Shown piece by piece: positions 1-64,000 of a stretch of 64,000 nucleotides of DNA (its first letter is position 1; every line of letters starts with the position of its first letter). The DNA comes from Paenibacillus ginsengihumi DSM 21568 (GTDB lineage Bacteria; Bacillota; Bacilli; Paenibacillales; NBRC-103111): positions 1 to 64,000 of the forward strand of contig NZ_KB905550.1 in assembly GCF_000380965.1 (NCBI RefSeq), read 5' to 3'. The notes under the pieces are model-generated. The model was not told the DNA's origin, did no database searches, and saw nothing but the letters and a program-made list of their open reading frames with translations. A program made the position numbers and the translations under genes.

Positions 1-466
1 TTTCATTGCGCCGCGACGCTCATTCGGCATGGCCGCTCTGTCATACTAAAGCTTGGGAAGGACTTTTCCAGCCGTTATGTCTGGAAACGAATCGAGGTTC
101 GAGTGGCGCAGTTAGAATGATGATAGCAAAATTTTACATGGAAATAAGGACTGCCTCTTCATTGGGGAGGGGGAAAGACCATCCGCCGCAAGCTTCCGTC
201 TCCATCAGGCATGGGAAACTCCTACATTTTTACATCTTAAGTCGCCATTGCTTTAGCATCTTGCATTGATCTTATGCGCTTTCGAAATTCAGGTTTAGAT
301 AAGAATGTACAGATGGAACGAATGTTCCCATCACGGTTGTTCGTATGGTATAATGGGCCCAAAACCTTCCTTTTCCTGTACGGGCGGATTTTGCTAGAAT
401 GATAGCATGCAGTCTTATTTTTCCGTCCTCGGAAGACAAACCAATAGGAACCTGGAGTGAGGGCCG
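1..466. other. Intergenic region upstream of addB
   Basis: No convincing gene is seen here. Short open frames exist but have no ribosome binding site or recognisable protein. The last 160 bases hold the probable addB promoter area (TATAAT at 349-354, a TAGAAT-like box at 395-400) and a LexA-like palindrome at 315-328. A gene ending to the left of the window cannot be judged. Confidence 0.6.
315..354 (+). promoter_or_regulatory. Putative LexA (SOS) box and -10 element upstream of addBA
   Basis: The 14-base perfect palindrome GGAACGAATGTTCC (315-328) matches the core of the Gram-positive LexA/DinR box, GAAC-N4-GTTC with the R-N-R-Y spacer pattern. Its outermost bases are G/C rather than C/G. 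A perfect TATAAT lies at 349-354. The palindrome therefore covers where a -35 box would sit, and no good -35 hexamer is visible. SOS control of addBA is an inference from this position. Confidence 0.45.
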
Positions 467-3400
467 ATGGCTTTTCGATTTGTGCTGGGAAGAGCGGGGA
501 GCGGGAAGACGGACTATTGTCTGCAAGCGATCAAGAACGAGCTGCTCATGCGCCCGGAAGGCTCGCCGCTGATCTGGCTTGTGCCGGAGCAGGCGACGTT
601 TCAGGCGGAGTATGCGCTCATCTCTTCGCCGGAGCTGGGGGGGACGCTCAGAGCCCAGGCGCTCAGCTTTCGCCGGCTGGCGTGGAGGGTGATGCAGGAG
701 ACGGGCGGGACAGCCCGGCTGCCGATCGACGAAACCGGCAAGAAGCTGCTCATTCACCGGATCATACATAAAAACCGCGAGAAGCTGCGTCTGTTCGGAG
801 CCTCGGCAGAGCAGATGGGCTTTCTCGATCATGTCAATCAGCTGTTCAGCGAATGGAAGAGATACTGCGTCACGGCGGAGGAGCTTGCCGCTTTGGCGGG
901 AGAGCAGAGCCGCAGGCTGCCGATATCCGGGCCGTTGGGCGACAAACTGCACGATCTGCGCGTCGTATATCTTGATTTTGAGCAGGAGCTGTCCCGGCTC
1001 TATTTGGACGGGGAAGATTATTTGACGCTGCTGGCCGGTCAAATCGAGCATTCCGCATATGTGCGCGATGCGGATATTTGGATCGACGGCTTTCATGGCT
1101 TTACCCCCCAGGAATTCGCCGTGCTGGACAAGCTGTCCCGGTTCAGCCGCAGCGTCACCATGACTCTCTGCCTGGATCGGGAATACGGGGCGGGCGAGGA
1201 GCTGCATGAGCTCGATTTGTTTCATCCTGCGGCGCGGACGATGAAGCGGATGGATCAGCTGCTTGCCGAGGCCGGGGTAGAACGGCTGCCGACGGTCGAG
1301 CTGAACGCCGATCCGCTGGCAAGGTTCCGCGACAATCCGGCGCTCGCTCATCTGGAGCGGGAATGGGGGCGCAGGGTGAAGAGACCTTACCCAGGCGATG
1401 CCGAAGACGGCTCGGCTCCCCTGCGCGGCGTTCATTTGACGGCTGCCGCGAATCGCCGGGCGGAAGTGGAGGCTGCCGCTCGCGACATACTCCGGCTCGT
1501 CCGCGACGAAGGGCTGCGGTGGCGGGATGTCGCCATATCCGTGCGCAACATCGAGGCGTACGGCGATTTGCTGGCCGTGACGTTCGTGGAATACGGCATC
1601 CCCCACTTTTTCGATCAGAAGCGCTCCGTATTGGGCCATCCGCTGATCGAGCTGATTCGCTCGGCGCTGGAGACGGTCTGTGGACAGTGGTCCTACGATG
1701 CCGTGTTCCGCTGCGTGAAAACGGACTTTTTCCTCCCGATCGGAAAGGAAGAGGCTGACGGGGACGTAAGGATCGATCGGCATGCGATGGATCAGCTGGA
1801 GAACTATGTGCTCGCCTTCGGCATTCGAGGCTCCAAATGGACAGAGCGCGACGATTGGCATTACACGTATCAATCCGATCTGGAGAGCGCGGAAGAAGCG
1901 GGGGCGGCCGCGGACTCCTTATGGCTGCGAACGATCAACGCCTGCCGGCGCCGGGTTGCGGCGCCGCTGCACAAGCTGCAGCAAAGCCTCGGCGCAAGCC
2001 GGCGAATCCGCGACAAGACGGAAGCGGTGTACGCGCTGCTGACCGAGCTGAACGTCCCGGAGCGGCTGGAAGCGTGGAGCCGGGAGGCGCTTCAGATGGG
2101 CCGGCCGGAGAAAGCGCGCGAGCATGCCCAGGTATGGGAACGGGTCGTCGACGTGTTCGATCAGCTCGTCGAGCTGATGGGCGAGGAGACGGCGTCGAAC
2201 GACGTGTTCGCCCGCCTCGTGGGTACGGGTCTCGAAAGCATCAAGCTCGGTCTCGTGCCGCCGACGCTCGATCAAGTGCTGATCGGGAGCATGGACCGCA
2301 CCCGCGCGGGGCAGGTGAAGCATTTGTTCGTGCTCGGCGTGAACGACGGCGTTCTGCCCGCGAAGATAAAGGAAAGCGGCGTGCTGACCGAGCAGGAGCG
2401 GGAGCAGCTTGCCGCGGCAGGAATGCCGCTGGCCGAAGGGGCGAAGCGCAGGCTGCTGGACGAGTCGTTCCTGATGTACTGCGCCTTCTGCACGCCGCAG
2501 GAAGGGCTGTGGCTGAGCTATGCTTTGGCCGACGAGGAAGGCAAGTCGCTGCTGCCTTCCGACGTCATCCGCCAGATGAAGCGGATGTTTCCGAAGGTGC
2601 GCGAAAGATTCGCGCTCGGGGAACCTTCGCCGGAGTCGGCGCTGACCGAGCAGATGGAATATGTCGCCAGCCCGGACAAGGCGCTTTCTCATCTGATTGT
2701 TCGCCTGAAGCAGTGGATGAAGGGGACGCCGATGAACGGCGTCTGGTGGTCGGTGTACAACTGGTACGCCCGCCAGCCCGAGCTGGCCGGCACGCTGTCT
2801 GTACTGCTGAAGTCGCTGACCTATGCGAACGCCGAGGCTCCGCTGCGGCGGGAAACGAGCCTGCTGCTGTACGGGGATACGCTGGAGGCCAGCGTGTCGC
2901 GCATGGAGCGGTTCGTCTCGTGCCCGTTCTCGCAGTTCGTCTCGCACGGCTTGCGGCTGAAGGAGCGGCGCATATTCCGGCTGGACGCGCCCGATATCGG
3001 CCAGCTGTTCCACGCCGCGCTCAAGTCGTTCATGGACGACCTCGAGCGGGACGGGGCCGACTGGGGGGCGCTGTCGCCGCAGGAGTGCGAGCAGCGGGCC
3101 GCGTATGTGATCGACCGGCTGGCGCCGCGGCTACAGGGGGAAATTTTGCTCAGCTCCAAGCGTTACGGCTACATTGCCCGCAAGCTGAAGCAGGTGATCG
3201 GCAAGGCGGCGGCGATGCTCGGCGTGCATGCCCGCCGCGGGGCGTTCCGGCCGATCGGGCTCGAGGTCGCTTTCGGCAAGGGGCAGCCGATACCGGCGAT
3301 GGCTTACCGGCTCGACAACGGCGTGCGCATGGAGCTGCGCGGCCGCATCGACCGGATCGACCGGGCGGATACGGAAGAGGGAACATGGCTGCGCATCATC

Positions 3401-4150
3401 GATTACAAGTCGAGTGCGAAGCCGCTCGATTTGACCGAGGTGTATTACGGCCTGTCGCTGCAAATGCTCGCGTATCTGGACGTCGTGCTGACGCATGCTC
3501 CGGTCTGGCTCGGGAAGGAAGCGCAGCCGGCGGGCGTGCTTTACTTCCACGTACATAACCCGGTGTTGGGCGGGAAAAACCGGCTGACTCCCGAAGAGGC
3601 GGACGCCGAGCTGAAAAAAAAATTCAAGATGAAGGGGCTGCTCGTGGCTAATCCCGGCATTGTGCAGCTGATGGACAGCGGCCTGGCCGACGCCGGCGGG
3701 CGCTCGGAGCTGCTGCCTGTCGCGATCAAGGCCGACGGCAGCTTCTACAAGACGTCATCCGTAGCGAGCGAGGCGCAGTGGAACACGATTCGCCGTTACG
3801 TCAGGCGCACGATCCGCGAGATCGGCACGTCCATGACGGAAGGGCGGATTGACATCGCGCCGTTCCGGATTGGCCAGGAGACGGCCTGCGACCGCTGCGC
3901 CTTCCGGCCGGTGTGCCAATTCGACACGCAGCTGGACGGCAACGCCTACAAGCTGCTGCCTTCGCTGGGCAAGGAGGAAGTGTGGGCGATGATGGAGCAG
4001 AAGACCGCCGGCGCGGAGCAGGGCATCATTCTGCCGCGCGAGGCGATTGGCGCGGCCGCCGATCCGCTCGCCGCGCTGCGCGCCGAAGCGCCGGAACGAG
4101 CAGGATCGGGCGGACAGCGTAAAGCCGCGAAAGGAGGAGACGGCCTGTGA
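467..4150 (+). CDS. addB: ATP-dependent helicase/nuclease subunit AddB
   Basis: AddB is one subunit of the AddAB helicase-nuclease that resects double-strand breaks and loads recombination machinery, the Gram-positive counterpart of RecBCD. The 1227-residue protein begins with a nucleotide-binding loop (GRAGSGKT, about residues 8-15). The C-terminal third has a PD-(D/E)XK nuclease core (IIDYKSS near residue 978). It also has the iron-sulfur cysteines: one in SCPFSQF (near 825) and a cluster CDRCAFRPVC near 1142. Length is slightly above the usual ~1160-1200. The ATG at 467 follows a GGAGTGAG ribosome binding site. The stop overlaps the addA start by four bases, so the two subunits are translationally coupled. 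In B. subtilis sbcDC follows addBA; here a glycosidase does. Confidence 0.97.
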   Translation: MAFRFVLGRAGSGKTDYCLQAIKNELLMRPEGSPLIWLVPEQATFQAEYALISSPELGGTLRAQALSFRRLAWRVMQETGGTARLPIDETGKKLLIHRIIHKNREKLRLFGASAEQMGFLDHVNQLFSEWKRYCVTAEELAALAGEQSRRLPISGPLGDKLHDLRVVYLDFEQELSRLYLDGEDYLTLLAGQIEHSAYVRDADIWIDGFHGFTPQEFAVLDKLSRFSRSVTMTLCLDREYGAGEELHELDLFHPAARTMKRMDQLLAEAGVERLPTVELNADPLARFRDNPALAHLEREWGRRVKRPYPGDAEDGSAPLRGVHLTAAANRRAEVEAAARDILRLVRDEGLRWRDVAISVRNIEAYGDLLAVTFVEYGIPHFFDQKRSVLGHPLIELIRSALETVCGQWSYDAVFRCVKTDFFLPIGKEEADGDVRIDRHAMDQLENYVLAFGIRGSKWTERDDWHYTYQSDLESAEEAGAAADSLWLRTINACRRRVAAPLHKLQQSLGASRRIRDKTEAVYALLTELNVPERLEAWSREALQMGRPEKAREHAQVWERVVDVFDQLVELMGEETASNDVFARLVGTGLESIKLGLVPPTLDQVLIGSMDRTRAGQVKHLFVLGVNDGVLPAKIKESGVLTEQEREQLAAAGMPLAEGAKRRLLDESFLMYCAFCTPQEGLWLSYALADEEGKSLLPSDVIRQMKRMFPKVRERFALGEPSPESALTEQMEYVASPDKALSHLIVRLKQWMKGTPMNGVWWSVYNWYARQPELAGTLSVLLKSLTYANAEAPLRRETSLLLYGDTLEASVSRMERFVSCPFSQFVSHGLRLKERRIFRLDAPDIGQLFHAALKSFMDDLERDGADWGALSPQECEQRAAYVIDRLAPRLQGEILLSSKRYGYIARKLKQVIGKAAAMLGVHARRGAFRPIGLEVAFGKGQPIPAMAYRLDNGVRMELRGRIDRIDRADTEEGTWLRIIDYKSSAKPLDLTEVYYGLSLQMLAYLDVVLTHAPVWLGKEAQPAGVLYFHVHNPVLGGKNRLTPEEADAELKKKFKMKGLLVANPGIVQLMDSGLADAGGRSELLPVAIKADGSFYKTSSVASEAQWNTIRRYVRRTIREIGTSMTEGRIDIAPFRIGQETACDRCAFRPVCQFDTQLDGNAYKLLPSLGKEEVWAMMEQKTAGAEQGIILPREAIGAAADPLAALRAEAPERAGSGGQRKAAKGGDGL

Positions 4151-7100
4151 GCGAACGGATACCGAAACCTGAAGGCGTGACATGGACTGACGAGCAGTGG
4201 GAGGCGATCGCTGTGCGCGGCTGCTCGTCGCTCGTTGCGGCGGCGGCCGGATCGGGCAAGACGGCTGTGCTGGTGGAGCGCATTATTCGGCGCATCTCCG
4301 ATCCGGCCGATCCGCTCGACGTGGACCGGCTGCTCGTCGCCACCTTCACCAACGCGGCCGCGGCGGAGATGCGCCACCGGATCGCGGAAGGGCTGGAGAA
4401 GGCGCTGGCCGCGGACCCGGCGTCCGACCATTTGCGCCGCCAGCTGGCGCTGCTGCCGCGGGCGTCGATTACGACGCTGCACTCCTTTTGCCTGGAAGTG
4501 GTCGAGCGGCATGCGCAAAAGATCGGGCTCGATCCGGGCTTTCGCATCGCCAATGAAACGGAAATCGCGCTGCTTCGCCAGGAGGTGCTGGAGGAGCTGT
4601 TCGAGGAGGAGTACGGGGCCGAGGGCGAAACGGGCGGCTTCTGGCGGCTGGCGGACATGTTCAGCGGCGACAAAAACGACGACGCCTTGTTCGCCCTGGT
4701 TCAGCGCGTATACGACTTCAGCCGCAGCCACCCTTGGCCCCGGCTGTGGCTGCGCGAGGCGGCCGAGGCGTTCGCCCGCGGGCTGACGGAGGACGATCCG
4801 TGGACCCCGCAGCTGCGCCGCCATCTCGAGCTGACGCTGGAGGGCGTCAAGGCGCTGCTTGCGGACGCGCTTCGTCTGACCGGTCTTCCCGGCGGACCGG
4901 AGCCTTATGCCGCGACGCTGGAGGACGATTTGCAGACGATCGCCTATTTGCAGGAGAGGTGCGGGGCAGGAACGTGGGAGCAATTGTACCACGCGTTTCA
5001 AGGAGCCGGCTTCGGCAAGCTGAAGGCATGCCGAGGCGATCAATACGACAAGGAGCTGCAGGAGAAGGTGAAGGAGCTCCGCAGCGACGCCAAGGATAAG
5101 CTCGCCGCCCTGAAGGAGGAGCTGTTCGGCCGGACGGCGGAGCAGTTCGACGAAGAGCTTAAAGCGATGGCGCCGCTGATGGACGCGCTGGTTAAGCTCG
5201 TCGAGACGTTCGACTGCAAGTTTCGCGAAGTGAAGCGGGACAAGCGGCTGGTCGATTTCGCCGATCTCGAGCATTATTGCCTGCACATTTTGCGTGTGGA
5301 AGGCGAAGAGTCGGGGCGGCTTGTTCCTTCCGCCGAGGCGCTGGAATACCGCGAGCAGTTCGCCGAGGTGCTGCTCGACGAGTACCAGGATACGAACCGC
5401 GTGCAGGAGGCGATCGTTGCGCTCATTTCCCGCTCGTCGCCTGGCAACCGGTTCATGGTCGGCGATGTGAAGCAGAGCATCTATCGCTTTCGGCTGGCCG
5501 AACCGACCCTGTTTCAGGAGAAATACAAAGCGTTCGTGCCGGGAGGCGGCGAACCGGGAGCGAGGATCGATCTGGCCCGCAACTTCCGCAGCCGCAGGCA
5601 GGTGACCGACGGAACGAACTTTATTTTTCGGCAGGTGATGCGGGAAAAAGTCGGCGAGATCGATTACGATGGGCAGGCGGAGCTCGTTTTCGGGGCCGCA
5701 TACTATCCCGAGGATGCCGGAGACGAACGAAGATGGGCGCCTGAGCTGATTGTGATCGACCGCTCGTCTGCCGATTCCGATTCGGAAGCAGAGCCGCGCG
5801 CGGTCGAAGCGGGGGAGGGCCGGGAAGACGAGACCTCCGGGTTCGATCCCGCGGCGGAGCTGAAGGAGCTGGAGACGGCGCAGCTGGAGGCGCGGCTCAT
5901 CGCGGCGCGGATTCGCGAGCTGACCGGCATGGACGGCGGGCGCCGCTTTCAGGTATTCGATAAGGACGCCAAAGGGATGAGAGATATCGCCTTCCGCGAT
6001 ATCGTCATTTTGCTGCGCGCCACTCAGCAGTGGGCTCCGGTGCTGATCGAGGAGCTGAAGCGGGTCGGCATTCCCGCGTACGCGGAGCTTAGCACCGGCT
6101 ACTTCGAGGCGATCGAGGTGCAGGTGATGCTGTCGCTGCTGAAGCTGATCGACAACCCGTATCAGGACATTCCGCTGGCGGGGGTGTTGCGCTCGCCGAT
6201 TGTGGGGTGCAGCGCGGAGGAGCTGGCGCTTATTCGGTCGGCCAGCCCTGGCGGCGCCTACTACGATGCGGTGAGGAAGTTCGTCCGGGCCGGAGCGGAG
6301 AAAGACAGCGACTTGCAGGCCGACGGCCACTCGAAGTCCGACGGCAACCTGCGGGCCGACGGCAGCCCGCAGAGCGGCGGTCGCCCGCAGGCCGACGATT
6401 CGCATACCGGTGGCGGGCCGGAAGGCGATAGCGGACTACTAGCTGCCGCAGGGCCGGAGGCAGAGGTTGGCCTGGCAGCGGCAGAGGGGAGCGGGGCACC
6501 GGCGGAGCAGGATGGAGCTTTAGCGGCGAGCGACAGCCCGGGGCAAACCGGCGCGCCGGTAACCGTGGCCATTCCGGCTGAGACGGCCGCCCGGGACGAC
6601 GCGCACGGCTTGCTGCGCGCCAAGCTGCGCCGCTTCCTCGAGCAGCTGAAGCTGTGGCGCATGGAGGCGCGTCAAGGCTCGTTGGCCGAACTGATCTGGC
6701 GTATTTACCGGACGACGGGTTACTTCGATTTCGTCGGCGGATTGCCCGGCGGCATTCAGCGGCAAGCCAACCTGCGCGCTCTGTATGACCGCGCCCGGCA
6801 GTACGAAGCGACGTCATTCCGCGGGCTGTTCCGCTTCCTGCGCTTTGTGGAGCGGATGCAAGACAGCGGCGGCGACCTCGGCACCGCGCGGGCGCTCGGG
6901 GAGCAGGAGGACGTCGTGCGCATCATGACCATTCATAAGAGCAAAGGGCTGGAATTTCCCGTCGTCTTCGCGGCCGGTCTGGCCAAATCGTTCAACCGCC
7001 GCGATTTGACGGCGTCCTTCCTGCTGCACAGGGAGCTCGGCTTCGGCCCTAAATTGCTCGAGGCCGATACCCGCGTCAGCTACCCTACGCTGCCGTGGCT

Positions 7101-8412
7101 GGCGATTCGCCGCAAAATCGAGCTGGAGACGCTGGCCGAAGAAATGCGGGTGCTCTATGTCGCGCTGACCCGGGCCCGGGAGAAGCTGTATTTGATCGCG
7201 ACCGTCAAAGATGCCGGCCGGCAGTTTTCCGCCTGGGAGCGGTTCGCGAATCATGAGGGGCCCGCCCTGCCCGACGATGCAATCGCGGCCGCAAAATGCT
7301 ACCTCGATTGGATCGGCCCCGCGCTCGTGCGCCATCCCGAAGGCCAGCCGCTGCGGGCTGCCGGCGGCATGGCGGCAGGCGGACTGCGGCTGGCGGCAGG
7401 CGATCCTTCCATATGGACGGTGCGCATCGTCCGCCCGGAGCAGTTCGCCGCCTTGAGCGAAGCGGCCGCTGCCGGCGATGCGCTGGACGAGCGGCTGCAG
7501 TCGGTGCTGCGGCTGGAGCCGGTGGACGAGACCGAGCGCTGGGAGCATGAGATATGGCGCAGGCTGTCCTGGACGTATCCGTACGAGGCGGCATCCGGCA
7601 TGCTGTCCAAAACGTCCGTCACCGAGCTGAAACGGCTGTCCGAGCATCACAAGCTGATGGCTTCGCTGTCGGAGGGAGGCGATGCCGACCTGGCGCTGCC
7701 GGAAGGCGGGCTGCTGCTGCCCGGGGGTCTGAAACTGGCCGGATCGCCGGCACAGCCGAAGGCGCGGGAAGGCGTTGCCGCTGCCGGGGGCGGTTCCAAT
7801 TCCGCGCCAGGGCAATCCGGGCCGGCGAAGGCCGCTGCGGAGTACCGCCCGGCGATCGTGCGCCGGCCGCGGTTCCTGGAGCAGCGGAAGATGACGGCAG
7901 CCGAGCGGGGCACCGTCTTCCACTCGGTCATGCAGCATATTCCGCTCGATCCGCCTCCTACGGAGGAGACCGTACACGCGACGCTTCAGCGGATGGTCGA
8001 GCGGGAGCTGCTGACAGAGGAGCAACAGGATGCCGTGGATGCGGCTGCGATCGCCGCGTTCTTCCGCACGGAGCTGGGGCTTCGCCTCGTCGGAGCGCGC
8101 CAGGTGCGCCGGGAGGTGCCTTTCAGCTTCGGCTTGCCCGCATCCGATGTTTACGGATTGCGGGCAGGACCGGAAACCGTCGATGTCATCATGCTGCAGG
8201 GCGTCATCGACTGCGTGTTCGAGGAAGAGAGCGGGCTGGTGCTGCTCGACTATAAGACCGATCAGCTGAAAGGCCGCTCCCCGCAATCGATCGCCGAAGG
8301 CTATCGGCTCCAGCTGGAGCTGTACGCCCGGGCGGTCGAACGGATCTGGAAGCGCCCTGTCATCGGCAAATTCATTTATTTGTTCGACGGTTCGCATATC
8401 GTCGAGCTGTGA
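4147..8412 (+). CDS. addA: ATP-dependent helicase/nuclease subunit AddA
   Basis: AddA is the UvrD/Rep-type 3'-5' helicase subunit of AddAB and carries a second nuclease domain. Walker A (AAAAGSGKTAVL) lies near residues 31-42, the DEYQDT Walker B near 410, the helicase motif IMTIHKSKGLEFPVVFAAG near 925, and the C-terminal nuclease motif LLDYKTDQ near 1366. The GTG start at 4147 overlaps the addB stop (GTGA). At 1421 residues it is clearly longer than the usual ~1230-1250. The excess is mainly a Gly/Asp/Ala/Pro-rich, semi-repetitive stretch at about residues 716-817 (bases 6298-6600). Smaller low-complexity inserts sit near 540-570 and 1190-1235. All catalytic motifs are intact and the frame is continuous, so the inserts are probably flexible surface loops. 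Confidence 0.97.
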   Translation: MSERIPKPEGVTWTDEQWEAIAVRGCSSLVAAAAGSGKTAVLVERIIRRISDPADPLDVDRLLVATFTNAAAAEMRHRIAEGLEKALAADPASDHLRRQLALLPRASITTLHSFCLEVVERHAQKIGLDPGFRIANETEIALLRQEVLEELFEEEYGAEGETGGFWRLADMFSGDKNDDALFALVQRVYDFSRSHPWPRLWLREAAEAFARGLTEDDPWTPQLRRHLELTLEGVKALLADALRLTGLPGGPEPYAATLEDDLQTIAYLQERCGAGTWEQLYHAFQGAGFGKLKACRGDQYDKELQEKVKELRSDAKDKLAALKEELFGRTAEQFDEELKAMAPLMDALVKLVETFDCKFREVKRDKRLVDFADLEHYCLHILRVEGEESGRLVPSAEALEYREQFAEVLLDEYQDTNRVQEAIVALISRSSPGNRFMVGDVKQSIYRFRLAEPTLFQEKYKAFVPGGGEPGARIDLARNFRSRRQVTDGTNFIFRQVMREKVGEIDYDGQAELVFGAAYYPEDAGDERRWAPELIVIDRSSADSDSEAEPRAVEAGEGREDETSGFDPAAELKELETAQLEARLIAARIRELTGMDGGRRFQVFDKDAKGMRDIAFRDIVILLRATQQWAPVLIEELKRVGIPAYAELSTGYFEAIEVQVMLSLLKLIDNPYQDIPLAGVLRSPIVGCSAEELALIRSASPGGAYYDAVRKFVRAGAEKDSDLQADGHSKSDGNLRADGSPQSGGRPQADDSHTGGGPEGDSGLLAAAGPEAEVGLAAAEGSGAPAEQDGALAASDSPGQTGAPVTVAIPAETAARDDAHGLLRAKLRRFLEQLKLWRMEARQGSLAELIWRIYRTTGYFDFVGGLPGGIQRQANLRALYDRARQYEATSFRGLFRFLRFVERMQDSGGDLGTARALGEQEDVVRIMTIHKSKGLEFPVVFAAGLAKSFNRRDLTASFLLHRELGFGPKLLEADTRVSYPTLPWLAIRRKIELETLAEEMRVLYVALTRAREKLYLIATVKDAGRQFSAWERFANHEGPALPDDAIAAAKCYLDWIGPALVRHPEGQPLRAAGGMAAGGLRLAAGDPSIWTVRIVRPEQFAALSEAAAAGDALDERLQSVLRLEPVDETERWEHEIWRRLSWTYPYEAASGMLSKTSVTELKRLSEHHKLMASLSEGGDADLALPEGGLLLPGGLKLAGSPAQPKAREGVAAAGGGSNSAPGQSGPAKAAAEYRPAIVRRPRFLEQRKMTAAERGTVFHSVMQHIPLDPPPTEETVHATLQRMVERELLTEEQQDAVDAAAIAAFFRTELGLRLVGARQVRREVPFSFGLPASDVYGLRAGPETVDVIMLQGVIDCVFEEESGLVLLDYKTDQLKGRSPQSIAEGYRLQLELYARAVERIWKRPVIGKFIYLFDGSHIVEL

Positions 8413-8504
8413 CTTGGCATACTTGTCCGGGCCGCGGCGTATGTACATTATTAAAGAGGAACATGCGGCTTGCTGCGCAGGCCGTTTGCGAGGAGGCAAC
8501 AACG

Positions 8505-10742
8505 TTGAATCACGACATCGGAGCCCGCCCGGCGCAGGGGGGCCGGACTCGTCCGTTTTTCGCGGCCGGCATGGCGCTCAGACGGCTGATCTTATGCGCT
8601 GCCGCGTCGGTCCTCCTGGCGTCGTCCCTTGCGCCGCTGCCAGCGCAGGCCGACGCCATTTGGGACCGCTGGAAGGCGGCGGACGCGGCCGTAGCTGGCG
8701 GAAAACCCGCCGAGGCGGTACCGCATTGGAAATTTCTCGTCGAGCATTATGCCTCCGCCGGCGAATGGGAGAATGCGGCGCTTTTCTCCGGCCGCTTGAA
8801 TCAATATTACGATAGCGTGCGCGACTACGAGCAGGCGATCCATTATTACGAGCTGGAGAACGAATATTGGCTGAAGCTTGGAAAAGACTGGGGCGCAGTC
8901 GATCTGCAGCGGGCCGATCAGCTGCGAACGATCGTGGAGGCTTACATGACCGTAGGCGAGTCGGAGACGCTGCGCCGGCAAGCCGCCTCGTCGGCGGCGA
9001 AGCTGGCCAAATTCGAGCCGGAGTATGGCCTTTATATCGGCATGTACTCGGAGCTTGATCCGAAGATGGGCAATTACTATACCCGTTCGGAATCGATATA
9101 TGGCAAAAACCACGCCATGTATTTGGCATACACGCAGGTCGGCAAGCCGTTTCCGCGGCAGCATGCGGCCAGGGCCAAGGAGGCCGTCGCCGCGCTGCAA
9201 ATCGGCTGGGAGCCGGAAGGCGGCCTCGAGGCCGTGACTGAAGAGGTCGTTACGGCATGGGCCAAGGAAGCGAAGGCCGCAGGCATCCCGATCTTTCTGC
9301 GCTACGCCAGCGAAATGAACGGAGCATGGGTCGTATGGCACGGCGATCCGGCGCTATATATCGAAAAGTTCCGTCTAGTTCACGATATTATGGAGCGGGA
9401 AGCGCCGAACGTCGCCATGGTGTGGAGTCCGGGGGACGTTCCGATGTATTCGATCGACGCCTATTATCCGGGCGACGAATACGTCGATTGGGTAGGGGTC
9501 AGTATGTACACGTCGCCTTACGAGAACGGCGACCCGGCGCAGGGCAGCATGCTCGCCACGTCGCCTGTCGAAAGGCTCGATTATTTGTACAAGACCTATG
9601 CCGATCGCAAGCCCTTGATGATCAGCGAAACGGCCGTCTCGCACCGGGCGAATATGACCGGCGAGTCGTTCGCGGAGTACGGCCTGATGAACCTTCAGCG
9701 GCTGTACGAGGTGATGCCGGCCAAATATCCGCGGCTGAAGGCGATCACTTATTTTAACGTCAACCTGGAAATGCGGGAATCCAAAAACAATTACTTGCTT
9801 CAGGATAACGAAGAGATGCTTGCGCTCTACAAACGGATGATCGCATCTCCGTTTTATTTGACGAAGGTCGAGCAGGGAGCGCGCCCGCAGGACGGGATCG
9901 GCCATGTGCCGCTCGCTGCCGGGGAGTCGTTCGCGCAATCGACGAAAATTACGCCTTTTGTCAAAATCCCCGAGGTTTATATCGGCAAAATCGAATACCG
10001 CCTCAACGGCAAGCTGCTGGCCGAGCAAACCGAGCTTCCGTACGGCATCGAGCTGCAAGCCGGGGACGTGCCGGAAGGCTCCGTGCTGGAGATCAAGGTG
10101 TTCGATCAAGCGGGCGAGGAAAAAGCGCTCCGCCGCTTCCCGTTATCGTCCCGCGTATCTGTCGAAGTGAACGGAAAGGCGATCGCGTTCGATCAGCCGC
10201 CGATAGTTCAGGATGGCAGCACGCTGGCGCCGCTAAGAGCCGTCTTCGAAGCGATGGGCGCCGAAGTCGAGTGGGATGCCGCGACGAAGACGATCGCCGC
10301 TCGCAAAGGAGAAGCGCAGATTACGCTGCAGATCGGCAGCCGGACGGCATACCGGAACGGCCGGCCCATCGAGCTCGAAGCGCCGGCTCAGCTTGTCGGC
10401 GGCTTTACGATGGTGCCGGCCCGGTTCGTGGGGGAAGCGTTCGGCGGCTCGGTCGAATGGGACGGGCGCAGCCGGACCGTGCGGATCACGCTGCAGGATG
10501 AGGAGGCAAAGCTGCGTTCATCCGCGGCCGGCTCCTCCGCCGCGCCCGCAGGAGCCTCCGCTGTGGCGGAGAGCGAAGCGGCTTCCGCAGCGGAAGCGGA
10601 AGCGCCCGCAACTGCTGCGGGCCAAGCTGCGGGACGCAGCAACCCCGGTTCCATTCCGGAACCGGGGTGGTTTCACCGCCTGCTGACGGCGCTCGCCGCG
10701 TTGGCGCGCGGGCTTGGAGCATGGCTTGCAAAGCTGCTCTGA
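8505..10742 (+). CDS. Secreted GH26-like glycoside hydrolase with CuAO-N-type stalk domain
   Basis: This is probably an exported beta-mannanase-like enzyme. A TTG at 8505 sits 8 bases after a perfect AGGAGG (8491-8496); an ATG at 8572 is the alternative. A signal peptide (LRRLILCAAASVLLASSLA, ending PAQADA) follows. Residues ~50-130 look TPR-like. The central domain resembles GH26, with RYASEMNGAW near 265-274 carrying the presumed acid/base Glu, and MISETAV near 370 the presumed nucleophile. Residues ~552-663 form a copper-amine-oxidase-N-like domain (DGSTLAPLRAVFEAMGAEVEW and a second MVPARFVGEAFGGSVEW half), common in Paenibacillus exported proteins. A Ser/Ala/Glu-rich linker and a hydrophobic tail (residues ~720-745) end the protein. 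An 11-bp perfect hairpin (CCCCGGTTCC arm, ~10643-10667) lies inside the 3' coding end. The exact polysaccharide substrate is not shown. Confidence 0.8.
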   Translation: MNHDIGARPAQGGRTRPFFAAGMALRRLILCAAASVLLASSLAPLPAQADAIWDRWKAADAAVAGGKPAEAVPHWKFLVEHYASAGEWENAALFSGRLNQYYDSVRDYEQAIHYYELENEYWLKLGKDWGAVDLQRADQLRTIVEAYMTVGESETLRRQAASSAAKLAKFEPEYGLYIGMYSELDPKMGNYYTRSESIYGKNHAMYLAYTQVGKPFPRQHAARAKEAVAALQIGWEPEGGLEAVTEEVVTAWAKEAKAAGIPIFLRYASEMNGAWVVWHGDPALYIEKFRLVHDIMEREAPNVAMVWSPGDVPMYSIDAYYPGDEYVDWVGVSMYTSPYENGDPAQGSMLATSPVERLDYLYKTYADRKPLMISETAVSHRANMTGESFAEYGLMNLQRLYEVMPAKYPRLKAITYFNVNLEMRESKNNYLLQDNEEMLALYKRMIASPFYLTKVEQGARPQDGIGHVPLAAGESFAQSTKITPFVKIPEVYIGKIEYRLNGKLLAEQTELPYGIELQAGDVPEGSVLEIKVFDQAGEEKALRRFPLSSRVSVEVNGKAIAFDQPPIVQDGSTLAPLRAVFEAMGAEVEWDAATKTIAARKGEAQITLQIGSRTAYRNGRPIELEAPAQLVGGFTMVPARFVGEAFGGSVEWDGRSRTVRITLQDEEAKLRSSAAGSSAAPAGASAVAESEAASAAEAEAPATAAGQAAGRSNPGSIPEPGWFHRLLTALAALARGLGAWLAKLL

Positions 10743-10747
10743 AGCGG

Positions 10748-12676
10748 TCAGGCGCGCAGCCGCTCCTGCTGCTGCAGCTCTTGAACAATGGCCATCGCAG
10801 CCTTCCTGGCGCTGGAGAACGCGCGTTCCGCCAGCTCGCCCTTGCCTTGACAGCCGTCGCCGCAGAAGTAAAACGGCACATTTTCCACGCGCGTCGGCAG
10901 CAGCCGGTTGCTGACGATGTTTTTGACGCTCGATACCATCGCTTTCTTCGATACCCGCTTCACTTCCGTTTCCTCTCTCCAGCCGGGGTAGTACTTGTCG
11001 AACAGCGACTCCATCTGGTTCGTCCGATCTTCCAAATACGTCTTTCGATCGCTCTCGTCCGCAAAGTTATCGTTCAAGTAAGCGATGCCCTGCAGCAGCT
11101 GGCCCCCTTCGGGAACGAGCGTATGGTCTGTGGCGGATACGTCGGTGATGAACAGCTTGTTGTCCATATCGCTGATATAGCTGAACGGCCGGGCGACGAC
11201 CTTGCGCAGCCCGACATCGTAGACCATGACCTCTGTCGCGGTATTGTTTTCGTACGGGGCAAGGAACGGCTCCCAGGGCGTGCCTTTTAGCAGCTTGCAC
11301 ACCTGCTGTACCGGCATCGCAAATACGACCCGGTCGAACGCCGACTCCTGCGATTTCGTCTTCAAAATAAACTGGCGGTCGGCATACCGGATTTCATCGA
11401 CGCCTTCCCGCAGCGCAATGTTCCATCGGCCCGACGTTTCGATTTTTTGCTTCAGCTGGTTCGTAATGACGGCCCAGCTTCCGAGCACGTAGTTGACGGG
11501 ACGGCTGGACAGGAACAGGTTATGGTAATAGCGGCTGATTTCCTCGCCGGGCACCTTGCGGGCTTCTTCGGGCGTAATGAAGAAGTTCGAGCAGACGAGA
11601 TGCTCCCACAGCTCCTTGACGTCTTCGTCGGCATCGGAATGGGCCAAATAGTCGCCCAATGTCGCGAAATTTTTGACGTGGTGAATATTGGCGATAATCG
11701 CGGCAATTTCGCCGACGAAGCGCACTTTTTGCTTCGTGTTCAGCAGCTCCGTTTTCATCAGATTGACGAAATCGAGCGGCGCTTCCGTCAACTGGCCGTT
11801 TTTGAAATACAGCACCTTCCGCTTGTCGACCTGCCGCGAGCTGAAGGACAGGCCAAGCTCTTTCTCCATGCGCGACAGCTCGTGACGGTCGATGCCATAG
11901 ACTGCATGAGCGCCGTAGTTCAGCGTAAATCCCGCCTTTTCGTAAGTAAACGCGCGTCCGCCAAGCTGCGGACTTCTCTCGAACACGACACCTTCCACGC
12001 CGCTTTGCTCTGACAAATATGCCGCCGCGGTAAGACCGGCAAGTCCTCCTCCAATAACGGCAACCTTCATTTGAGTAGCTCCTTTCGCTTCCGGCTTCCA
12101 ATCCACCGGTTCGATCGATTGATTCGTTCGGATTCCCGACCAGGCCCAGGCCAGCTGCCGGCGCATCAGCTCCGTCAAGTCCTCACCCGGATGCGTGCTC
12201 CAATAGAGCAGCGAGCCCGTATATACTGTCGTCAGCATCCGCACCTTGTGGGGCTCCGGTAACCAGCGCAGCAAGCTTTCGTGCATCAGCCGCTGCTCTT
12301 CCTCGAGGGCGCTGCGGAGGCTTTCCTGCTGCAGCGACAGCGCCAATATGCTGCGCAGCAGCTTCGGGCGGCCGCGCAGCTGTTCGGCCAGATCGAGCAG
12401 CAGAGCGTTGATATGGCTTTCCAGCGACGGCACCCGGGAAGGGGGGATGCTTGCCCATTCGCGAATGACAGCGCACTGCCTGCGGGGAATTTCCTGCAAT
12501 ATTTCATCCTTGCCTTTAAAATAATGATAGAATGTGCCTTTGGAGGTATTGGTGGCCCCGATGATGTCGTCCACCGACACCTGCTCGTAGCCCCGTTCCA
12601 CAAACAAACGGAGCGCGACTTCCATCATGTATTCCCGTTTTTTCTGCGTCGCTTCGCGCATGGAACGGCTGCTCAT
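10748..12676 (-). CDS. TetR-family regulator continuous in frame with a FAD-dependent oxidoreductase (fusion or two overlapping products)
   Basis: One uninterrupted 642-codon frame holds two families. Codons 1-~200 are a TetR-type repressor with an N-terminal helix-turn-helix (DDIIGATNTSKGTFYHYF, ~37-54) and a ligand domain. Codons 203-642 are a flavin amine-oxidase/phytoene-desaturase-like protein with an N-terminal Rossmann dinucleotide motif (VAVIGGGLAGLTAAAYL) and a C-terminal FAD motif (FYFCGDGCQGKGELAERAF). At the junction an AAAGGAGC ribosome binding site precedes ATG at 12070. The oxidoreductase can therefore start independently, and no stop separates it from the regulator. Either it is a true fusion or a lost stop codon made a readthrough form. 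Transcription probably starts at the operator-overlapped promoter at 12737-12766. The substrate is unknown. The gene is convergent with the glycosidase. Confidence 0.85.
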   Translation of the reverse strand: MSSRSMREATQKKREYMMEVALRLFVERGYEQVSVDDIIGATNTSKGTFYHYFKGKDEILQEIPRRQCAVIREWASIPPSRVPSLESHINALLLDLAEQLRGRPKLLRSILALSLQQESLRSALEEEQRLMHESLLRWLPEPHKVRMLTTVYTGSLLYWSTHPGEDLTELMRRQLAWAWSGIRTNQSIEPVDWKPEAKGATQMKVAVIGGGLAGLTAAAYLSEQSGVEGVVFERSPQLGGRAFTYEKAGFTLNYGAHAVYGIDRHELSRMEKELGLSFSSRQVDKRKVLYFKNGQLTEAPLDFVNLMKTELLNTKQKVRFVGEIAAIIANIHHVKNFATLGDYLAHSDADEDVKELWEHLVCSNFFITPEEARKVPGEEISRYYHNLFLSSRPVNYVLGSWAVITNQLKQKIETSGRWNIALREGVDEIRYADRQFILKTKSQESAFDRVVFAMPVQQVCKLLKGTPWEPFLAPYENNTATEVMVYDVGLRKVVARPFSYISDMDNKLFITDVSATDHTLVPEGGQLLQGIAYLNDNFADESDRKTYLEDRTNQMESLFDKYYPGWREETEVKRVSKKAMVSSVKNIVSNRLLPTRVENVPFYFCGDGCQGKGELAERAFSSARKAAMAIVQELQQQERLRA

Positions 12677-12736
12677 GACGATCGAATCTCCTTCTCGCGT
12701 TCGGGAAGCGTCTGCTGACGCGTACCTCTCTCATGT

Positions 12737-12766
12737 ATTATATGACGAAATTAGACCGTGAGTCTA
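12737..12766 (-). promoter_or_regulatory. Promoter with TetR-type operator palindrome for the TetR/oxidoreductase gene
   Basis: Read on the minus strand, TATAAT (12742-12737) lies 18 bases downstream of TAGACT (12766-12761), a fair sigma-A promoter. The -35 overlaps a perfect inverted repeat TAGAC-CGTGA-GTCTA at 12752-12766, the shape and spacing of many TetR-family operators. Autorepression by the adjacent TetR is a natural inference. The distal arm is also the left edge of the intergenic repeat that begins here. Confidence 0.55.
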
Positions 12767-12850
12767 TCTTGAAAATTTGGCGGTATACGCCGACAAAATT
12801 TCAACACCGAAGGTGACGACCGATGACGACAGGAATCGCTCGTCATAGGC
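12764..12850 (+). repeat. Intergenic hairpin repeat, copy A
   Basis: This copy has two modules. Module 1 is CTATCTTGAAAATTTGGCG, then a GGCG/CGCC hairpin and ACAAAATTTCAACA. Module 2 is GGTGACGACCG followed by the perfect inverted repeat ATGACGA (10-base loop) TCGTCAT and AGGCG. It shares this order with copies at 25549-25670 and 38426-38515, with module-2 fragments at 31432 and 26840. It sits between the divergent TetR gene and the HIT gene. No coding potential is apparent. Confidence 0.85.
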
Positions 12851-12953
12851 GGGTTTATATTTGAGAATGGCCGTTTAAGCCGATATTTTCCTTTTGGAAG
12901 CAAGTCATGTATATTATTTATATAGAAAGTAAACTATTTCGGGGAGGATAAGC

Positions 12954-13301
12954 ATGGATTGCATCTTTTGCAAAATTGTCGAGGGCTCCGTTCCTTCGAA
13001 AAAAGTGTTCGAAAACGAGCATGTTGTCGCTTTTCATGACATTCAGCCTGCGGCGCCCGTACATATTTTGATTATTCCGAAAAAACATATCGCTTCTATG
13101 AATGATGTGCAGCAGGAAGACTGGCATTTGCTCGGAGAGGTGCACCGGGCCGCGCAACATATTGCCGCCGAGCTGGGGATCGCCGAAAGCGGCTACCGTC
13201 TGGTGAACAATTGCGGCAAGGACAGCGGTCAAATCGTGTTCCACATTCACTATCATCTGTTAGGAGGCAAGCCGCTCGGCCCGCTGCTTGCCGGGGCGTG
13301 A
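12954..13301 (+). CDS. hinT: HIT-family nucleotide-binding protein (HinT-like)
   Basis: This small histidine-triad purine-nucleotide phosphoramidase is 115 residues, the normal length. The CIFCKIVEGSVPS start is typical of HinT, with the two cysteines of its N-terminal metal site. HVLIIPKKHI comes mid-protein, and the catalytic triad HIHYHLL with preceding SGQ lies near the C-terminus. The ATG follows a GGGGAGGA ribosome binding site at 12941-12948. It is probably monocistronic: the following rpsU has its own strong promoter. The upstream 100 bases contain repeat copy A and an AT-rich stretch, but no clear -35/-10 pair was identified. Confidence 0.95.
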   Translation: MDCIFCKIVEGSVPSKKVFENEHVVAFHDIQPAAPVHILIIPKKHIASMNDVQQEDWHLLGEVHRAAQHIAAELGIAESGYRLVNNCGKDSGQIVFHIHYHLLGGKPLGPLLAGA

Positions 13302-13352
13302 TCCAGGCGAAGGGGCGGCCGGCTGCGAGGTTCGTTTTTGCTTCGTATTCAG

Positions 13353-13382
13353 TTGACACGTCGTTTTGTTTTCGCCTATAAT
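13353..13382 (+). promoter_or_regulatory. Strong sigma-A promoter for rpsU-yqeY
   Basis: Consensus TTGACA (13353-13358) and TATAAT (13377-13382) are separated by 18 bases. Transcription should start near 13389, about 53 bases before the rpsU start codon. Confidence 0.9.
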
Positions 13383-13441
13383 GGAGCTTGATGAATGTCT
13401 TTTTTTCGTCTTGGACGGTCGTTCGGAGGGAGGGAAAACTG

Positions 13442-13615
13442 GTGTCAGAAACTCGAGTTCGCAAGAACGAAACGATAGATGCTGCACTTCGTCGCTTTAA
13501 GCGTTCCATCGCGAAAGATGGCGTATTGGCAGAAGTGAAGAAACGCAAGCATTACGAAAAGCCAAGCGTCAAGCGCAAGAAGAAGTCTGAGGCTGCTCGC
13601 AAGAGAAAGTTCTAG
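13442..13615 (+). CDS. rpsU: 30S ribosomal protein S21
   Basis: S21 is a small basic protein of the 30S subunit. The 57-residue product starts at GTG 13442, eight bases after GGAGGGAGG. It shows the family pattern [17 protein letters not shown] with a Lys/Arg-rich C-terminus ([12 protein letters not shown]). An upstream in-frame ATG at 13388 would lie at the transcription start and is not used. In many bacteria rpsU heads the dnaG-rpoD macromolecular synthesis operon. Here, as in Bacillus, it is with yqeY and separated from dnaG-sigA by about 15 kb. Confidence 0.97.
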
Positions 13616-13625
13616 GAGGCTTATC

Positions 13626-14069
13626 ATGAGCTTAAGCGACAGATTGAATGAAGACATGAAGCTTGCGATGAAGAGTCAAGACAAGTTTAAACTCTCCGTA
13701 ATCCGTATGGTTCGTGCAGCGATCAAGAATCTTGAGATTGATCAACGTAAAACCTTATCCGAAGATGAAGAGCTTGACGTCTTGAGTCGCGAGATCAAAC
13801 AGCGCAAAGATTCCCTCCAGGAATTTGAAAAAGCAGGCCGCGATGAATTAGCGGCAAATTTAAAGCAAGAAATTGCGATTTTGATGGAATATATGCCGCA
13901 GCAATTTACGGAAGAAGAAGTAAAAGCCATTGTATTGCAGACCATCCAAGAAGTGGGAGCTTCTTCCAAGGCGGAAATGGGCAAAGTCATGAGCGCTTTA
14001 ATGCCGAAGGTCAAGGGACGGGCGGACGGCAAGCTGGTCAATCAGCTTGTCCAGCAGTCTTTGTCATAG
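13626..14069 (+). CDS. yqeY: GatB/YqeY domain protein
   Basis: The 147-residue protein consists only of the YqeY domain, the tail fold shared with the GatB subunit of tRNA amidotransferase. Recognisable elements are the N-terminal [23 protein letters not shown], the [21 protein letters not shown] helix and the C-terminal [20 protein letters not shown]. It presumably binds tRNA or an aminoacyl-tRNA complex, but its cellular role is not established. It follows rpsU by 10 bases with an AGGAGG ribosome binding site, and a strong terminator ends the two-gene transcript. Confidence 0.95.
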
Positions 14070-14079
14070 TTCGGTCAGG

Positions 14080-14119
14080 GAACACTCCTTGTACAAGGGG
14101 TGTTTTCTTTTTTTTTTTG
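14080..14119 (+). terminator. Intrinsic terminator after yqeY
   Basis: The stem AACACTCCTTGTACAAGGGGTGTT is followed by a very long T-run (CTTTTTTTTTTT). Confidence 0.9.
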
Positions 14120-14205
14120 AATCAAATCGGCCGTTTCTGCGTATTAAACATTGTACGACTCTCCGAAGTTGAGCAGTTAAGGGAAAGCGCATGTTTTTTA
14201 TCGTG

Positions 14206-14318
14206 ACAGAAAGTTCACCTTCGCTAAACGTTCAAGCAAAGTGCGACTTTCTGTACCAGGGAAAACTACCGCTAAACCGCGGTCGCTCATCTTTGAATGG
14301 ACGTCGATAGACGTTTTT
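14206..14318 (+). promoter_or_regulatory. Possible structured 5' leader of nfeD-floA
   Basis: A perfect inverted repeat ACAGAAAGT (14206-14214) / ACTTTCTGT (14246-14254) is followed by a short hairpin ACGTC-GATA-GACGT with a TTTTTCTT tail (14301-14318), directly before the nfeD ribosome binding site. The layout resembles a leader with a weak attenuator. No known riboswitch motif was recognised. Confidence 0.35.
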
Positions 14319-14342
14319 CTTATTGCAAGGGGGTGAAATCGT

Positions 14343-15761
14343 ATGCGGGAAAGACATTGCCAGGTATCGGCTTCTTGGCAGGGAAGTCGTTTCCGGATCG
14401 TCATTTGTGTATGGCTGGCTTGCCTGTTGCTTGCAGCTCTGCTGCCGTTCGGCGGTATGGCTAAGGCCGAATCCGCGCCTGCTTCGGTGGCGCAATCGGC
14501 GCCCGTTGTCGTCATACCCGTGCATCAGACGATCAACACGGGGCTTTACAGCTTCATGCAGCGGGCTTTCCGCGAAGCGGAAGAAATGAGCGCAATGCTT
14601 ATCGTGCTGGATATCAATACGTTGGGCGGGGAAGTCGAGGCCGCGGAGAACATCGGGCAGCTGATCAGCAATAGCTCCATCCCGACGGTGGCCTATGTGC
14701 ATGGACGGGCCGTTTCGGCGGGAAGCTATATTGCGTTGAACGCGGGCCGGATCGCCATGGAGCCGGGCAGCACGATGGGAGCGGCGGCGGTTGTCGACAT
14801 CGCCGGAGCGGAGGTGGAAAATCCGAAGGTCTTGGCCCATTGGACAAGTGAGATGCGCGGAGCGGCAGAGCTGCGCGGCCGCAACCCGCTTATTGCGGAA
14901 GGCATGGCCGACAAAAATATCGTTGTAGACATGCCGGAAATCGGGCGCACCGTGCAGAAGGGCGAGATCGTATCTCTGACGGCGCAGGAAGCTTTGAAGG
15001 TGGGATACGCGGAGACGGTTGCCGAAACGCTGGATCAGGTTATCGATTTTGCGGGAGCAAGCGGTCATCCGGTCGTATCGCTCGAGCCGAGCGCGGCGGA
15101 GAAGCTGGCTAGATTTCTGACGCAGCCGTGGGTTGCGACGCTGCTGCTGATTATCGGGCTGGCGGGCGTCGCCATCGAGCTGTTCGTCCCTGGCTTCGGC
15201 GTTCCGGGCATTCTCGGTCTGCTCGGTTTCGGGCTCTATTTCTTCGGGCATTTTATCTCCGGCTTGGCGGGAATGGAGGCCATCGCCCTGTTCGTCGGCG
15301 GGGTGCTGCTCCTGGTGCTCGAAATTTTCGTGCCCAGCTTCGGTATTCTAGGCATTTTGGGCACCTTGGGGCTGATTGGCGGCGTTGTCATGGCAGCCCA
15401 GGATACCGGAAGGGCGGCGCTTAGCTTGACCGTCGCTTCGCTGATCGCTCTGGTGACGGTGATGATTTTCGTCAAAATATTCAAGCGCCGGGGCGTCTGG
15501 AACCGATTTATTTTGCGCGAGCGGCTTACATCGGAGGAAGGCTTCAATTCGTTCAAGCCGCGCAGCGAATTGGTCGGACGCACGGGCAAGGCGCTAACGC
15601 CATTGCGCCCATCCGGCATGGCGCTGCTCGGAGACGAGCGGATCGACGTCGTTACGGCGGGCGAGTTCATCGCGGCCGGGCGTCCGGTTGAAGTGATTCA
15701 GGTAGAAGGAGCTCGGATCGTCGTTCGCGAGCTGCACCAAGATTCCAAGGAGGGAATGTAA
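14343..15761 (+). CDS. nfeD: NfeD-family membrane protein with ClpP-like serine protease domain
   Basis: This is the long NfeD form (YqeZ-like), partner of the flotillin FloA in membrane microdomains. Residues ~17-40 are a signal or anchor helix. Residues ~50-230 form a ClpP/crotonase-like serine protease domain ([35 protein letters not shown] with the presumed catalytic Ser near 127). About five membrane helices follow at 255-380, and a soluble OB-fold NfeD tail ([14 protein letters not shown]) ends the 472-residue protein. The ATG follows GGGGGTG. The floA TTG comes three bases after the stop, so the two are co-transcribed. In B. subtilis this pair is under SigW; no clear SigW promoter was seen here. 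Confidence 0.93.
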
Positions 15762-15763
15762 AA

Positions 15764-16759
15764 TTGGGTATGGAAACAATTTATTTCCTGATCATCGTGG
15801 CCATCGCTATTGTGGCGCTGTCCGTATTCTTTAGCTTTTTCCCGGTGATGCTGTGGATATCGGCGCTGGCGTCCGGCGTCCGCATCGGCATCATTACGCT
15901 GGTGGCCATGAGGCTGCGCCGGGTTATCCCGAGCCGCATCGTCAATCCGCTTATCAAAGCGACGAAGGCGGGCATGGATTTGTCGATCAATCAGCTGGAA
16001 AGCCACTACTTGGCCGGGGGGAACGTCGACCGCGTCGTCAATGCGCTGATCGCTGCCCATCGGGCCAACATTCAGCTGGAATTCGCCCGCGCTGCGGCGA
16101 TTGATCTGGCCGGGCGCGATGTACTGCAAGCCGTGCAGATGAGCGTTAACCCGCGCGTCATTGAGACGCCGATCGTATCGGCCGTCGCCAAGGACGGCAT
16201 CGAGGTCAAGGTCATCGCCAGGGTGACTGTCCGCGCCAACATCGACCGCCTGGTCGGCGGCGCCGGCGAAGAGACGATTATCGCCCGCGTCGGCGAAGGC
16301 ATTGTCACGACGGTCGGCTCCAGCGGCTCGCACAAAGATGTGCTGGAAAACCCCGACTCGATCTCGCAAACGGTGCTTGGCAAAGGTCTGGATGCGGGAA
16401 CCGCTTTTGAAATTTTGTCGATCGATATCGCCGACGTGGACGTGGGCAAAAACATCGGCGCCTATCTGCAAACCGAACAGGCGGAAGCCGACAAGCAGAT
16501 CGCCCAGGCGAAAGCGGAGGAGCGCCGCGCCATGGCCGTTGCCCAGGAGCAGGAGATGAAGGCGCGCGTCGTCGAGATGAAGGCGAAGGTCGTCGAGGCC
16601 GAATCGCAGGTTCCGCTCGCTATGGCCGACGCGCTTCGCAGCGGCAAGCTCGGCGTCATGGATTACATGAACCTCAAAAACATCGATGCGGATACGCAAA
16701 TGCGCAGCACGTTCGGCAAGCTGGGCGGCGATTCCTCCAAGGATGGAGAAGATGCTTAA
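15764..16759 (+). CDS. floA: Flotillin-like protein FloA
   Basis: FloA scaffolds functional membrane microdomains at the inner membrane. The 331-residue protein has one N-terminal membrane hairpin (residues ~6-45), the SPFH-like core, and a coiled C-terminal segment rich in Ala/Glu/Lys ([21 protein letters not shown], then [16 protein letters not shown]), as in YqfA/FloA of Bacillus. The start is TTG at 15764 after AAGGAGGGA; an ATG two codons later is possible. It lies three bases behind nfeD and 33 bases before a Pro/Ala-rich membrane-anchored protein. Confidence 0.96.
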
Positions 16760-16792
16760 AGTCCCGGGAACGTACGGAAGGAGGGGTGAAGC

Positions 16793-17287
16793 GTGAAACT
16801 CATCGAGCTGGTGCTGGACAACTGGTACCTTCTTGTCATTCTATACGTTGTTGTAACCAGCTTGGCCGGCAAGATCAAATCGCCGGGCGGCGCCAAGCCG
16901 GCCGACCCGCATAAGGGGCAGCCGGCCAAGCCCGCCGGCGGCATGCCGCCGTTCGGCGGCGACTCCGGCGGCTGGCCGGCAGGGCCGGGCACCGGCGCGC
17001 CGCAGCCTGCCTCCAGGCCGCAGGCTGCCCCCGCCGCTGCAGAGCCGCGCCAAGCCGCTGCGGCGGCCTCTGCGCCGGCGGAGCCGCCGCGCCGCCCGGC
17101 GGCGGATAGCGCAGCGCCGGCTGCTGCGGCGCAGCATCGGCCGCAGGCGCAAGCCGCGCGCCCCCGGCAGCCTGCAGCCGCTTCGCCCGGCCCGCTCGGG
17201 CGCATCAGCCCCGGCGACGCCGCCCGCGGCATGATGTGGGCCGAAATTTTCGGCCCGCCGCGGGCCAAGCGGCCTTACCGGCGCTGA
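16793..17287 (+). CDS. Pro/Ala-rich single-pass membrane protein, yqfB position
   Basis: The family is not recognised. The 164-residue protein has one N-terminal membrane helix (IELVLDNWYLLVILYVVVTSL, with the preceding GTG start and an AAGGAGGGG ribosome binding site). A ~110-residue low-complexity region of Pro, Ala, Gly and Gln follows. The short C-terminal end GMMWAEIFGPPRAKRPYRR looks constrained. It occupies the place of yqfB between floA and yqfC, and is followed by a strong terminator. With floA only 33 bases upstream, it is likely co-expressed with the microdomain genes and might interact with them; that link is inference. The disordered middle is largely encoded by GC-rich repeats of GCC/CCG codons. 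Confidence 0.75.
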   Translation: MKLIELVLDNWYLLVILYVVVTSLAGKIKSPGGAKPADPHKGQPAKPAGGMPPFGGDSGGWPAGPGTGAPQPASRPQAAPAAAEPRQAAAAASAPAEPPRRPAADSAAPAAAAQHRPQAQAARPRQPAAASPGPLGRISPGDAARGMMWAEIFGPPRAKRPYRR

Positions 17288-17333
17288 ACGCCGCCGGCAT
17301 CGCACACCGCCGGCGGGGCAATGCCGGCGATCC

Positions 17334-17386
17334 AGCAAGCCGTCCCGAAGGTTGGCATACAGCCAGCGGGACGGCTTGCTTATTAT
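17334..17386 (+). terminator. Intrinsic terminator after the nfeD-floA operon
   Basis: A perfect 14-bp stem AGCAAGCCGTCCCG (17334-17347) / CGGGACGGCTTGCT (17367-17380) is followed by TATTAT. A GC-rich hairpin (CGCCGGC arms) precedes it at about 17291-17315. Confidence 0.85.
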
Positions 17387-18030
17387 GCCGGCGGTCGCAT
17401 CGCCGGTAGCGTCCGATGGCTCCCGAGGAGCTGCGGCATCTCTATGGCTTTGCTTTTGCTCACCTCACACGTTCCCGCTGCGCTATGCCGCAAACCATCT
17501 ACCCGCATGAGATCCGTCCGTCCGGACAGCCTTGACACCGCATGTTAACTGCCTAAAACGATTTGCGACTTTTCGCCGTTCTCCGCTTAGGGCCCGCTGC
17601 TGCAGCCGTATGCCCCCCTGCATCGCTCCGCTCCTGCCGGTCGTTCGCCCTCGCTGCAAACAAGCTGAAGCCAGTCTCCGGCAAGTCGCCCTCGCTGCAA
17701 ACAAGCTGAAGCCAGTCTCCGGCAAGTCGCCCTCGCTGCAAACAAGCTGAAGCCAGTCTCCGGCTAGTCCCTCCCGCCTCACAAGCCCCGCGCGGCCCTC
17801 AAGGCCGCCTGCGGCGAATTGCCGCCGCCAGCGTTCATTTGCCCTGTTCGCGCAAGCTCCTGCTCTCATCGCGCTGCCCTGCTTCCGGCTCCCCCCTCGC
17901 GCCGCGGCGTCCCGTCCGAAGCATCGATGCGTGAACGCCGGGCAAGCCTCGTCCCGCTCATAAATCCGCATCCCGGCGCATATGGTGTAAATAGCCTGCT
18001 GTAGGCATATTCGCACTGGGGAGGTAACGT
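17387..18030. other. 640-base intergenic region with tandem repeats
   Basis: No gene can be supported. The segment contains the 41-bp triplicate at 17645-17767, GC-rich non-coding sequence, and the yqfC ribosome binding site (GGGGAGGT, 18019-18026). CATATG (17980) and CATATT (18007) may belong to a sporulation promoter for yqfCD, but their spacing is longer than the SigE consensus, so this is weak. Base composition does not differ obviously from its surroundings. Confidence 0.6.
17645..17767 (+). repeat. Three tandem copies of a 41-bp unit
   Basis: Units start at 17645, 17686 and 17727 and are essentially identical; each begins TCGCCCTCGCTGCAAACAAG and ends in CTCCGGCAAG. The third diverges only at its last bases. 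Forty-one is not a multiple of three, so the array shifts reading frame and is non-coding. Confidence 0.95.
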
Positions 18031-18309
18031 ATGCGCAGCCTAACCCGCAAAATCAATCAATGGACCGCCAAACTGCTCGACCTGCCTCAGGATGTCGTTT
18101 CCGATCTGCCGCGCGTGACGATGATCGGCAATGTGCAGCTATATATCGAGAATCACCGCGGGGTGATCGAATTTTCGAACGAAGCGCTGAAGCTGGCGCT
18201 GTCCAAGGGACAGCTGGAAATAGCGGGCAAGGATCTGGTCCTGCGGGCGATATTGACCGAGGAAGTATTCGTCGAAGGCGTTATCCACGATATCAAGTAT
18301 ATTCCTTAG
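18031..18309 (+). CDS. yqfC: Sporulation protein YqfC
   Basis: This short 92-residue protein belongs to the YqfC/YabP-like family, whose B. subtilis member is made in the mother cell. The pattern LPQDVVSDLPRVTMIGN, then IENHRGVIEFS and LILRAILTEEVFVEG-like C-terminus is typical of the family. The ATG follows GGGGAGGT. It precedes yqfD by 20 bases and the two form an operon. The role in sporulation is known only from the family. Confidence 0.93.
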   Translation: MRSLTRKINQWTAKLLDLPQDVVSDLPRVTMIGNVQLYIENHRGVIEFSNEALKLALSKGQLEIAGKDLVLRAILTEEVFVEGVIHDIKYIP

Positions 18310-18329
18310 AACCGGAGGGGGAAGCGAAC

Positions 18330-19517
18330 GTGAGTCATTCTTGGATTCAAAGCGTGCGGGGCTATGTGCTTGTCGAAGTAAGGGGACGCGGACTCGAGCA
18401 ATTAATCAACCGGATGATTCAGCAGCGGATGTATGTGCGGGATATTCGCTATACGGCGGAGGACCGGGCGGAGATGAACGTGGTGGTCGGCGATTTTTTT
18501 CGCATGCGGCCGCTGCTGAAAGAGACAGGCTGCCGCATTCATGTCGTCAAGCGGTTCGGCCTTCCCTTTTTGTTGGACAAACTGGAGAAACGCAAGTTTT
18601 TCGTCGTCGGCCTGGCCGGGTTCATCGTCGGCTTGTACTTGCTTACCTCGCTGGTGTGGCAGGTGAGGGTGGAAGGGAACGAGCGCATATCGACCGACGC
18701 GGTGCTGCAGGCCGCCCGCAGCGAAGGGGTGTACAAGCTCCAATGGAAGTTCCGGCTCCCGGACGAGGAGCAGCTGGCGCGCAAGCTGCAAAGCCGGCTT
18801 CCGGGCACAGCGTGGATCGGCGTGGAGATGCGCGGCACGCACGTCGTGATCAAGCTGGTGGAAGCTACCGTGCCGGAAACGAAGCCGTTGCTCAGTCCCC
18901 GAAATTTGGTCGCTGCCAAAAGCGGGCTTGTCACGAAAATTATCGCCGAGAAGGGAAGGCCCGTCGTGCGGCCGAATACATATGTCCGGCAAGGGGACGT
19001 GCTTATTTCCGGCGTGCTGGGGGACGAGCAGAACAGCCAGACGGTCGTCGCCAGCGGCGAAGTGAGAGGGATCGTCTGGTATGCGCCGAAAATCGAGGTG
19101 CCGCTGACGCTGCAGTACAAGGTATATACCGGCGAGCAGAAAAAACGGTTCTATCTCGTATTCGGCAACCGCGCCCTGCAGGTGACGGGCTACGGAAAGC
19201 TGGCGTTCGAGCAGTTCGAAGCCATTCAGGAGCGAAAGGCGCTGCAGTGGCGAAACTACAGACTGCCGCTTGGTTGGATCAGCGAAAAGGTGCTGGAGAC
19301 CCGAATGGCCGAGCAGCCGCTCGATCCGGCGGAGGCCAGGGCGATCGGGCTCGAGCGGGCGAAGTCGGAAATTTTGGCTGTCGCAGGCGAGGGCGCGCGG
19401 GTCGTCGGAGAAAAGATTTTGCATGAAAAGACGGAGAATGGTAAAGTTTATATGGAAGTGCATTTGGAGGTGGAAGAATCGATTGCTGCCGAGCAGCCGA
19501 TCGTTCCGCAGCCCTGA
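18330..19517 (+). CDS. yqfD: Sporulation protein YqfD
   Basis: The 395-residue membrane protein is the partner of YqfC and matches YqfD in length. It starts at GTG 18330 after GGAGGGGG. Residues ~1-85 form a cytosolic domain (GYVLVEVRGRGLEQLINRM). One membrane helix lies at ~89-110 (FFVVGLAGFIVGLYLLTSLVW), and the large extracytoplasmic part resembles a POTRA-like start (VEGNERISTDAVLQAARSEG). The family is required for efficient sporulation in B. subtilis, expressed in the mother cell. phoH follows after 53 bases. Confidence 0.94.
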   Translation: MSHSWIQSVRGYVLVEVRGRGLEQLINRMIQQRMYVRDIRYTAEDRAEMNVVVGDFFRMRPLLKETGCRIHVVKRFGLPFLLDKLEKRKFFVVGLAGFIVGLYLLTSLVWQVRVEGNERISTDAVLQAARSEGVYKLQWKFRLPDEEQLARKLQSRLPGTAWIGVEMRGTHVVIKLVEATVPETKPLLSPRNLVAAKSGLVTKIIAEKGRPVVRPNTYVRQGDVLISGVLGDEQNSQTVVASGEVRGIVWYAPKIEVPLTLQYKVYTGEQKKRFYLVFGNRALQVTGYGKLAFEQFEAIQERKALQWRNYRLPLGWISEKVLETRMAEQPLDPAEARAIGLERAKSEILAVAGEGARVVGEKILHEKTENGKVYMEVHLEVEESIAAEQPIVPQP

Positions 19518-19570
19518 AGCAAGCGTGCGAACTTATAGACATTATTTTTTGGAGGAGAGAGCGGCTGTTG

Positions 19571-20533
19571 ATGGATCAAGCGACAACGGTGAGAGTGGCT
19601 TTGCACAACACGGCAGAGGGGCTGGCCCTGTTCGGCCCGCAGGACAAGTTTTTGCGGCTGATTGAACAGGAGACGGAGGCGAAGATTTATACCCGCGACG
19701 CCGAGCTCGTCATTCAGGGCGACGCCAAGGAAACGGGCAGGCTGAAGGAGCTGTTCGAGGTGCTCCTGGCCCTGATCCGCAATCAGTATACGCTGGCCGA
19801 GCGGGATGTGTTATACGCCCTCGAGCTGTCCAGGCAGCATGCGGTCGAGCAGCTGCTTGAGCTGTTCAAGGGAGAAATCGCCGTCACCTATAAGGGTAAG
19901 CCGGTGCGCGTGAAGACGATCGGCCAGAAGCAGTATGTGCAGGCTATTCGCAAGAAGGATATCGTCTTCGGCATCGGTCCCGCCGGCACAGGGAAGACGT
20001 ATATCGCCGTCGTATTGGCCGTCGCGGCACTGAAGGAGAACCGCGTGAAGCGGATCGTGCTGACCCGTCCCGCGGTGGAAGCGGGCGAAAGCCTGGGCTT
20101 CCTGCCGGGCGATTTGCAGGAGAAGGTTGACCCGTATTTGAGGCCGTTGTATGATGCTCTTAACGACGTGCTCGGCCCCGATCAGGTCGCGAAATCGCTG
20201 GAGCGGGGGCTGATCGAGATTGCGCCGCTCGCCTATATGCGCGGCAGAACGCTCGACGATTCGTTCATCATTCTCGACGAAGCGCAGAATACGACGCCCG
20301 AGCAGATGAAGATGTTTTTGACCCGGCTCGGCTTCGGCTCCAAGATGGTCATCACCGGCGATGTGACGCAGATCGATCTGCCGCGCGGCAAATCGTCGGG
20401 GCTGGTGGAGGCCGAGCGCATTTTGCGGCACATCGACGAGATCGGCTTCATTACGTTCGCCGAGCAGGATGTCGTCCGCCATTCGCTGGTGCAAAAAATT
20501 ATTATGGCCTACCAAGAGGACCAAGAAGGCTGA
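19571..20533 (+). CDS. phoH: PhoH-like ATPase (YbeZ type)
   Basis: This cytosolic P-loop ATPase of the PhoH/YbeZ family works with the YbeY endoribonuclease in RNA processing; ybeY lies two genes downstream. Walker A GPAGTGKTYIAVV is near residues 139-151 and Walker B SFIILDEAQNTTPEQ near 233-247. SGLVEAERIL comes close to the C-terminus. An N-terminal KH-like segment (residues ~5-65) is typical of the YbeZ subgroup. It is 320 residues, normal length. ATG 19571 is preferred, with a TTG immediately before it at 19568 and a GGAGGAGAG ribosome binding site. Confidence 0.95.
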   Translation: MDQATTVRVALHNTAEGLALFGPQDKFLRLIEQETEAKIYTRDAELVIQGDAKETGRLKELFEVLLALIRNQYTLAERDVLYALELSRQHAVEQLLELFKGEIAVTYKGKPVRVKTIGQKQYVQAIRKKDIVFGIGPAGTGKTYIAVVLAVAALKENRVKRIVLTRPAVEAGESLGFLPGDLQEKVDPYLRPLYDALNDVLGPDQVAKSLERGLIEIAPLAYMRGRTLDDSFIILDEAQNTTPEQMKMFLTRLGFGSKMVITGDVTQIDLPRGKSSGLVEAERILRHIDEIGFITFAEQDVVRHSLVQKIIMAYQEDQEG

Positions 20534-20553
20534 GAAAGGGCTGACCTTTCGTC

Positions 20554-22791
20554 ATGAATAATCGCGTTACTCTTCAAGGCAAATTTCAATATCGCTTGAA
20601 CGGATGGAAATATAGCGCCTTCGTGCGCTTTCTTCTGTTTTTAGTTATTGCCGCCGTTATTTATTTTTCGCTCATGCCGAGAATCGTGCCGCAGACGTAC
20701 GACATTCAGCTTGGCTCCGTCGCCGAGCGGGACATTTTGGCGCCGAAGGCGGTAGAGAACGAGGCCGAGACTTACCGGGCCAAGGAAGAGGCGGCCCAGC
20801 GGGTGCAGCCGGTGTACCAGGTCGTAGCGCTGCGCAACGAATCGGCAATCGACGCCGTCTTCGAGAAGCTGCAGCAAATCAATGCGGATGCGGAAGTATC
20901 CCAGACCGATAAAGTGAACATCTTCAAGACGGTCATTCCGACGATCATTCAGGATCATCTGGACCGCCAGCTAAAAGCATTTACCGACAGCGGGCAGTAC
21001 GGCGAGCTGCTGGTGACCGAAATGCGCAACAATCTTCGCGAGCAGCAGTACCGCATGCCGGAGGAAGTGTATTACAAGATTCCCAGGCTGACCAAGGAAG
21101 ATTTGACGGCCATGGAAGAGGTCGCCAAAGAGATTGTCGGCAAGCTGATGAACGAGCAGATTTTGGACGCCCAGACGGCGCGGACGAAGGTGCCGGAGCT
21201 GGTCAACGCTTCGACGCTGTCCAAGAGCTTGTCCAGGGAGATCGTTCAGGAGCTGATCCGGACGGCGCTGACTCCGAACAAGTTCTACGATCAGAAAGGA
21301 ACGGACGAAGCGAGAGAGCAGGCCCGGGAAAATGTCAAGCCGGTGATGATCAACAAGAACGACGTGCTCGTCGCCAAAGGCGAGCCGATTACGCAGGACG
21401 TCTATAAGCGGCTGGCCGAGCTCAATTTGCTGCGCGACGAGACGAGCTATTGGCCTCATGTCGGCTTGCTTCTCTTCGTGCTGCTCTGCGTCGCCGTGCT
21501 GTTCATCTTCGTGCGCCAAAGCCGCCTGCCGGTCAATCACAACAACGCTCAGCTGCTCATGCTGGCGCTTGTGATCGTCATGACGATCGCCGGCATGAAG
21601 GTATTTTCGCTGGCGCAAAGTCTCGAATATCCGTTTATCGGCTTCCTGGCGCCGACGGCAATGGGAGCGATGCTGATCGCCATCCTGCTCGACATGCATC
21701 TGGCCTACGCGGCGGCGGTGCTGCTCGCTGTCATCGCCAGCGTCGTCTTTAACGTCGATCATACTTACCCGTTCGATTACCGGTACGGAATCGTGGCGCT
21801 GGGCAGCTCATTCGCCGCCATCTTCTCGATTCAGAGAGCCAGCCAGCGCTCGTCGATCCTGCGGGCCGGCATCATGGTTTCCTTGACCGGCATGGCGCTG
21901 ATCGTGTCGCTGCTGCTGATGGAGGAGCTCCCGTCGCGGACGGACATGCTGTTTGCCGCCTCGTTCACGCTCGGCAGCGGAATATTGACCGCAGTCTTCG
22001 TCATCGGGCTGCTGCCGTTTCTGGAGGTGGCCTTCGGCATCCTGTCGCCGCTGAAGCTGGTGGAGCTGTCCAACCCGAACCATCCGCTGCTGCGCAAGCT
22101 GCTGACGGAGACGCCGGGGACGTACCATCACAGCATCATGGTCAGCAACTTGTCCGAAGCCGCCGCCGAGGCGATCGGCGCCGACGGTCTGCTGTGCCGG
22201 GTCGGCGCTTATTATCACGACATGGGCAAGACGAAGCGGCCGAGCTATTTTATCGAAAATCAGAACAACATGGGCAATCCGCACGACCAGATCGATCCGG
22301 CGCTCAGCAAATCGATCATCGTCGCCCACGCCCGGGACGGCGCCGAAATGCTCAAGGAGGCGAACATCCCGAAGCCGATTCGCGATATTGCCGAACAGCA
22401 TCACGGCACGACGCTGCTGCAGTATTTTTACCACAAAGCCCGCAAGCAGGCCGAGGAGCGGGGAGAGGAGCCGCCGGAAGAGCAGGAATTCCGCTATCCC
22501 GGTCCGAAGGCGCAGACGAAGGAAGCGGCTATCGTCGGCATCGCCGACTGCGTCGAGGCTGCCGTTCGCTCCTTGCGCAATCCAACGGTGGAGCAGATCG
22601 ATTCGATGGTGCGCAAAATTATTAAAAGCCGGCTGGACGACGGCCAGTTCAACGAATGCGACCTGACGCTCAAGGAGCTCGACCAGATCGCCAAGACGCT
22701 GAACGAAACGCTGCTCGGCATCTTCCATTCGCGCATCGAATATCCCGGCGACATCGCGGAAGCGAAGCCGAATGCGGCGAAGCGGGCGTAG
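20554..22791 (+). CDS. pgpH: Cyclic di-AMP phosphodiesterase PgpH (7TM-HD family)
   Basis: PgpH degrades c-di-AMP to pApA at the membrane. The 745-residue protein (YqfF) has an N-terminal helix (~22-42), an extracytoplasmic 7TMR-HDED domain (~45-300), seven membrane helices (~305-490) and a cytosolic HD domain (~500-720). HD-domain motifs are visible: TPGTYHHSIMVSNLSEAAAE, YYHDMGKTKRPSYF with the HD pair near 554-555, and IAEQHHGTTLLQYF. It lies 20 bases after phoH and before ybeY, in one long operon. Its product pathway links to the c-di-AMP riboswitch at 43811-43980. Confidence 0.95.
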   Translation: MNNRVTLQGKFQYRLNGWKYSAFVRFLLFLVIAAVIYFSLMPRIVPQTYDIQLGSVAERDILAPKAVENEAETYRAKEEAAQRVQPVYQVVALRNESAIDAVFEKLQQINADAEVSQTDKVNIFKTVIPTIIQDHLDRQLKAFTDSGQYGELLVTEMRNNLREQQYRMPEEVYYKIPRLTKEDLTAMEEVAKEIVGKLMNEQILDAQTARTKVPELVNASTLSKSLSREIVQELIRTALTPNKFYDQKGTDEAREQARENVKPVMINKNDVLVAKGEPITQDVYKRLAELNLLRDETSYWPHVGLLLFVLLCVAVLFIFVRQSRLPVNHNNAQLLMLALVIVMTIAGMKVFSLAQSLEYPFIGFLAPTAMGAMLIAILLDMHLAYAAAVLLAVIASVVFNVDHTYPFDYRYGIVALGSSFAAIFSIQRASQRSSILRAGIMVSLTGMALIVSLLLMEELPSRTDMLFAASFTLGSGILTAVFVIGLLPFLEVAFGILSPLKLVELSNPNHPLLRKLLTETPGTYHHSIMVSNLSEAAAEAIGADGLLCRVGAYYHDMGKTKRPSYFIENQNNMGNPHDQIDPALSKSIIVAHARDGAEMLKEANIPKPIRDIAEQHHGTTLLQYFYHKARKQAEERGEEPPEEQEFRYPGPKAQTKEAAIVGIADCVEAAVRSLRNPTVEQIDSMVRKIIKSRLDDGQFNECDLTLKELDQIAKTLNETLLGIFHSRIEYPGDIAEAKPNAAKRA

Positions 22792-22843
22792 CGAGCTGCC
22801 GCCGTCCGGGCCGAATTTTCAGGAATAAAAGGAGAGCTGTCCC

Positions 22844-23392
22844 GTGGCACTGACACTGACATGGACCGATGAGCAGGACGAGTATTCGATTTCGCACGAG
22901 CTGATCGCCAGACTCGAGGAGCTGCTTCGCCTGGCCGGCAGCGCCGAGCAGGTGAAGGACGGCGAAGTCGCGCTGACGTTCGTCGATGACGAAGCGATTC
23001 GCGAATTGAACAAGCAGTACCGGGGGATCGACAAGCCGACCGACGTGCTGTCCTTCTCCATGCTCGAGATGACGGAGGATGAGCTTACGATCGTCTTCGG
23101 CGACGAGGAGTTCGCGGACGACGATTTCGCCCCGGACGCCGGCCACGACGAAGCCGAGGATGAGGAGGAGGGCGAGTCATACGAGGAGCCGCTGGGGGAC
23201 ATCGTCATATCCGTGCCCCGGGCGATCGCCCAGGCGCAGGAATACGGACATTCTATTGAACGGGAGCTCGGGTTCCTGTTCGTTCACGGCTTCCTTCATC
23301 TGATCGGCTACGACCACAATACGGAGGAAGAGGAGAAGGCGATGTTCAGCCGGCAGGAGGACATCTTGCAGCAGGCGGGACTGACGCGGTGA
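22844..23392 (+). CDS. ybeY: Endoribonuclease YbeY
   Basis: YbeY is a zinc-dependent single-strand endoribonuclease for 16S rRNA maturation and ribosome quality control. The metal motif HGFLHLIGYDH (H-x3-H-x5-H) is near residues 146-156, and the upstream LNKQYRGIDKPTDVLSFSM is diagnostic. At 182 residues it is longer than the usual ~155-165. The extra length is a strongly acidic insert between the core strands (residues ~86-120, D/E-rich). GTG start at 22844 follows AGGAGAG. Its stop overlaps the dgkA start by four bases. Confidence 0.95.
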   Translation: MALTLTWTDEQDEYSISHELIARLEELLRLAGSAEQVKDGEVALTFVDDEAIRELNKQYRGIDKPTDVLSFSMLEMTEDELTIVFGDEEFADDDFAPDAGHDEAEDEEEGESYEEPLGDIVISVPRAIAQAQEYGHSIERELGFLFVHGFLHLIGYDHNTEEEEKAMFSRQEDILQQAGLTR

Positions 23393-24093
23393 AGCAGCCG
23401 GTCAAGTGGCAGCGCAGCTTCCGGTACGCGTACGAAGGCGTCAAGTACGCGCTGGCGACGCAGCGGAACATGAAGTTTCATTTCGCCGCCGCTTTGGTCG
23501 TTTTGACGCTGGCGCTCTTTTTCCGGCTGACGAAATACGACATTCTGTTTCTGCTGCTTGCCGTGACGCTCGTCATCGTGACGGAGCTGATCAATACGGC
23601 CGTGGAGAAGGCTGTCGATCTGGCGATGCCGGAGCTTCATTCGCTGGCCAAAATCGCGAAAGACGTCGCCGCAGCCTCCGTTCTCGTGACGGCGGCTTTT
23701 GCCGCTGTGACGGGCATGATCGTCTTCTATGAGCCGGTTGACCGGTGGCTCAGGCAGGCGAGAGGCCTGGAGGGCGCCGCGCCGCCGGAAGGGACGGTAT
23801 GGCTGTTGCTCAGCCTGCTGGCGCTGGCCGTTATTGCGGCTCAGACACGCTTCGCGAAGAGCGGCTTCCGCTGGAAGCCGAGCCTGTTGGCCGCCATCTC
23901 CTTTGCCGCCGCGGCGCTGATCGCCTGCCGGACGGAACAGACGCTGCCTGCGCTGCTCGCTTTTTTTCTGGCCGGTCTCTTGTGCCTGACGCTGTGGGAG
24001 AAGGGCGAGCGCTCGATATCCTCGCTGCTATTGGGCGCCGCGCTCGGTAGTTTTACGGCCTATTTGGCATACTATTTATATTTGATCCGCTAA
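23389..24093 (+). CDS. dgkA: DgkA-family lipid kinase with extra C-terminal membrane domain
   Basis: The N-terminal ~125 residues are a complete DgkA: the R-N-MKFH start of the core, VIVTELINTAVEKAVDLAMPELHSLAKIAKDVAAASVL carrying the catalytic and metal residues, and three membrane helices. In Gram-positives this enzyme phosphorylates undecaprenol, recycling the cell-wall lipid carrier. Unlike the usual ~125-residue protein it continues for ~110 residues with about four more hydrophobic helices (from TVWLLLSLLALAVIAAQ to the end). These lack visible PAP2 phosphatase motifs. GTG start at 23389 overlaps the ybeY stop (GTGA). cdd follows. Confidence 0.93.
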   Translation: MKQPVKWQRSFRYAYEGVKYALATQRNMKFHFAAALVVLTLALFFRLTKYDILFLLLAVTLVIVTELINTAVEKAVDLAMPELHSLAKIAKDVAAASVLVTAAFAAVTGMIVFYEPVDRWLRQARGLEGAAPPEGTVWLLLSLLALAVIAAQTRFAKSGFRWKPSLLAAISFAAAALIACRTEQTLPALLAFFLAGLLCLTLWEKGERSISSLLLGAALGSFTAYLAYYLYLIR

Positions 24094-24108
24094 AACGGAG
24101 GGGCTTGA

Positions 24109-24525
24109 ATGAATGAGGCAGAGCTGATTCGGCTGGCCAGGGAAGCGCGGGAGCGCGCTTACGCGCCGTATTCCCGCTTCAAGGTAGGCAGCGCGCTGCT
24201 CGATGCGGAAGGCAGGGCGCATCTGGGCTGCAACGTCGAGAACGCGGCCTACGGACCGACCAATTGCGCCGAGCGCACCGCGCTGTTCCGGGCGATCGCG
24301 GACGGCGCCGCCCCCCGCTCGTTCCGGGCGCTGGCCGTCATCGGGGATACCGAAGCGCCGATTGCGCCCTGCGGCGTCTGCCGGCAGGTGATGGCGGAGC
24401 TTTGCGCGCCGGATATGCCGGTATATATGGCGAATCTGCGCGGAGAAGTCGCCGTCAGGACAGTGGCCGAGCTGCTGCCGGGCGCATTTACACCCAAAGA
24501 CTTGGACGGAGGAAAGCAATCGTAA
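24109..24525 (+). CDS. cdd: Cytidine deaminase
   Basis: Cdd deaminates cytidine and deoxycytidine in pyrimidine salvage. At 138 residues it is the short tetrameric type. The zinc site is complete: NCAERTALF (Cys and catalytic Glu) and PCGVCRQ. The N-terminal [14 protein letters not shown] is typical. GGAGGGGC ribosome binding site at 24097-24104. The stop shares one base with the era ATG (TAATG), as part of the conserved ybeY-dgkA-cdd-era operon. Confidence 0.97.
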
Positions 24526-25436
24526 TGTCAGCAACTCATGAGAACGCTCCTTTTCGCTCGGGCTTCGCGGCCATTATCGGCCGGCCCAATGTAGGCAAAT
24601 CGACGCTGATGAATCAGATGATCGGGCAAAAAATCGCGATCATGAGCGACAAGCCGCAAACGACGCGGAACAAAATTCACGGCGTATATACGACGGAGCA
24701 TGCGCAGATCGTGTTCCTCGATACGCCGGGCATACACAAGCCGAGCTCGAAGCTCGGCAATTATATGATGCAATCGGCCGAAAGCGCGCTGAGCGAGGTC
24801 GATGCGATCCTGTTTCTCGTCGACGTGGCCGAAGGGCTCGGCGGCGGGGACCGCTACATTATCGAACAGCTCAAGAAGACGAAGACGCCGGTTATTCTGG
24901 TTATGAACAAGATCGATCAGGTGCATCCGGAGGCGCTCCTGCCGATCATCGCGCAGTACAAGGAGCTGTATCCGTTCGCCGAGATCGTGCCGATCTCCGC
25001 CATGTACGGAAACAACGTGCCTACGCTGCTCGAGCAGGTCATCCGCTATTTGCCGGAAGGACCGCAGTATTATCCGGCGGACCAGGTGACCGATCATCCG
25101 GAGCAGTTCGTCTGCGCCGAGCTGATCCGGGAGAAAATTCTTCATTTGACCCGCGAGGAGGTCCCCCATTCGATCGCCGTCGCCATCGAGGATATGCGGG
25201 CCCAGGACAACGGCGTCGTGCATATTTCCGCGATTATCTTCGTCGAGCGGGACTCGCAAAAGGGCATCGTGATCGGCAAAAACGGGGCCATGCTGAAGGA
25301 AGTGGGCCGCCAGGCGAGAGCGGACATCGAGGCGCTGCTCGGTTCCAAGACGTTCCTGGAGCTGTGGGTCAAGGTCAAGAAGGATTGGCGCAACCGGGAG
25401 CATATTCTTCGCGATCTCGGCTTCCGGCACGAATAA
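24525..25436 (+). CDS. era: GTPase Era
   Basis: Era is an essential Ras-like GTPase that binds the 3' end of 16S rRNA during 30S assembly. The G1 motif [14 protein letters not shown]3 DTPGIH, G4 NKID and G5 ISAM are all present. The C-terminal KH domain has [19 protein letters not shown]. It is 303 residues. ATG 24525 directly follows an AGGA site within the cdd end (ACGGAGGAAAG). After the stop lie ~275 bases without a gene, holding intergenic repeat copy B. Confidence 0.97.
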
Positions 25437-25548
25437 CCGGCGCCGCATAAGCCGTCCGCCCGGTTCGACGCCGCAATCCCGGAGCAAGCATTTCATACCT
25501 GCCAATTTTTTTAGAGCATATTTCCAGTCGAAACATCTCATCCTAATC

Positions 25549-25670
25549 CTATCTTGAAAATTTGGCGATATACGCCGACAAAATTTCAACACCGCAGGTG
25601 ACGACCGATGACGAAAGGAAGCGCTCGTCATAGGCGTATATCTTGACGTAAGGAATTGCTCGTCATAGGC
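25549..25670 (+). repeat. Intergenic hairpin repeat, copy B (with doubled second module)
   Basis: Module 1 (CTATCTTGAAAATTTGGCG through TTTCAACA) and module 2 (ATGACGA / TCGTCAT around AAGGAAGCGC) are nearly identical to copy A. A second, diverged module 2 follows at 25632-25670 (TTGACGTAAGGAATTGCTCG then TCAT). It lies between era and yqzL. Confidence 0.85.
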
Positions 25671-25711
25671 AACCAAAGCAACTTATGTCCCATGGAGAGG
25701 ATGAACTGAAG

Positions 25712-25876
25712 TTGAGAGATTTTTCCTGGACGTATTTTTCGATGACTGGCGATGTGGATGCTTACCTGCTTTACAAAGAAATCGCCCGCAGTGAAATGGG
25801 CGAAGGCGAGGAACTGGCGGACGCGGGAACGAACCGGACGGAAGCGGCGCTTCATTCGACCTTATCTTCATCATAA
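25712..25876 (+). CDS. yqzL: YqzL-like small protein
   Basis: This 54-residue protein resembles B. subtilis YqzL in sequence (DFSWTYFSMTGDVDAYLLYK) and in position between era and recO. Its function is unknown. TTG 25712 preceded by GGAGAGG at 25694-25700 is the likeliest start; an in-frame ATG at 25685 lacks a ribosome binding site. recO follows after 28 bases. Confidence 0.8.
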   Translation: MRDFSWTYFSMTGDVDAYLLYKEIARSEMGEGEELADAGTNRTEAALHSTLSSS

Positions 25877-25904
25877 ACGATCTTCCGGAGGAAGCGATTC
25901 GACG

Positions 25905-26654
25905 ATGCAGTATAGAGTACACGGACTCGTCATCCGCAGCATGGATTACGGGGAAGGCAACAAAATTTTGACGCTGTTTTCCAAGGAGCAGGGAAAGGTC
26001 AGCTTCGTCGCCCGCGGCGCGAAGAAGGTCAAGAGCCGCTTCGGGTCGGCGGCTCAGCTGTTCACATACGGCGATTACTCTTATTTTCAATCGGGAGGGT
26101 CGCTCGGTTCGTTGAATCATGCAGAAATCGTCGAAGCGCACCATCGCATCAGAGAAGATCTGCACTTAGCTGCCCGGGCGTCTTATCTGGCGGAGCTGAC
26201 CGACCGGATGATCGCCGATCAGGAGGGACAGCTTTTTTTGTTTGAACAGCTGAAAGCGAGCTTCGCGGCAATGGAGGAGGGCAAAGACCCGGCGATCGTC
26301 GGCCATCTGTACGAGATGAAGATGCTCGCCCACGCCGGCGTCGTTCCCGAGCTTAACGCCTGCGTATCGTGCCGTTCCGATGCGGGCTTCGCCGCCTTCA
26401 GCGTCGGGATGGGCGGCATCCTGTGCGAGCGCTGCCGAATGAAGGACCCGCAGGCGTACCCGCTGACCGCAGGCGTACATAAGCTGCTCAGGCTGCTGCT
26501 GCATACGGACGTGCGGCGGCTCGGCGCGATCAATGTCCGGCCGGAGACGAAGGCGTTCGTCCAGGGCTTGATTCGGACCTATTACGATGCGCATGTCGGC
26601 ATCGCGCTGAAATCGCGTTCGTTTCTTGAGCAAATGGACAAGTACGGGATATAA
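25905..26654 (+). CDS. recO: DNA repair protein RecO
   Basis: RecO helps load RecA on SSB-coated DNA in recombinational repair. The 249-residue protein has an N-terminal OB fold (VHGLVIRSMDYGEGNKILTLF), a helical middle and a zinc-finger cysteine set (CVSC and CERC, about residues 150-180), all typical. ATG 25905 follows CCGGAGGAAG. In Bacillus glyQ-glyS come next; here the next gene is the ppsR homologue and no glycyl-tRNA synthetase or T-box is present in the 250 bases between. Confidence 0.95.
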   Translation: MQYRVHGLVIRSMDYGEGNKILTLFSKEQGKVSFVARGAKKVKSRFGSAAQLFTYGDYSYFQSGGSLGSLNHAEIVEAHHRIREDLHLAARASYLAELTDRMIADQEGQLFLFEQLKASFAAMEEGKDPAIVGHLYEMKMLAHAGVVPELNACVSCRSDAGFAAFSVGMGGILCERCRMKDPQAYPLTAGVHKLLRLLLHTDVRRLGAINVRPETKAFVQGLIRTYYDAHVGIALKSRSFLEQMDKYGI

Positions 26655-26839
26655 AGTAAACATGGAATGATCTGTTTTTCAATATAATGAAGAAGGCGGG
26701 AATTCCCGTTTCACCATGCGGCAGGCGATGGCGGACGGGAATTTTCCGTTTCCACAACCGAATCGGCATTTTCTGCGTATATACTTGTATAAGTGATCTG
26801 GGAATTGGATGCTCGTGCCGGCCAATGTCCGGCGAGCCG

Positions 26840-26886
26840 AAGGAGACGGCCGATGATGGAAGGAAGCTCGTTCCAGGCGTCTATAC
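26840..26886 (+). repeat. Intergenic hairpin repeat, degenerate module 2 (copy E)
   Basis: GGAGACGGCCGATGATGGAA, then GGAAGCTCGTTCCAGGCGTC and TATA, parallels module 2 of copies A and B, ending in the shared AGGCGT-TA edge. The stem is weaker. It lies just before the ppsR gene. Confidence 0.5.
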
Positions 26887-26911
26887 AGTCGAATAGGGAG
26901 TGAAGCTATTC

Positions 26912-27709
26912 TTGGTACCGGTTATTTATGCGGTGTCGGATGCGGCGGGAGATACGGGGGAAGCCGTCGTGCGGGCGGCTGCGGTTCAGTTCTATCCCCA
27001 GCCGGTCGAGATTCGGCGCGTGCCTTTTCTTCAGGACAAGCAGGGGATCAAGCGGCTCGTTGACGAAGTTGCGGCAGGAGGCGGACTGATCGTCTTTACG
27101 CTGGTCGTGTCCGAGCTGCGCGAATATTTGCTGGAGCTGTGCGAGCGCAGGCGCATTCCGGCAGTCGACCTGCTCGGCCCGATCGTCAGCGCGCTGGAGC
27201 AGGCGCTCAACCGGTCGGCGCTGCGCGAGCCGGGCATGAACCATAAGCTGGATGCGGACTACTTCAGGAAGATGGAGGCGGTCGAATTCGCCGTCAAATA
27301 CGACGACGGCCGGGATTTTAATGGCATTTTGCAGGCTGATATCGTGCTGATCGGCGTATCCCGCACGAGCAAGACGCCGCTCTCGATGTATTTGGCCCAT
27401 AAAATGTTCAAGGTGGCGAACGTGCCGCTCGTTCCGGAAATTTCGCTGCCGGAGCAGCTGTTTACCGCGCCGAGCCGCAAAATCGTCGGACTTCGCATCG
27501 ATCCGATCAAGCTGAACCGGATTCGCTCGGAGCGGCTCAAGGCGCTCGGACTTCCCGGCAGCGCTATGTATGCCAATGCGGAGCGGATCGCCCGCGAGCT
27601 GGACTACGCGGACAGCGTCATGAAGCGGATCGGCTGCATCGTTATCGATGTATCGGACAAAGCGGTCGAAGAAACGGCCAGCCTCATTATCGAAGCGTAC
27701 GGAAAATGA
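26912..27709 (+). CDS. ppsR: Pyruvate, phosphate dikinase regulatory protein family (YqfL/PpsR)
   Basis: This is a DUF299/PPSR bifunctional ADP-dependent kinase and Pi-dependent phosphorylase that switches PPDK or PEP synthase off and on. The P-loop-like motif IGVSRTSKTPLSMYLA is near residues 148-163 and the C-terminal IVIDVSDKAVEETA is typical. B. subtilis YqfL has the same position upstream of yqxD-dnaG. The start is uncertain: TTG 26912 is best placed relative to GGGAGTGA (26896-26903). GTG 26900 lies inside that site. The target enzyme is not in this window. Confidence 0.92.
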   Translation: MVPVIYAVSDAAGDTGEAVVRAAAVQFYPQPVEIRRVPFLQDKQGIKRLVDEVAAGGGLIVFTLVVSELREYLLELCERRRIPAVDLLGPIVSALEQALNRSALREPGMNHKLDADYFRKMEAVEFAVKYDDGRDFNGILQADIVLIGVSRTSKTPLSMYLAHKMFKVANVPLVPEISLPEQLFTAPSRKIVGLRIDPIKLNRIRSERLKALGLPGSAMYANAERIARELDYADSVMKRIGCIVIDVSDKAVEETASLIIEAYGK

Positions 27710-27823
27710 TCGAAGCTGGAACGAAAGACGCAAAGACAGCGCCGATCTTCGCGAGGATAGCAGGATTTTTTCCAAATTCATCGTATATAATATTACGGTA
27801 GAACTTTCAAGCGGAAATCGGTG

Positions 27824-28294
27824 ATGCTTACTATGCGGCCCACAATCATTGTCGATGCCGACGCTTGTCCGGTGAAGACGGAAATTGCCGAGACGGCGCA
27901 GGCCTTCGGCGTTCCTGTGCTGATGGTCGCCTCCTACGCTCACAGGCTGCCGGAGCGGCCCGGCGTCAGCATCGTGCAGGTCGACCGTTCGGCTCAATCC
28001 GCAGACCTGTATATCGCGAACCGCATTCGCAAGGGCGACGTTCTCGTGACGCAGGACTTTGGGCTGGCCGCGCTTGCGCTGGGAAAGCAGGCTGTCGTCC
28101 TCTCCAATAGAGGACAGCTGTACAGCGACAAGACCATCGATTTTTTGCTGGAGCGGAGAAACGAACAAAGCAGACAAAGACGCGGGGGAAAGCACGGCAA
28201 AGGCCCGAGGGCGATGACTGACGCAGATCGACATTTTTTTCTACAATCTTTGACAAAAGTTTTGCTTCACTTGCAGGAGAATGGGGCCGAATAG
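27824..28294 (+). CDS. yqxD: UPF0178 (YaiI/YqxD) family protein
   Basis: The 156-residue protein starts with IIVDADACPVKTEIAETA, the hallmark of the YaiI/YqxD family, and contains DLYIANRIRKGDVLVTQDFGLAALAL, a PIN/NYN-like acidic pattern. Function is unknown; the fold suggests nucleic acid hydrolysis. Several starts are possible (GTG 27821, ATG 27824, ATG 27833), none with a strong ribosome binding site. A TATAAT lies at 27786-27791 with a poor -35. As in Bacillus it immediately precedes dnaG. Confidence 0.9.
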   Translation: MLTMRPTIIVDADACPVKTEIAETAQAFGVPVLMVASYAHRLPERPGVSIVQVDRSAQSADLYIANRIRKGDVLVTQDFGLAALALGKQAVVLSNRGQLYSDKTIDFLLERRNEQSRQRRGGKHGKGPRAMTDADRHFFLQSLTKVLLHLQENGAE

Positions 28295-28334
28295 CGAATA
28301 ATATTACTGTTTAATTCGAATGAAGGTGGAAAGG

Positions 28335-30167
28335 ATGAGTAACGGACGCATACCTGACGAGATCATCGAAGCAATTCTGCGCGCTCACGATATCACCGAC
28401 ATTGTGGGCAGATACGTTCAATTGACGAAGCAGGGGCAATACATGAAGGGACTGTGTCCTTTTCATTCCGAAAAATCGCCGTCATTCACTGTAACACCGG
28501 AGAAGCAGATTTATTACTGCTTCGGCTGCGGAGCGGGCGGCAATCTGATCCGCTTCGTCAAGGAAGTGGAGGGCATCAGCTTCGGCGAAGCGGCGCGCAG
28601 ACTGGCCGCGGAAGCCCACATTTCCATCGGCGAAACGCTGGACGGCATGCCCGAGACGCAGGAGCAGAAGGACCGCCGGAAGCTGCTGGAGGCTTACGAA
28701 TGGGCGGGAAAGCTTTATCAGTATATTCTGATGAATACCGAGCAGGGCAAGCCGGCGCGTGAATATTTGCATAAGAGGGGATTGAACGACCGGCTGATCG
28801 AGACGTTCGGCATCGGCTACGCTTACGCCCACTGGAGCAAGCTGGCCGAGCTGCTCGAGAAGAGAGGCTTTCCGATGCCGCTGATGGAGCAGGGAGGACT
28901 CGTCTCCGCCAGGCAGGAGGGCGGCGGCTATTACGACAAGTTCCGCGACCGCATCATCTTCCCGATCCACAACGCGCAGGGCGGGCTGATCGCTTTTGCC
29001 GGCCGGGCGCTCGGCGAATCAAACGCCAAGTATTTGAACAGCCCGGAGTCCATACTCTTCCACAAAAGCCGGACGCTCTACAATCTGAACCGGGCGCGAG
29101 CCAAGATCCGCAAGACGGGGGAGCTTGTGCTGATGGAAGGCTATATGGACGTGATCAAGGCGTGGGAGGCAGGGGTGGAGAACGTTGTCGCCACGATGGG
29201 CACGGCGCTGACTCCGGAGCATGCGGGGATCATTCGCAAATTGGCCCAACGGGTCGTGATCGTCTATGACGGAGATCATGCGGGTCAGACCGCGGCTTAC
29301 AAGAGCATCCCCATATTGGAAAAGGCCGGCCTGCAGGTGCGGGTAGCCGTTCTGACGGGGGGGAAAGATCCGGACGAGTTCATTACGGCCTACGGTTCCG
29401 AACGATTCGTACGGGAAGCGATTCACGCTGCCGTACCGTCGATCAAATATAAATTAATCTATTTTCGCAAAGACTATCGATTGCAGGAGGATGGGGAGAA
29501 GCTCAGATATATTCAACAAGCGCTGAGGCTGATAGCCGGATTGCCGCTGCCGATCGAGAGAGAGCATTATGTGCGAGAGCTGTCGAGCGAGTTCAATTAC
29601 GCATTCGAAACTGCGATGCAGACGATGAATGAATTCAGGCTTAAAGCGGAAAAAAACGCGAAACCCGGGGATAATCTAACCGATTCGTGGAATAATGTTA
29701 TGAATGACGGAAGAGCCCGGAAACGTACTCCTTCATTGTTTCCTGCTTATCATAATGCGGAACGCCAGCTGCTGGCGGCAATGATGACGGATCGGGATCT
29801 ATCGCTTTATGTCGAACGTCAGCTCGGCGATCAATTCAACGTTGAAGCGCATGCCGCGCTGGCAGCTCATCTGTACGCATATTACGCTCAAGGGCTTGAG
29901 CCCGGCGCAGGCGCCTTCATCGGCACCTTGCAGGATGAAGAGCTGGAGTCGCTGGCCAGTTCCCTGCTCTTGTCCGACTTCGGGCAAGCGATGAACAGCC
30001 AGGCGATCGACGATTGCATACGCGAGATCAAGAAGGTTCCGCTGCAGCGCGCAATAGAGAATAAGAGAGAAGAAATGATCAGTGCTGAACGTTCGGGGGA
30101 TATACGGCGTGCCGCACTCATAGGCAGTGAGATTATTTCCCTAGAAAGGCAGCTCAAAACATCCTGA
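28335..30167 (+). CDS. dnaG: DNA primase
   Basis: DnaG synthesises RNA primers at the replication fork. The zinc site CPFH-x17-CFGC is at residues 41-65, followed by the primase core, the TOPRIM motif LVLMEGYMDVI near 265 and DGDHAGQTA near 311. The C-terminal ~130 residues are the DnaB-binding region. It is 610 residues, normal length. ATG 28335 is chosen because GAAGGTGGAAAGG lies just upstream; ATG 28320 would remove that site. sigA follows 53 bases later. Confidence 0.97.
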   Translation: MSNGRIPDEIIEAILRAHDITDIVGRYVQLTKQGQYMKGLCPFHSEKSPSFTVTPEKQIYYCFGCGAGGNLIRFVKEVEGISFGEAARRLAAEAHISIGETLDGMPETQEQKDRRKLLEAYEWAGKLYQYILMNTEQGKPAREYLHKRGLNDRLIETFGIGYAYAHWSKLAELLEKRGFPMPLMEQGGLVSARQEGGGYYDKFRDRIIFPIHNAQGGLIAFAGRALGESNAKYLNSPESILFHKSRTLYNLNRARAKIRKTGELVLMEGYMDVIKAWEAGVENVVATMGTALTPEHAGIIRKLAQRVVIVYDGDHAGQTAAYKSIPILEKAGLQVRVAVLTGGKDPDEFITAYGSERFVREAIHAAVPSIKYKLIYFRKDYRLQEDGEKLRYIQQALRLIAGLPLPIEREHYVRELSSEFNYAFETAMQTMNEFRLKAEKNAKPGDNLTDSWNNVMNDGRARKRTPSLFPAYHNAERQLLAAMMTDRDLSLYVERQLGDQFNVEAHAALAAHLYAYYAQGLEPGAGAFIGTLQDEELESLASSLLLSDFGQAMNSQAIDDCIREIKKVPLQRAIENKREEMISAERSGDIRRAALIGSEIISLERQLKTS

Positions 30168-30220
30168 TTCCGGTCGCGGGAATCGAGGGTGCGTTCTAGG
30201 GAGGAGGGAGTTTAGGTATA

Positions 30221-31342
30221 ATGGCGAACGATCAACGTACGGATATAGAGACAGAATTGACGCTGGAGCAGGTTAAGGATTTGCTGATTGAACAAGGGAA
30301 GAAGCGTTCTTCGTTAACGTACAAAGAAATTATGGAGAAGCTGGCTCCCTTCGATCAGGATCCGGAGCAAATCGACGAGTTTTTCGAGCATTTGCAGGAA
30401 ATGGGCATCGATGTCGGCAATGAATCCGATGACGACGAACCAGACATGGGGGCGCTGGACGCGGAGCACGACGACTTCCATTTCGATGACGATTTGTCTC
30501 TGCCTCCCGGCATCAAAATTAACGATCCGGTCCGTATGTACCTGAAGGAAATCGGGCGGGTGCCTCTCTTGTCGGCGGAAGACGAAGTGGAGCTGGCGAA
30601 GCGGATCGAGCAGGGCGACGAGGAAGCGAAGCGCCGCCTCGCCGAAGCGAATCTCCGGCTTGTCGTCAGCATCGCCAAGCGTTATGTCGGCCGCGGCATG
30701 CTGTTCCTGGATCTTATCCAGGAAGGCAACATGGGGCTTATTAAAGCGGTCGAGAAATTCGATCAGTCCAAGGGGTTCAAATTCAGCACGTATGCCACCT
30801 GGTGGATTCGTCAGGCGATTACCCGGGCGATCGCCGATCAGGCGCGGACGATCCGTATCCCGGTACATATGGTCGAGACGATCAACAAGCTCATCCGCGT
30901 ATCCCGCCAGCTGCTGCAGGAGCTGGGGCGCGAGCCTACGCCGGAGGAAATCGCCAAGGAGATGGAGCTGAGCACCGACAAGGTGCGGGAGATTATGAAG
31001 ATCGCCCAGGAGCCGGTTTCGCTGGAGACGCCGATCGGCGAGGAAGACGATTCCCATCTGGGAGATTTCATCGAGGATCAGGAGGCGCTGGCGCCGGCAG
31101 ATGCGGCGGCCTACGAGCTGCTGAAAGAACAGCTGGAGGATGTGCTGGATACGCTCACCGAGCGGGAGGAGAACGTGCTGCGGCTTCGCTTCGGGCTGGA
31201 TGACGGCCGTACCCGGACCTTGGAAGAGGTCGGCAAGGTGTTCGGCGTTACGCGGGAGCGCATCCGCCAGATTGAGGCCAAGGCGCTGCGCAAGCTGCGC
31301 CATCCGAGCCGCAGCAAACGGCTCAAGGATTTCCTCGAATAA
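30221..31342 (+). CDS. sigA: RNA polymerase primary sigma factor SigA (RpoD)
   Basis: SigA is the housekeeping sigma factor, 373 residues. It has a short region 1.1 (residues 1-75), region 1.2 ([21 protein letters not shown]), region 2 ([20 protein letters not shown] and [20 protein letters not shown]), region 3 and region 4 with the -35-reading helix ([20 protein letters not shown]). ATG 30221 follows GGGAGGAGGGAG. It sits with dnaG as in the Bacillus macromolecular synthesis operon and is closed by a terminator. Confidence 0.98.
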
Positions 31343-31362
31343 GCATAGCGAGCTCAAGTCTG

Positions 31363-31399
31363 AAGACCTTTCCGCGTACCCGCGGCAAGGTCTTATTTA
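31363..31399 (+). terminator. Terminator after sigA
   Basis: AAGACCTT (31363-31370) pairs with AAGGTCTT (31387-31394), with an inner GCG/CGC extension, followed by ATTTATT. Confidence 0.75.
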
Positions 31400-31431
31400 T
31401 TGCCGCCATGAAGCCGATAAATTATGTATGG

Positions 31432-31475
31432 CAGGCGATGACCGATGACGAAGGAATCGCTCGACAAGGCGTCTA
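31432..31475 (+). repeat. Intergenic hairpin repeat, module 2 only (copy D)
   Basis: The core GATGACCGATGACGAAGGAA followed by TCGCTCGACAAGGCGTCTA matches module 2 of copies A-C, with a slightly eroded right arm. It lies between the sigA terminator and the next gene. Confidence 0.7.
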
Positions 31476-31514
31476 GCCTGATTTTCGACACAGAGGGAAA
31501 GTAGGGATCGTCCC

Positions 31515-32360
31515 ATGGATTTATCGGATGAGAAAAGAAAAATGATCGCCCGCGAAATCGAGCATTGGCGCAATAATCGGCTGCTTCCCGAGCATTACTG
31601 CGATTTTTTGCTGAATCTGTATATGGATACGGACAAACCGGACAAAACCGTCAGTCTCGGTCTGTTAAAAATCAATCCGGCGCGCATTCGCAACAGCCAC
31701 TGGATTATGTGGATTTTGGTTGTTTTTACTTTATGTGCCATTTCGTTCGCTGTACTTAATTTTAGCGCTTTTCCGCTGCCAATGCAAATCGGGCTGTCGG
31801 TGCTGCTATTGGCGTTTTGCTACGGCTGGGCCGCAAGGAAGCGCGGGAGCGAGCCGCTGGCGGCGTACATTTTGCTCGGAACGGCTTCGCTTTACATCCT
31901 GTTTATCGGCGTTTATTTGCTCAAGGAGCGCGGGCTGGATTCGGCGGTATTTATCGTCGGCTACGTCGTGTTTTGCAGTGTCGTCTGGCTGCTGACAGGC
32001 CTTGTCTCCAGGCTGGCGCTGTTCCAAATATGCGGCTGGATCAGCCTCATCTTTTGCTATGGCTGGCTGCTGCATCAACATTTGGGGACGGTCGATTGGC
32101 TGTCGCTGGAGCTGAGCTGGCTGCCGCTGGCTGTGCTGTTTTGCTGGCTGGCCTGGATGATTCATGAAAAAAGCCGCCAGGGCGGTCTCGTCTTCTTCGT
32201 GATTAGTTTGATCGTTTGGTATATGCCCGAATTGTATGGTATGCTTTATGCCGAAGTGTACGGCGGAATGACGGTGCAGTGGATGCTGCTGATCAAGCTG
32301 GCGGCGGAAGGCGCGCTGCTCTACGCCGGGCGAAAAAAATGGACAGAATGGGTTGTATAA
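31515..32360 (+). CDS. Polytopic membrane protein, DUF2157-like
   Basis: The 281-residue protein has a soluble N-terminus of about 65 residues (EIEHWRNNRLLPEHYCDFLL) and eight or nine closely packed membrane helices with many Trp/Tyr residues. The N-terminal W-R-x-x-x-L-L-P pattern resembles DUF2157 membrane proteins; this is a tentative match. ATG 31515 follows AAAGTAGGGA. It ends two bases before trmK, so it is co-transcribed with trmK-nif3. No function can be assigned. Confidence 0.8.
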   Translation: MDLSDEKRKMIAREIEHWRNNRLLPEHYCDFLLNLYMDTDKPDKTVSLGLLKINPARIRNSHWIMWILVVFTLCAISFAVLNFSAFPLPMQIGLSVLLLAFCYGWAARKRGSEPLAAYILLGTASLYILFIGVYLLKERGLDSAVFIVGYVVFCSVVWLLTGLVSRLALFQICGWISLIFCYGWLLHQHLGTVDWLSLELSWLPLAVLFCWLAWMIHEKSRQGGLVFFVISLIVWYMPELYGMLYAEVYGGMTVQWMLLIKLAAEGALLYAGRKKWTEWVV

Positions 32361-32361
32361 C

Positions 32362-33135
32362 ATGCTGCGATTGTCGAAACGGTTGGAAATGATCGCCGAA
32401 GAAGTGCCGCCGGGAAGCCGTCTGGCCGACATCGGCTCGGATCATGCTCTGCTGCCGATTTATTTGGCCGAACGGGGGGCGATCGTGCGGGGAATCGCCG
32501 GCGAAGTGAACGCCGGTCCGCGGGATGCTGCCGACCGCAACGTGCGGGCTCACGGCATGGCGGGGCTGATCGACGTTCGGCTCGGGGACGGGCTGAGCGT
32601 CGTCAAGGCCGGCGAAGCCGATGTCGTGACGATTGCCGGCATGGGCGGAGCGCTGATCGCTTCGATCCTCGGCCAAGGGCTCGATAAGCTGAGCGGCGTG
32701 CGAAGGCTCGTGCTGCAGCCGAACGTCGGCGAATTTATCGTCAGAGAGTGGCTGTATGCGCACGGCTGGGTGCTGACCGGCGAGCGGATTTTGGAGGAAG
32801 ACGGGAAAATTTACGAGATTTTGACGGCCGTCCCCGAAGGGGATGCGCCGCTGACTAACAGTAAGCTGTACCGGGAGCGCCGCTGGCCGGGAGAACAGGC
32901 GGCTGCAGGCCGCGAGCTGCTGCTTAAGCTGGGCCCATATTTGACGGATCAAGCGCCGCCGGTTTGGGCGGCCAAATGGGAGCGGGAGCTGGACAAGCTG
33001 CAGATGATCGCGGATCAGCTTGGCAACTCCAATGCGGAGGCTTCGCAGCAAAAACGAACGGAGCTGCTCAATGAAATGGAACAAATCAGGGAGGTGCTGC
33101 GATGTTCGCAAAAGGTCAAGCCGTCGTCCAATTGA
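32362..33135 (+). CDS. trmK: tRNA (adenine(22)-N(1))-methyltransferase TrmK
   Basis: TrmK (YqfN) methylates N1 of A22 in tRNA using S-adenosylmethionine. The AdoMet motif DIGSDHALLPIYLAERG is near residues 24-40 and the catalytic-type TIAGMGGALIASIL near 90-103. The coiled C-terminal helix region runs from ~195. It is 257 residues. ATG 32362 lies two bases after the upstream stop; a TTG at 32353 is possible. Its 3' end overlaps the Nif3-family gene by 34 bases, the order found in Bacillus (yqfN-yqfO). Confidence 0.95.
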   Translation: MLRLSKRLEMIAEEVPPGSRLADIGSDHALLPIYLAERGAIVRGIAGEVNAGPRDAADRNVRAHGMAGLIDVRLGDGLSVVKAGEADVVTIAGMGGALIASILGQGLDKLSGVRRLVLQPNVGEFIVREWLYAHGWVLTGERILEEDGKIYEILTAVPEGDAPLTNSKLYRERRWPGEQAAAGRELLLKLGPYLTDQAPPVWAAKWERELDKLQMIADQLGNSNAEASQQKRTELLNEMEQIREVLRCSQKVKPSSN

Positions 33136-34217
33136 TGGAGGAGATCGCGCCGAAGGCTTATGCCGTGCCGGACGATAAGATCGGCCTGCAGCTCGGCACA
33201 TTGAACAAGGAAATCCGCAAGGTGCTGGTGACGCTGGACGTTACGGACGCGGTGGTCGAAGAGGCGATCCGCCAGCAGGCGGATTTGATTATCGCGCATC
33301 ATGCGATTATTTTCCGTCCGCTGCCGCATATTCAGACGGATACGCCGGCGGGGCGGCTGTACGAGAAGCTGATCAAGCACGATATTGCCGTATACATAGC
33401 GCATACGAACCTCGATGTGACTAAGGGCGGCATCAACGATATGATGGCCGATGCTTTGGAGCTGGGCGGTACCGTGCCGCTGGACGAGGTTTATACCGAG
33501 CGCTTGAAGAAGCTGGTCGTCTTCGTTCCCGTTACGCATGCCGACAAGGTGCGGGATGCGATGTTCCAGGCCGGCGGCGGCTGGATCGGCAATTACAGCC
33601 ACTGCAGCTTCAATCTCGAGGGAACGGGCACCTTCATGCCGCGCGAAGGGACGGATCCGTTCATCGGGGAACAAGGCAAGCTGGAGCACGCTTCGGAGGT
33701 TCGCATCGAGACCGTCGTCACGCAAAGCGTCGAGCGCAAGGTGGTGCAGGCGATGATCAAGGCGCATCCTTACGAAGAAGTGGCGTATGACCTGTATCCG
33801 CTGGAGCTGGCCGGCCCGACGCTCGGGCTGGGCCGGGTCGGCAAGCTGCCGGAAGCGATGACGCTGCGAGCGCTGTGCGAGAAGGTCAAGAAGGTTTTCG
33901 ACGTGCCGGCTCTCCGGCTCGTCGGGGAACCGGAACGCGTGGTGCGCAAGGTGGCGGTATTGGGCGGTTCGGGCAGCCGTTATGTGCGGCACGCTCTGTT
34001 CGCCGGGGCGGACGTGCTGGTGACCGGCGATATCGATTATCATACGGCGCATGACGCGCTTGCGGCGGGCATCGCGCTGATCGACCCGGGGCATAATGTG
34101 GAGAAAATTATGAAGCGGGGCGTTGCCGAGCTGCTCCGCGCCAGGCTGGCCGAGCGCAAATGGAAGACGGAAGTCGTCGCATCCGAAATTCATACCGAGC
34201 CGTTCCTCTTTATATAA
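33102..34217 (+). CDS. yqfO: Nif3-like dinuclear metal protein (YqfO type)
   Basis: This Nif3/GTP-cyclohydrolase-I-type-2 family protein has a long, 371-residue form with the inserted PII-like CutA1-like domain. The metal motif IIAHHAIIF lies near residues 65-73, TNLD near 104 and the C-terminal HxxxE pattern (DPGHNVEK) near 328. The insert (residues ~125-240, LKKLVVFVPVTHADKVRDAMF ... HPYEEVAYDLYPLE) is typical of YqfO. ATG 33102 has GGGAGGTG upstream within trmK. The biochemical role is unresolved; it is often linked to trmK. Confidence 0.93.
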   Translation: MFAKGQAVVQLMEEIAPKAYAVPDDKIGLQLGTLNKEIRKVLVTLDVTDAVVEEAIRQQADLIIAHHAIIFRPLPHIQTDTPAGRLYEKLIKHDIAVYIAHTNLDVTKGGINDMMADALELGGTVPLDEVYTERLKKLVVFVPVTHADKVRDAMFQAGGGWIGNYSHCSFNLEGTGTFMPREGTDPFIGEQGKLEHASEVRIETVVTQSVERKVVQAMIKAHPYEEVAYDLYPLELAGPTLGLGRVGKLPEAMTLRALCEKVKKVFDVPALRLVGEPERVVRKVAVLGGSGSRYVRHALFAGADVLVTGDIDYHTAHDALAAGIALIDPGHNVEKIMKRGVAELLRARLAERKWKTEVVASEIHTEPFLFI

Positions 34218-34290
34218 GGAGTTCTGTATATAAGAGATTCTGGAAATATAAAGAATCCCGGGAATATAAGAAGTTTTGGCAGTATGTAAT
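34209..34290 (+). repeat. Short degenerate AT-rich tandem repeats
   Basis: Four imperfect units of about 16-19 bases follow the yqfO stop: TATATAAGGAGTTCTG, TATATAAGAGATTCTG, AAATATAAAGAATCCCG and AATATAAGAAGTTTTGG. They contrast with the GC-rich surroundings. Confidence 0.7.
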
Positions 34291-34341
34291 GGATTCTAGC
34301 AGTCTCGCGCAGGACTGGAAGCGCAGGAAGCAGAAAGACGG

Positions 34342-34370
34342 TTGTTTTTTTGCCCTGCTCGCGGTATACT
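34342..34370 (+). promoter_or_regulatory. Promoter of rnpB
   Basis: TTGTTT (34342-34347), a 17-base spacer and TATACT (34365-34370) give a start near 34377, just before the RNase P RNA. Confidence 0.75.
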
Positions 34371-34389
34371 AGCTATTGCATCTGTTGCA

Positions 34390-34815
34390 AAGGAAAGTTT
34401 GACAGACAATCGCTGGCGGCCGCGAGCCGCGAGAGGAAAGTCCGGGCTCCATAGGGCAGGATGCTGGATAACGTCCAGTCAGCGCGAGCTGAAGGCTAGT
34501 GCCACAGAAATGGACCGCCGATGGCCTGCCGTCTCTTGTCCAGGAGAGGCAGGCACAGGCAAGGGTGGAACCGTGGTGTAAGAGACCACGAGGGGCTATG
34601 GTGACATATCCCCTGGTAAACCCCATCTGGAGCAAGACCTAATGGAACGCCGTTCCCGCCTGGGAACAGCCCTTGCCCGGGGTGCGTTCGGGTTGGTCGC
34701 TGGAGCCGGTCAGCAATGGCCGGCCTAGATAGATGATTGTCGCTTCAACGGTGGGAGGGTGGCTCCCGTTAGCACCACTGGAAGTACAGAACCCGGCTTA
34801 CGGCAAACTTTCCTT
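34390..34815 (+). ncRNA. rnpB: RNase P RNA (class B)
   Basis: This is the catalytic RNA of RNase P, which removes tRNA 5' leaders. The conserved core GAGGAAAGTCCGGGCTC is near 34431-34447, the conserved CACAGAAA motif is near 34502, and a GGTAAACCCC-like segment is near 34614. AGAACCCGGCTTACGGC lies at the 3' end. The P1 helix closes exactly: AAGGAAAGTTTG (34390-34401) with CAAACTTTCCTT (34804-34815). The true 5' end may lie a few bases upstream. Confidence 0.95.
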
Positions 34816-34858
34816 CGAGCCTTATAACCATATGCAGCAGAGGGTGTACTTACCTCGT

Positions 34859-34887
34859 AACCGCTTAATGTGAAGCGGTTTTTTCTG
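34859..34887 (+). terminator. Terminator of rnpB
   Basis: AACCGCTT-AATGTG-AAGCGGTT is followed by TTTTCTGTTT. Confidence 0.9.
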
Positions 34888-34899
34888 TTTTCAAGTGGC

Positions 34900-34950
34900 A
34901 GCAAGACCTGATTCGCCGTGGCGTCGATCGCCGGCGTCTCAGGTCTTGCT
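34900..34950. repeat. Inverted repeat between rnpB and the S8 protease gene
   Basis: Perfect 12-bp arms AGCAAGACCTGA (34900-34911) and TCAGGTCTTGCT (34939-34950) surround a GC-rich 27-base loop. It lies 14 bases beyond the end of the minus-strand protease gene and may act as its terminator. Neither side has a good T-run. Confidence 0.6.
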
Positions 34951-34964
34951 GCTATTGAGGGTCT

Positions 34965-36863
34965 TCAATAACCAAGCAGCCGCTCCAGCAGGCGAATCAG
35001 GCTGCCGCGACGGTCTTCCGCCCGGTCGTTGTTCGTTTCCACGGCCTTCTCTTCGCTCAGCGAGCCTTTGCGGGCCGCTTCCAGGGCGCGGGCGACGTCG
35101 ATTTGGCCGAAGCCGTAATATTTGTCCTTGCCTTGAGGTCCGAGATCCGTAGCGGTATTGCGCATGATCTGCATCACCTCTTTGTTGCTCAGCTGCGGAT
35201 TGACGGAGCGGATGAGCGCGGCCAACGCCGTCACGTGCGGGCTGGCCATCGATGTTCCCGACAAGGCCGCATACTGGCTGCCCGGATAGGTGCTGGCAAT
35301 GCTGACTCCCGGCGCCGCTACATCGATGTAGTCCCCGTAGTTGGAGAACGGCGCCTTGTTCCGCTGCGCGTCCGTCGCCGCGACGGCGAATACTTCCGGA
35401 TAAGCGGCCGGGTATCCGGGCGTTTCCGTATTGTCGTTGCCGCTGGCCGCAATCAGGACAACGTCCCGGTCGTAGGCATACTTGATGGCCTCGTGAAGGA
35501 ACTCGGCATCGGCGTAATTGCCCAGACTCATATTGATGACCTTGGCGCCGTTGTCGACCGCCCAGATGATGCCTTGCGCGACGGCATACGTGCTGCCTGC
35601 GCCGCTCGAATCCAGCACCTTGACGGGCATGATGCGGCTGTACCAGTTCATGCCGGCGACGCCGAGATGGTTGTTGACGAGCGCGCCGATCACGCCGGCC
35701 ACATGCGTGCCGTGCCCGACATCGTCATTCGGGGCGGTGTCGGGATTGACGACATTGGTGCCGCTCGCGAGCTGGTCCCGCAGATCGGGATGGTTCAGGT
35801 CGACCCCGGTGTCGATGACCGCTACCGTAACGTCGGACGACCCTTTGCTCACATTCCAGCCTGCCTCGGTCTCGATCAGCGGCAAATTCCATTGATACCG
35901 CTGGTACAACGAATCGTTGGGCACAACGGTATTCGGATTGTCCTGCGCCAGACGGACCGGCTTTTCGTTCGTCAAATACAGGAAGTGAGGCTCGGCATAT
36001 TCGACGTTGTGCGCCCGAAAATAATTCATCAGCTGCTTCGCTTCCAGCTTGTTCGATTCGAACACGTACGTGTAGCCGAGCTTTTTCATATGGGTAGCGT
36101 CGATGTCCTGGCGAATGCAGTCGATTTCCGCTTGGGTCGGCTCCTTCTTGAACTTGACGACAATCTGGTTTTTATGATAATGGCTTGTTCCTTCGTTTTC
36201 TTCCGGGTGATCGGCATGAACATCGCGAAGCGTCCGGGAGTCGACCGATTCGATCTTATAGTTGCCTTCGGCGGGGTATGTGACGATCCGCAAGTTTTTT
36301 TTCTGATGATCGGCGACCTGCTGCAAAATATGCTGTCTGACGATCCCGATCATCGCATGCTCCCCGTCCCCGGAAGGCTCGGTCAATACAAAATAGGAAC
36401 CGCCGTCCGCCTGGAACGTATCCGACTGGTACGTCTGGCCGTTATCCGCCCGCCGTTTCGCTTCCGTCAGCATCGGCGCCGCCGCCTTGCTGACCTCCTC
36501 CTTCAGACTTCCTATCGCCGTCGCACGGTCGAGCGGCTCTCCGCGGCGCGTCCAATACAGCCGCTCCATATGAGGATGCTGCGCCCGCACCGCCTCCATC
36601 GTTTTGCGCTGTTCGTCGCCGGATTTACCGCTCATTGCCTGCGCGTTCCGGCGAAGCTCGGTGCTGCATTGGCTGCGGCACAGCACGCCGGTCAGGGCAA
36701 CGTCCTGATTCAGCGTCGCTTCCTTCATGCGCAGCTCGGACATGCGCAGCTCGGACGCCGGGGTGACCGTTTCCGGATTCGGAGCGGGAGTGTTTCCTTC
36801 GCGAGGCAGAAGCATGAAGGCCCCTGCAATCACCGCAGCCAGCGTGACAATATATTTCCACAT
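34965..36863 (-). CDS. Membrane-anchored S8 (subtilisin-like) serine protease with N-terminal sensor-like region
   Basis: This is an extracytoplasmic protease of 632 residues. ATG 36863 follows GGAGGGA; a membrane anchor (YIVTLAAVIAGAFMLL) opens the protein. Residues ~40-215 resemble a Cache-type sensor domain (ERLYWTRRGEPLDR, YFVLTEPSGDGEHAMIGIVR). Residues ~240-315 resemble an I9 propeptide (NQIVVKFKKEPTQAE ... NVEYAEPHFLY). The catalytic domain then shows Asp in VAVIDTGVDLNHPD, His in DVGHGTHVAGV and Ser in LSGTSMASPHV. A charged tail follows. It is a single minus-strand gene divergent from the ypuI-like gene. The substrate is unknown. Confidence 0.92.
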   Translation of the reverse strand: MWKYIVTLAAVIAGAFMLLPREGNTPAPNPETVTPASELRMSELRMKEATLNQDVALTGVLCRSQCSTELRRNAQAMSGKSGDEQRKTMEAVRAQHPHMERLYWTRRGEPLDRATAIGSLKEEVSKAAAPMLTEAKRRADNGQTYQSDTFQADGGSYFVLTEPSGDGEHAMIGIVRQHILQQVADHQKKNLRIVTYPAEGNYKIESVDSRTLRDVHADHPEENEGTSHYHKNQIVVKFKKEPTQAEIDCIRQDIDATHMKKLGYTYVFESNKLEAKQLMNYFRAHNVEYAEPHFLYLTNEKPVRLAQDNPNTVVPNDSLYQRYQWNLPLIETEAGWNVSKGSSDVTVAVIDTGVDLNHPDLRDQLASGTNVVNPDTAPNDDVGHGTHVAGVIGALVNNHLGVAGMNWYSRIMPVKVLDSSGAGSTYAVAQGIIWAVDNGAKVINMSLGNYADAEFLHEAIKYAYDRDVVLIAASGNDNTETPGYPAAYPEVFAVAATDAQRNKAPFSNYGDYIDVAAPGVSIASTYPGSQYAALSGTSMASPHVTALAALIRSVNPQLSNKEVMQIMRNTATDLGPQGKDKYYGFGQIDVARALEAARKGSLSEEKAVETNNDRAEDRRGSLIRLLERLLGY

Positions 36864-37084
36864 CAGCAAATCCCTCCGTAGCTCGGTTCGTGATCGATCC
36901 CTAAGGCTTAAGATTCCCGGACGAAGGGAACTTATCACATGCGAAGAACGGCATGAAAGGGGAATTGTGGGAATGGTTTTTTTGTATATTACTTTTGCCT
37001 CTATTTTGTGGTAGGATGAAGGGAGAGCGTCTTTTACAACATTATCGAGGTTTTGGTTTTAATAGCCGAGGAGGTCTTTGGGGA

Positions 37085-37585
37085 ATGGCAGTATTTAATG
37101 TGAAGAATATTTGCGAAACGACAAGATCGAAGCTGAGCGAGGCGATTGCCAAGTTGGAGCAGTTCTTGAACGCATACTCCTTGCAGCAGTTGAACACGGA
37201 AAACGATCAAGCCATGGATGAATTTTATAAAAACTATTTAACGGATATGAGGCATCTGCTTGTATTCAGCGAGGTGGCGTATGAGAAATTGGGCGTTGCC
37301 CTGCGCCGGCCCAATTTCAATGTGGATTATTCCGAGAAAGTGCTATATGAAGTATATCACAGCTGTGTGAACAGCTTCTTCTATCCGAAAAACGAGTGCT
37401 ACTCCGAAGACGGCCGCTACGCTTATACCGGCCAGGATGCCATCCGCTTCCGCAAAAAGCCGAACCGCGCCGTGCGCGATTTGACGATCGAGCTGTCCAA
37501 AATTTTCGAGCTGCTGCGGGAAGAGCTGGCCTATTACGAAACGGATTATATTACCCAGAAGAGAATGCAGGGGGAGAAGGTTTAG
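37085..37585 (+). CDS. ypuI: DUF3907 (YpuI-like) protein
   Basis: This 166-residue cytosolic protein resembles B. subtilis YpuI: ICETTRSKLSEAIAKLEQFL at the start, then DMRHLLVFSEVAYEKLGVAL, and the ending ELREELAYYETDYITQ. Function is unknown. ATG 37085 follows GAGGAGGT (37068-37075); longer in-frame starts upstream lack a site. A TTACTT-17-TAGGAT pair just upstream is a possible weak promoter. Confidence 0.85.
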   Translation: MAVFNVKNICETTRSKLSEAIAKLEQFLNAYSLQQLNTENDQAMDEFYKNYLTDMRHLLVFSEVAYEKLGVALRRPNFNVDYSEKVLYEVYHSCVNSFFYPKNECYSEDGRYAYTGQDAIRFRKKPNRAVRDLTIELSKIFELLREELAYYETDYITQKRMQGEKV

Positions 37586-37701
37586 CCCAAGCCATAAGCA
37601 GGCTTTAACTGCGTCGTCAGGCCGTTTGCTGTCATGTTCTGCTTGCTTTGCCGGGTATATATGCCGAAGCCCGCGGGCAAGATGATACAGGGGTGATGAC
37701 G

Positions 37702-37908
37702 ATGCCTGATGTAAAATGCAGCGTGTCCAACTGCAAATTTTGGGAGCAGGGGAACAACTGCAACGCAAGCACCATCATGATCGAGATCGACAAGCATGCT
37801 TCCATGAAGTACGACACGGAATTCGCCGCTGACTTCAAGGACCATCAAGACGTGGCGAAGGCACCCAGCGCAACCTGTTGTCACACGTTCGAGCCGAAAA
37901 AATCGTAA
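37702..37908 (+). CDS. DUF1540 small Cys-rich protein
   Basis: The 68-residue protein has the DUF1540 pattern VKCSVSNCKFWEQGNNCNAS with I-x-I following, three cysteines spaced for metal binding, and a later CC pair (SATCCHTFEP). These proteins are common in spore formers and their function is unknown. ATG 37702 is chosen over ATG 37696 by its spacing from GGGGTGA. Confidence 0.85.
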   Translation: MPDVKCSVSNCKFWEQGNNCNASTIMIEIDKHASMKYDTEFAADFKDHQDVAKAPSATCCHTFEPKKS

Positions 37909-37947
37909 GTATCGCTGATTCACTTGCGTCTCGGGGAGGTTCATGAC

Positions 37948-38385
37948 ATGAAGCATGAACGCAGGAACCGCGAGCGGCTCGAACGTGATGCGAATGACGC
38001 GCTTCCTAAGGAGAACGCCCGGGAGCGCGGCAGCCGGAAGGAGAGAAGCGGCTTCGCCGAGGAATACGCGGCCGAAGTTGCTTTTCCTTATTCGCGTCAG
38101 CGGGCGGCGGAAGCGGTCAAGGAAGGCTTGCGCGCAGAGCCGGCACAAGCGAAGGAGCGCCGCTCGCAGGCGGCCGCGCCGGACGCATACCGCTGGGTGG
38201 GCCTGACCTCGCTTGCGCTGTCGGTGCTGTCGCTGTTCGTGCTTCCGGCTGTATTCGGAAGCGCTGCTTCGCTGCTCGGTTTTTTCGCCTATATGGTGGG
38301 CCAGCGCTCGCTTGGCATCTGGTCTGTCGTGATCGGGCTGCTGTCGCTTGCCGGTTATTTTGTGCTCGTGCCGCTTTACGCTTGA
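37948..38385 (+). CDS. Small membrane protein with charged N-terminus (DUF4190-like)
   Basis: This 145-residue protein has a highly charged N-terminal ~75 residues (many Arg/Glu) and two closely spaced C-terminal hydrophobic segments (VGLTSLALSVLSLFVLPAVFG and LGIWSVVIGLLSLAGYFVLV), the pattern of DUF4190 proteins. ATG 37948 follows GGGGAGG. A terminator starts 10 bases after the stop. No function is known. Confidence 0.75.
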   Translation: MKHERRNRERLERDANDALPKENARERGSRKERSGFAEEYAAEVAFPYSRQRAAEAVKEGLRAEPAQAKERRSQAAAPDAYRWVGLTSLALSVLSLFVLPAVFGSAASLLGFFAYMVGQRSLGIWSVVIGLLSLAGYFVLVPLYA

Positions 38386-38394
38386 AGCTGCTGC

Positions 38395-38423
38395 AGCAGG
38401 TCCTTCGGGGCCTGCTTTTCTAT
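38395..38423 (+). terminator. Terminator
   Basis: AGCAGGTCC-TTCG-GGGCCTGCT with a UUCG-type tetraloop is followed by TTTCTATTT. Confidence 0.85.
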
Positions 38424-38425
38424 TT

Positions 38426-38515
38426 CCGATAGACAAGCGATTTCTTCGTCATCGGTCGTCACCTGCGACTGTTGAAAATTTGTCGGCTTAAACCGCCAAA
38501 TTTTAAGGATAGACG
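38426..38515 (-). repeat. Intergenic hairpin repeat, copy C (opposite orientation)
   Basis: On the minus strand it reads GGCGTCTATCCTTAAAATTT, GGCGGTTTAAGCCGACAAAT, TTTCAACAGTCGCAGGTGAC and GACCGATGACGAAGAAATCG with an eroded CTTGTCTA right arm. Modules 1 and 2 are both present. It fills part of the 300-base gap before the response regulator; the rest of that gap holds AT-rich sequence near 38610-38640 but no clear promoter pair. Confidence 0.85.
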
Positions 38516-38690
38516 CCCATGCCGCCTTGCACGGCACCACCAGAAAATGAAAATGGGCCGCACGCTCCGGGGGCTATTTCCAAGATCCTCGGGAATTTCC
38601 GCCAATGAGCGGATCAATTATAAAGAAAGTATATAATTTGCGAAGAGCCGAACGCGGTTATGTTACATTGGGACACAGGAGGGATCGAAC

Positions 38691-39389
38691 ATGAAGGGCA
38701 GACTGCTTTTGGTGGAGGATGATCCGGAGATCGCCCGCGTCGTTCGCGATACATTAAGGAGGGACGGGTATTACGTGACGTGGTCGACGAGCGGCCTGGA
38801 AGGGTGGCAAGATTTTTTGCAGCAATCGTACGATCTGGCGCTGGTCGATTTGATGCTGCCGGAGATGGACGGATTCGAGCTGTGCCAAAACATTCGCTGG
38901 AACAGTGACGTCCCGATTCTGATCGTCAGCGCCCGCAAGGAAGACGAGGTCAAGGTGAAGGGGCTTCATCTCGCGGACGACTACTTGACGAAACCGTTCA
39001 GTCTGGCGGAGCTTAAAGCGCGCGTGGAGTCGCTGCTTCGCCGCTGGCGGCGATATCAAGGAAAGCCGGCGCAAGAGAACAAAAGCGAGTACGCGGGCGG
39101 CCTTACCTTGTATTGGGAGCGGCAGAAGGCCGAGCGGGACGGCTCGGAAATTCCGTTAACCGCCAAAGAGTTTGATTTGCTGAAGGTGCTTGCGCAGCAT
39201 CCCGATCAGGTCTTCTCCAAAAACGAGCTGTACCGGCACGTCTGGCAGCAAGCGGACGCCGAAGGCCTGCATACCGTCACGGTGCACATCAAATCGCTCC
39301 GGGAGAAGCTTGGCGATCCGGTGAAGCATCCGCGGTTCATCCAGACCGTGTGGGGAAAAGGCTACCGGTTTATCGGTGAACCGACATGA
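38691..39389 (+). CDS. OmpR/PhoB-family response regulator
   Basis: Receiver domain (residues 1-120) has the acidic pocket EDD at 9-11, phospho-acceptor Asp53 (LVDLMLPEMDG), the switch Ser80 and Lys101 in YLTKPF. In the segment GLHLADDYLTKPF the usual Gly before ADDY is missing, a one-residue deletion against the family pattern. A winged-helix DNA-binding domain fills residues ~135-230 (LTAKEFDLLKVLAQHPDQVF, HTVTVHIKSLREKLGD, VWGKGYRF). ATG 38691 follows AGGAGGG. The stop overlaps the kinase start by four bases. Confidence 0.96.
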   Translation: MKGRLLLVEDDPEIARVVRDTLRRDGYYVTWSTSGLEGWQDFLQQSYDLALVDLMLPEMDGFELCQNIRWNSDVPILIVSARKEDEVKVKGLHLADDYLTKPFSLAELKARVESLLRRWRRYQGKPAQENKSEYAGGLTLYWERQKAERDGSEIPLTAKEFDLLKVLAQHPDQVFSKNELYRHVWQQADAEGLHTVTVHIKSLREKLGDPVKHPRFIQTVWGKGYRFIGEPT

Positions 39390-40858
39390 AAATCAAAACG
39401 TGGCTTTTGCTGTCCTACTTCATCGTCATGATCCTTCCTTTGGCCGCTGCCTACGTCCTGTTCGTCTGGGTCCAGGCCTACCACAAAGATTTGAACGTGG
39501 AAGAATACGTGCGTAAACGGGCTCAGCTGCAGCGCCTAATCACCGTGCTGGACGATCCGAGATGGTATGCGATCCACGCGGAACGGAAGCAAGTCGACGA
39601 GCTGATTCAGCCGCAAGTTTCGATCGTTCTCTACAATCGCGACGGCGTCGTTCTTTACACATCGGACCCGCTGCGCGTTTCGCCGCAATTTTCGCTCGGC
39701 AGGACTCAGCTGTACGAGAACTTGTACTCCCTGCAGCAAGGCTACCGCGCCTACAGCTACAGGCAGCCGGTATTTTCGGGGCGCGAGCTGGCCGGTTTTT
39801 TCGAGATTCAATTAAGCCGCGATGAATGGATTGCGGGCGTGTCGCAGCGCAGTTGGCTTGTCGCCGCCGCTTTTATCGCTTTGTTCGCGCTCATCTATGT
39901 CGCCGTGGCGTTCGCCGTCAATCGCAAGCTGAACAGCCGGCTGACGCATTTGATGCGGCAAATGACCGCTTTCGCCCTAGGCGAAGGGGTCGAGGAACGG
40001 CCCGAGGGGAAGGACGAGATCGGCCAATTGACCGGCCACTTTCACAAAATGCGCAGGCAGATCGAGGCTGCTAGAAGCAAGCTCGCGCACGAGCAGCAGC
40101 AAAAGCAGTTTATGATCGCGGCCATTTCCCACGACCTGAAAACGCCACTGATGTCGATCAGCGCTTATGCCGAATCGCTCGCTGCGGAGCAGGAGCTGAC
40201 CGCGGCGGAACGGGACGAGTACCGCGGCGTTATCGTCGATAAAGCCAATTATATGAAGCAGCTGCTGGACGACCTGCTCATGTATGCCTTGCTGCAGACG
40301 CCTACCTACGAGATCGAGCGGGTGGAGGTGGACGGCGGCGAATTTTTCGACATGCTCGTTTCCGATTATGAACCGTTGTGCAAAGAGAAGCAGGTTCAGC
40401 TGCTGGTGCGAAGCGACGTGCAGGGCGTAGTCCGGGTCGATCCGAATCAGATGATTCGCGTAGCGAACAACCTGATGAGCAATGCGCTGCGGCATGCGAA
40501 AACGGGAAAGCGGATTTGGCTTGCCGCCGCTTCGACCGGTCGCGTCCCGCTGGATTGGCTGTTCGATTTCGTGAAGGAAGAAGCGTGCCTGGATACGCCG
40601 GACAGCGTCTTCTTCATTGTACAGAACGATGGCGAGGGCATCGCCAGGGACAAGCTTCCTTATCTTTTCAATCCGCTGTATCAGGCCGACCCGGCCCGGG
40701 GAAAACAGGATGCCCGCGGAGCCGGACTCGGACTTAGCATCGCGAAACAGATTCTGCAGAAGCATGGCGGCGACATCGCGATTTATTCCAGGGAGACCAT
40801 CGGAACCTGCGCAATCTGCCGCCTGCCCTTAATCAACGAGGAAGGTGAATCCGCATGA
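39386..40858 (+). CDS. Sensor histidine kinase
   Basis: The 490-residue kinase has membrane helices at ~5-27 and ~152-172 flanking a ~125-residue external sensor domain. A HAMP region (~173-230) follows, then the H-box AAISHDLKTPLMSISAYAES with His near 248. The ATPase domain has N-box VANNLMSNALRHA, G1 NDGEGIARD and G2 GAGLGLSIAKQI. The start overlaps the regulator stop (ATGA) and its own stop overlaps the lipoprotein start (ATGA). The kinase, regulator and lipoprotein are therefore translationally coupled. The signal is unknown; the sensor domain was not recognised. Confidence 0.95.
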   Translation: MKIKTWLLLSYFIVMILPLAAAYVLFVWVQAYHKDLNVEEYVRKRAQLQRLITVLDDPRWYAIHAERKQVDELIQPQVSIVLYNRDGVVLYTSDPLRVSPQFSLGRTQLYENLYSLQQGYRAYSYRQPVFSGRELAGFFEIQLSRDEWIAGVSQRSWLVAAAFIALFALIYVAVAFAVNRKLNSRLTHLMRQMTAFALGEGVEERPEGKDEIGQLTGHFHKMRRQIEAARSKLAHEQQQKQFMIAAISHDLKTPLMSISAYAESLAAEQELTAAERDEYRGVIVDKANYMKQLLDDLLMYALLQTPTYEIERVEVDGGEFFDMLVSDYEPLCKEKQVQLLVRSDVQGVVRVDPNQMIRVANNLMSNALRHAKTGKRIWLAAASTGRVPLDWLFDFVKEEACLDTPDSVFFIVQNDGEGIARDKLPYLFNPLYQADPARGKQDARGAGLGLSIAKQILQKHGGDIAIYSRETIGTCAICRLPLINEEGESA

Positions 40859-41964
40859 CCAAGTTTCGGAAAAATGGGTGTTTGACTATGTTGGGACTTA
40901 TGATCGTGCTTTTCGGCTGCTCGAGCCATTCGGAATTTTTGCCGGAGCAAGCTCTGCAAAACGCGCTGAATGAATCGCATGAACCTGCCGCATATTACGC
41001 CGAGGCTGAAATAAAGACGATGATCGGGGAAGGAAAAGAAACCGAGCACCTGTTCATCAAAGAATGGATCAGCAAGGACGGCAAAAGGCGAAGCGAAGCG
41101 GAGGCCCGGGACGGAAGCGGCAAGACGGTAACCGTCCATGACGGCGCCCGGCTTATTATTTACCAGCCTGAGCTTAGGCAGGCTATGGTCAGCGAAGATC
41201 CGGAGCTGCTCGAACTCGGACTCACGTCGCCTAAAAAGCAAGCCGAGCAGCTGCTGCAGACGATTCAGCAATCTCATGAGATCGCCCTGCGCGGCGAAGA
41301 AGACATCGCCGGCCGAACGGCATACCGGCTGACGGCCAAGGCGAAAGACAGCACGGCGCTCATCGGGGATCAGGAGCTGTGGATCGATAAGGAAAATTGG
41401 AAATTGTTAAAAATCGTTTCGATCTCAGGGAATACCCGCTCGGAAACGACCTATACGAAGGTAGAGCTGAACCCGGATATTCCGGCCGAAACGTTTGCGC
41501 TTGAGCTCCCTGCGGATGTTGCGGTTCAAAGATTGGACGAGATGAATTCCGGCCGCGAAATCACTATGGAGGAAGCGGTGGACCGCATCGGAGCAGCATT
41601 CCTTCATGTCCCCGAGAAGGACGGCATCTCCGTTTCCCGCATTGAATTAACCGAATTGCGCGGAGAACTGAAACGCAGCGAGGTTAATCTGGATTACCGG
41701 AAGAACGGGGTTCCTTATTTCACGATGACCGTATTCCCTGCTCCGAAAGATGCGGCAGGGGATGAGGCCTCCGCGGCACTTCCCGGCGAGACGCCTGTCG
41801 CGATCCGCGGCCAGGCGGGAGTATGGATGGAAATGAACGATTTCCGTTCGCTCGTATGGCAGGAGCAGGGGCTGAGTTATTCGGTCCTGTTTATCGATCC
41901 CAACTTGTCGCTGGCTCAGTTCAGCGAATTGGCGGATACGATGATTCCGGTGCAACAGAGGTAA
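40855..41964 (+). CDS. LolA/MucB-like exported lipoprotein
   Basis: The 369-residue protein has a lipoprotein signal with lipobox LFGC (Cys22). The central part resembles the LolA/MucB/RseB beta-fold found in Gram-positive outer-surface lipoproteins: IKEWISKDGKRRSEAEARDG, VTVHDGARLIIYQPE, ELWIDKENWKLLKI and VELNPDIPAETFALELP. The C-terminal ~150 residues look like a DUF4367-type domain (DFRSLVWQEQGLSYSVLF). It is coupled to the sensor kinase upstream and ends five bases before the M48 protease gene. A role in sensing or delivering envelope substrates to the kinase or protease is inference from the operon. Confidence 0.85.
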   Translation: MTKFRKNGCLTMLGLMIVLFGCSSHSEFLPEQALQNALNESHEPAAYYAEAEIKTMIGEGKETEHLFIKEWISKDGKRRSEAEARDGSGKTVTVHDGARLIIYQPELRQAMVSEDPELLELGLTSPKKQAEQLLQTIQQSHEIALRGEEDIAGRTAYRLTAKAKDSTALIGDQELWIDKENWKLLKIVSISGNTRSETTYTKVELNPDIPAETFALELPADVAVQRLDEMNSGREITMEEAVDRIGAAFLHVPEKDGISVSRIELTELRGELKRSEVNLDYRKNGVPYFTMTVFPAPKDAAGDEASAALPGETPVAIRGQAGVWMEMNDFRSLVWQEQGLSYSVLFIDPNLSLAQFSELADTMIPVQQR

Positions 41965-41968
41965 CGGG

Positions 41969-43684
41969 ATGGACATTTTGCCCGATGCGCCGGTTTTGCT
42001 GACGATTGTCGCGATAACTATCGTCATGAACGCTGTTTCGATCCGGCTGCCGAGCAAGGTTGCCGCCGCTGCCAGCATGCTGTTGGCGGCGGCAGCGCTG
42101 ACTTGGGTGTTTGTCCGCTATCCGCTCGGACAAGCGATATTGCTGGCGGCTATCGGCTGCCACGCCTATTTCGCTTTGGCGGAGCTGCTCGACCGGGACA
42201 AGCGGGAGATGAATGCGGCTTTGCAGCAAAAACTGCGGCAGGCTCGTTCGGTCGAAATCGTTCAGCGCCAGGACGCGAAGCGTTTGGCGGCGGACCTTGC
42301 ATTAACCGCCTTGGCCATGATGGGGGCGGTGCTGTTTTTGGGGCTGGCGCCTGAAGCTTATGCGGCGTTAAAGGTGCTTGTCATCTTTATGATGATCTCC
42401 GTAACGCTGCAGACGGCAGAGAGGGTAGGCGACTTTTCCGCGGCCCGCCTCTATTGGCTTCCGGAGGAGGAGCGTCTGATCGTCCTGTCCCGCTTCCAGC
42501 CGCGAGATTTTCCGCTTTGCGAATTGAAGGAGGCTGCCGTCTGGCCGTCTGTCGATCTGCTCAGGCTGCATCCGCTGTTTACCTTATTTTCCTCGTATCA
42601 GGATTATACCCGTTCGTTCGGACAAACGCTGAAGCTTTCCTTTCCGGGGGAGACGGTTTACTTGGCGCCGGACGACGCGGTTTATTGGCATCGGCTGCTT
42701 GCCGCCTTCGCTTCGCACCGGGCCGGCGGGAAAGAGAACAAGGTGCTGCCCTTGTGGCATCCCGCCGTGCTGAAGCGTTTGTTTTGGAAAGGGTATTTTG
42801 CCGCAGCCGTTAAAGGCGTTTCCGCTTACACCGGACTTCTGGCCCTGTTGCTCTGGCTTCAAGCGCCGGCATGGATGATGGCTCTGCTTCCCGTGTTATG
42901 GTGGCTTTTGAATATGTTCATCTCGGATCGCGTGCTGATCGCTGCGATGGATGCCGAGCCGCTCGCGGAAGGCGTCGCCGCCGAGCGGGCGCAAGCGATT
43001 TTCCGCAAGGCGGGCATTCCCCGTACCCGGCTGTTTTCCGTCGATTCGCCGGACTATAACGGCTTCGCCGCCGGAATGAATATCGGGCACGGCGCGATCA
43101 TCCTGACGACAGCCACGCTGCGGCTGCCGACTCCGTCCGTCGAAGCGATACTGGCGCACGAAGCGGCCCATATCAAGAAGCGCGATGTGCTGACGGTTCA
43201 ACTGGCGCGGTTCCTTTTTATCGGATTGCTGGCCGGCGCGGCGTATCTGTTTTACGATCCGCTGAAGTGGTTCGCCACGCATTACAAGCTTGCGATGTTT
43301 GCGTTGATTTACGCGGTCATGCTCATCTTCCCTATGGTTCTCTCCTTCGTCGCCCAGTGGACAGAAGTGAGAGCGGATTTTACCGGCGCCGCCTGGCTTC
43401 CTGGCGGGCAGCGGCAAATGGCGCAAGGATTGACCGATTTGGCGGAGGCTCAAGACCGCGATCTCGAGAAATCGTTAGCGCACCGCATGGCCGATAGCCG
43501 AGCGCCGGCGAGCCGCGCTTCCATCATTGAGCGGGATTCATGGTTTTGGCGATTTCTCGAATTTCAGTTCATGGCTCACCCGCCGTTGTACTGGCGGATC
43601 GACAGCCTCGCCCGCGAGCGGGATTGGCCTGAGGCGCGAAAACGGTGGCTGAAGGACCGCTTCAAGGAATCGCTGCCCGGCTAA
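41969..43684 (+). CDS. Membrane-embedded M48-family metalloprotease
   Basis: The 571-residue protein has about three N-terminal membrane segments (residues ~8-70 and ~105-140). A ~120-residue soluble region follows (LPEEERLIVLSRFQPRDFPL ... YLAPDDAVYWHRLLAAF). Two more membrane segments lie at ~275-320, and an HtpX/Ste24-like catalytic domain has the zinc motif ILAHEAAHIKKRD (HEAAH near 396-400) followed by two membrane helices. The downstream zinc ligand is probably in the region around WTEVRADFTGAAWLPGG (Glu-x3-Asp type). The N-terminal soluble domain is unusual for HtpX. ATG 41969 follows AACAGAGGTAAC. It ends the two-component/lipoprotein cassette. Confidence 0.88.
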   Translation: MDILPDAPVLLTIVAITIVMNAVSIRLPSKVAAAASMLLAAAALTWVFVRYPLGQAILLAAIGCHAYFALAELLDRDKREMNAALQQKLRQARSVEIVQRQDAKRLAADLALTALAMMGAVLFLGLAPEAYAALKVLVIFMMISVTLQTAERVGDFSAARLYWLPEEERLIVLSRFQPRDFPLCELKEAAVWPSVDLLRLHPLFTLFSSYQDYTRSFGQTLKLSFPGETVYLAPDDAVYWHRLLAAFASHRAGGKENKVLPLWHPAVLKRLFWKGYFAAAVKGVSAYTGLLALLLWLQAPAWMMALLPVLWWLLNMFISDRVLIAAMDAEPLAEGVAAERAQAIFRKAGIPRTRLFSVDSPDYNGFAAGMNIGHGAIILTTATLRLPTPSVEAILAHEAAHIKKRDVLTVQLARFLFIGLLAGAAYLFYDPLKWFATHYKLAMFALIYAVMLIFPMVLSFVAQWTEVRADFTGAAWLPGGQRQMAQGLTDLAEAQDRDLEKSLAHRMADSRAPASRASIIERDSWFWRFLEFQFMAHPPLYWRIDSLARERDWPEARKRWLKDRFKESLPG

Positions 43685-43775
43685 CCATTATCGCTGCCTG
43701 GCAACCATTGCTCATTCCGTCAATGAAGGGCCGTTTTCCCGTTTTGAACGCTGCATCGCAAAAATCGGGAAAGGT

Positions 43776-43804
43776 TTGACAGGAGCGAAATAATTCGTTA
43801 TATT
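43776..43804 (+). promoter_or_regulatory. Strong promoter of the riboswitch leader
   Basis: TTGACA (43776-43781), a 17-base spacer and TATATT (43799-43804) predict a start near 43811, at the 5' edge of the riboswitch. Confidence 0.88.
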
Positions 43805-43810
43805 AAACAT

Positions 43811-43980
43811 ACGCTTAATTCCCGGTTGCTCGACCGGGAAGCGGGGGAACCATTTTCGGGGCGAATAGGCGCTGTTGGTGCAAGAAGCGTCTTAGGATAC
43901 CATCGATCCGAGTCCGTCAGCTAACCTCGTCAGCAGTGGATGGGTCAAATGCATATCATTCGGTGTGTAAACTTGCTTCC
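43811..43980 (+). promoter_or_regulatory. Cyclic di-AMP riboswitch (ydaO/yuaA type)
   Basis: Conserved ydaO/yuaA blocks occur in order: CGCTTAAT (43812), a CCCGG..CCGGG hairpin, GGGGGAACCATTTTCGGGGC with GAAT (43852-43874), then a variable helix. CCGAGTCCGTCAGCTAACCT (43908-43927) and CGTCAGC follow. This class senses c-di-AMP and usually turns genes for wall hydrolases, potassium transport and osmoprotection off. The downstream terminator begins at 43983, the expression platform. The controlled gene appears to be the KamA-family gene at 44167. Confidence 0.88.
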
Positions 43981-43982
43981 AT

Positions 43983-44009
43983 GAGACCCTGGCTACAGGG
44001 TCTCTTTCT
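43983..44009 (+). terminator. Expression-platform terminator of the c-di-AMP riboswitch
   Basis: A perfect 9-bp stem GAGACCCTG-GCTA-CAGGGTCTC is followed by TTTCT. Confidence 0.88.
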
Positions 44010-44017
44010 AGTCTGTA

Positions 44018-44068
44018 GAGCCCCCACTGCGGTAAGCGTATGCCTGTGACCGCCCGGGGCTCTTTTTG
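44018..44068 (+). terminator. Second terminator in the leader of the KamA gene
   Basis: GAGCCCC (44018-44024) pairs with GGGGCTC (44056-44062), with an inner GCGGT/ACCGC helix, followed by TTTTTG. It lies only 8 bases after the riboswitch terminator, a tandem arrangement. Confidence 0.8.
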
Positions 44069-44166
44069 CTGGCTTTGGCGCCACCGCTCCCCTGAGAGGG
44101 CTGCCCTGCGGCGGCACAGCGCACGACGGCTAGATGAGAGCCGAATTCATTACGGAAAGAGGAGGA

Positions 44167-45312
44167 ATGAATGTGCCGCAGCCGAAGTACATTACGGACA
44201 TTCGAAAAATTGCCGCCCTGCCGGAGAGCGAACGAGAACGTCTGAAAGCGATTACCGAAAAGTTCGTTTTTCGCGTCAACGATTATTACTTGAGCTTGAT
44301 CGACTGGGACGATCCGAACGACCCGATTCGCAAGCTGGTCATCCCGAACGAAGGAGAACTGCAGGAATACGGGCGCTGGGATGCCTCCGACGAAGAGACG
44401 AATTACGTCGTCCCCGGCTGCCAGCACAAGTATGCGACCACCGCGCTGCTGATCGTTTCCGAGGTATGCGGTTCGTACTGCAGATACTGCTTTCGCAAGC
44501 GGTTGTTCCGCAATGACGTCAAGGAAGCGATGGCCGATGTCACCCCGGGCATCGAATACATTGCGAAGCATCCCGAGATCAACAATGTGCTATTGACCGG
44601 CGGAGACAGCCTGATTCTTGCGACAGCCAAGCTGCGCTCGATTATTTCCAGACTGCGCGAGATCGAGCATGTCCAGATTATTCGTCTCGGCTCGAAAATT
44701 CCCGTATTCAACCCGATGCGCATCTACGAGGATCGGGAGCTGCTGGCCATGCTTCGCGAATATTCGAGTGCCGAGAAGCGCATTTACGTGATGGCGCATA
44801 TCAATCATCCGCGCGAAATTACCCCTCAGGCCAGAAAGGCGTTCCAGGCGCTGCACGATGCGGGCGTGATCGTCGTCAACCAGACGCCTGTTCTGAAGGG
44901 CATCAACGACGATCCGGACGTGCTGGCGGAGCTCCTCGACCGTCTGTCCTGGGCTGGCGTGACGCCGTACTATTTCTTCATCAACCGCCCGGTTGCGGGC
45001 AACAGCGATTTCGTCCTTCCTCTCGAACAAGTGTATCGAATCGTGGAGCAGGCCAAGGCACGCACTTCGGGGCTCGGCAAGCGGGTGCGTCTGTCGATGA
45101 GCCATACGTCGGGCAAAATTGAAATTTTGGCTATTGAAAACGGCAAAGCGTATTTGAAATATCACCAGTCGCGGGAAAACCGTTACGGCCAGTTTATGGT
45201 GCTGGACTGCCCGGACGGGGCAGCATGGTTCGACGATTTGCCCGGCAGCGAGCAGTACTGGAGCAAGCCGTCCAAAAAGCTGCAAGCTTCAGGTCATGGC
45301 GTAACGAACTAG
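44167..45312 (+). CDS. KamA-family radical SAM enzyme (lysine 2,3-aminomutase-like), divergent
   Basis: The 381-residue protein has the radical SAM cluster motif CGSYCRYC (Cys101, 105, 108). KamA-family landmarks are YATTALLIVSEVCGSYCRYC, LLTGGDSLI, PVFNPMRI and NHPREITPQARKAFQALHDA. In classical lysine 2,3-aminomutase the PLP lysine sits in a PGGGGK motif near the C-terminus. Here that place reads RLSMSHTSGKIEIL, so the reaction may differ; the Lys in SGK is a candidate PLP ligand. ATG 44167 follows AGAGGAGGA; ATG 44134 upstream lacks a site. The gene is behind the c-di-AMP riboswitch. No beta-lysine acetyltransferase is adjacent. Confidence 0.85.
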   Translation: MNVPQPKYITDIRKIAALPESERERLKAITEKFVFRVNDYYLSLIDWDDPNDPIRKLVIPNEGELQEYGRWDASDEETNYVVPGCQHKYATTALLIVSEVCGSYCRYCFRKRLFRNDVKEAMADVTPGIEYIAKHPEINNVLLTGGDSLILATAKLRSIISRLREIEHVQIIRLGSKIPVFNPMRIYEDRELLAMLREYSSAEKRIYVMAHINHPREITPQARKAFQALHDAGVIVVNQTPVLKGINDDPDVLAELLDRLSWAGVTPYYFFINRPVAGNSDFVLPLEQVYRIVEQAKARTSGLGKRVRLSMSHTSGKIEILAIENGKAYLKYHQSRENRYGQFMVLDCPDGAAWFDDLPGSEQYWSKPSKKLQASGHGVTN

Positions 45313-45334
45313 GTAATCTTGCCCAAACGAATAG

Positions 45335-45363
45335 TTGGCGGCTGACTCAAAACGGTGTACAAT
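45335..45363 (+). promoter_or_regulatory. Promoter of the transglycosylase gene
   Basis: TTGGCG (45335-45340), a 17-base spacer and TACAAT (45358-45363). The transglycosylase can therefore be expressed independently of the riboswitch transcript. Confidence 0.75.
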
Positions 45364-45401
45364 AGAAGAATCACTGATATTGGCAAGGAGTTCTGGTCAG
45401 C

Positions 45402-46112
45402 ATGACAACCATCGACCCGAGAACGCTCAAACAACTGATTGAGCTTCAGATGCTCGGACAGTCCGGTCTTCTTTCTTCCGCCGCGACGGCCGACGAAGGA
45501 AGTGGCTTTGCCGAGGTGCTGGGCATGCTGCTTTCGTCTGCGGCAGATTCGTCGGATGCCAAGGCGATGGCTGCAGGCTCGCGGGCGCCGTTCCCGCCGG
45601 AGACAGCCCTGCTGCCGCTTGCCTACCGATTCTCGGCGACGCCCGTGCGATATGCCGAAGCGGCCGTCGGGGCGGAGGAGACGAGCCGCCGGGCAGCCTT
45701 CGAGCCGATCATTCAGGCGGCCAGCCGCCGTTTTGGCGTAGAGGCGAGCCTCATCAAGTCGGTGATCGCCGTCGAATCGTCCTTCAACGCCAATGCCGTA
45801 TCCCGCGCCGGCGCCAAAGGCCTGATGCAGCTGATGGATGCGACAGGCCGGGCGATGGGCGTGAGCGATCCGTTCGATCCCGCGCAGAACATCGAGGGAG
45901 GCACCCGCTATTTGTCCCGCCTGCTGCTGAAATACGGCGGCAACGAGATGATGGCCTTGGCCGCGTACAACGCCGGTCCTGGCCGTGTCGACCGCCTCGG
46001 AGTCGCGAATGACCGGGAGCTGGCGGACAAGCTTCATCTGCTGCCGGAGGAGACGCAGCGTTACGTCCGCAAGGTGTTGGAGATGAAGAGGGGTTACGAA
46101 GCAGAAGCATAG
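45402..46112 (+). CDS. Lytic transglycosylase, SLT domain
   Basis: The C-terminal ~120 residues of this 236-residue protein are a Slt-type lysozyme-like domain: SLIKSVIAVESSFNANAVSR with the catalytic Glu, AKGLMQLMDATGRAMGV, and ALAAYNAGPGRVDRLG. It cleaves peptidoglycan glycan strands. Residues 1-105 are Ala/Ser-rich and carry no clear signal peptide, so the route of export is unclear. ATG 45402 follows AAGGAG. A perfect terminator follows. It has its own promoter but may also be reached by readthrough from the riboswitch-controlled gene, and wall hydrolases are classic c-di-AMP riboswitch targets. Confidence 0.92.
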   Translation: MTTIDPRTLKQLIELQMLGQSGLLSSAATADEGSGFAEVLGMLLSSAADSSDAKAMAAGSRAPFPPETALLPLAYRFSATPVRYAEAAVGAEETSRRAAFEPIIQAASRRFGVEASLIKSVIAVESSFNANAVSRAGAKGLMQLMDATGRAMGVSDPFDPAQNIEGGTRYLSRLLLKYGGNEMMALAAYNAGPGRVDRLGVANDRELADKLHLLPEETQRYVRKVLEMKRGYEAEA

Positions 46113-46120
46113 CACAACGC

Positions 46121-46160
46121 AAGACCAACAAAGCCCAGCGCTTATGTTGGTCTTGTTTTT
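46121..46160 (+). terminator. Terminator after the transglycosylase gene
   Basis: A perfect 10-bp stem AAGACCAACA / TGTTGGTCTT is followed by GTTTTT. Confidence 0.92.
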
Positions 46161-46203
46161 CGTCCATGATCCGTCGGGAACTTAAGAAGGGGGTTGAACA
46201 TCG

Positions 46204-47394
46204 ATGCTGTATTTTGACCACGCGGCAAGCTCGCCCATGTACGAAGAAGTGATCGAGACGATGGCCGAGGTGATGAAGCGGTATTACGGCAATCCCTCCT
46301 CGCTCCACAAGGCCGGCCTGGAGGCCGAACGGCTCGTGCGGCGGGCCCGGGAAACGATCGCCGCCGCGCTGCACGCCTCGCCTGGGGAAATTGTGTTTAC
46401 GTCCGGCGGAACGGAGAGCAACGTCCTCGCCATTCGCGGCGCGGCCGCCCGATTTGCGGGACGGGGGAAGCACCTCGTCACGACATCCATCGAGCACGCA
46501 TCCGTGTACGAAACGTTCCGCTGGCTGGAGAAGCAGGGCTTTCGCGTCACTTATTTGTCCGCGGACGAAACAGGCCAAGTCCGGCTGGACGAGCTGGAGA
46601 AGGCATTGACCGACGAGACGATTCTCGTCAGCGTCATGTATGTGAACAACGAGACGGGGCGCATCCAGCCTGTCGCAGAGATCGGCCGCATGCTGAAGGA
46701 TCGGCCCAAGACGCTGTTTCATGTCGATGCCGTACAGGCGGTCGGCAAGCTGGGCGTGAACCCGGCGGCGATCGGCGCCGACCTGCTGTCCGCTTCGGCT
46801 CATAAGCTGAGGGGGCCGAAAGGGGTCGGCATTTTGTACTGCCGCGAGGGGCTGGAGCTTGAGCCGCTGCTGCCGGGCGGCGGGCAGGAGGGCGGCCTGC
46901 GCTCCGGCACCGAGAACGTGCCGGCGATTGTCGGCATGGCCAAGGCGCTGCGCATGGCGATGGACGAACGGCAGCAGTTCCTGCAGCGCACCGCCGCCGT
47001 GCGGGCCAGGCTGGTGCAGTGCATCGACAGCCTGCCGCAGCTTGCGCTGACCGGGTCCCGCAGCCCGGAGGAGATGGCTCCGCACATCGTCCATTTTTCG
47101 TTTCCCGGTATGAAGGCGGAAGTTATCGTCCATGCTTTAGAACAGCATGGAATCTATGTGTCCACCCGTTCGGCCTGCTCGTCGGCGGACAACAAGCCGA
47201 GCCGCGTGCTGAGTGCCATGGGGCTGGATCGCAGCCGCGCCGCGAGCGGGATTCGGATCAGCTTCTCGGCCATGGAGACGCTGGATGACGCGGATCGCTT
47301 GTGCGATGCGCTGCGGCGGACGATCGAGCTTTTAAGTCTGAAAGGCGCAGCAGCGCGGGTAAAGGAGAAGAATGGAGGTCATTTGTGCACATGA
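46204..47394 (+). CDS. Cysteine desulfurase (NifS/IscS-like)
   Basis: This PLP enzyme removes sulfur from cysteine as a persulfide. The 396-residue protein shows YFDHAASSPM, TSGGTESNVLAIRG, the His of TSIEHASVYE, PLP-lysine in SASAHKLRGPKG (near 201) and the catalytic Cys loop STRSACSSADNKPSRV (Cys near 325). ATG 46204 follows AAGGGGG. The stop overlaps the thiI start by four bases. In B. subtilis the paired NifZ supplies sulfur to ThiI for 4-thiouridine, so this is the likely role here. Confidence 0.93.
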   Translation: MLYFDHAASSPMYEEVIETMAEVMKRYYGNPSSLHKAGLEAERLVRRARETIAAALHASPGEIVFTSGGTESNVLAIRGAAARFAGRGKHLVTTSIEHASVYETFRWLEKQGFRVTYLSADETGQVRLDELEKALTDETILVSVMYVNNETGRIQPVAEIGRMLKDRPKTLFHVDAVQAVGKLGVNPAAIGADLLSASAHKLRGPKGVGILYCREGLELEPLLPGGGQEGGLRSGTENVPAIVGMAKALRMAMDERQQFLQRTAAVRARLVQCIDSLPQLALTGSRSPEEMAPHIVHFSFPGMKAEVIVHALEQHGIYVSTRSACSSADNKPSRVLSAMGLDRSRAASGIRISFSAMETLDDADRLCDALRRTIELLSLKGAAARVKEKNGGHLCT

Positions 47395-48602
47395 ATCCGG
47401 AGCTTGTACTCGTTCGCCTGGGCGAGCTCACCCTGAAAGGAAGAAACCGGCAGCGCTTCGAGAGAGCGGTGCTGCAGCATATAAAGCGGGCTCTGGGAGA
47501 ATTCCCGGAGCTCGAATACAAGCCCGAGTTCGGGCGCGTGAAAATTTATTTGAACGGGAGAAGCTATTCCGACATAGCCGGTCCGCTTGCGGCCGTGTTC
47601 GGCATCTCTTCCTTCAGCCCGGTATATGCCGCCTCGCTGGAGCCGGAAGCTCTGCAGGCGGCGGCGGTCGGCTTGATGCAAGCGCTCGAGCCCGCTCCGC
47701 GCACGTTCAAGGTCAGCGTCAGGCGGGTCAACAAGAGCTATCCGTACGATACGCACGAGCTGAACAGGCTGCTGGGGGGCTGCATCCTGCGGGCGCTGCC
47801 CGGCATCAAGGTGGACGTGCATCGTCCGGATATCGAGCTGAAAGCCGAGATTCGCTCCGAGGGAGCGCTGTTTTATCATCAGGTGACGGAAGGCGCCGGA
47901 GGCTTTCCGGTCGGAACGAACGGCAAGGCGGCGCTGATGCTGTCCGGCGGGATCGACAGCCCGGTGGCCGGCTATTTGGCCATGAGGCAGGGGCTGGAGC
48001 TTGAGGCCGTGCACTTTCACAGCTACCCGTACACGAGCGAACGCTCGCAGGATAAGGTAAAGGATTTGGCCCGCAAGCTTTCGCAATACGCCGGCGGTCC
48101 GGTCCGGCTCCATATGGTGCCGCTGACCGACCTGCAGACGGCGATGCACCGAGCTTACGGCGGCAACCTGTATATTACGCTGCTGCGGCGGTCGATGATG
48201 CGCATCGCCGCGCGGATCGCCGAAGCGAACGGGGCGGGCGCGATCGTCACCGGCGAAAGCCTGGGACAGGTGGCGAGCCAGACGCTTCCGAGCATGAATG
48301 CGATCAACGCCGCGGTCCGGATACCGGTTATTCGGCCTTTGGTCTGCATGGAGAAGCGGGAAATTATCCGGCTGTCGGAGCGAATAGGCACTTATGAGAT
48401 CTCGATACTGCCGCATGAAGACTGCTGCACGCTGTTTTTGCCGCCCAATCCGAGCACGAATCCGAAACTGAAGGTCGTGGAAAGTATGGAAGACAAAATG
48501 CCGTGGCTGAAGGAAGCGGAGGATAGCGCCATTTTGCGCACCGAGACGGTGCACGCGGACGCCGAGCGCACGGAGGATGACGCATTGTCCGCCTTTTTTT
48601 AG
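47391..48602 (+). CDS. thiI: tRNA 4-thiouridine synthetase ThiI
   Basis: ThiI adenylates U8 of tRNA and transfers sulfur to give s4U. The 403-residue protein has an N-terminal ferredoxin-like part and THUMP domain (residues ~1-165) and a PP-loop ATPase domain (ALMLSGGIDSPVAGYLAM near 181-198). The segment PHEDCCTLFLPP at ~341-352 is a usual ThiI pattern. It has no C-terminal rhodanese domain, as in Bacillus, which fits delivery of sulfur directly by the adjacent cysteine desulfurase. ATG 47391 overlaps the desulfurase stop; GGAGGTC lies at 47374-47380. Confidence 0.95.
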   Translation: MNPELVLVRLGELTLKGRNRQRFERAVLQHIKRALGEFPELEYKPEFGRVKIYLNGRSYSDIAGPLAAVFGISSFSPVYAASLEPEALQAAAVGLMQALEPAPRTFKVSVRRVNKSYPYDTHELNRLLGGCILRALPGIKVDVHRPDIELKAEIRSEGALFYHQVTEGAGGFPVGTNGKAALMLSGGIDSPVAGYLAMRQGLELEAVHFHSYPYTSERSQDKVKDLARKLSQYAGGPVRLHMVPLTDLQTAMHRAYGGNLYITLLRRSMMRIAARIAEANGAGAIVTGESLGQVASQTLPSMNAINAAVRIPVIRPLVCMEKREIIRLSERIGTYEISILPHEDCCTLFLPPNPSTNPKLKVVESMEDKMPWLKEAEDSAILRTETVHADAERTEDDALSAFF

Positions 48603-48920
48603 CGCTGCAATTTAACTTTGCTAGGGCATTTTAAACCGCGCCCGCCCAGCCTTGATGGACTTTGGGTCCTCTTGTGCCAAAGGTAAGGAAAATGTTGCAT
48701 TTTTTGCAGGATTCGCCGCTTCGTGTGCCCGGGGAGAGGCTGCGCTGACGTAGAGCTTGACGCCGTTGCACAGTTTGCGCGCTGACGCCCATAGTTTGAA
48801 TGCTAGCGCGAAGTTCGAATACTAGCGCGGGGTGAGGGGGCCGCCGACCGAGCACCGCATCCCCTGTCGCAGCAAAGTATAGGTTTGCACGATCAAGAAC
48901 CATTGCCGAAGGCAAGGCTC
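48603..48920. other. Intergenic region with short direct repeats
   Basis: No gene is supported. Two 18-base direct repeats with a 19-base period, AGTTTGAATGCTAGCGCG (48793-48810) and AGTTCGAATACTAGCGCG (48812-48829), lie in the middle, with a partial third (AGTTTGCGCGCTG) near 48769. A TGCA...TGCA short inverted repeat is near 48697-48710. Confidence 0.55.
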
Positions 48921-48955
48921 AGCCTGTTGAAAAAAATTTCAACAGGCTTTTTTCT
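48921..48955 (+). terminator. Intrinsic terminator
   Basis: A perfect stem AGCCTGTTGAAA (48921-48932) / TTTCAACAGGCT (48937-48948) is followed by TTTTTCTT. It may serve the thiI transcript. Confidence 0.9.
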
Positions 48956-49042
48956 TAAATCTTGCGGATTAGCTGTCATGCCGGGGAGGGCCTGGACAAT
49001 AGGATAGTAGTGGCGTACTTCTCGGATGGAGGTTGAAGGACG

Positions 49043-49705
49043 ATGGTGGAATGGCTATGGCTCTTTCTGCAAATCATGCTGATCAATATCGTGCTGAGCG
49101 GCGACAATGCGGTCGTCATCGCCATGGCGAGCAAAAATCTTCCCAGGCCTCAGCGCCAGCAGGCGATCTGGTGGGGGGCGTTCGGGGCGATCGGGCTGCG
49201 GGTCGTACTCACGATTATCGCGGTATACATTCTTAAGGTGCCGTATATTCAGTCGGCCGGCTCGCTGCTGCTTTTGTGGATCGCGGTCAAGCTGCTGACG
49301 GACGACGAAGGGCATTCCAATATCAGGGAAGCGCCGACGCTCGGCAAAGCGATCTGGACGATCATTGTCGCCGACTTCGTCATGAGTCTGGACAATGTGC
49401 TGGCGATCGCAGCCAAGGCGAACGGCGATCTGGCGGTGATCATCATGGGGATCGGGCTGAGCATTCCGCTCATCATCTGGGGCAGCACGATGGTCGTTCA
49501 GCTGCTCAGCCGATTTCCGGTGCTCGTGTATTTGGGGGCGGCAATCCTCGGCTATACGGCCGGAGAAATGTTCATTGCCGACGAGCAAGTATCCCGCATC
49601 GTATTGCAGGCCGTTCCGCACCAGGTCGTGCCGCTGGTCGGCGCCATGCTCGTGATCGCCGCCGGGCTGGTGAAGAAGTGGATCGCCGGGCCGAAATCGG
49701 CTTGA
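49043..49705 (+). CDS. TerC/YjbE-family integral membrane protein
   Basis: The 220-residue protein has about seven membrane helices. The paired acidic motifs in membrane segments are typical of TerC proteins: IVLSGDNAVVIAMA (~15-28) and FVMSLDNVLAIAA (~112-124). The family is linked to manganese/metal export and metal loading of exported enzymes in Gram-positives. Some members have a manganese riboswitch (yybP-ykoY), but that motif was not seen in the leader. ATG 49043 follows GGAGGTTGAAGG. The gene appears monocistronic. Confidence 0.92.
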   Translation: MVEWLWLFLQIMLINIVLSGDNAVVIAMASKNLPRPQRQQAIWWGAFGAIGLRVVLTIIAVYILKVPYIQSAGSLLLLWIAVKLLTDDEGHSNIREAPTLGKAIWTIIVADFVMSLDNVLAIAAKANGDLAVIIMGIGLSIPLIIWGSTMVVQLLSRFPVLVYLGAAILGYTAGEMFIADEQVSRIVLQAVPHQVVPLVGAMLVIAAGLVKKWIAGPKSA

Positions 49706-49782
49706 TCGGTCTGAAGCGAGTGAGCCAACCGGGCAGAGCCGCTCGCCGCCGCATGGATTTCTTGTAAAGTTCAGCCGTTTTC

Positions 49783-49811
49783 TTGCGTTTTGCCGCGTTC
49801 CGCCTTATAAT
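49783..49811 (+). promoter_or_regulatory. Promoter of typA
   Basis: TTGCGT (49783-49788), a 17-base spacer and perfect TATAAT (49806-49811) predict a start near 49818. Confidence 0.8.
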
Positions 49812-49821
49812 ATAAGAAGTA

Positions 49822-49855
49822 AAGCGTCGGAGCTGAACATCCGGCGCTTCTTTTG
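49822..49855 (+). terminator. Terminator-like hairpin at the start of the typA leader
   Basis: AAGCGTCGG (49822-49830) pairs with CCGGCGCTT (49841-49849, one G-T pair) and is followed by CTTTTG. It begins about five bases after the predicted typA transcription start. It could attenuate typA or end the upstream TerC-gene transcript. Confidence 0.6.
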
Positions 49856-49921
49856 TGGAAGCCGGACGTGACCTTCAAGGTAGCTTTGACTAAACCGTAC
49901 AGAAAGGAACTCCTTACTTAT

Positions 49922-51763
49922 ATGCATGCTAGAGATCACATCCGCAATATTGCCATTATCGCCCACGTCGACCACGGCAAGACGACTCTGGTAGACAAGC
50001 TGCTGCAGCAATCGGGTACGTTCCGCGACAACGAAGCCGTGCAGGAGCGGGCGATGGACTCGAACGATTTGGAGCGCGAGCGGGGCATTACTATTTTGGC
50101 CAAAAATACGGCTATTACGTATAAGGACTATTTGATCAACATCGTCGATACGCCGGGACACGCCGATTTCGGCGGCGAAGTCGAACGCATTATGAAGATG
50201 GTCGACGGCGTGCTGCTCGTCGTCGATGCCTTCGAAGGGACGATGCCGCAGACGAAGTTCGTGCTGCGCAAGGCTTTGGAGCAAAATTTGACACCCATCG
50301 TCGTCGTCAACAAAATCGACCGCCCCAATGCCCGTCCGGCCGAAGTCGTCGACGAGGTGCTGGAGCTGTTCATCGAGCTTGGCGCGAACGACGATCAGCT
50401 CGATTTTCCGGTCGTGTACGCCTCCGCTCTGATGGGGACGGCCAGCCTTGATCCGGAGCGTCAGGACGACAATATGCTGACGTTGTATGACACGATCGTC
50501 GGCCATATTCCTTCCCCGCAGGAAAGCGTGGACGAGCCGCTGCAGTTTCAGGTGACTTTGCTCGATTACAACGAGTATTTGGGACGCATCGCCATCGGCC
50601 GGGTCAACCGCGGCAAAATTCGCCAAGGCCAGCCGGTCGCCGTCGTCACCCGCGAAGGGCAGACGAAGCAGGCGCGCATCGAGAAGCTGTTCGGCTTCCA
50701 GGGCTTGCGCCGCCTGGAGATCAATGAGGCCGGAGCCGGCGACATCATCGCGATTGCCGGCATCAAGGAGATCAATATCGGCGAGACGATCGCCGACCCG
50801 GCTCATCCGGAGCCGCTGCCGCTGCTGAAGATCGACGAGCCGACGCTGCAGATGACGTTCCTCGTCAACAACAGCCCGTTCGCCGGCAAGGAGGGCAAAT
50901 GGGTCACCTCCCGCAAGCTGCGCGAGCGGCTCATGAAGGAGCTGGAGACGGACGTCTCGCTGCGCGTGGAAGAGACGGAGAGCCCGGATGCGTTCATCGT
51001 ATCGGGCCGGGGCGAGCTGCATCTCGGCATCCTGATCGAGAATATGCGCCGCGAAGGCTTCGAGCTGCAGGTGTCGAAGCCGGAGGTCATCATCCGCGAG
51101 ATCGACGGGCAGAAGATGGAGCCGATCGAACGGCTCATTATCGACGTGCCGGAGGAGAGCATGGGCTCCGTTATGGAAAGCCTCGGCTCCCGCAAGGCCG
51201 AGATGGTCAACATGATCAACAACGGCACCGGCAGCGTGCGGCTGGAGTTTCTGATTCCGGCGCGCGGGCTTATCGGCTACCGCACGCATTTTTTGACCAT
51301 GACGCGCGGCTACGGCATCATGAACCACGCTTTCGACAGCTATGGGCCGTTCGCGGGCTCAAGCCTCGGCGGTCGCCATCAGGGAGTGCTGATCGCCAGC
51401 GAGGGAGGCACCTCGACCTTCTACGGCATGCTGTCCGTCGAAGACCGCGGCGTGCTGTTCATCGAGCCGGGCACCGAGGTATATGAAGGGATGATCGTAG
51501 GCGAGCATAACCGCGACAACGACATCATCGTCAACATTTGCAAGGAGAAGCAGCTGACGAACGTGCGGTCGGCGACCAAGGAAGAGACGGTCAAGCTGAA
51601 GACGCCGGTGCTGTTCTCTCTGGAGCAGGCGCTGGAATATTTGAACGACGACGAATATTGCGAAATAACGCCGAAGTCGATCCGGCTGCGGAAAAAAATT
51701 CTGAACAAAGGCGAGCGCGACCGTTACGAGAAGCATCGGAAGATGGCGGAAGCGGGCGTGTAA
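49922..51763 (+). CDS. typA: Ribosome-associated GTPase TypA/BipA
   Basis: TypA is a translational GTPase related to EF-G that helps 50S assembly and stress adaptation. The 613-residue protein has G1 [11 protein letters not shown]2 [11 protein letters not shown]3 [16 protein letters not shown]4 NKIDR, the beta-barrel and EF-G-like domains, and the TypA C-terminal domain. The latter has [17 protein letters not shown] and [13 protein letters not shown], typical of TypA. ATG 49922 gives the family N-terminus ([20 protein letters not shown]). The AAAGGA site is somewhat distant (13 bases). Order typA-ylaH matches B. subtilis ylaG-ylaH. Confidence 0.97.
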
Positions 51764-51894
51764 TTGGCTCTTACGGCGGGAAGCTCTGGCATGCTCAGAG
51801 CTTCTTTGCTTAACGAAGCCCGAAATGCGGCGGTATCGGAAAAGGAGTTCATGCCAGCCAGCATGCGGCCGGCACCGGAAAAGGAGGTTACGCC

Positions 51895-52173
51895 ATGAGA
51901 GAATGGTTCCTGGATCACCCGTGGATTACGTATCTGATTATTTTCGTTCTGATTACATACGTTTACAATAAAGTGTTTCGCGCGCGCAAGCTGCCGCTGT
52001 TGAAGGACCTGATTATTTACCTGCTGCTGGCGCTCGGCTCCATCATGCTGCTCTTCTTTCAGCTTGCCGGACTGCCGATCGTGCCGAGCCTCAGCATCGC
52101 GGTCATTTTGATGCTGATCGTGCGCATTCGTTATTTCATTCAGGAGCGTCAGACGAAAACGCGAAAGGAATGA
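51895..52173 (+). CDS. ylaH: YlaH-like membrane protein
   Basis: The 92-residue protein has two or three membrane helices (WITYLIIFVLITYVYNKVF; LIIYLLLALGSIMLLFF; LSIAVILMLIVRIRYFI) and a charged tail, with the length and position of YlaH after typA. Function is unknown. ATG 51895 follows AAGGAGGTTA. The next gene begins 6 bases after its stop. Confidence 0.85.
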   Translation: MREWFLDHPWITYLIIFVLITYVYNKVFRARKLPLLKDLIIYLLLALGSIMLLFFQLAGLPIVPSLSIAVILMLIVRIRYFIQERQTKTRKE

Positions 52174-52179
52174 GGCGGC

Positions 52180-52671
52180 ATGACGGTATATTGGCTGGCG
52201 CCGCTCCGCTGGGAGGGGGACAATGCCGTTATCGGCCAAGAGCGCATAGCGCTCGCTCCGGATGCCGCGCGGCAATCGCTTCAGAAGCTGCTGCAGTCGG
52301 TTCATCCGCGCTTTCTCTTAACCTTCAAGGCGAGCGCTTTATTAAGCGAGGAGGATGGGGCTTGCTGCACAGCGGAGAACGGCTTGCCTTTTTCCTTCTC
52401 AGCCGCATCGCCGATTGTGCTGGCTTCAGGCGCGCCGCAGGCGGAGGAGGGGCGCAAGTCGAGGTGGCCGATGTCCCATTGCGCCCTCGCTTATTTCGAG
52501 AAGCTTCCGTCGCCGCGAAGCGAGCTGCCGGCATGGCTTAAGGAAGCGGAACGCAGACTGAGCGCTGAGCGGGAATGGCCGCACCGGGCAAAGCTTGCGG
52601 AATGGCTCCGCCTTATGACAAGCTGGCAGGAGCAAGGCTGTTATCTTTTGCTGCTAAGGGAGGATGGATGA
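52180..52671 (+). CDS. Hypothetical protein
   Basis: The family is not recognised. This 163-residue soluble protein has no signal peptide or membrane helix. It begins TVYWLAPLRWEGDNAVIG and contains an Ala/Glu-rich C-terminal helical part with several Trp residues (EWPHRAKLAEWLRLMTSWQE). Coding status is supported by the ribosome binding site at 52164-52174, the 6-base spacing after ylaH and the 8-base overlap with the next gene. It stands where ylaI would be in B. subtilis but does not resemble that zinc-finger protein. Confidence 0.65.
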   Translation: MTVYWLAPLRWEGDNAVIGQERIALAPDAARQSLQKLLQSVHPRFLLTFKASALLSEEDGACCTAENGLPFSFSAASPIVLASGAPQAEEGRKSRWPMSHCALAYFEKLPSPRSELPAWLKEAERRLSAEREWPHRAKLAEWLRLMTSWQEQGCYLLLLREDG

Positions 52672-52945
52672 CGTGCAACTGAGGGATGCGCTGTTCAATT
52701 GGCTGCAAATCGCGATCGTCGCCGAGGCGAGGCCGACGGACGGGGCGGCTCAGGAGACGCGGGCTTTTTTTGAGGAAATTTTGCGAGACGATCACGGGCT
52801 GACGGCCTTCTCCAAGGAAGCGGACGAGACGATGTACCACATCCGTTACGAGATTGGCGGGCGCAGCTTGAAGCTCATGTTCGACCGCGAGTCTGCCGAG
52901 CAGCTGCTTGCGGACATCCATGCCAATCCGAAATATAATGAGTGA
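52664..52945 (+). CDS. Hypothetical small protein
   Basis: The family is not recognised. The 93-residue protein is acidic and soluble, without signal or membrane segment. It contains LFNWLQIAIVAEARPTDGAA and a C-terminal SLKLMFDRESAEQLLADIHA. ATG 52664 overlaps the preceding gene by 8 bases, with AAGGGAGG upstream, which supports translation in an operon with ylaH. Confidence 0.7.
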   Translation: MDDVQLRDALFNWLQIAIVAEARPTDGAAQETRAFFEEILRDDHGLTAFSKEADETMYHIRYEIGGRSLKLMFDRESAEQLLADIHANPKYNE

Positions 52946-53126
52946 CATATAACCTCTCTTCCGGAGATAAAATAATAATATCACCTTCGAAGGGAGTGCA
53001 TGACCGCTTGCCGCCTGGACATCCGCCCGTGGTTCACCGACTTCTCGTGTGGTATAATGAGCATACGAAACAGACAACCTGTTCCCTTGGAGTTCCCTGC
53101 AAGGCGGACAAACTGGAGGGTTATTG

Positions 53127-53579
53127 ATGGCCGAGACAATCACAGCTCTTTCAGAACAACAGATATCCATCCTGCAAGACAATCCTTTTGCGCTGCTGAA
53201 CACCATTGATCACGAGAGCGGAGCGCCCAGCGTGAACGCCATCTCCTGGCTGCTTGCCAAGGATGAGCGGACGGTTCGCCTGGCGATCGACCAGCGTTCC
53301 CGGATCGTCGCGAACCTGAAGAAGCAGCCTTTATGCACCTTGACCTTGATCGGCGCAGGAAGCGTACATGCCGTATATGCTTCGGCGAAGGTCGTGAGCG
53401 AGGCGCTCGAGGGCGTTCCATTCAAGCTTGCCTGCTTCGACCTTAACATCAGCGCCGTTCGCGACGCGATGTTCTACGGCGCGCGCATTTCCGCCGCCCC
53501 CCAATACGAGAAGACTTATGATCAGCGTGCCGCGGAGAAGCTGGACACGCAGGTTTTCGAAGCCATGAAAAAAGCCTAG
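53127..53579 (+). CDS. ylaL: Pyridoxamine 5'-phosphate oxidase-fold protein (YlaL-like)
   Basis: The 150-residue FMN-binding split-barrel protein resembles YlaL: NPFALLNTIDHESGAPSVNA, then RTVRLAIDQRSRIVANLKKQ and CTLTLIG. The substrate is unknown; such folds bind FMN or related flavins. ATG 53127 follows GGAGGG; a TTG lies just before it. A TATAAT at 53053-53058 suggests a separate promoter, without a clear -35. The gene end overlaps the left arm of its terminator. Confidence 0.85.
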   Translation: MAETITALSEQQISILQDNPFALLNTIDHESGAPSVNAISWLLAKDERTVRLAIDQRSRIVANLKKQPLCTLTLIGAGSVHAVYASAKVVSEALEGVPFKLACFDLNISAVRDAMFYGARISAAPQYEKTYDQRAAEKLDTQVFEAMKKA

Positions 53580-53606
53580 AATTCGTTCGTTTTCTAGGCT
53601 TTTTTG
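53568..53606. terminator. Bidirectional terminator between ylaL and ylaJ
   Basis: AAAAAAGCCTAGAA and TTCTAGGCTTTTTT form a perfect stem, with A- and T-runs on both sides, between the convergent ylaL and ylaJ genes. Confidence 0.92.
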
Positions 53607-53628
53607 CACCTTATACGAGGGGCGGCGC

Positions 53629-54165
53629 CTAACGGTTGTTATGCACCGGATCTCCGGGGTTGTCCCCGCCCCCGTCCACGACGTCGCGCGGCACCTGCGG
53701 CATAATGCGGCCGACGATCGCCGCCATCTCTTCGGCGAAGCCGTTAATCGGCCTGCCGCTGCGGATTTGATCGCGAATGTTGCCCAGCCTTTGGGCCAAA
53801 TCCATATCGGCCGTAACGAGCGCGTTCACGCCGTAAGGATCTTTTTTCAGCGCTTCCGCTACGGAAAGCTTGATCGTGCCGACCTTGGAGCGGTCCATTT
53901 CCGGCGGGACGTTGACCCCGACAACCGCAGTGTTGCCGAATACAACGCAATTGGCGCTTTGTACGTTAGGGACGCTGAGCGCGAGCTGCTCCAGACGGCT
54001 GGCTACCTCCTGCGGGTTATCGATCGTTTTTTTCTCGGCGGCTGTCTGATTCACCTGAATCTGGCGGTCCGTGCCCGTCTGGGAAGCCGCAGCTCCGCCG
54101 TTCGGTGCTTGGCCGCAGCCTGACAATGCCGCCATCAGCAAGATGCATGCGACAAACATCCTCAT
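53629..54165 (-). CDS. ylaJ: YhcN/YlaJ-family sporulation lipoprotein
   Basis: The 178-residue lipoprotein has lipobox LSGC (Cys17) and the YhcN/YlaJ domain: VASRLEQLALSVPNVQSANC, VVGVNVPPEMDRSKVGTIKL and VSADMDL-like ALVTADMDLAQRLGNIRDQI. Family members are associated with the spore inner membrane and outgrowth. ATG 54165 is chosen because AAAGGAAC lies upstream at the right distance; a longer frame begins at 54192. It is convergent with ylaL and divergent from ylaK, unlike the colinear B. subtilis arrangement. Confidence 0.9.
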   Translation of the reverse strand: MRMFVACILLMAALSGCGQAPNGGAAASQTGTDRQIQVNQTAAEKKTIDNPQEVASRLEQLALSVPNVQSANCVVFGNTAVVGVNVPPEMDRSKVGTIKLSVAEALKKDPYGVNALVTADMDLAQRLGNIRDQIRSGRPINGFAEEMAAIVGRIMPQVPRDVVDGGGDNPGDPVHNNR

Positions 54166-54269
54166 CAGCCATCGTTCCTTTCTTGATATCACTGCTTCCG
54201 TTAGTTTGTCCTCGCAGGCAAGTTCCTATGTACATTTCGGTCAAACACCTAATCTGGGAGGGACTCCGA

Positions 54270-55607
54270 ATGAAAAAAATTTTCGTTCTGGATACGAATG
54301 TGCTGCTCCAGGATCCGAACGCGATTTACGCTTTTGAGGACAATGAGGTGATCATCCCTGCCATTGTGCTGGAGGAGATCGATTCGAAGAAGCGCAATGC
54401 GGATGAACTCGGGCGCAATGCCCGCCAAATCTCCCGGATGCTTGACGGTTTGCGCAATCAAGGCAAGGAACGATTGTTCGAAGGAATTCCGCTTCCGAGC
54501 GGCGGCAGCTTGAAGGTGGAGCTGAATCATCGCAGCTTCGCCAAGCTGCAGGAGGTGTTCATGGAGGCGACGAGCGACAATCGTATACTGGCTGTCGCCT
54601 TGAATTATCATTTGGAAGAAAAAGACAAGCCGGACCCGCGTCCAGTCGTTCTTGTCAGCAAAGACCTGCTCGTGCGCATTAAAGCCGACGTGCTCGGCAT
54701 TAACGCCCAGGACTATTTGACCGACCGCATCGTCAACATGCCTGATATGTACACGGGGCACATTACGCTGCACGTGCACCCGGCGCTGATCGACGAGTTT
54801 TATACTTACCGCTATTTAAGCGTCGGTTCGCTCAATCTGGCGTACCCTCTTCATCCGCATGAGTTCGTCATCCTTCGGGACGAGATGGGCACGAGCAAAT
54901 CCGCTTTGCTGAAGGTGAATGCGGACGGCAAAAAGCTGGAACCGCTGTATTTGAGCAACGACCCGGTATGGGGAATCGCCGCCCGCAACGCCCAGCAGCG
55001 CATGGCGCTGGAGCTGCTGCTGAGCGACGATATTCCGCTGGTGACGATGACGGGCAAGGCCGGCACGGGCAAAACGCTGCTGACGCTGGCCGCGGGCCTG
55101 ATGAAGGTGGAGGACGATCACAAGTACAAAAAGCTGCTGATCGCCAGGCCCGTCGTGCCGATGGGCAAAGATATCGGCTATTTGCCGGGCGAGAAGGAGG
55201 AGAAGCTGCGGCCGTGGATGCAGCCGATCTACGACAACCTCGAATTTTTGTTCGATACGAAAAAATCAGGCGATATCGATAAAATTTTGGCCGGCCTCGG
55301 CAGCATTCAGGTCGAAGCGCTCACCTATATTCGCGGAAGGTCGATTCCGGGGCAGTTCATCATTATCGACGAGGCGCAGAACCTCTCCAAGCATGAGGTG
55401 AAAACGATCGTCTCCCGCGTCGGCGAAGGCAGCAAAATCGTCCTGCTCGGCGACCCGGAGCAGATCGACCATCCGTACCTGGACGCTTCCAGCAACGGCT
55501 TGACTTATGTGGTCGAGCGCTTCAAGGACCAGACGATCAGCGGCCACATCACGCTCGAGCGCGGCGAGCGCTCTCACCTGGCCCAGCTGGCGGCGGATTT
55601 GCTGTAG
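54270..55607 (+). CDS. ylaK: PIN-PhoH fusion protein (YlaK/PhoH2)
   Basis: The 445-residue protein has an N-terminal PIN ribonuclease domain (IFVLDTNVLLQDP, with acidic residues at EEIDSKKRNADELG and SDNRILAVAL) joined to a C-terminal PhoH ATPase (Walker A MTGKAGTGKTLLTLAAG near 258-274; Walker B IIIDEAQNLS near 369-378). Such PhoH2 proteins couple RNA unwinding and cleavage. ATG 54270 follows GGGAGGGA. It is distinct from the YbeZ-type phoH at 19.6 kb, so this window holds two PhoH paralogues. A strong terminator follows. Confidence 0.94.
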   Translation: MKKIFVLDTNVLLQDPNAIYAFEDNEVIIPAIVLEEIDSKKRNADELGRNARQISRMLDGLRNQGKERLFEGIPLPSGGSLKVELNHRSFAKLQEVFMEATSDNRILAVALNYHLEEKDKPDPRPVVLVSKDLLVRIKADVLGINAQDYLTDRIVNMPDMYTGHITLHVHPALIDEFYTYRYLSVGSLNLAYPLHPHEFVILRDEMGTSKSALLKVNADGKKLEPLYLSNDPVWGIAARNAQQRMALELLLSDDIPLVTMTGKAGTGKTLLTLAAGLMKVEDDHKYKKLLIARPVVPMGKDIGYLPGEKEEKLRPWMQPIYDNLEFLFDTKKSGDIDKILAGLGSIQVEALTYIRGRSIPGQFIIIDEAQNLSKHEVKTIVSRVGEGSKIVLLGDPEQIDHPYLDASSNGLTYVVERFKDQTISGHITLERGERSHLAQLAADLL

Positions 55608-55618
55608 CGCCTCGCGCG

Positions 55619-55670
55619 CAAAGGACCTTCAACCCGGGTGGTGCGAAGCGGGTCGAAGGTCCTTTGTTTG
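55619..55670 (+). terminator. Terminator after ylaK
   Basis: Perfect arms CAAAGGACCTTC (55619-55630) and GAAGGTCCTTTG (55655-55666) are followed by TTTGG. The segment between here and 55877 contains no supported gene. Confidence 0.85.
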
Positions 55671-55877
55671 GCCGCGGGCCCCTCGGCCGGATAGCGGCTG
55701 TTGAGCTTTGATTGGCTGCACATAATGCAGCATTAGCCCGAGCGGCTTCCGCGTTCGTCTGCAAGCTCCTATTCCCGCGGCGTTTCGCTGCCGCTTGGCC
55801 GGGCGCGGCGATGCGGCAAGCCTATGCAGCTCCCGCAGGAAACAGCGGCCCAAAGCCGCGCAACCTTGCCAGGCCGC

Positions 55878-56399
55878 TCACTCGATCCACTCGATCGAGC
55901 AGCCGTACGCTTTGCCGATGCCTTCCGCCAGCTCGCGGTGCTGCGTCTCGATTGCGCCGCCGGCGATATAGAGCGGATCGCCGCCAGCAGGCGAAAACTT
56001 GGCGATCATGTGCTCCTCCAGCTGCAAGAGGGCAGATGAGGCATCGCTGCAGCCGGCGCTTCCTCCGCCCGGCTCCGCCGCCTTTAGCAGGAACAGGCTG
56101 ACGAGCTCGGCATAGACATAAGCTCTCTCCAGCCGGCTGACGAAGCCGTAATCGTCGAAGCAAGGAGCGAGCTTCGCTGTTTCGGGCAGCAGCCAAAGCG
56201 GCATTTCCTCATAAGGAATGCCGTATTGCTCCATCACCCGGCAGGCGGCGCTGCGCTCCTCGGGCGAGGAGAATACGAGCAGTTCTTTGTCTCTGTCAAA
56301 GGGCGGAGCTTGGCTGGCCAGCGCTTTGACGATTTGCGCGTAATAGCCGGCTCGTTTGCCTTCCGGCATATTCATCAAGAGGCCGTATTTGCGTTCCAT
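55878..56399 (-). CDS. Hypothetical protein
   Basis: The family is not recognised. The 173-residue soluble protein begins MERKYGLLMNMPEGKRAGYY and contains VFSSPEERSAACRVMEQYGI and a C-terminal AIETQHRELAEGIGKAYGCS. No signal peptide or membrane segment. ATG 56399 is placed just after an AAAGGA site. It lies downstream of the coiled-coil secreted protein on the same strand, with about 110 bases between. Confidence 0.7.
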   Translation of the reverse strand: MERKYGLLMNMPEGKRAGYYAQIVKALASQAPPFDRDKELLVFSSPEERSAACRVMEQYGIPYEEMPLWLLPETAKLAPCFDDYGFVSRLERAYVYAELVSLFLLKAAEPGGGSAGCSDASSALLQLEEHMIAKFSPAGGDPLYIAGGAIETQHRELAEGIGKAYGCSIEWIE

Positions 56400-56512
56400 C
56401 GATAACATCCTTTCCAGGGCGTCTTGTTCTGGCAGTGAATCCGCTTCGAGCTATGGCCAACGCCCGCAGCAATCCGCAGAACGGCCGCGATAGCCGCGGC
56501 GACCTTGAGGAA

Positions 56513-57634
56513 TCAAAGCGCCAGCTTCAGCATAACGCTCATTGTGCCTTCCTCCAGATCGATGCCGGTTACCTGCAGGAAGCTGGCGATATTTTGCGGG
56601 TAAATGCCGAGGTCGAATTCGGATTCCAGTGCTCGGATGGTCGTATCCGGCAGCATGTAGCCGTTGTATTGCAGCTCATCGATCGAATATTTGGCATATT
56701 GGACCGCTTTGCCGTCCGATGCGTTTTTCGTCTCCAGCCGATAGTTTCCTTTGATCAGGACGGTCGTATTCTCATGCATTCCTTCGGCGATCACCTGATC
56801 CGCAGTAAATCGGAAGGTCAGGCGATGAAACAGCTCGTTTTTTTGCCGCAAAAATTCGTTCAGCTCTTCATCGGTCAGCTGGAACGTATAATTAAACCCG
56901 TTCAAAATGAGCCTGCTGTTCCCGCCGCTGCCGGCTGTGACCATTTCGGGCAAGTCTTTCATCGCCTTGGCCAGTTCCCGGAAGTACGTCTTAAACAGCG
57001 GGACGCCCTCCTCCTGCCACTGCGCGTTCAGCGCCTCCATCTGCTGCCTCAGCTGATCTGCCTGGCCGCTTGCCGCCAGCGCCTCGTCCAGCTCCTTCTG
57101 CAGCGCGACCAGCCGCTCGCGCCCGCTGAGGTATCGCTCCTTGCTCTCCTGCAGGGCAAGTCTGGACTGCGCCAGCTCCTCCGTGATCCGGCTTAGCCGC
57201 GCCTGCTCCTCGCTGTGCTGCCGCAGGGCGCGCCGGTCGGAGCTTAGGATCATTTGCAAATATTCCAGCGTCGACAAGGCGTCGGACAAAGAGCGGATGG
57301 AAAACAGCAGCAGCCAGATCGTATCGCGGTCGCCCATATAGTATGCGCGGATCACTTTGCCGGCGTGCCGTCTCGCTTCATCAGAGGAAGCGCGGGCGCG
57401 CTCCAACTCTTGTTCGGTCGCGGAGATTTGAGCGTTCAGCTGCTGTTCGAGCTCAGCGATGCGGCTTAACTCCTGATCGATTTCGTATAAGGTCAACCCT
57501 TTTTGCAGCACCTGCCGCGAAGCTTCCCTTAAAGCGTCTCCCCCCGATTGTCTGGCCGTCTCGCCGATTGCCGCACAGGGCGCTGCCGTCAGAGCGGCAA
57601 CGAGCAGGCAGACCAGCATCACATGTCGCTTCAT
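56513..57634 (-). CDS. Secreted coiled-coil protein, PcsB/EnvC-like N-terminal domain
   Basis: The 373-residue exported protein starts at ATG 57634 after GGAGGGATT. Its signal peptide is HVMLVCLLVAALTAAPCAA. Residues ~35-220 are a long coiled coil (SRIAELEQQLNAQISATEQE ... ARLSRITEELAQSRLALQES), broken by the hinge YYMGDRDTIWLLLFSIRSLSDALS typical of PcsB/CwlO/EnvC-like FtsX partners. The C-terminal ~150 residues are not a recognised peptidase domain (no NlpC/P60 or LytM motifs). It may regulate rather than cleave wall, as an FtsEX-type activator, but that is inference. Confidence 0.82.
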   Translation of the reverse strand: MKRHVMLVCLLVAALTAAPCAAIGETARQSGGDALREASRQVLQKGLTLYEIDQELSRIAELEQQLNAQISATEQELERARASSDEARRHAGKVIRAYYMGDRDTIWLLLFSIRSLSDALSTLEYLQMILSSDRRALRQHSEEQARLSRITEELAQSRLALQESKERYLSGRERLVALQKELDEALAASGQADQLRQQMEALNAQWQEEGVPLFKTYFRELAKAMKDLPEMVTAGSGGNSRLILNGFNYTFQLTDEELNEFLRQKNELFHRLTFRFTADQVIAEGMHENTTVLIKGNYRLETKNASDGKAVQYAKYSIDELQYNGYMLPDTTIRALESEFDLGIYPQNIASFLQVTGIDLEEGTMSVMLKLAL

Positions 57635-57799
57635 GGGCGCGAATCCCTCCATTAACTCTCTTAAACTAACATATCATAGGCGGAAGGAAAACATGACAAA
57701 AAATAGCCGTTCGCTGGCAAGCGACCGGTCATTTTGATATGGTTAATATGGAATGCAGCCTCCGCAAGTTTTCAACCAGCGAAAAAAGAGGTGTTGTCC

Positions 57800-58900
57800 A
57801 TGCTGCAGACGATCCGCGAACGAATTGCGCGAAGCCCCGCCGGAGCGATCCGATTCTCGGAATATATGAGTCTTTGCCTTTACGAACCGGAGCAAGGATA
57901 CTATATGCGCCCGAGGCCGAAGCTCGGCCCTCAGGGAGATTACTACACGAGCGCCTCGATCGGCACGCTGATGGGAGAGACGCTTGCGGCCTATGCAGCC
58001 TCCCGGATTCGGCTTTGGCCAGACGATGGCCAAGTCACGATCGCCGAGTGGGGAGGAGGGGACGGCAAGCTGGCGCGAAGCCTTCTTGACGAGCTGCAGT
58101 CGGCCTACCCCTCGATTTATGAACGCCTTGCCTATGTATCTGTGGAGGCGAGTCCTTATCACCGCTTGCTGCAGGCAGACCGCCTGAAGCCGCATGAGAG
58201 TATCGTCCGAATCATGGACGAAGCCGAATGGAATGCCGTCCCTTCCTGGGAAAAAACATTCGTCCTCTCCAACGAACTGCTCGACGCGATGCCTGTTCAT
58301 ATCGTTTCGCTGCGGCAGGAAGGATGGCGCGAGCTGCATGTCGCCTGGGACGAGCAGGCCGAAGCGTTGGCCGAACGCTGGCTGCCTGTGACTGACCGGC
58401 GGCTCGCCGCCTATATCCAAGGCAAACGGCTGCCCGAGCGGCAGGGACAGCGCTTCGAGGTGAATTTGGCGGCCGCCGATTGGATCGGCGCAACGCTCCG
58501 CCGGCTGCGCAGCGGCGAAATCGTGACGATCGATTACGGCGATACGGCCTCCGAGCTGTGGGCCGAGCACCGCATGAACGGCACGCTGCTGTGCTACCGG
58601 AACCATCAGGCGTCCGACACGCCGCTGCAAGCTCCGGGAGAGCAGGATATGACCGCTCATGTCAATTTCACCGACGTGCTGGAGGCGGGCGAGGCCGCCG
58701 GCGCTTGCGAGACCGTATATATGTCGCAAAAACAGTTTCTTGTCGAGAACGGACTGCTGCACAAGCTGCGCCAGCCCGTAGCGAGCGACCCGTTCGGGCC
58801 GGAGGCCAGGCGGAACCGTTCCATCCGCCAGCTGCTCCTAAGCGACGGAATGAGCGAGCTGTTCAAGGTGGTGATTCAACGAAAAAGCGGACCGCGCTAA
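57800..58900 (+). CDS. SAM-dependent methyltransferase, MidA/NDUFAF7 family
   Basis: The 366-residue protein matches the MidA/DUF185 family: IRFSEYMSLCLYEPEQGYYM, GPQGDYYTSASIGTLMGE, the AdoMet loop AEWGGGDGKLARSLLDE, and SNELLDAMPVHIV. The mitochondrial homologue methylates an arginine in complex I; bacterial targets are unknown. ATG 57800 follows AGAGGTG. It is divergent from the coiled-coil gene and ends within a terminator hairpin. Confidence 0.92.
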   Translation: MLQTIRERIARSPAGAIRFSEYMSLCLYEPEQGYYMRPRPKLGPQGDYYTSASIGTLMGETLAAYAASRIRLWPDDGQVTIAEWGGGDGKLARSLLDELQSAYPSIYERLAYVSVEASPYHRLLQADRLKPHESIVRIMDEAEWNAVPSWEKTFVLSNELLDAMPVHIVSLRQEGWRELHVAWDEQAEALAERWLPVTDRRLAAYIQGKRLPERQGQRFEVNLAAADWIGATLRRLRSGEIVTIDYGDTASELWAEHRMNGTLLCYRNHQASDTPLQAPGEQDMTAHVNFTDVLEAGEAAGACETVYMSQKQFLVENGLLHKLRQPVASDPFGPEARRNRSIRQLLLSDGMSELFKVVIQRKSGPR

Positions 58901-58918
58901 AGGCGGCCCGCTTTCTCG
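58884..58918 (+). terminator. Terminator overlapping the end of the MidA gene
   Basis: AAAGCGG (58884-58890) with inner CCGC pairs to GGCGG-CCCGCTTT, followed by CTCG. The stop codon lies in the loop. Confidence 0.7.
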
Positions 58919-58949
58919 ATCGTCGCCGGGGTTCGGGCGACCATTCTTG

Positions 58950-59180
58950 TTATACCGACATCTTGAAGACTGACCAGTAGGTAAATCCGGTAAAAGAGAT
59001 GATCATGTACCCCCAGAAAAGCAATATGTAGGTACGTTCGGACAACTTCATGTATCCTAACAGCACGAAAATCGCCGTTTGGGCGAAGAAGATCAGAGCC
59101 ATCGGAATTAAGTCTCCGGCCAACGCCATCAAGCCGATTACCAGCGTCCAAAACCCGAGAACTCGGAACATGCGATCCAT
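58950..59180 (-). CDS. DUF2626 membrane protein
   Basis: The 76-residue protein has two or three membrane helices and the DUF2626 pattern MDRMFRVLGFWTLVIGLMAL, then DLIPMALIFFAQTAIFVLLG and the ending FTYWSVFKM. Function is unknown; it is widespread in Bacillaceae and Paenibacillaceae. ATG 59180 follows GAGGGGGATG. Confidence 0.88.
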   Translation of the reverse strand: MDRMFRVLGFWTLVIGLMALAGDLIPMALIFFAQTAIFVLLGYMKLSERTYILLFWGYMIISFTGFTYWSVFKMSV

Positions 59181-59355
59181 CCTGCATCCCCCTCTCTTGA
59201 CAACGGTAGCTTTACTATCCAACATTATACCTTTCGACATTGAAAGTGTAAACGTCAATCCGTGACGATTTTAAGTCATTTTCGCTCGGCTCGGCGCTTT
59301 TGCCGCGCTTTTGCCGCCGTTCATCCATATCATGTCCCGCTTGGGAGCCGATCAT

Positions 59356-59385
59356 GTATGAGCATGCGAAAAAATGGCAATACAA
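59356..59385 (+). promoter_or_regulatory. Putative SigF/SigG-type promoter upstream of rsfA
   Basis: GTATG (59356-59360) and GGCAATACAA (59376-59385) are separated by 15 bases and fit the SigF pattern GyATA-N15-GGnnAnAnTr with about two mismatches. The 324-base gap around it otherwise contains AT-rich leader sequence and the GGAGGACT ribosome binding site. The assignment is tentative. Confidence 0.4.
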
Positions 59386-59504
59386 AATACTATAAAAAGA
59401 TTCTATGAACTCTACCATGGGCATAGAGATGAAGTAACGCAATATTATCTGGATCCACCGATTATCGATGTGGAGACACTTGAGGGGTTAGGAGGACTGC
59501 TTGA

Positions 59505-60140
59505 ATGACAGCAATCAGACAAGACGCATGGAGCGAAGAAGATGATTTGATTTTGGCGGAAGTAACGCTCAGACACATCCGGGAAGGCAGCACGCAGCTT
59601 TCCGCTTTTGAGGAAGTGGGGGAGAGGATCGGCCGGACCGCGGCCGCATGCGGCTTCCGCTGGAACAGCTATGTTCGCAAAAAGTACGATGCGGCGATCC
59701 AGATCGCCAAGAGCCAGCGGCAAAAGCGCAATCAGCAAAAGAAGCAGGCCGGCTATGCCATGACAGCCTCCGTCGATACGGCAGAGGCGATGCCGCGCGG
59801 CGACCAGCAGCTGATGGACGAAATGTCGATCGATACAGTCATTCGTTTCTTGCGTCAATGGAAAGGAAACTATCAGGACTTATCCAGACATGTTCGACAG
59901 CTGGAGAAAGAGTTGAACGAAAAGCAAGAAGAGCTGGATCGATTGCGCATGGAAAATGAAGAGCTGAGCCGGCAGGTAAGCGAGGTATCCTCGGACTACC
60001 AGGTCGTCAACGACGATTATAAAGCGTTGATCCAGATTATGAACCGCGCGCGCAAGCTGGCTTTCCTGAACGAGGAGGAAGAAGAGGTCGGCGCGAAGTT
60101 CAAGATGGACGAGAACGGCAATCTCGAGCGAATCGAATAG
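59505..60140 (+). CDS. rsfA: RsfA-family prespore transcriptional regulator
   Basis: The 211-residue protein begins with a SANT/Myb-like DNA-binding domain ([40 protein letters not shown]). A basic linker ([15 protein letters not shown]) and a long C-terminal coiled coil ([20 protein letters not shown]) follow. This is the architecture of RsfA and YlbO, which tune forespore gene expression in B. subtilis. ATG 59505 follows TTAGGAGG. Its position before panE matches ylbO near ylbQ (panE). Confidence 0.92.
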
Positions 60141-60196
60141 CGGAACGCGCGAGCTTGGGATCGTTCCCTCATTTAAACAGCATATTCATGCGCAGG

Positions 60197-60240
60197 CAGC
60201 TCCCGATCGCCAATCGGGGGCTGTTTTCCGTCCCCTCTCT
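60197..60240 (+). terminator. Terminator after rsfA
   Basis: CAGCTCCCGAT and ATCGGGGGCTG form the stem, followed by TTTTCCG. Confidence 0.88.
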
Positions 60241-60315
60241 GGTGTATGATGGTTTCAATCAGCGAAGCTTGCCAGACATTAGGGCGAAGCCGGATCGGAG
60301 AAGGAGGATTACAGA

Positions 60316-61293
60316 GTGGCGCGAATCGTGATCGTCGGCGCGGGAGCGATCGGCCTGCTGCTTGCCGCAAGGTGCCGGTTGGCCGGGCTGGACGTGGAGC
60401 TGCTTGTCAGGAGACGCGAGCAGGCGGAGCGGATTCGGTCGGCAGGCGTGCAGCTAAAGGAAGCGGCCGGTGCGGCTGCCGGCGAGCAGCACGCGAGGCT
60501 GCCCGTGCGCCTGCTGTCGGAAGCTGCGCGCGCCGCGGAGATGGACGGGGACAGCGCGCCGCGGCAAGCCGGCTATATTGTGCTCGCCGTGAAGCAGACG
60601 GCCATCGGGGCGGAGCTGGCGCGGCAAATCGGCTGCCTGGCAGGCGCTGGCGGGCTCGTCGTCTGCCTGCAGAACGGCATCGGGCATATAGACGCGCTGG
60701 AAGCGTTCATCCCGCGCGAGCGGCTGCTAATGGCCGTAACGACCGAAGGGGCGCTTCGCCTGTCGGACTGCGCCGTGGCCCATACCGGGCGAGGAACTAC
60801 CTGGATCGGAACAGCGGGCGAAGGCGGGGCGGAAGCGGCCAGGCGGCAAAAAAAACTGCAAGAAATGCTGAACCTTGCAGGATTCGATGTTTTTGTGTCG
60901 AACAACATCAACAATCGCGTTTGGCAAAAATTGCTGATCAATGCTGTGGTCAATCCGCTGACCGCCATTTTCGGAGTGAAGAACGGCGAACTGCTGAAGC
61001 GGCCGGAATGGCTGCCGCTCATGCGCGAGCTGTTCGCTGAGGGAGCGGAGGTTGCCCGGCTCGAAGGCATCCGCCTTCCGGACGACGCATGGGAACAGGT
61101 GCTGGATGTATGCCGCAGAACGGCCGGCAATCGCTCGTCCATGCTGCAGGATCTTATGGCCGGACGGCCTACCGAGATCGAAGCGATTAACGGGGGGCTG
61201 CTGGCGCTGGCGTCCCGGCACGGGATCGAGCTTCCGGCGAACCAGGCGGTATATCGTCTGGTCAAGGCGATGGAACGGCGGCCGGACGCGTAA
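60316..61293 (+). CDS. panE: 2-dehydropantoate 2-reductase
   Basis: PanE (ApbA family) reduces ketopantoate to pantoate with NADPH in pantothenate and CoA synthesis. The 325-residue protein has the N-terminal Rossmann motif IVIVGAGAIGLLLAARC and VLAVKQTAIGAEL. The catalytic Lys is in VWQKLLINAVVNPLTAIFGV, and the late RSSMLQDLMAGRPTEIEAING pattern is diagnostic. GTG 60316 follows GAAGGAGG. The family includes other ketoacid reductases, but the motifs are the canonical ones. Confidence 0.93.
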   Translation: MARIVIVGAGAIGLLLAARCRLAGLDVELLVRRREQAERIRSAGVQLKEAAGAAAGEQHARLPVRLLSEAARAAEMDGDSAPRQAGYIVLAVKQTAIGAELARQIGCLAGAGGLVVCLQNGIGHIDALEAFIPRERLLMAVTTEGALRLSDCAVAHTGRGTTWIGTAGEGGAEAARRQKKLQEMLNLAGFDVFVSNNINNRVWQKLLINAVVNPLTAIFGVKNGELLKRPEWLPLMRELFAEGAEVARLEGIRLPDDAWEQVLDVCRRTAGNRSSMLQDLMAGRPTEIEAINGGLLALASRHGIELPANQAVYRLVKAMERRPDA

Positions 61294-61331
61294 GGAGCAC
61301 GTAACTTTAGCGTATTACGGGGGAATGGCCT

Positions 61332-61727
61332 ATGAATGCGGTGCTGGAATGGCTCGGGCAATTGTATACGCTGCTTTCCGTATTCCCGCCCGTCGCCTTT
61401 TTGCTCACCTGGTTCATTGCACACGGCGTTTGGCGAGACAAGAGAAAAGCGACCCACGTCAGCATGGATGTAACGACGCTGTTCTTGATCGGCTCGGTAT
61501 CGGTTATGAGCCGGACTATTTTTGGAACGACAATGTTTTTTTGGGGCCTGATGCTGCTGTTTCTTATCGCTGCGGGACTGCTGGGCAATTTGCAAAACCG
61601 TCTAAAGGGACGAATCGATCTGGGCAAAATCGTCAAGACGGTCGGCCGGCTCGGATTTCTCGTGCTGTCCGCCTGCTATGCTTTGCTGCTGTGCATCGGC
61701 ATAGGCAAATATATGATGGCGAGCTGA
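61332..61727 (+). CDS. DUF3397 membrane protein
   Basis: The 131-residue protein has four membrane helices (residues ~13-33, ~43-66, ~66-88, ~103-127), with the DUF3397 pattern FPPVAFLLTWFIAHGVWRDK and ATHVSMDVTTLFLIGSV. Its place just after panE is common in Bacillales. Function is unknown. ATG 61332 follows GGGGGAATGG and the distance from panE is 38 bases, so the two are probably co-transcribed up to the terminator at 61757. Confidence 0.88.
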   Translation: MNAVLEWLGQLYTLLSVFPPVAFLLTWFIAHGVWRDKRKATHVSMDVTTLFLIGSVSVMSRTIFGTTMFFWGLMLLFLIAAGLLGNLQNRLKGRIDLGKIVKTVGRLGFLVLSACYALLLCIGIGKYMMAS

Positions 61728-61756
61728 GCGCTTCGAATAACGATGCTGGCCTATTT

Positions 61757-61793
61757 AAAGAGAGTCTGAATTCAGGCTCTTTTTTCTTTTTTA
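61757..61793 (+). terminator. Terminator after panE-DUF3397
   Basis: AAGAGAGTCTGAA/TTCAGGCTCTTT is a nearly perfect inverted repeat followed by TTTTTCTTTTTT. Confidence 0.85.
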
Positions 61794-61899
61794 AGACAGA
61801 GGCATTCTCTTGCTGCCGCATGTTTGTCGAATGCCGGAGAACGCTTTGTCCTGGGCTCGGATAAAGGCGAAATACGGCGAAGCGTGTCACAAAATATTA

Positions 61900-61929
61900 T
61901 TGGATTTTATTGACCAATGGTTGTATAAT
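61900..61929 (+). promoter_or_regulatory. Promoter of the opp operon in an AT-rich leader
   Basis: TTGGAT (61900-61905), an 18-base spacer and TATAAT (61924-61929). The 160-base AT-rich leader that follows stands out from the GC-rich surroundings. AATTTAAAATTT (61998-62009) partly resembles a CodY box; this is weak. The rest of the 365-base gap (61728-62092) holds only the panE terminator and this promoter. Confidence 0.7.
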
Positions 61930-62092
61930 TGCTTATTGATAGCGATTTCAGAGTGATTTTTGTTACATACAATTCCAAAATATTCATGTATTATCGAATT
62001 TAAAATTTATTTCGTGTGATCTGTATGGCATGTTTTGTTACATTGCTAGAATTGCCATATAGTTACATAATCAACTTTTTAGGGGGATGCCT

Positions 62093-63754
62093 ATGAAATG
62101 GAAAAAGCTGCTTGCATTGGCCACCATAGGGGCCATGCTGGGAACGACCGCCTGCTCGGGCGGCGGCAACGGGCCCGGAGAACAGGGGGACGGAGACGGC
62201 GGCAATGCGCCGGCGCAGGAGCTGAGAATCAATATGGCTGCCGAACCGCCGGCTCTGGACAGCTCCATTGCGACGACGAACCCGACCTTTACGATTTTGA
62301 ATGCCATTCATGAAGGCTTGTACCGATTGGATGCAGACGGCAAGCCGACGCCGGCGCTGGCCAAGGAGCTGCCGAAGATTTCCGACGACGGACTTGTATA
62401 TACGATTGAGCTTCGCGAGGGGTTGACCTGGGCGGACGGTTCGCCGCTGACGGCTCGCGATTTCGTCTATGCATATCAGCGCACGCTGGATCCGGCCACC
62501 AAGGCAAAGTATGCGACGATGCTTTCCTGGATCAAGGGGGGCACTGCGCTGAATACGGCGGCGCCGGATCAAGTGGAGGCGAAGAAAGCCGAGCTTGGCG
62601 TCAAGGCGCTCAGCGATACGACGCTGGAAATTACGTTGGAACGCCCGGTCGCGTTTTTTACAAGCCAATTGTCCTTGCCGCTTTTCTTCCCGCAGAAGAA
62701 AGAGTTTGTCGAGGCGCAGGGCGAGAAGAACGGCGCGGATGCGGACAAAGTGATCGGCGCAGGACCGTTCAAGCTGGAGAGCTGGGCCCATGAGCAGCAG
62801 CTTGTCATGGTGAAAAACGACAAGTATTGGGACGCCGCCAACGTAAAGCTGGAGAAAGTGACAGTTAACGTGGTGAAGGATCCTAACACCGCCTTGAACA
62901 TGTTCGAGACGAACGAGGTCGACCTGACCGAGCTGCGCGGAGAGCAAGTCCAGATGTTCAGCGGCAAGCCGGAGCTGGTCTTCAAGAAGGAATTCGTATC
63001 GGCGTATGTCTTGTTCCATAACAACAAGTTTCCGGCGTTCAAGAATGAGAAGATTCGCAAAGCGCTCGGCATGGCGATCGACCGCAAAACGTACAACGAA
63101 GTCGTCCTGGGCGGGTCCTCCATCCCGTCGACCGGGCTCGTTCCGGGTACGGTCAGCGACGGCAACGGCCAGGAGTTCCGCAAGACCGCCGGCGACACGC
63201 AGCCCCCGTACGACGTGGAGAAAGCGAAGCAGCTGCTGGCTGAAGGCTTGCAGGAACTGGGCATGAGCAGCCTGCCGAAGTTCAAGCTGACGTCCGACGA
63301 TACGGAAACGTCCAAGAAGTCGCTGGAGTTCATTCAAGCCCAATGGAAGCAAAATCTCGGCGTTGATGTCGAAGGCGAGCCGCTGCCGTTCGCGCTGCGG
63401 GTCAAAAACATGCAGGAGCATAACTTCGACGCGCTGATCTCGCTGTGGGGAGCGGATTACGACGACCCGATGACGTTCCTCGACATGTGGGTGTCCGATA
63501 ACAAATCGTTCAACTATATCGAATATAACAGCAAGGCTTACGACGATCTGGTGAAGGCGGCGGACAAGGAGACCGATCTGGCGAAGCGCGCGCAGCTGCT
63601 GGTCGAAGCCGAGCAGCTGCTGATGAAGGAGATGCCTCTTGCGCCCCTCTACTTCCGCACGAGGCCGTACGCGAAGAAGACGAATGTGGAAGGCGTCATT
63701 TTGCCGCCGATGTCCAAGGAATGGGAGCTCAAGTGGGCTTATATCAAGTCATGA
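62093..63754 (+). CDS. oppA: Oligopeptide ABC transporter substrate-binding lipoprotein (OppA-like)
   Basis: This extracytoplasmic solute-binding protein of the SBP_bac_5 family is anchored by lipobox TTAC (Cys21) after MKWKKLLALATIGAMLG. A short Gly/Asp-rich linker precedes the mature domain (LRINMAAEPPALDSSIATTN). SBP_bac_5 signatures are YTIELREGLTWADGSPLTAR, DFVYAYQRTLDP, GPFKLESW and KIRKALGMAIDRKTYNE. It is 553 residues, normal for OppA. ATG 62093 is six bases after AGGGGG; ATG 62087 would overlap that site. It probably binds oligopeptides; the exact ligand cannot be read from sequence. oppB follows after a terminator. Confidence 0.94.
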   Translation: MKWKKLLALATIGAMLGTTACSGGGNGPGEQGDGDGGNAPAQELRINMAAEPPALDSSIATTNPTFTILNAIHEGLYRLDADGKPTPALAKELPKISDDGLVYTIELREGLTWADGSPLTARDFVYAYQRTLDPATKAKYATMLSWIKGGTALNTAAPDQVEAKKAELGVKALSDTTLEITLERPVAFFTSQLSLPLFFPQKKEFVEAQGEKNGADADKVIGAGPFKLESWAHEQQLVMVKNDKYWDAANVKLEKVTVNVVKDPNTALNMFETNEVDLTELRGEQVQMFSGKPELVFKKEFVSAYVLFHNNKFPAFKNEKIRKALGMAIDRKTYNEVVLGGSSIPSTGLVPGTVSDGNGQEFRKTAGDTQPPYDVEKAKQLLAEGLQELGMSSLPKFKLTSDDTETSKKSLEFIQAQWKQNLGVDVEGEPLPFALRVKNMQEHNFDALISLWGADYDDPMTFLDMWVSDNKSFNYIEYNSKAYDDLVKAADKETDLAKRAQLLVEAEQLLMKEMPLAPLYFRTRPYAKKTNVEGVILPPMSKEWELKWAYIKS

Positions 63755-63773
63755 TGCGATAAGCTAGTCGGCT

Positions 63774-63812
63774 GGGGCCGTTCCGTCGCCGTTGGAACGG
63801 CCCCGCTTTAGC
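63774..63812 (+). terminator. Terminator between oppA and oppB
   Basis: A perfect 11-bp stem GGGGCCGTTCC (63774-63784) / GGAACGGCCCC (63794-63804) is followed by GCTTTAGC. It likely lets oppA be made in excess over the downstream permease genes. The next ~140 bases are GC-rich with no gene. Confidence 0.75.
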
Positions 63813-63955
63813 TTGAGGGCGGGTGAAGCCGCTACCGCCAGCTGCCTGCGCCGACCGCCCGGCCCCAGCCTGGCGAAGCCGTTTAGCCGGCCGCGAGGCC
63901 GCCGGGAAGCGCCGCTAACGGCGCTTGCTTTCAATCGCTTCGGAGGAGGTGTGCC

Positions 63956-64000
63956 ATGCTTCGATATATTGTGCGCCGTCTTGTTTATATGTTGATCACT
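63956..64000 (+). CDS. oppB: OppB-like peptide ABC transporter permease (5' end only)
   Basis: Fifteen codons (MLRYIVRRLVYMLIT) follow an excellent GGAGGAGGTG ribosome binding site (63942-63951) before the window ends. The Arg-rich start leading into a membrane helix is the standard beginning of OppB/DppB permeases and fits the preceding oppA. The rest lies outside the window. Confidence 0.8.
   Translation, partial: MLRYIVRRLVYMLIT

Follow-up and report, generated by a model that had tools for sequence, protein, structure and literature searches.

In Bacillus subtilis, the c-di-AMP riboswitches ydaO/kimA and yuaA/ktrA belong to RF00379, a class of OFF switches with a terminator. In Dehalobacter sp. 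CF, a tandem Na+/c-di-AMP riboswitch is associated with a lysine-2,3-aminomutase gene, and c-di-AMP stops its transcription in vitro; the same study names eam (beta-glutamate) among the genes with Na+ riboswitches (PMC9337991). Methanogens and a few bacteria are documented to use beta-glutamate as a compatible solute (PMC1224877). Hence the riboswitch class and its link to osmolytes are already known, as is its occurrence before a lysine-2,3-aminomutase gene (PMC9337991). In the literature searched, we found no gene of this kind with a c-di-AMP riboswitch in Paenibacillus, no mention of the enzyme clade described below as a target, and nothing relevant on tandem terminators in riboswitches or on a double terminator with a repeated arm.

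Here we describe a locus in a stretch of 64,000 nucleotides (hereinafter, the window), where an RF00379 element precedes a gene of the KamA family of radical SAM proteins (Table 1). In our reading, a ydaO-class OFF switch controls an aminomutase with an acidic substrate and an osmotic role; for this whole account, of which we infer the substrate, the product and the role, we estimate a probability of about 0.5.

Table 1. Positions of the features discussed in the text, in the coordinates of the window.
Feature	Position	Strand	Details
Sigma-A-type promoter TTGACA-17-TATATT	43776..43804	+	11/12 consensus positions
c-di-AMP (ydaO/yuaA) riboswitch aptamer	43802..43950	+	Rfam RF00379, model 1-134, full length
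Aptamer loop ACCATC, predicted to form a pseudoknot with GATGG of the 3' tail	43899..43904	+	
GATGGGTC	43939..43946	+	GATGG, pseudoknot completion; GGGTC, predicted antiterminator
Intrinsic terminator T1	43983..44010	+	Arms 43983-43991 and 43996-44004, then U-rich tail
Second intrinsic terminator T2	44018..44067	+	Outer arms GAGCCCC 44018-44024 and GGGGCTC 44056-44062, then UUUUU
Shine-Dalgarno AGGAGG	44160..44165	+	Sequence; start-site comparison
KamA-family radical SAM gene, 379 aa	44173..45312	+	Open frame begins at ATG 44134
pgpH, predicted c-di-AMP phosphodiesterase	20554..22791	+	PF07697, PF07698, PF01966 (7TMR-HDED, 7TM-7TMR_HD, HD); same window, outside the unit

The riboswitch and its expression platform

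The element scores 71.6 bits with RF00379, well above the gathering score of 38 (E = 1.2e-14, Rfam search of the 64-kb window), in agreement with the sequence-only reading, which had called a ydaO-type riboswitch and proposed this very search as a check. Judging from these data, it is almost certainly a c-di-AMP-class riboswitch, with ligand binding predicted. Beyond membership in the family, an expression platform is present, consisting of the T1 terminator and a predicted antiterminator that overlaps the aptamer. The ACCATC loop occurs in all 50 of 50 distinct leaders, and GATGGG[TC]C follows downstream of it in 47 of them.

The consensus promoter claimed for the riboswitch itself is also in place (Table 1). 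Promoter-like sites of the same quality are expected 1.5 times per 5 kb, as estimated by shuffling; of the 26 homologous leaders, 25 have TTGAC at the same place before the aptamer and one has TTGCC. Translation most likely begins at GTG 44173 and not at the upstream ATG, as AGGAGG is situated at a 7-nt spacing from the former, and the orthologs start at that position.

In the proposed mechanism, the riboswitch would be transcribed from its own promoter, and the one-gene unit would be controlled by transcription termination. At high c-di-AMP, the aptamer would fold, the loop CCATC would pair with the tail GATGG, and the overlapping antiterminator GGGTC would be hidden, so that T1 would form and transcription would stop. 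Conversely, at low c-di-AMP, GGGTC would be free to capture the GACCC arm of T1, and transcription would continue. The predicted CCATC:GATGG pairing corresponds to the pseudoknot of the c-di-AMP riboswitch class. As it has bases in common with GGGTC:GACCC, the two pairings exclude each other, and hence an OFF switch is predicted, as for the class, from whose known behaviour we infer the direction.

Two terminators and a repeated arm

The perfect terminator of the sequence-only reading corresponds to T1, whose hairpin (43983-44004) is a perfect 9-bp stem of -18 kcal/mol (z = -5.7). It is followed by T2, a longer hairpin with a folding energy of -23.3 kcal/mol (z = -3.5). With T2 unconditional, the gene would be silent; one therefore has to assume that T2 is regulated, leaks or is bypassed.

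An additional GACCC-like arm, at most 45 nt past the U-tract of T1, is present in 38 of 47 leaders, compared with a mean of 9 and a maximum of 17 in shuffled sequences (n = 500). It is mostly situated 14-23 nt past the 3' arm of T1, and in 27 of the 47 leaders it begins a complete T2. For the 41 leaders chosen for having the additional arm, the pairing of the T1 3' arm and U-tract with this arm has a mean energy of -11.9 kcal/mol vs -11.7 kcal/mol with the T1 5' arm (mean z = -3.1, with kinship not fully corrected for). Pairing past the 5-bp core extends over 2.83 bp with the leader's own arm and 2.29 bp with the arms of other leaders (p = 0.004; 35 distinct leaders, whose relatedness is not fully corrected for). 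The cross-pairing is also stronger in leaders that have T2 (mean z of -3.4 vs -2.0, Mann-Whitney p = 0.0006, kinship likewise not fully corrected for).

These pairings would be compatible with a relay: pairing of the T1 5' arm with the antiterminator would release the T1 3' arm, which could then pair with the 5' arm of T2. Across the leader family, such a coupling of terminators through the additional GACCC arm is suggested by the sequences as a possibility that falls somewhat short of an even chance. In the window, the cross-pairing (T1b:T2a) has -8.3 kcal/mol vs about -24 kcal/mol for T2, and this segment folds scarcely better than its shuffles. Since the cross-pairing is weak here and T2 is strong, the relay is proposed at the level of the family, and coupled terminators in the window locus are doubtful. 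With the repeated arms, it can be tested in a simple way whether two terminators in series can be governed by a single aptamer.

Among other leaders, the additional GACCC arm is retained even where T2 is missing (L018, L030, L054, L055, L084). In the L023 leader, the antiterminator and the arms are changed jointly, to GGGGC and GCCCC, respectively.

The enzyme

The protein passes the cut-off of the KamA family TIGR00238 (231.2 vs 199.2 bits). It fails those of the AblA/KamA equivalog TIGR03820 (220.8 vs 525.4 bits) and of the Eam equivalog TIGR04368 (236.7 vs 650 bits), as well as the equivalog cut-offs for arginine 2,3-aminomutase and EpmB. In the alignment, the radical SAM motif CxxxCxxC is formed by C99, C103 and C106, and the PLP lysine is K315; the cysteine motif is present in all 75 of 75 orthologs. 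The AlphaFold model (pLDDT 85, pTM 0.85) matches KamA 2a5h with Z = 34.6 and an rmsd of 2.6 A over 320 residues. By sequence, the gene product is thus assigned to the radical SAM / PLP aminomutases, in an uncharacterised clade of the KamA family. In a tree of smaller size (LG+G4, two long branches flagged), this clade stands apart from KamA and Eam with 100/99 support. Eam groups with KamA there, and hence a positive charge or a type of substrate shared by Eam and the window family would be convergent.

From published work, we take Asp293 and Asp330 in KamA, and Lys and Asn in Eam, to be the residues of side-chain recognition. Asp293 corresponds to Arg272 of the window protein in a gap-free alignment, and Asp330 corresponds to Ser308. 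The two positions are therefore Arg/Ser in the window family, Lys/Asn in Eam and Asp/Asp in true KamA; by pattern match, 72 of 75 orthologs have retained Arg272. The pair Arg/Ser has the residue types expected of Eam, that is, a basic one at 293 and a non-acidic one at 330. One relative (L180) passes the Eam cut-off (720.6 vs 650 bits) and has Lys/Asn. The LAM_C domain, found in both KamA and Eam, is absent from the window protein.

Neither a canonical KamA, nor Eam, nor another KamA-family protein above the cut-off was found in the genome, which is 99.7% complete and gave no match to the beta-lysine acetyltransferase ablB (TIGR03827). Given the failed AblA cut-off, the replacement of both aspartates, the missing LAM_C and the lack of a canonical KamA and ablB, the enzyme is very probably not a lysine 2,3-aminomutase. 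The sequence-only reading had called the gene lysine 2,3-aminomutase-like: its assignment to the KamA family holds, while the lysine part is wrong or unsupported, and so is the link to beta-lysine derivatives, which it had cited as known osmolytes. In many Paenibacillaceae, this would correct a likely mis-annotation as lysine 2,3-aminomutase-like, and it points to a substrate that can be tested.

Conservation of the association and genome context

We searched 80 relatives and examined the upstream DNA for every ortholog with readable DNA. Of the 40 ortholog loci that could be assessed, 26, the window and two paralogs at about 50% identity included, have the riboswitch on the strand of the gene, 70-430 nt before it, and the other 14 lack it. 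Of 80 loci from named genomes, 30 contain the conserved core of the aptamer; all of these belong to Paenibacillus, Cohnella, Thermobacillus, Gorillibacterium or other Paenibacillaceae. No riboswitch was found by Rfam near the gene in 16 orthologs of salt-, alkali- and heat-loving Bacillaceae. As 26 of 40 loci are linked and the aptamer core is confined to Paenibacillaceae, the association is old within this family and lineage-specific; as judged from these comparisons, the link between the gene and the riboswitch is conserved, not incidental.

Two divergent paralogs (L055 and L054, 1-3401) lie behind intact c-di-AMP riboswitches and have lost the radical SAM cysteine motif, which is deleted in L055 and shortened to CYCRYC in L054. 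These could possibly be pseudo-enzymes that are still under riboswitch control.

Outside Paenibacillaceae, many holders of the gene belong to salt- and alkali-loving genera. In salt- or alkali-loving Bacillaceae (L071, L076, L078, L093, L099, L110; 1-5200), the ortholog is divergent from genes of a class-III aminotransferase, an RpiR regulator and a TRAP fused permease, and this block is conserved in about 19 of 80 loci; the aminotransferase and TRAP neighbours could indicate catabolism. Another setting is seen in Cohnella and Paenibacillus, where riboswitch-free orthologs (L119, L121, L122; about 2800-9100) occur in a phosphonate-type cluster with a PEP mutase, a TPP-dependent enzyme, a class-V aminotransferase and several YheC/D ATP-grasp proteins. 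From its gene content, the cluster resembles a pathway of the aminoethylphosphonate type that includes ligases and a KamA-like enzyme.

The genome contains seven c-di-AMP riboswitches, located upstream of ktrA, a LysM-CAP protein gene, two genes of 3D-domain wall proteins, an NlpC/P60 protein gene, a 55-aa frame and the KamA-family gene. The pgpH gene, which the sequence-only reading had placed in the same window, is found there with all three domains (Table 1). The genome also encodes three DAC-domain proteins (diadenylate cyclase domain). The riboswitch before ktrB/ktrA (L039, reverse strand, about 466-1366 of the reverse complement) is intact and so is ktrA, while ktrB is interrupted by stop codons and frameshifts, due to decay or an assembly error. 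The best-scoring c-di-AMP riboswitch of the genome (97.9 bits; L038, 467-887) has a terminator and leads to the 55-aa open frame (MVCKEQLFRMFDSLNETDQKK...), which has no Pfam match.

Substrate, role and alternatives

Because the positive charge at 293 resembles Eam, an acidic beta-amino acid, such as beta-glutamate, is more plausible as a product than beta-lysine. The substrate is predicted from two residues, weakly, and an acidic amino acid has roughly even odds. The enzyme would shift the amino group of such an amino acid, at best guess converting glutamate to beta-glutamate, which would serve as an inert anionic osmolyte balancing the K+ taken up by Ktr, itself behind a c-di-AMP riboswitch in this genome. 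A product made in one step also fits a one-gene unit better than N-acetyl-beta-lysine, as the latter needs ablB. The osmotic role suggested in the sequence-only reading stays reasonable, and stays a suggestion, with ktrA being a riboswitch target too, beta-glutamate a documented osmolyte and many holders of the gene outside Paenibacillaceae being salt- and alkali-loving; the orthologs of salt-loving Bacillaceae that have no riboswitch count against it. Beta-glutamate made as an osmolyte is a tentative proposal, less likely than not. If it is the product, a single class of RNA sensors would place K+ uptake and the making of its counter-anion under c-di-AMP control.

There are three other possible variants. 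The family and the fold of KamA, as well as the published c-di-AMP riboswitch on a lysine-2,3-aminomutase gene (PMC9337991), would suit a true lysine 2,3-aminomutase whose product, beta-lysine or N-acetyl-beta-lysine, would be an osmolyte controlled by c-di-AMP, as in Dehalobacter. The AblA score, Arg and Ser in place of D293 and D330, the missing LAM_C and the failure to find ablB make this very improbable. Alternatively, the enzyme might act on another amino acid or small acid in wall, spore or natural-product chemistry, and its control by c-di-AMP would be a part of wall homeostasis. Wall proteins are indeed most of the other riboswitch targets in the genome, some riboswitch-free relatives stand beside YheC/D ATP-grasp, PEP mutase, TPP-dependent and class-V aminotransferase genes, and the next gene in the window encodes a lytic transglycosylase. 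However, the copies that bear the riboswitch have no conserved neighbours of that kind, and the transglycosylase gene has its own promoter-like site at 45335; we consider this variant a serious minority option.

Finally, given two strong terminators between the promoter and the gene, the riboswitch might mainly yield a terminated small RNA, while a separate promoter past T2 would serve the gene. But no promoter-like site was found from 44067 to the gene, and the order promoter-aptamer-terminator-gene is kept in 26 loci, so this is highly improbable. Control of the KamA-family gene by the riboswitch through termination is, in turn, very likely. The strongest form of our account, in which a single aptamer opens or closes both terminators via the arm relay and the gene represents a new class of aminomutases making beta-glutamate as an inert K+ counter-ion directly under c-di-AMP, seems unlikely to hold in all its parts.

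Comparison with known systems

As in Dehalobacter, a c-di-AMP aptamer and then a terminator precede a KamA-family aminomutase gene, the antiterminator is built of aptamer nucleotides, and an osmotic logic is proposed. In contrast to Dehalobacter, no Na+ aptamer was found by Rfam in the window, two terminators follow one aptamer, and the gene comes from a different clade without the lysine-recognition residues. With ydaO/kimA and yuaA/ktrA of B. subtilis, the locus shares the aptamer family, and ktrA is a target in this genome as well; the target in the window, however, is a radical SAM aminomutase-like gene, and the GATGGGTC tail and the second GACCC arm mark its group of leaders.

The enzyme has the fold, the cysteine motif, the PLP lysine and the conserved core of KamA (PDB 2a5h), but it is 34% identical to it over the aligned residues, fails the AblA cut-off and has both lysine-recognition aspartates replaced. 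Eam (TIGR04368) differs from the window protein in having Lys/Asn and not Arg/Ser, and the latter has a shorter C-terminus without LAM_C and belongs to a separate clade. At the same time, both have the KamA fold, the radical SAM and PLP motifs and a basic residue replacing D293, and both would share a one-step route to an osmolyte, which for the window enzyme is predicted.
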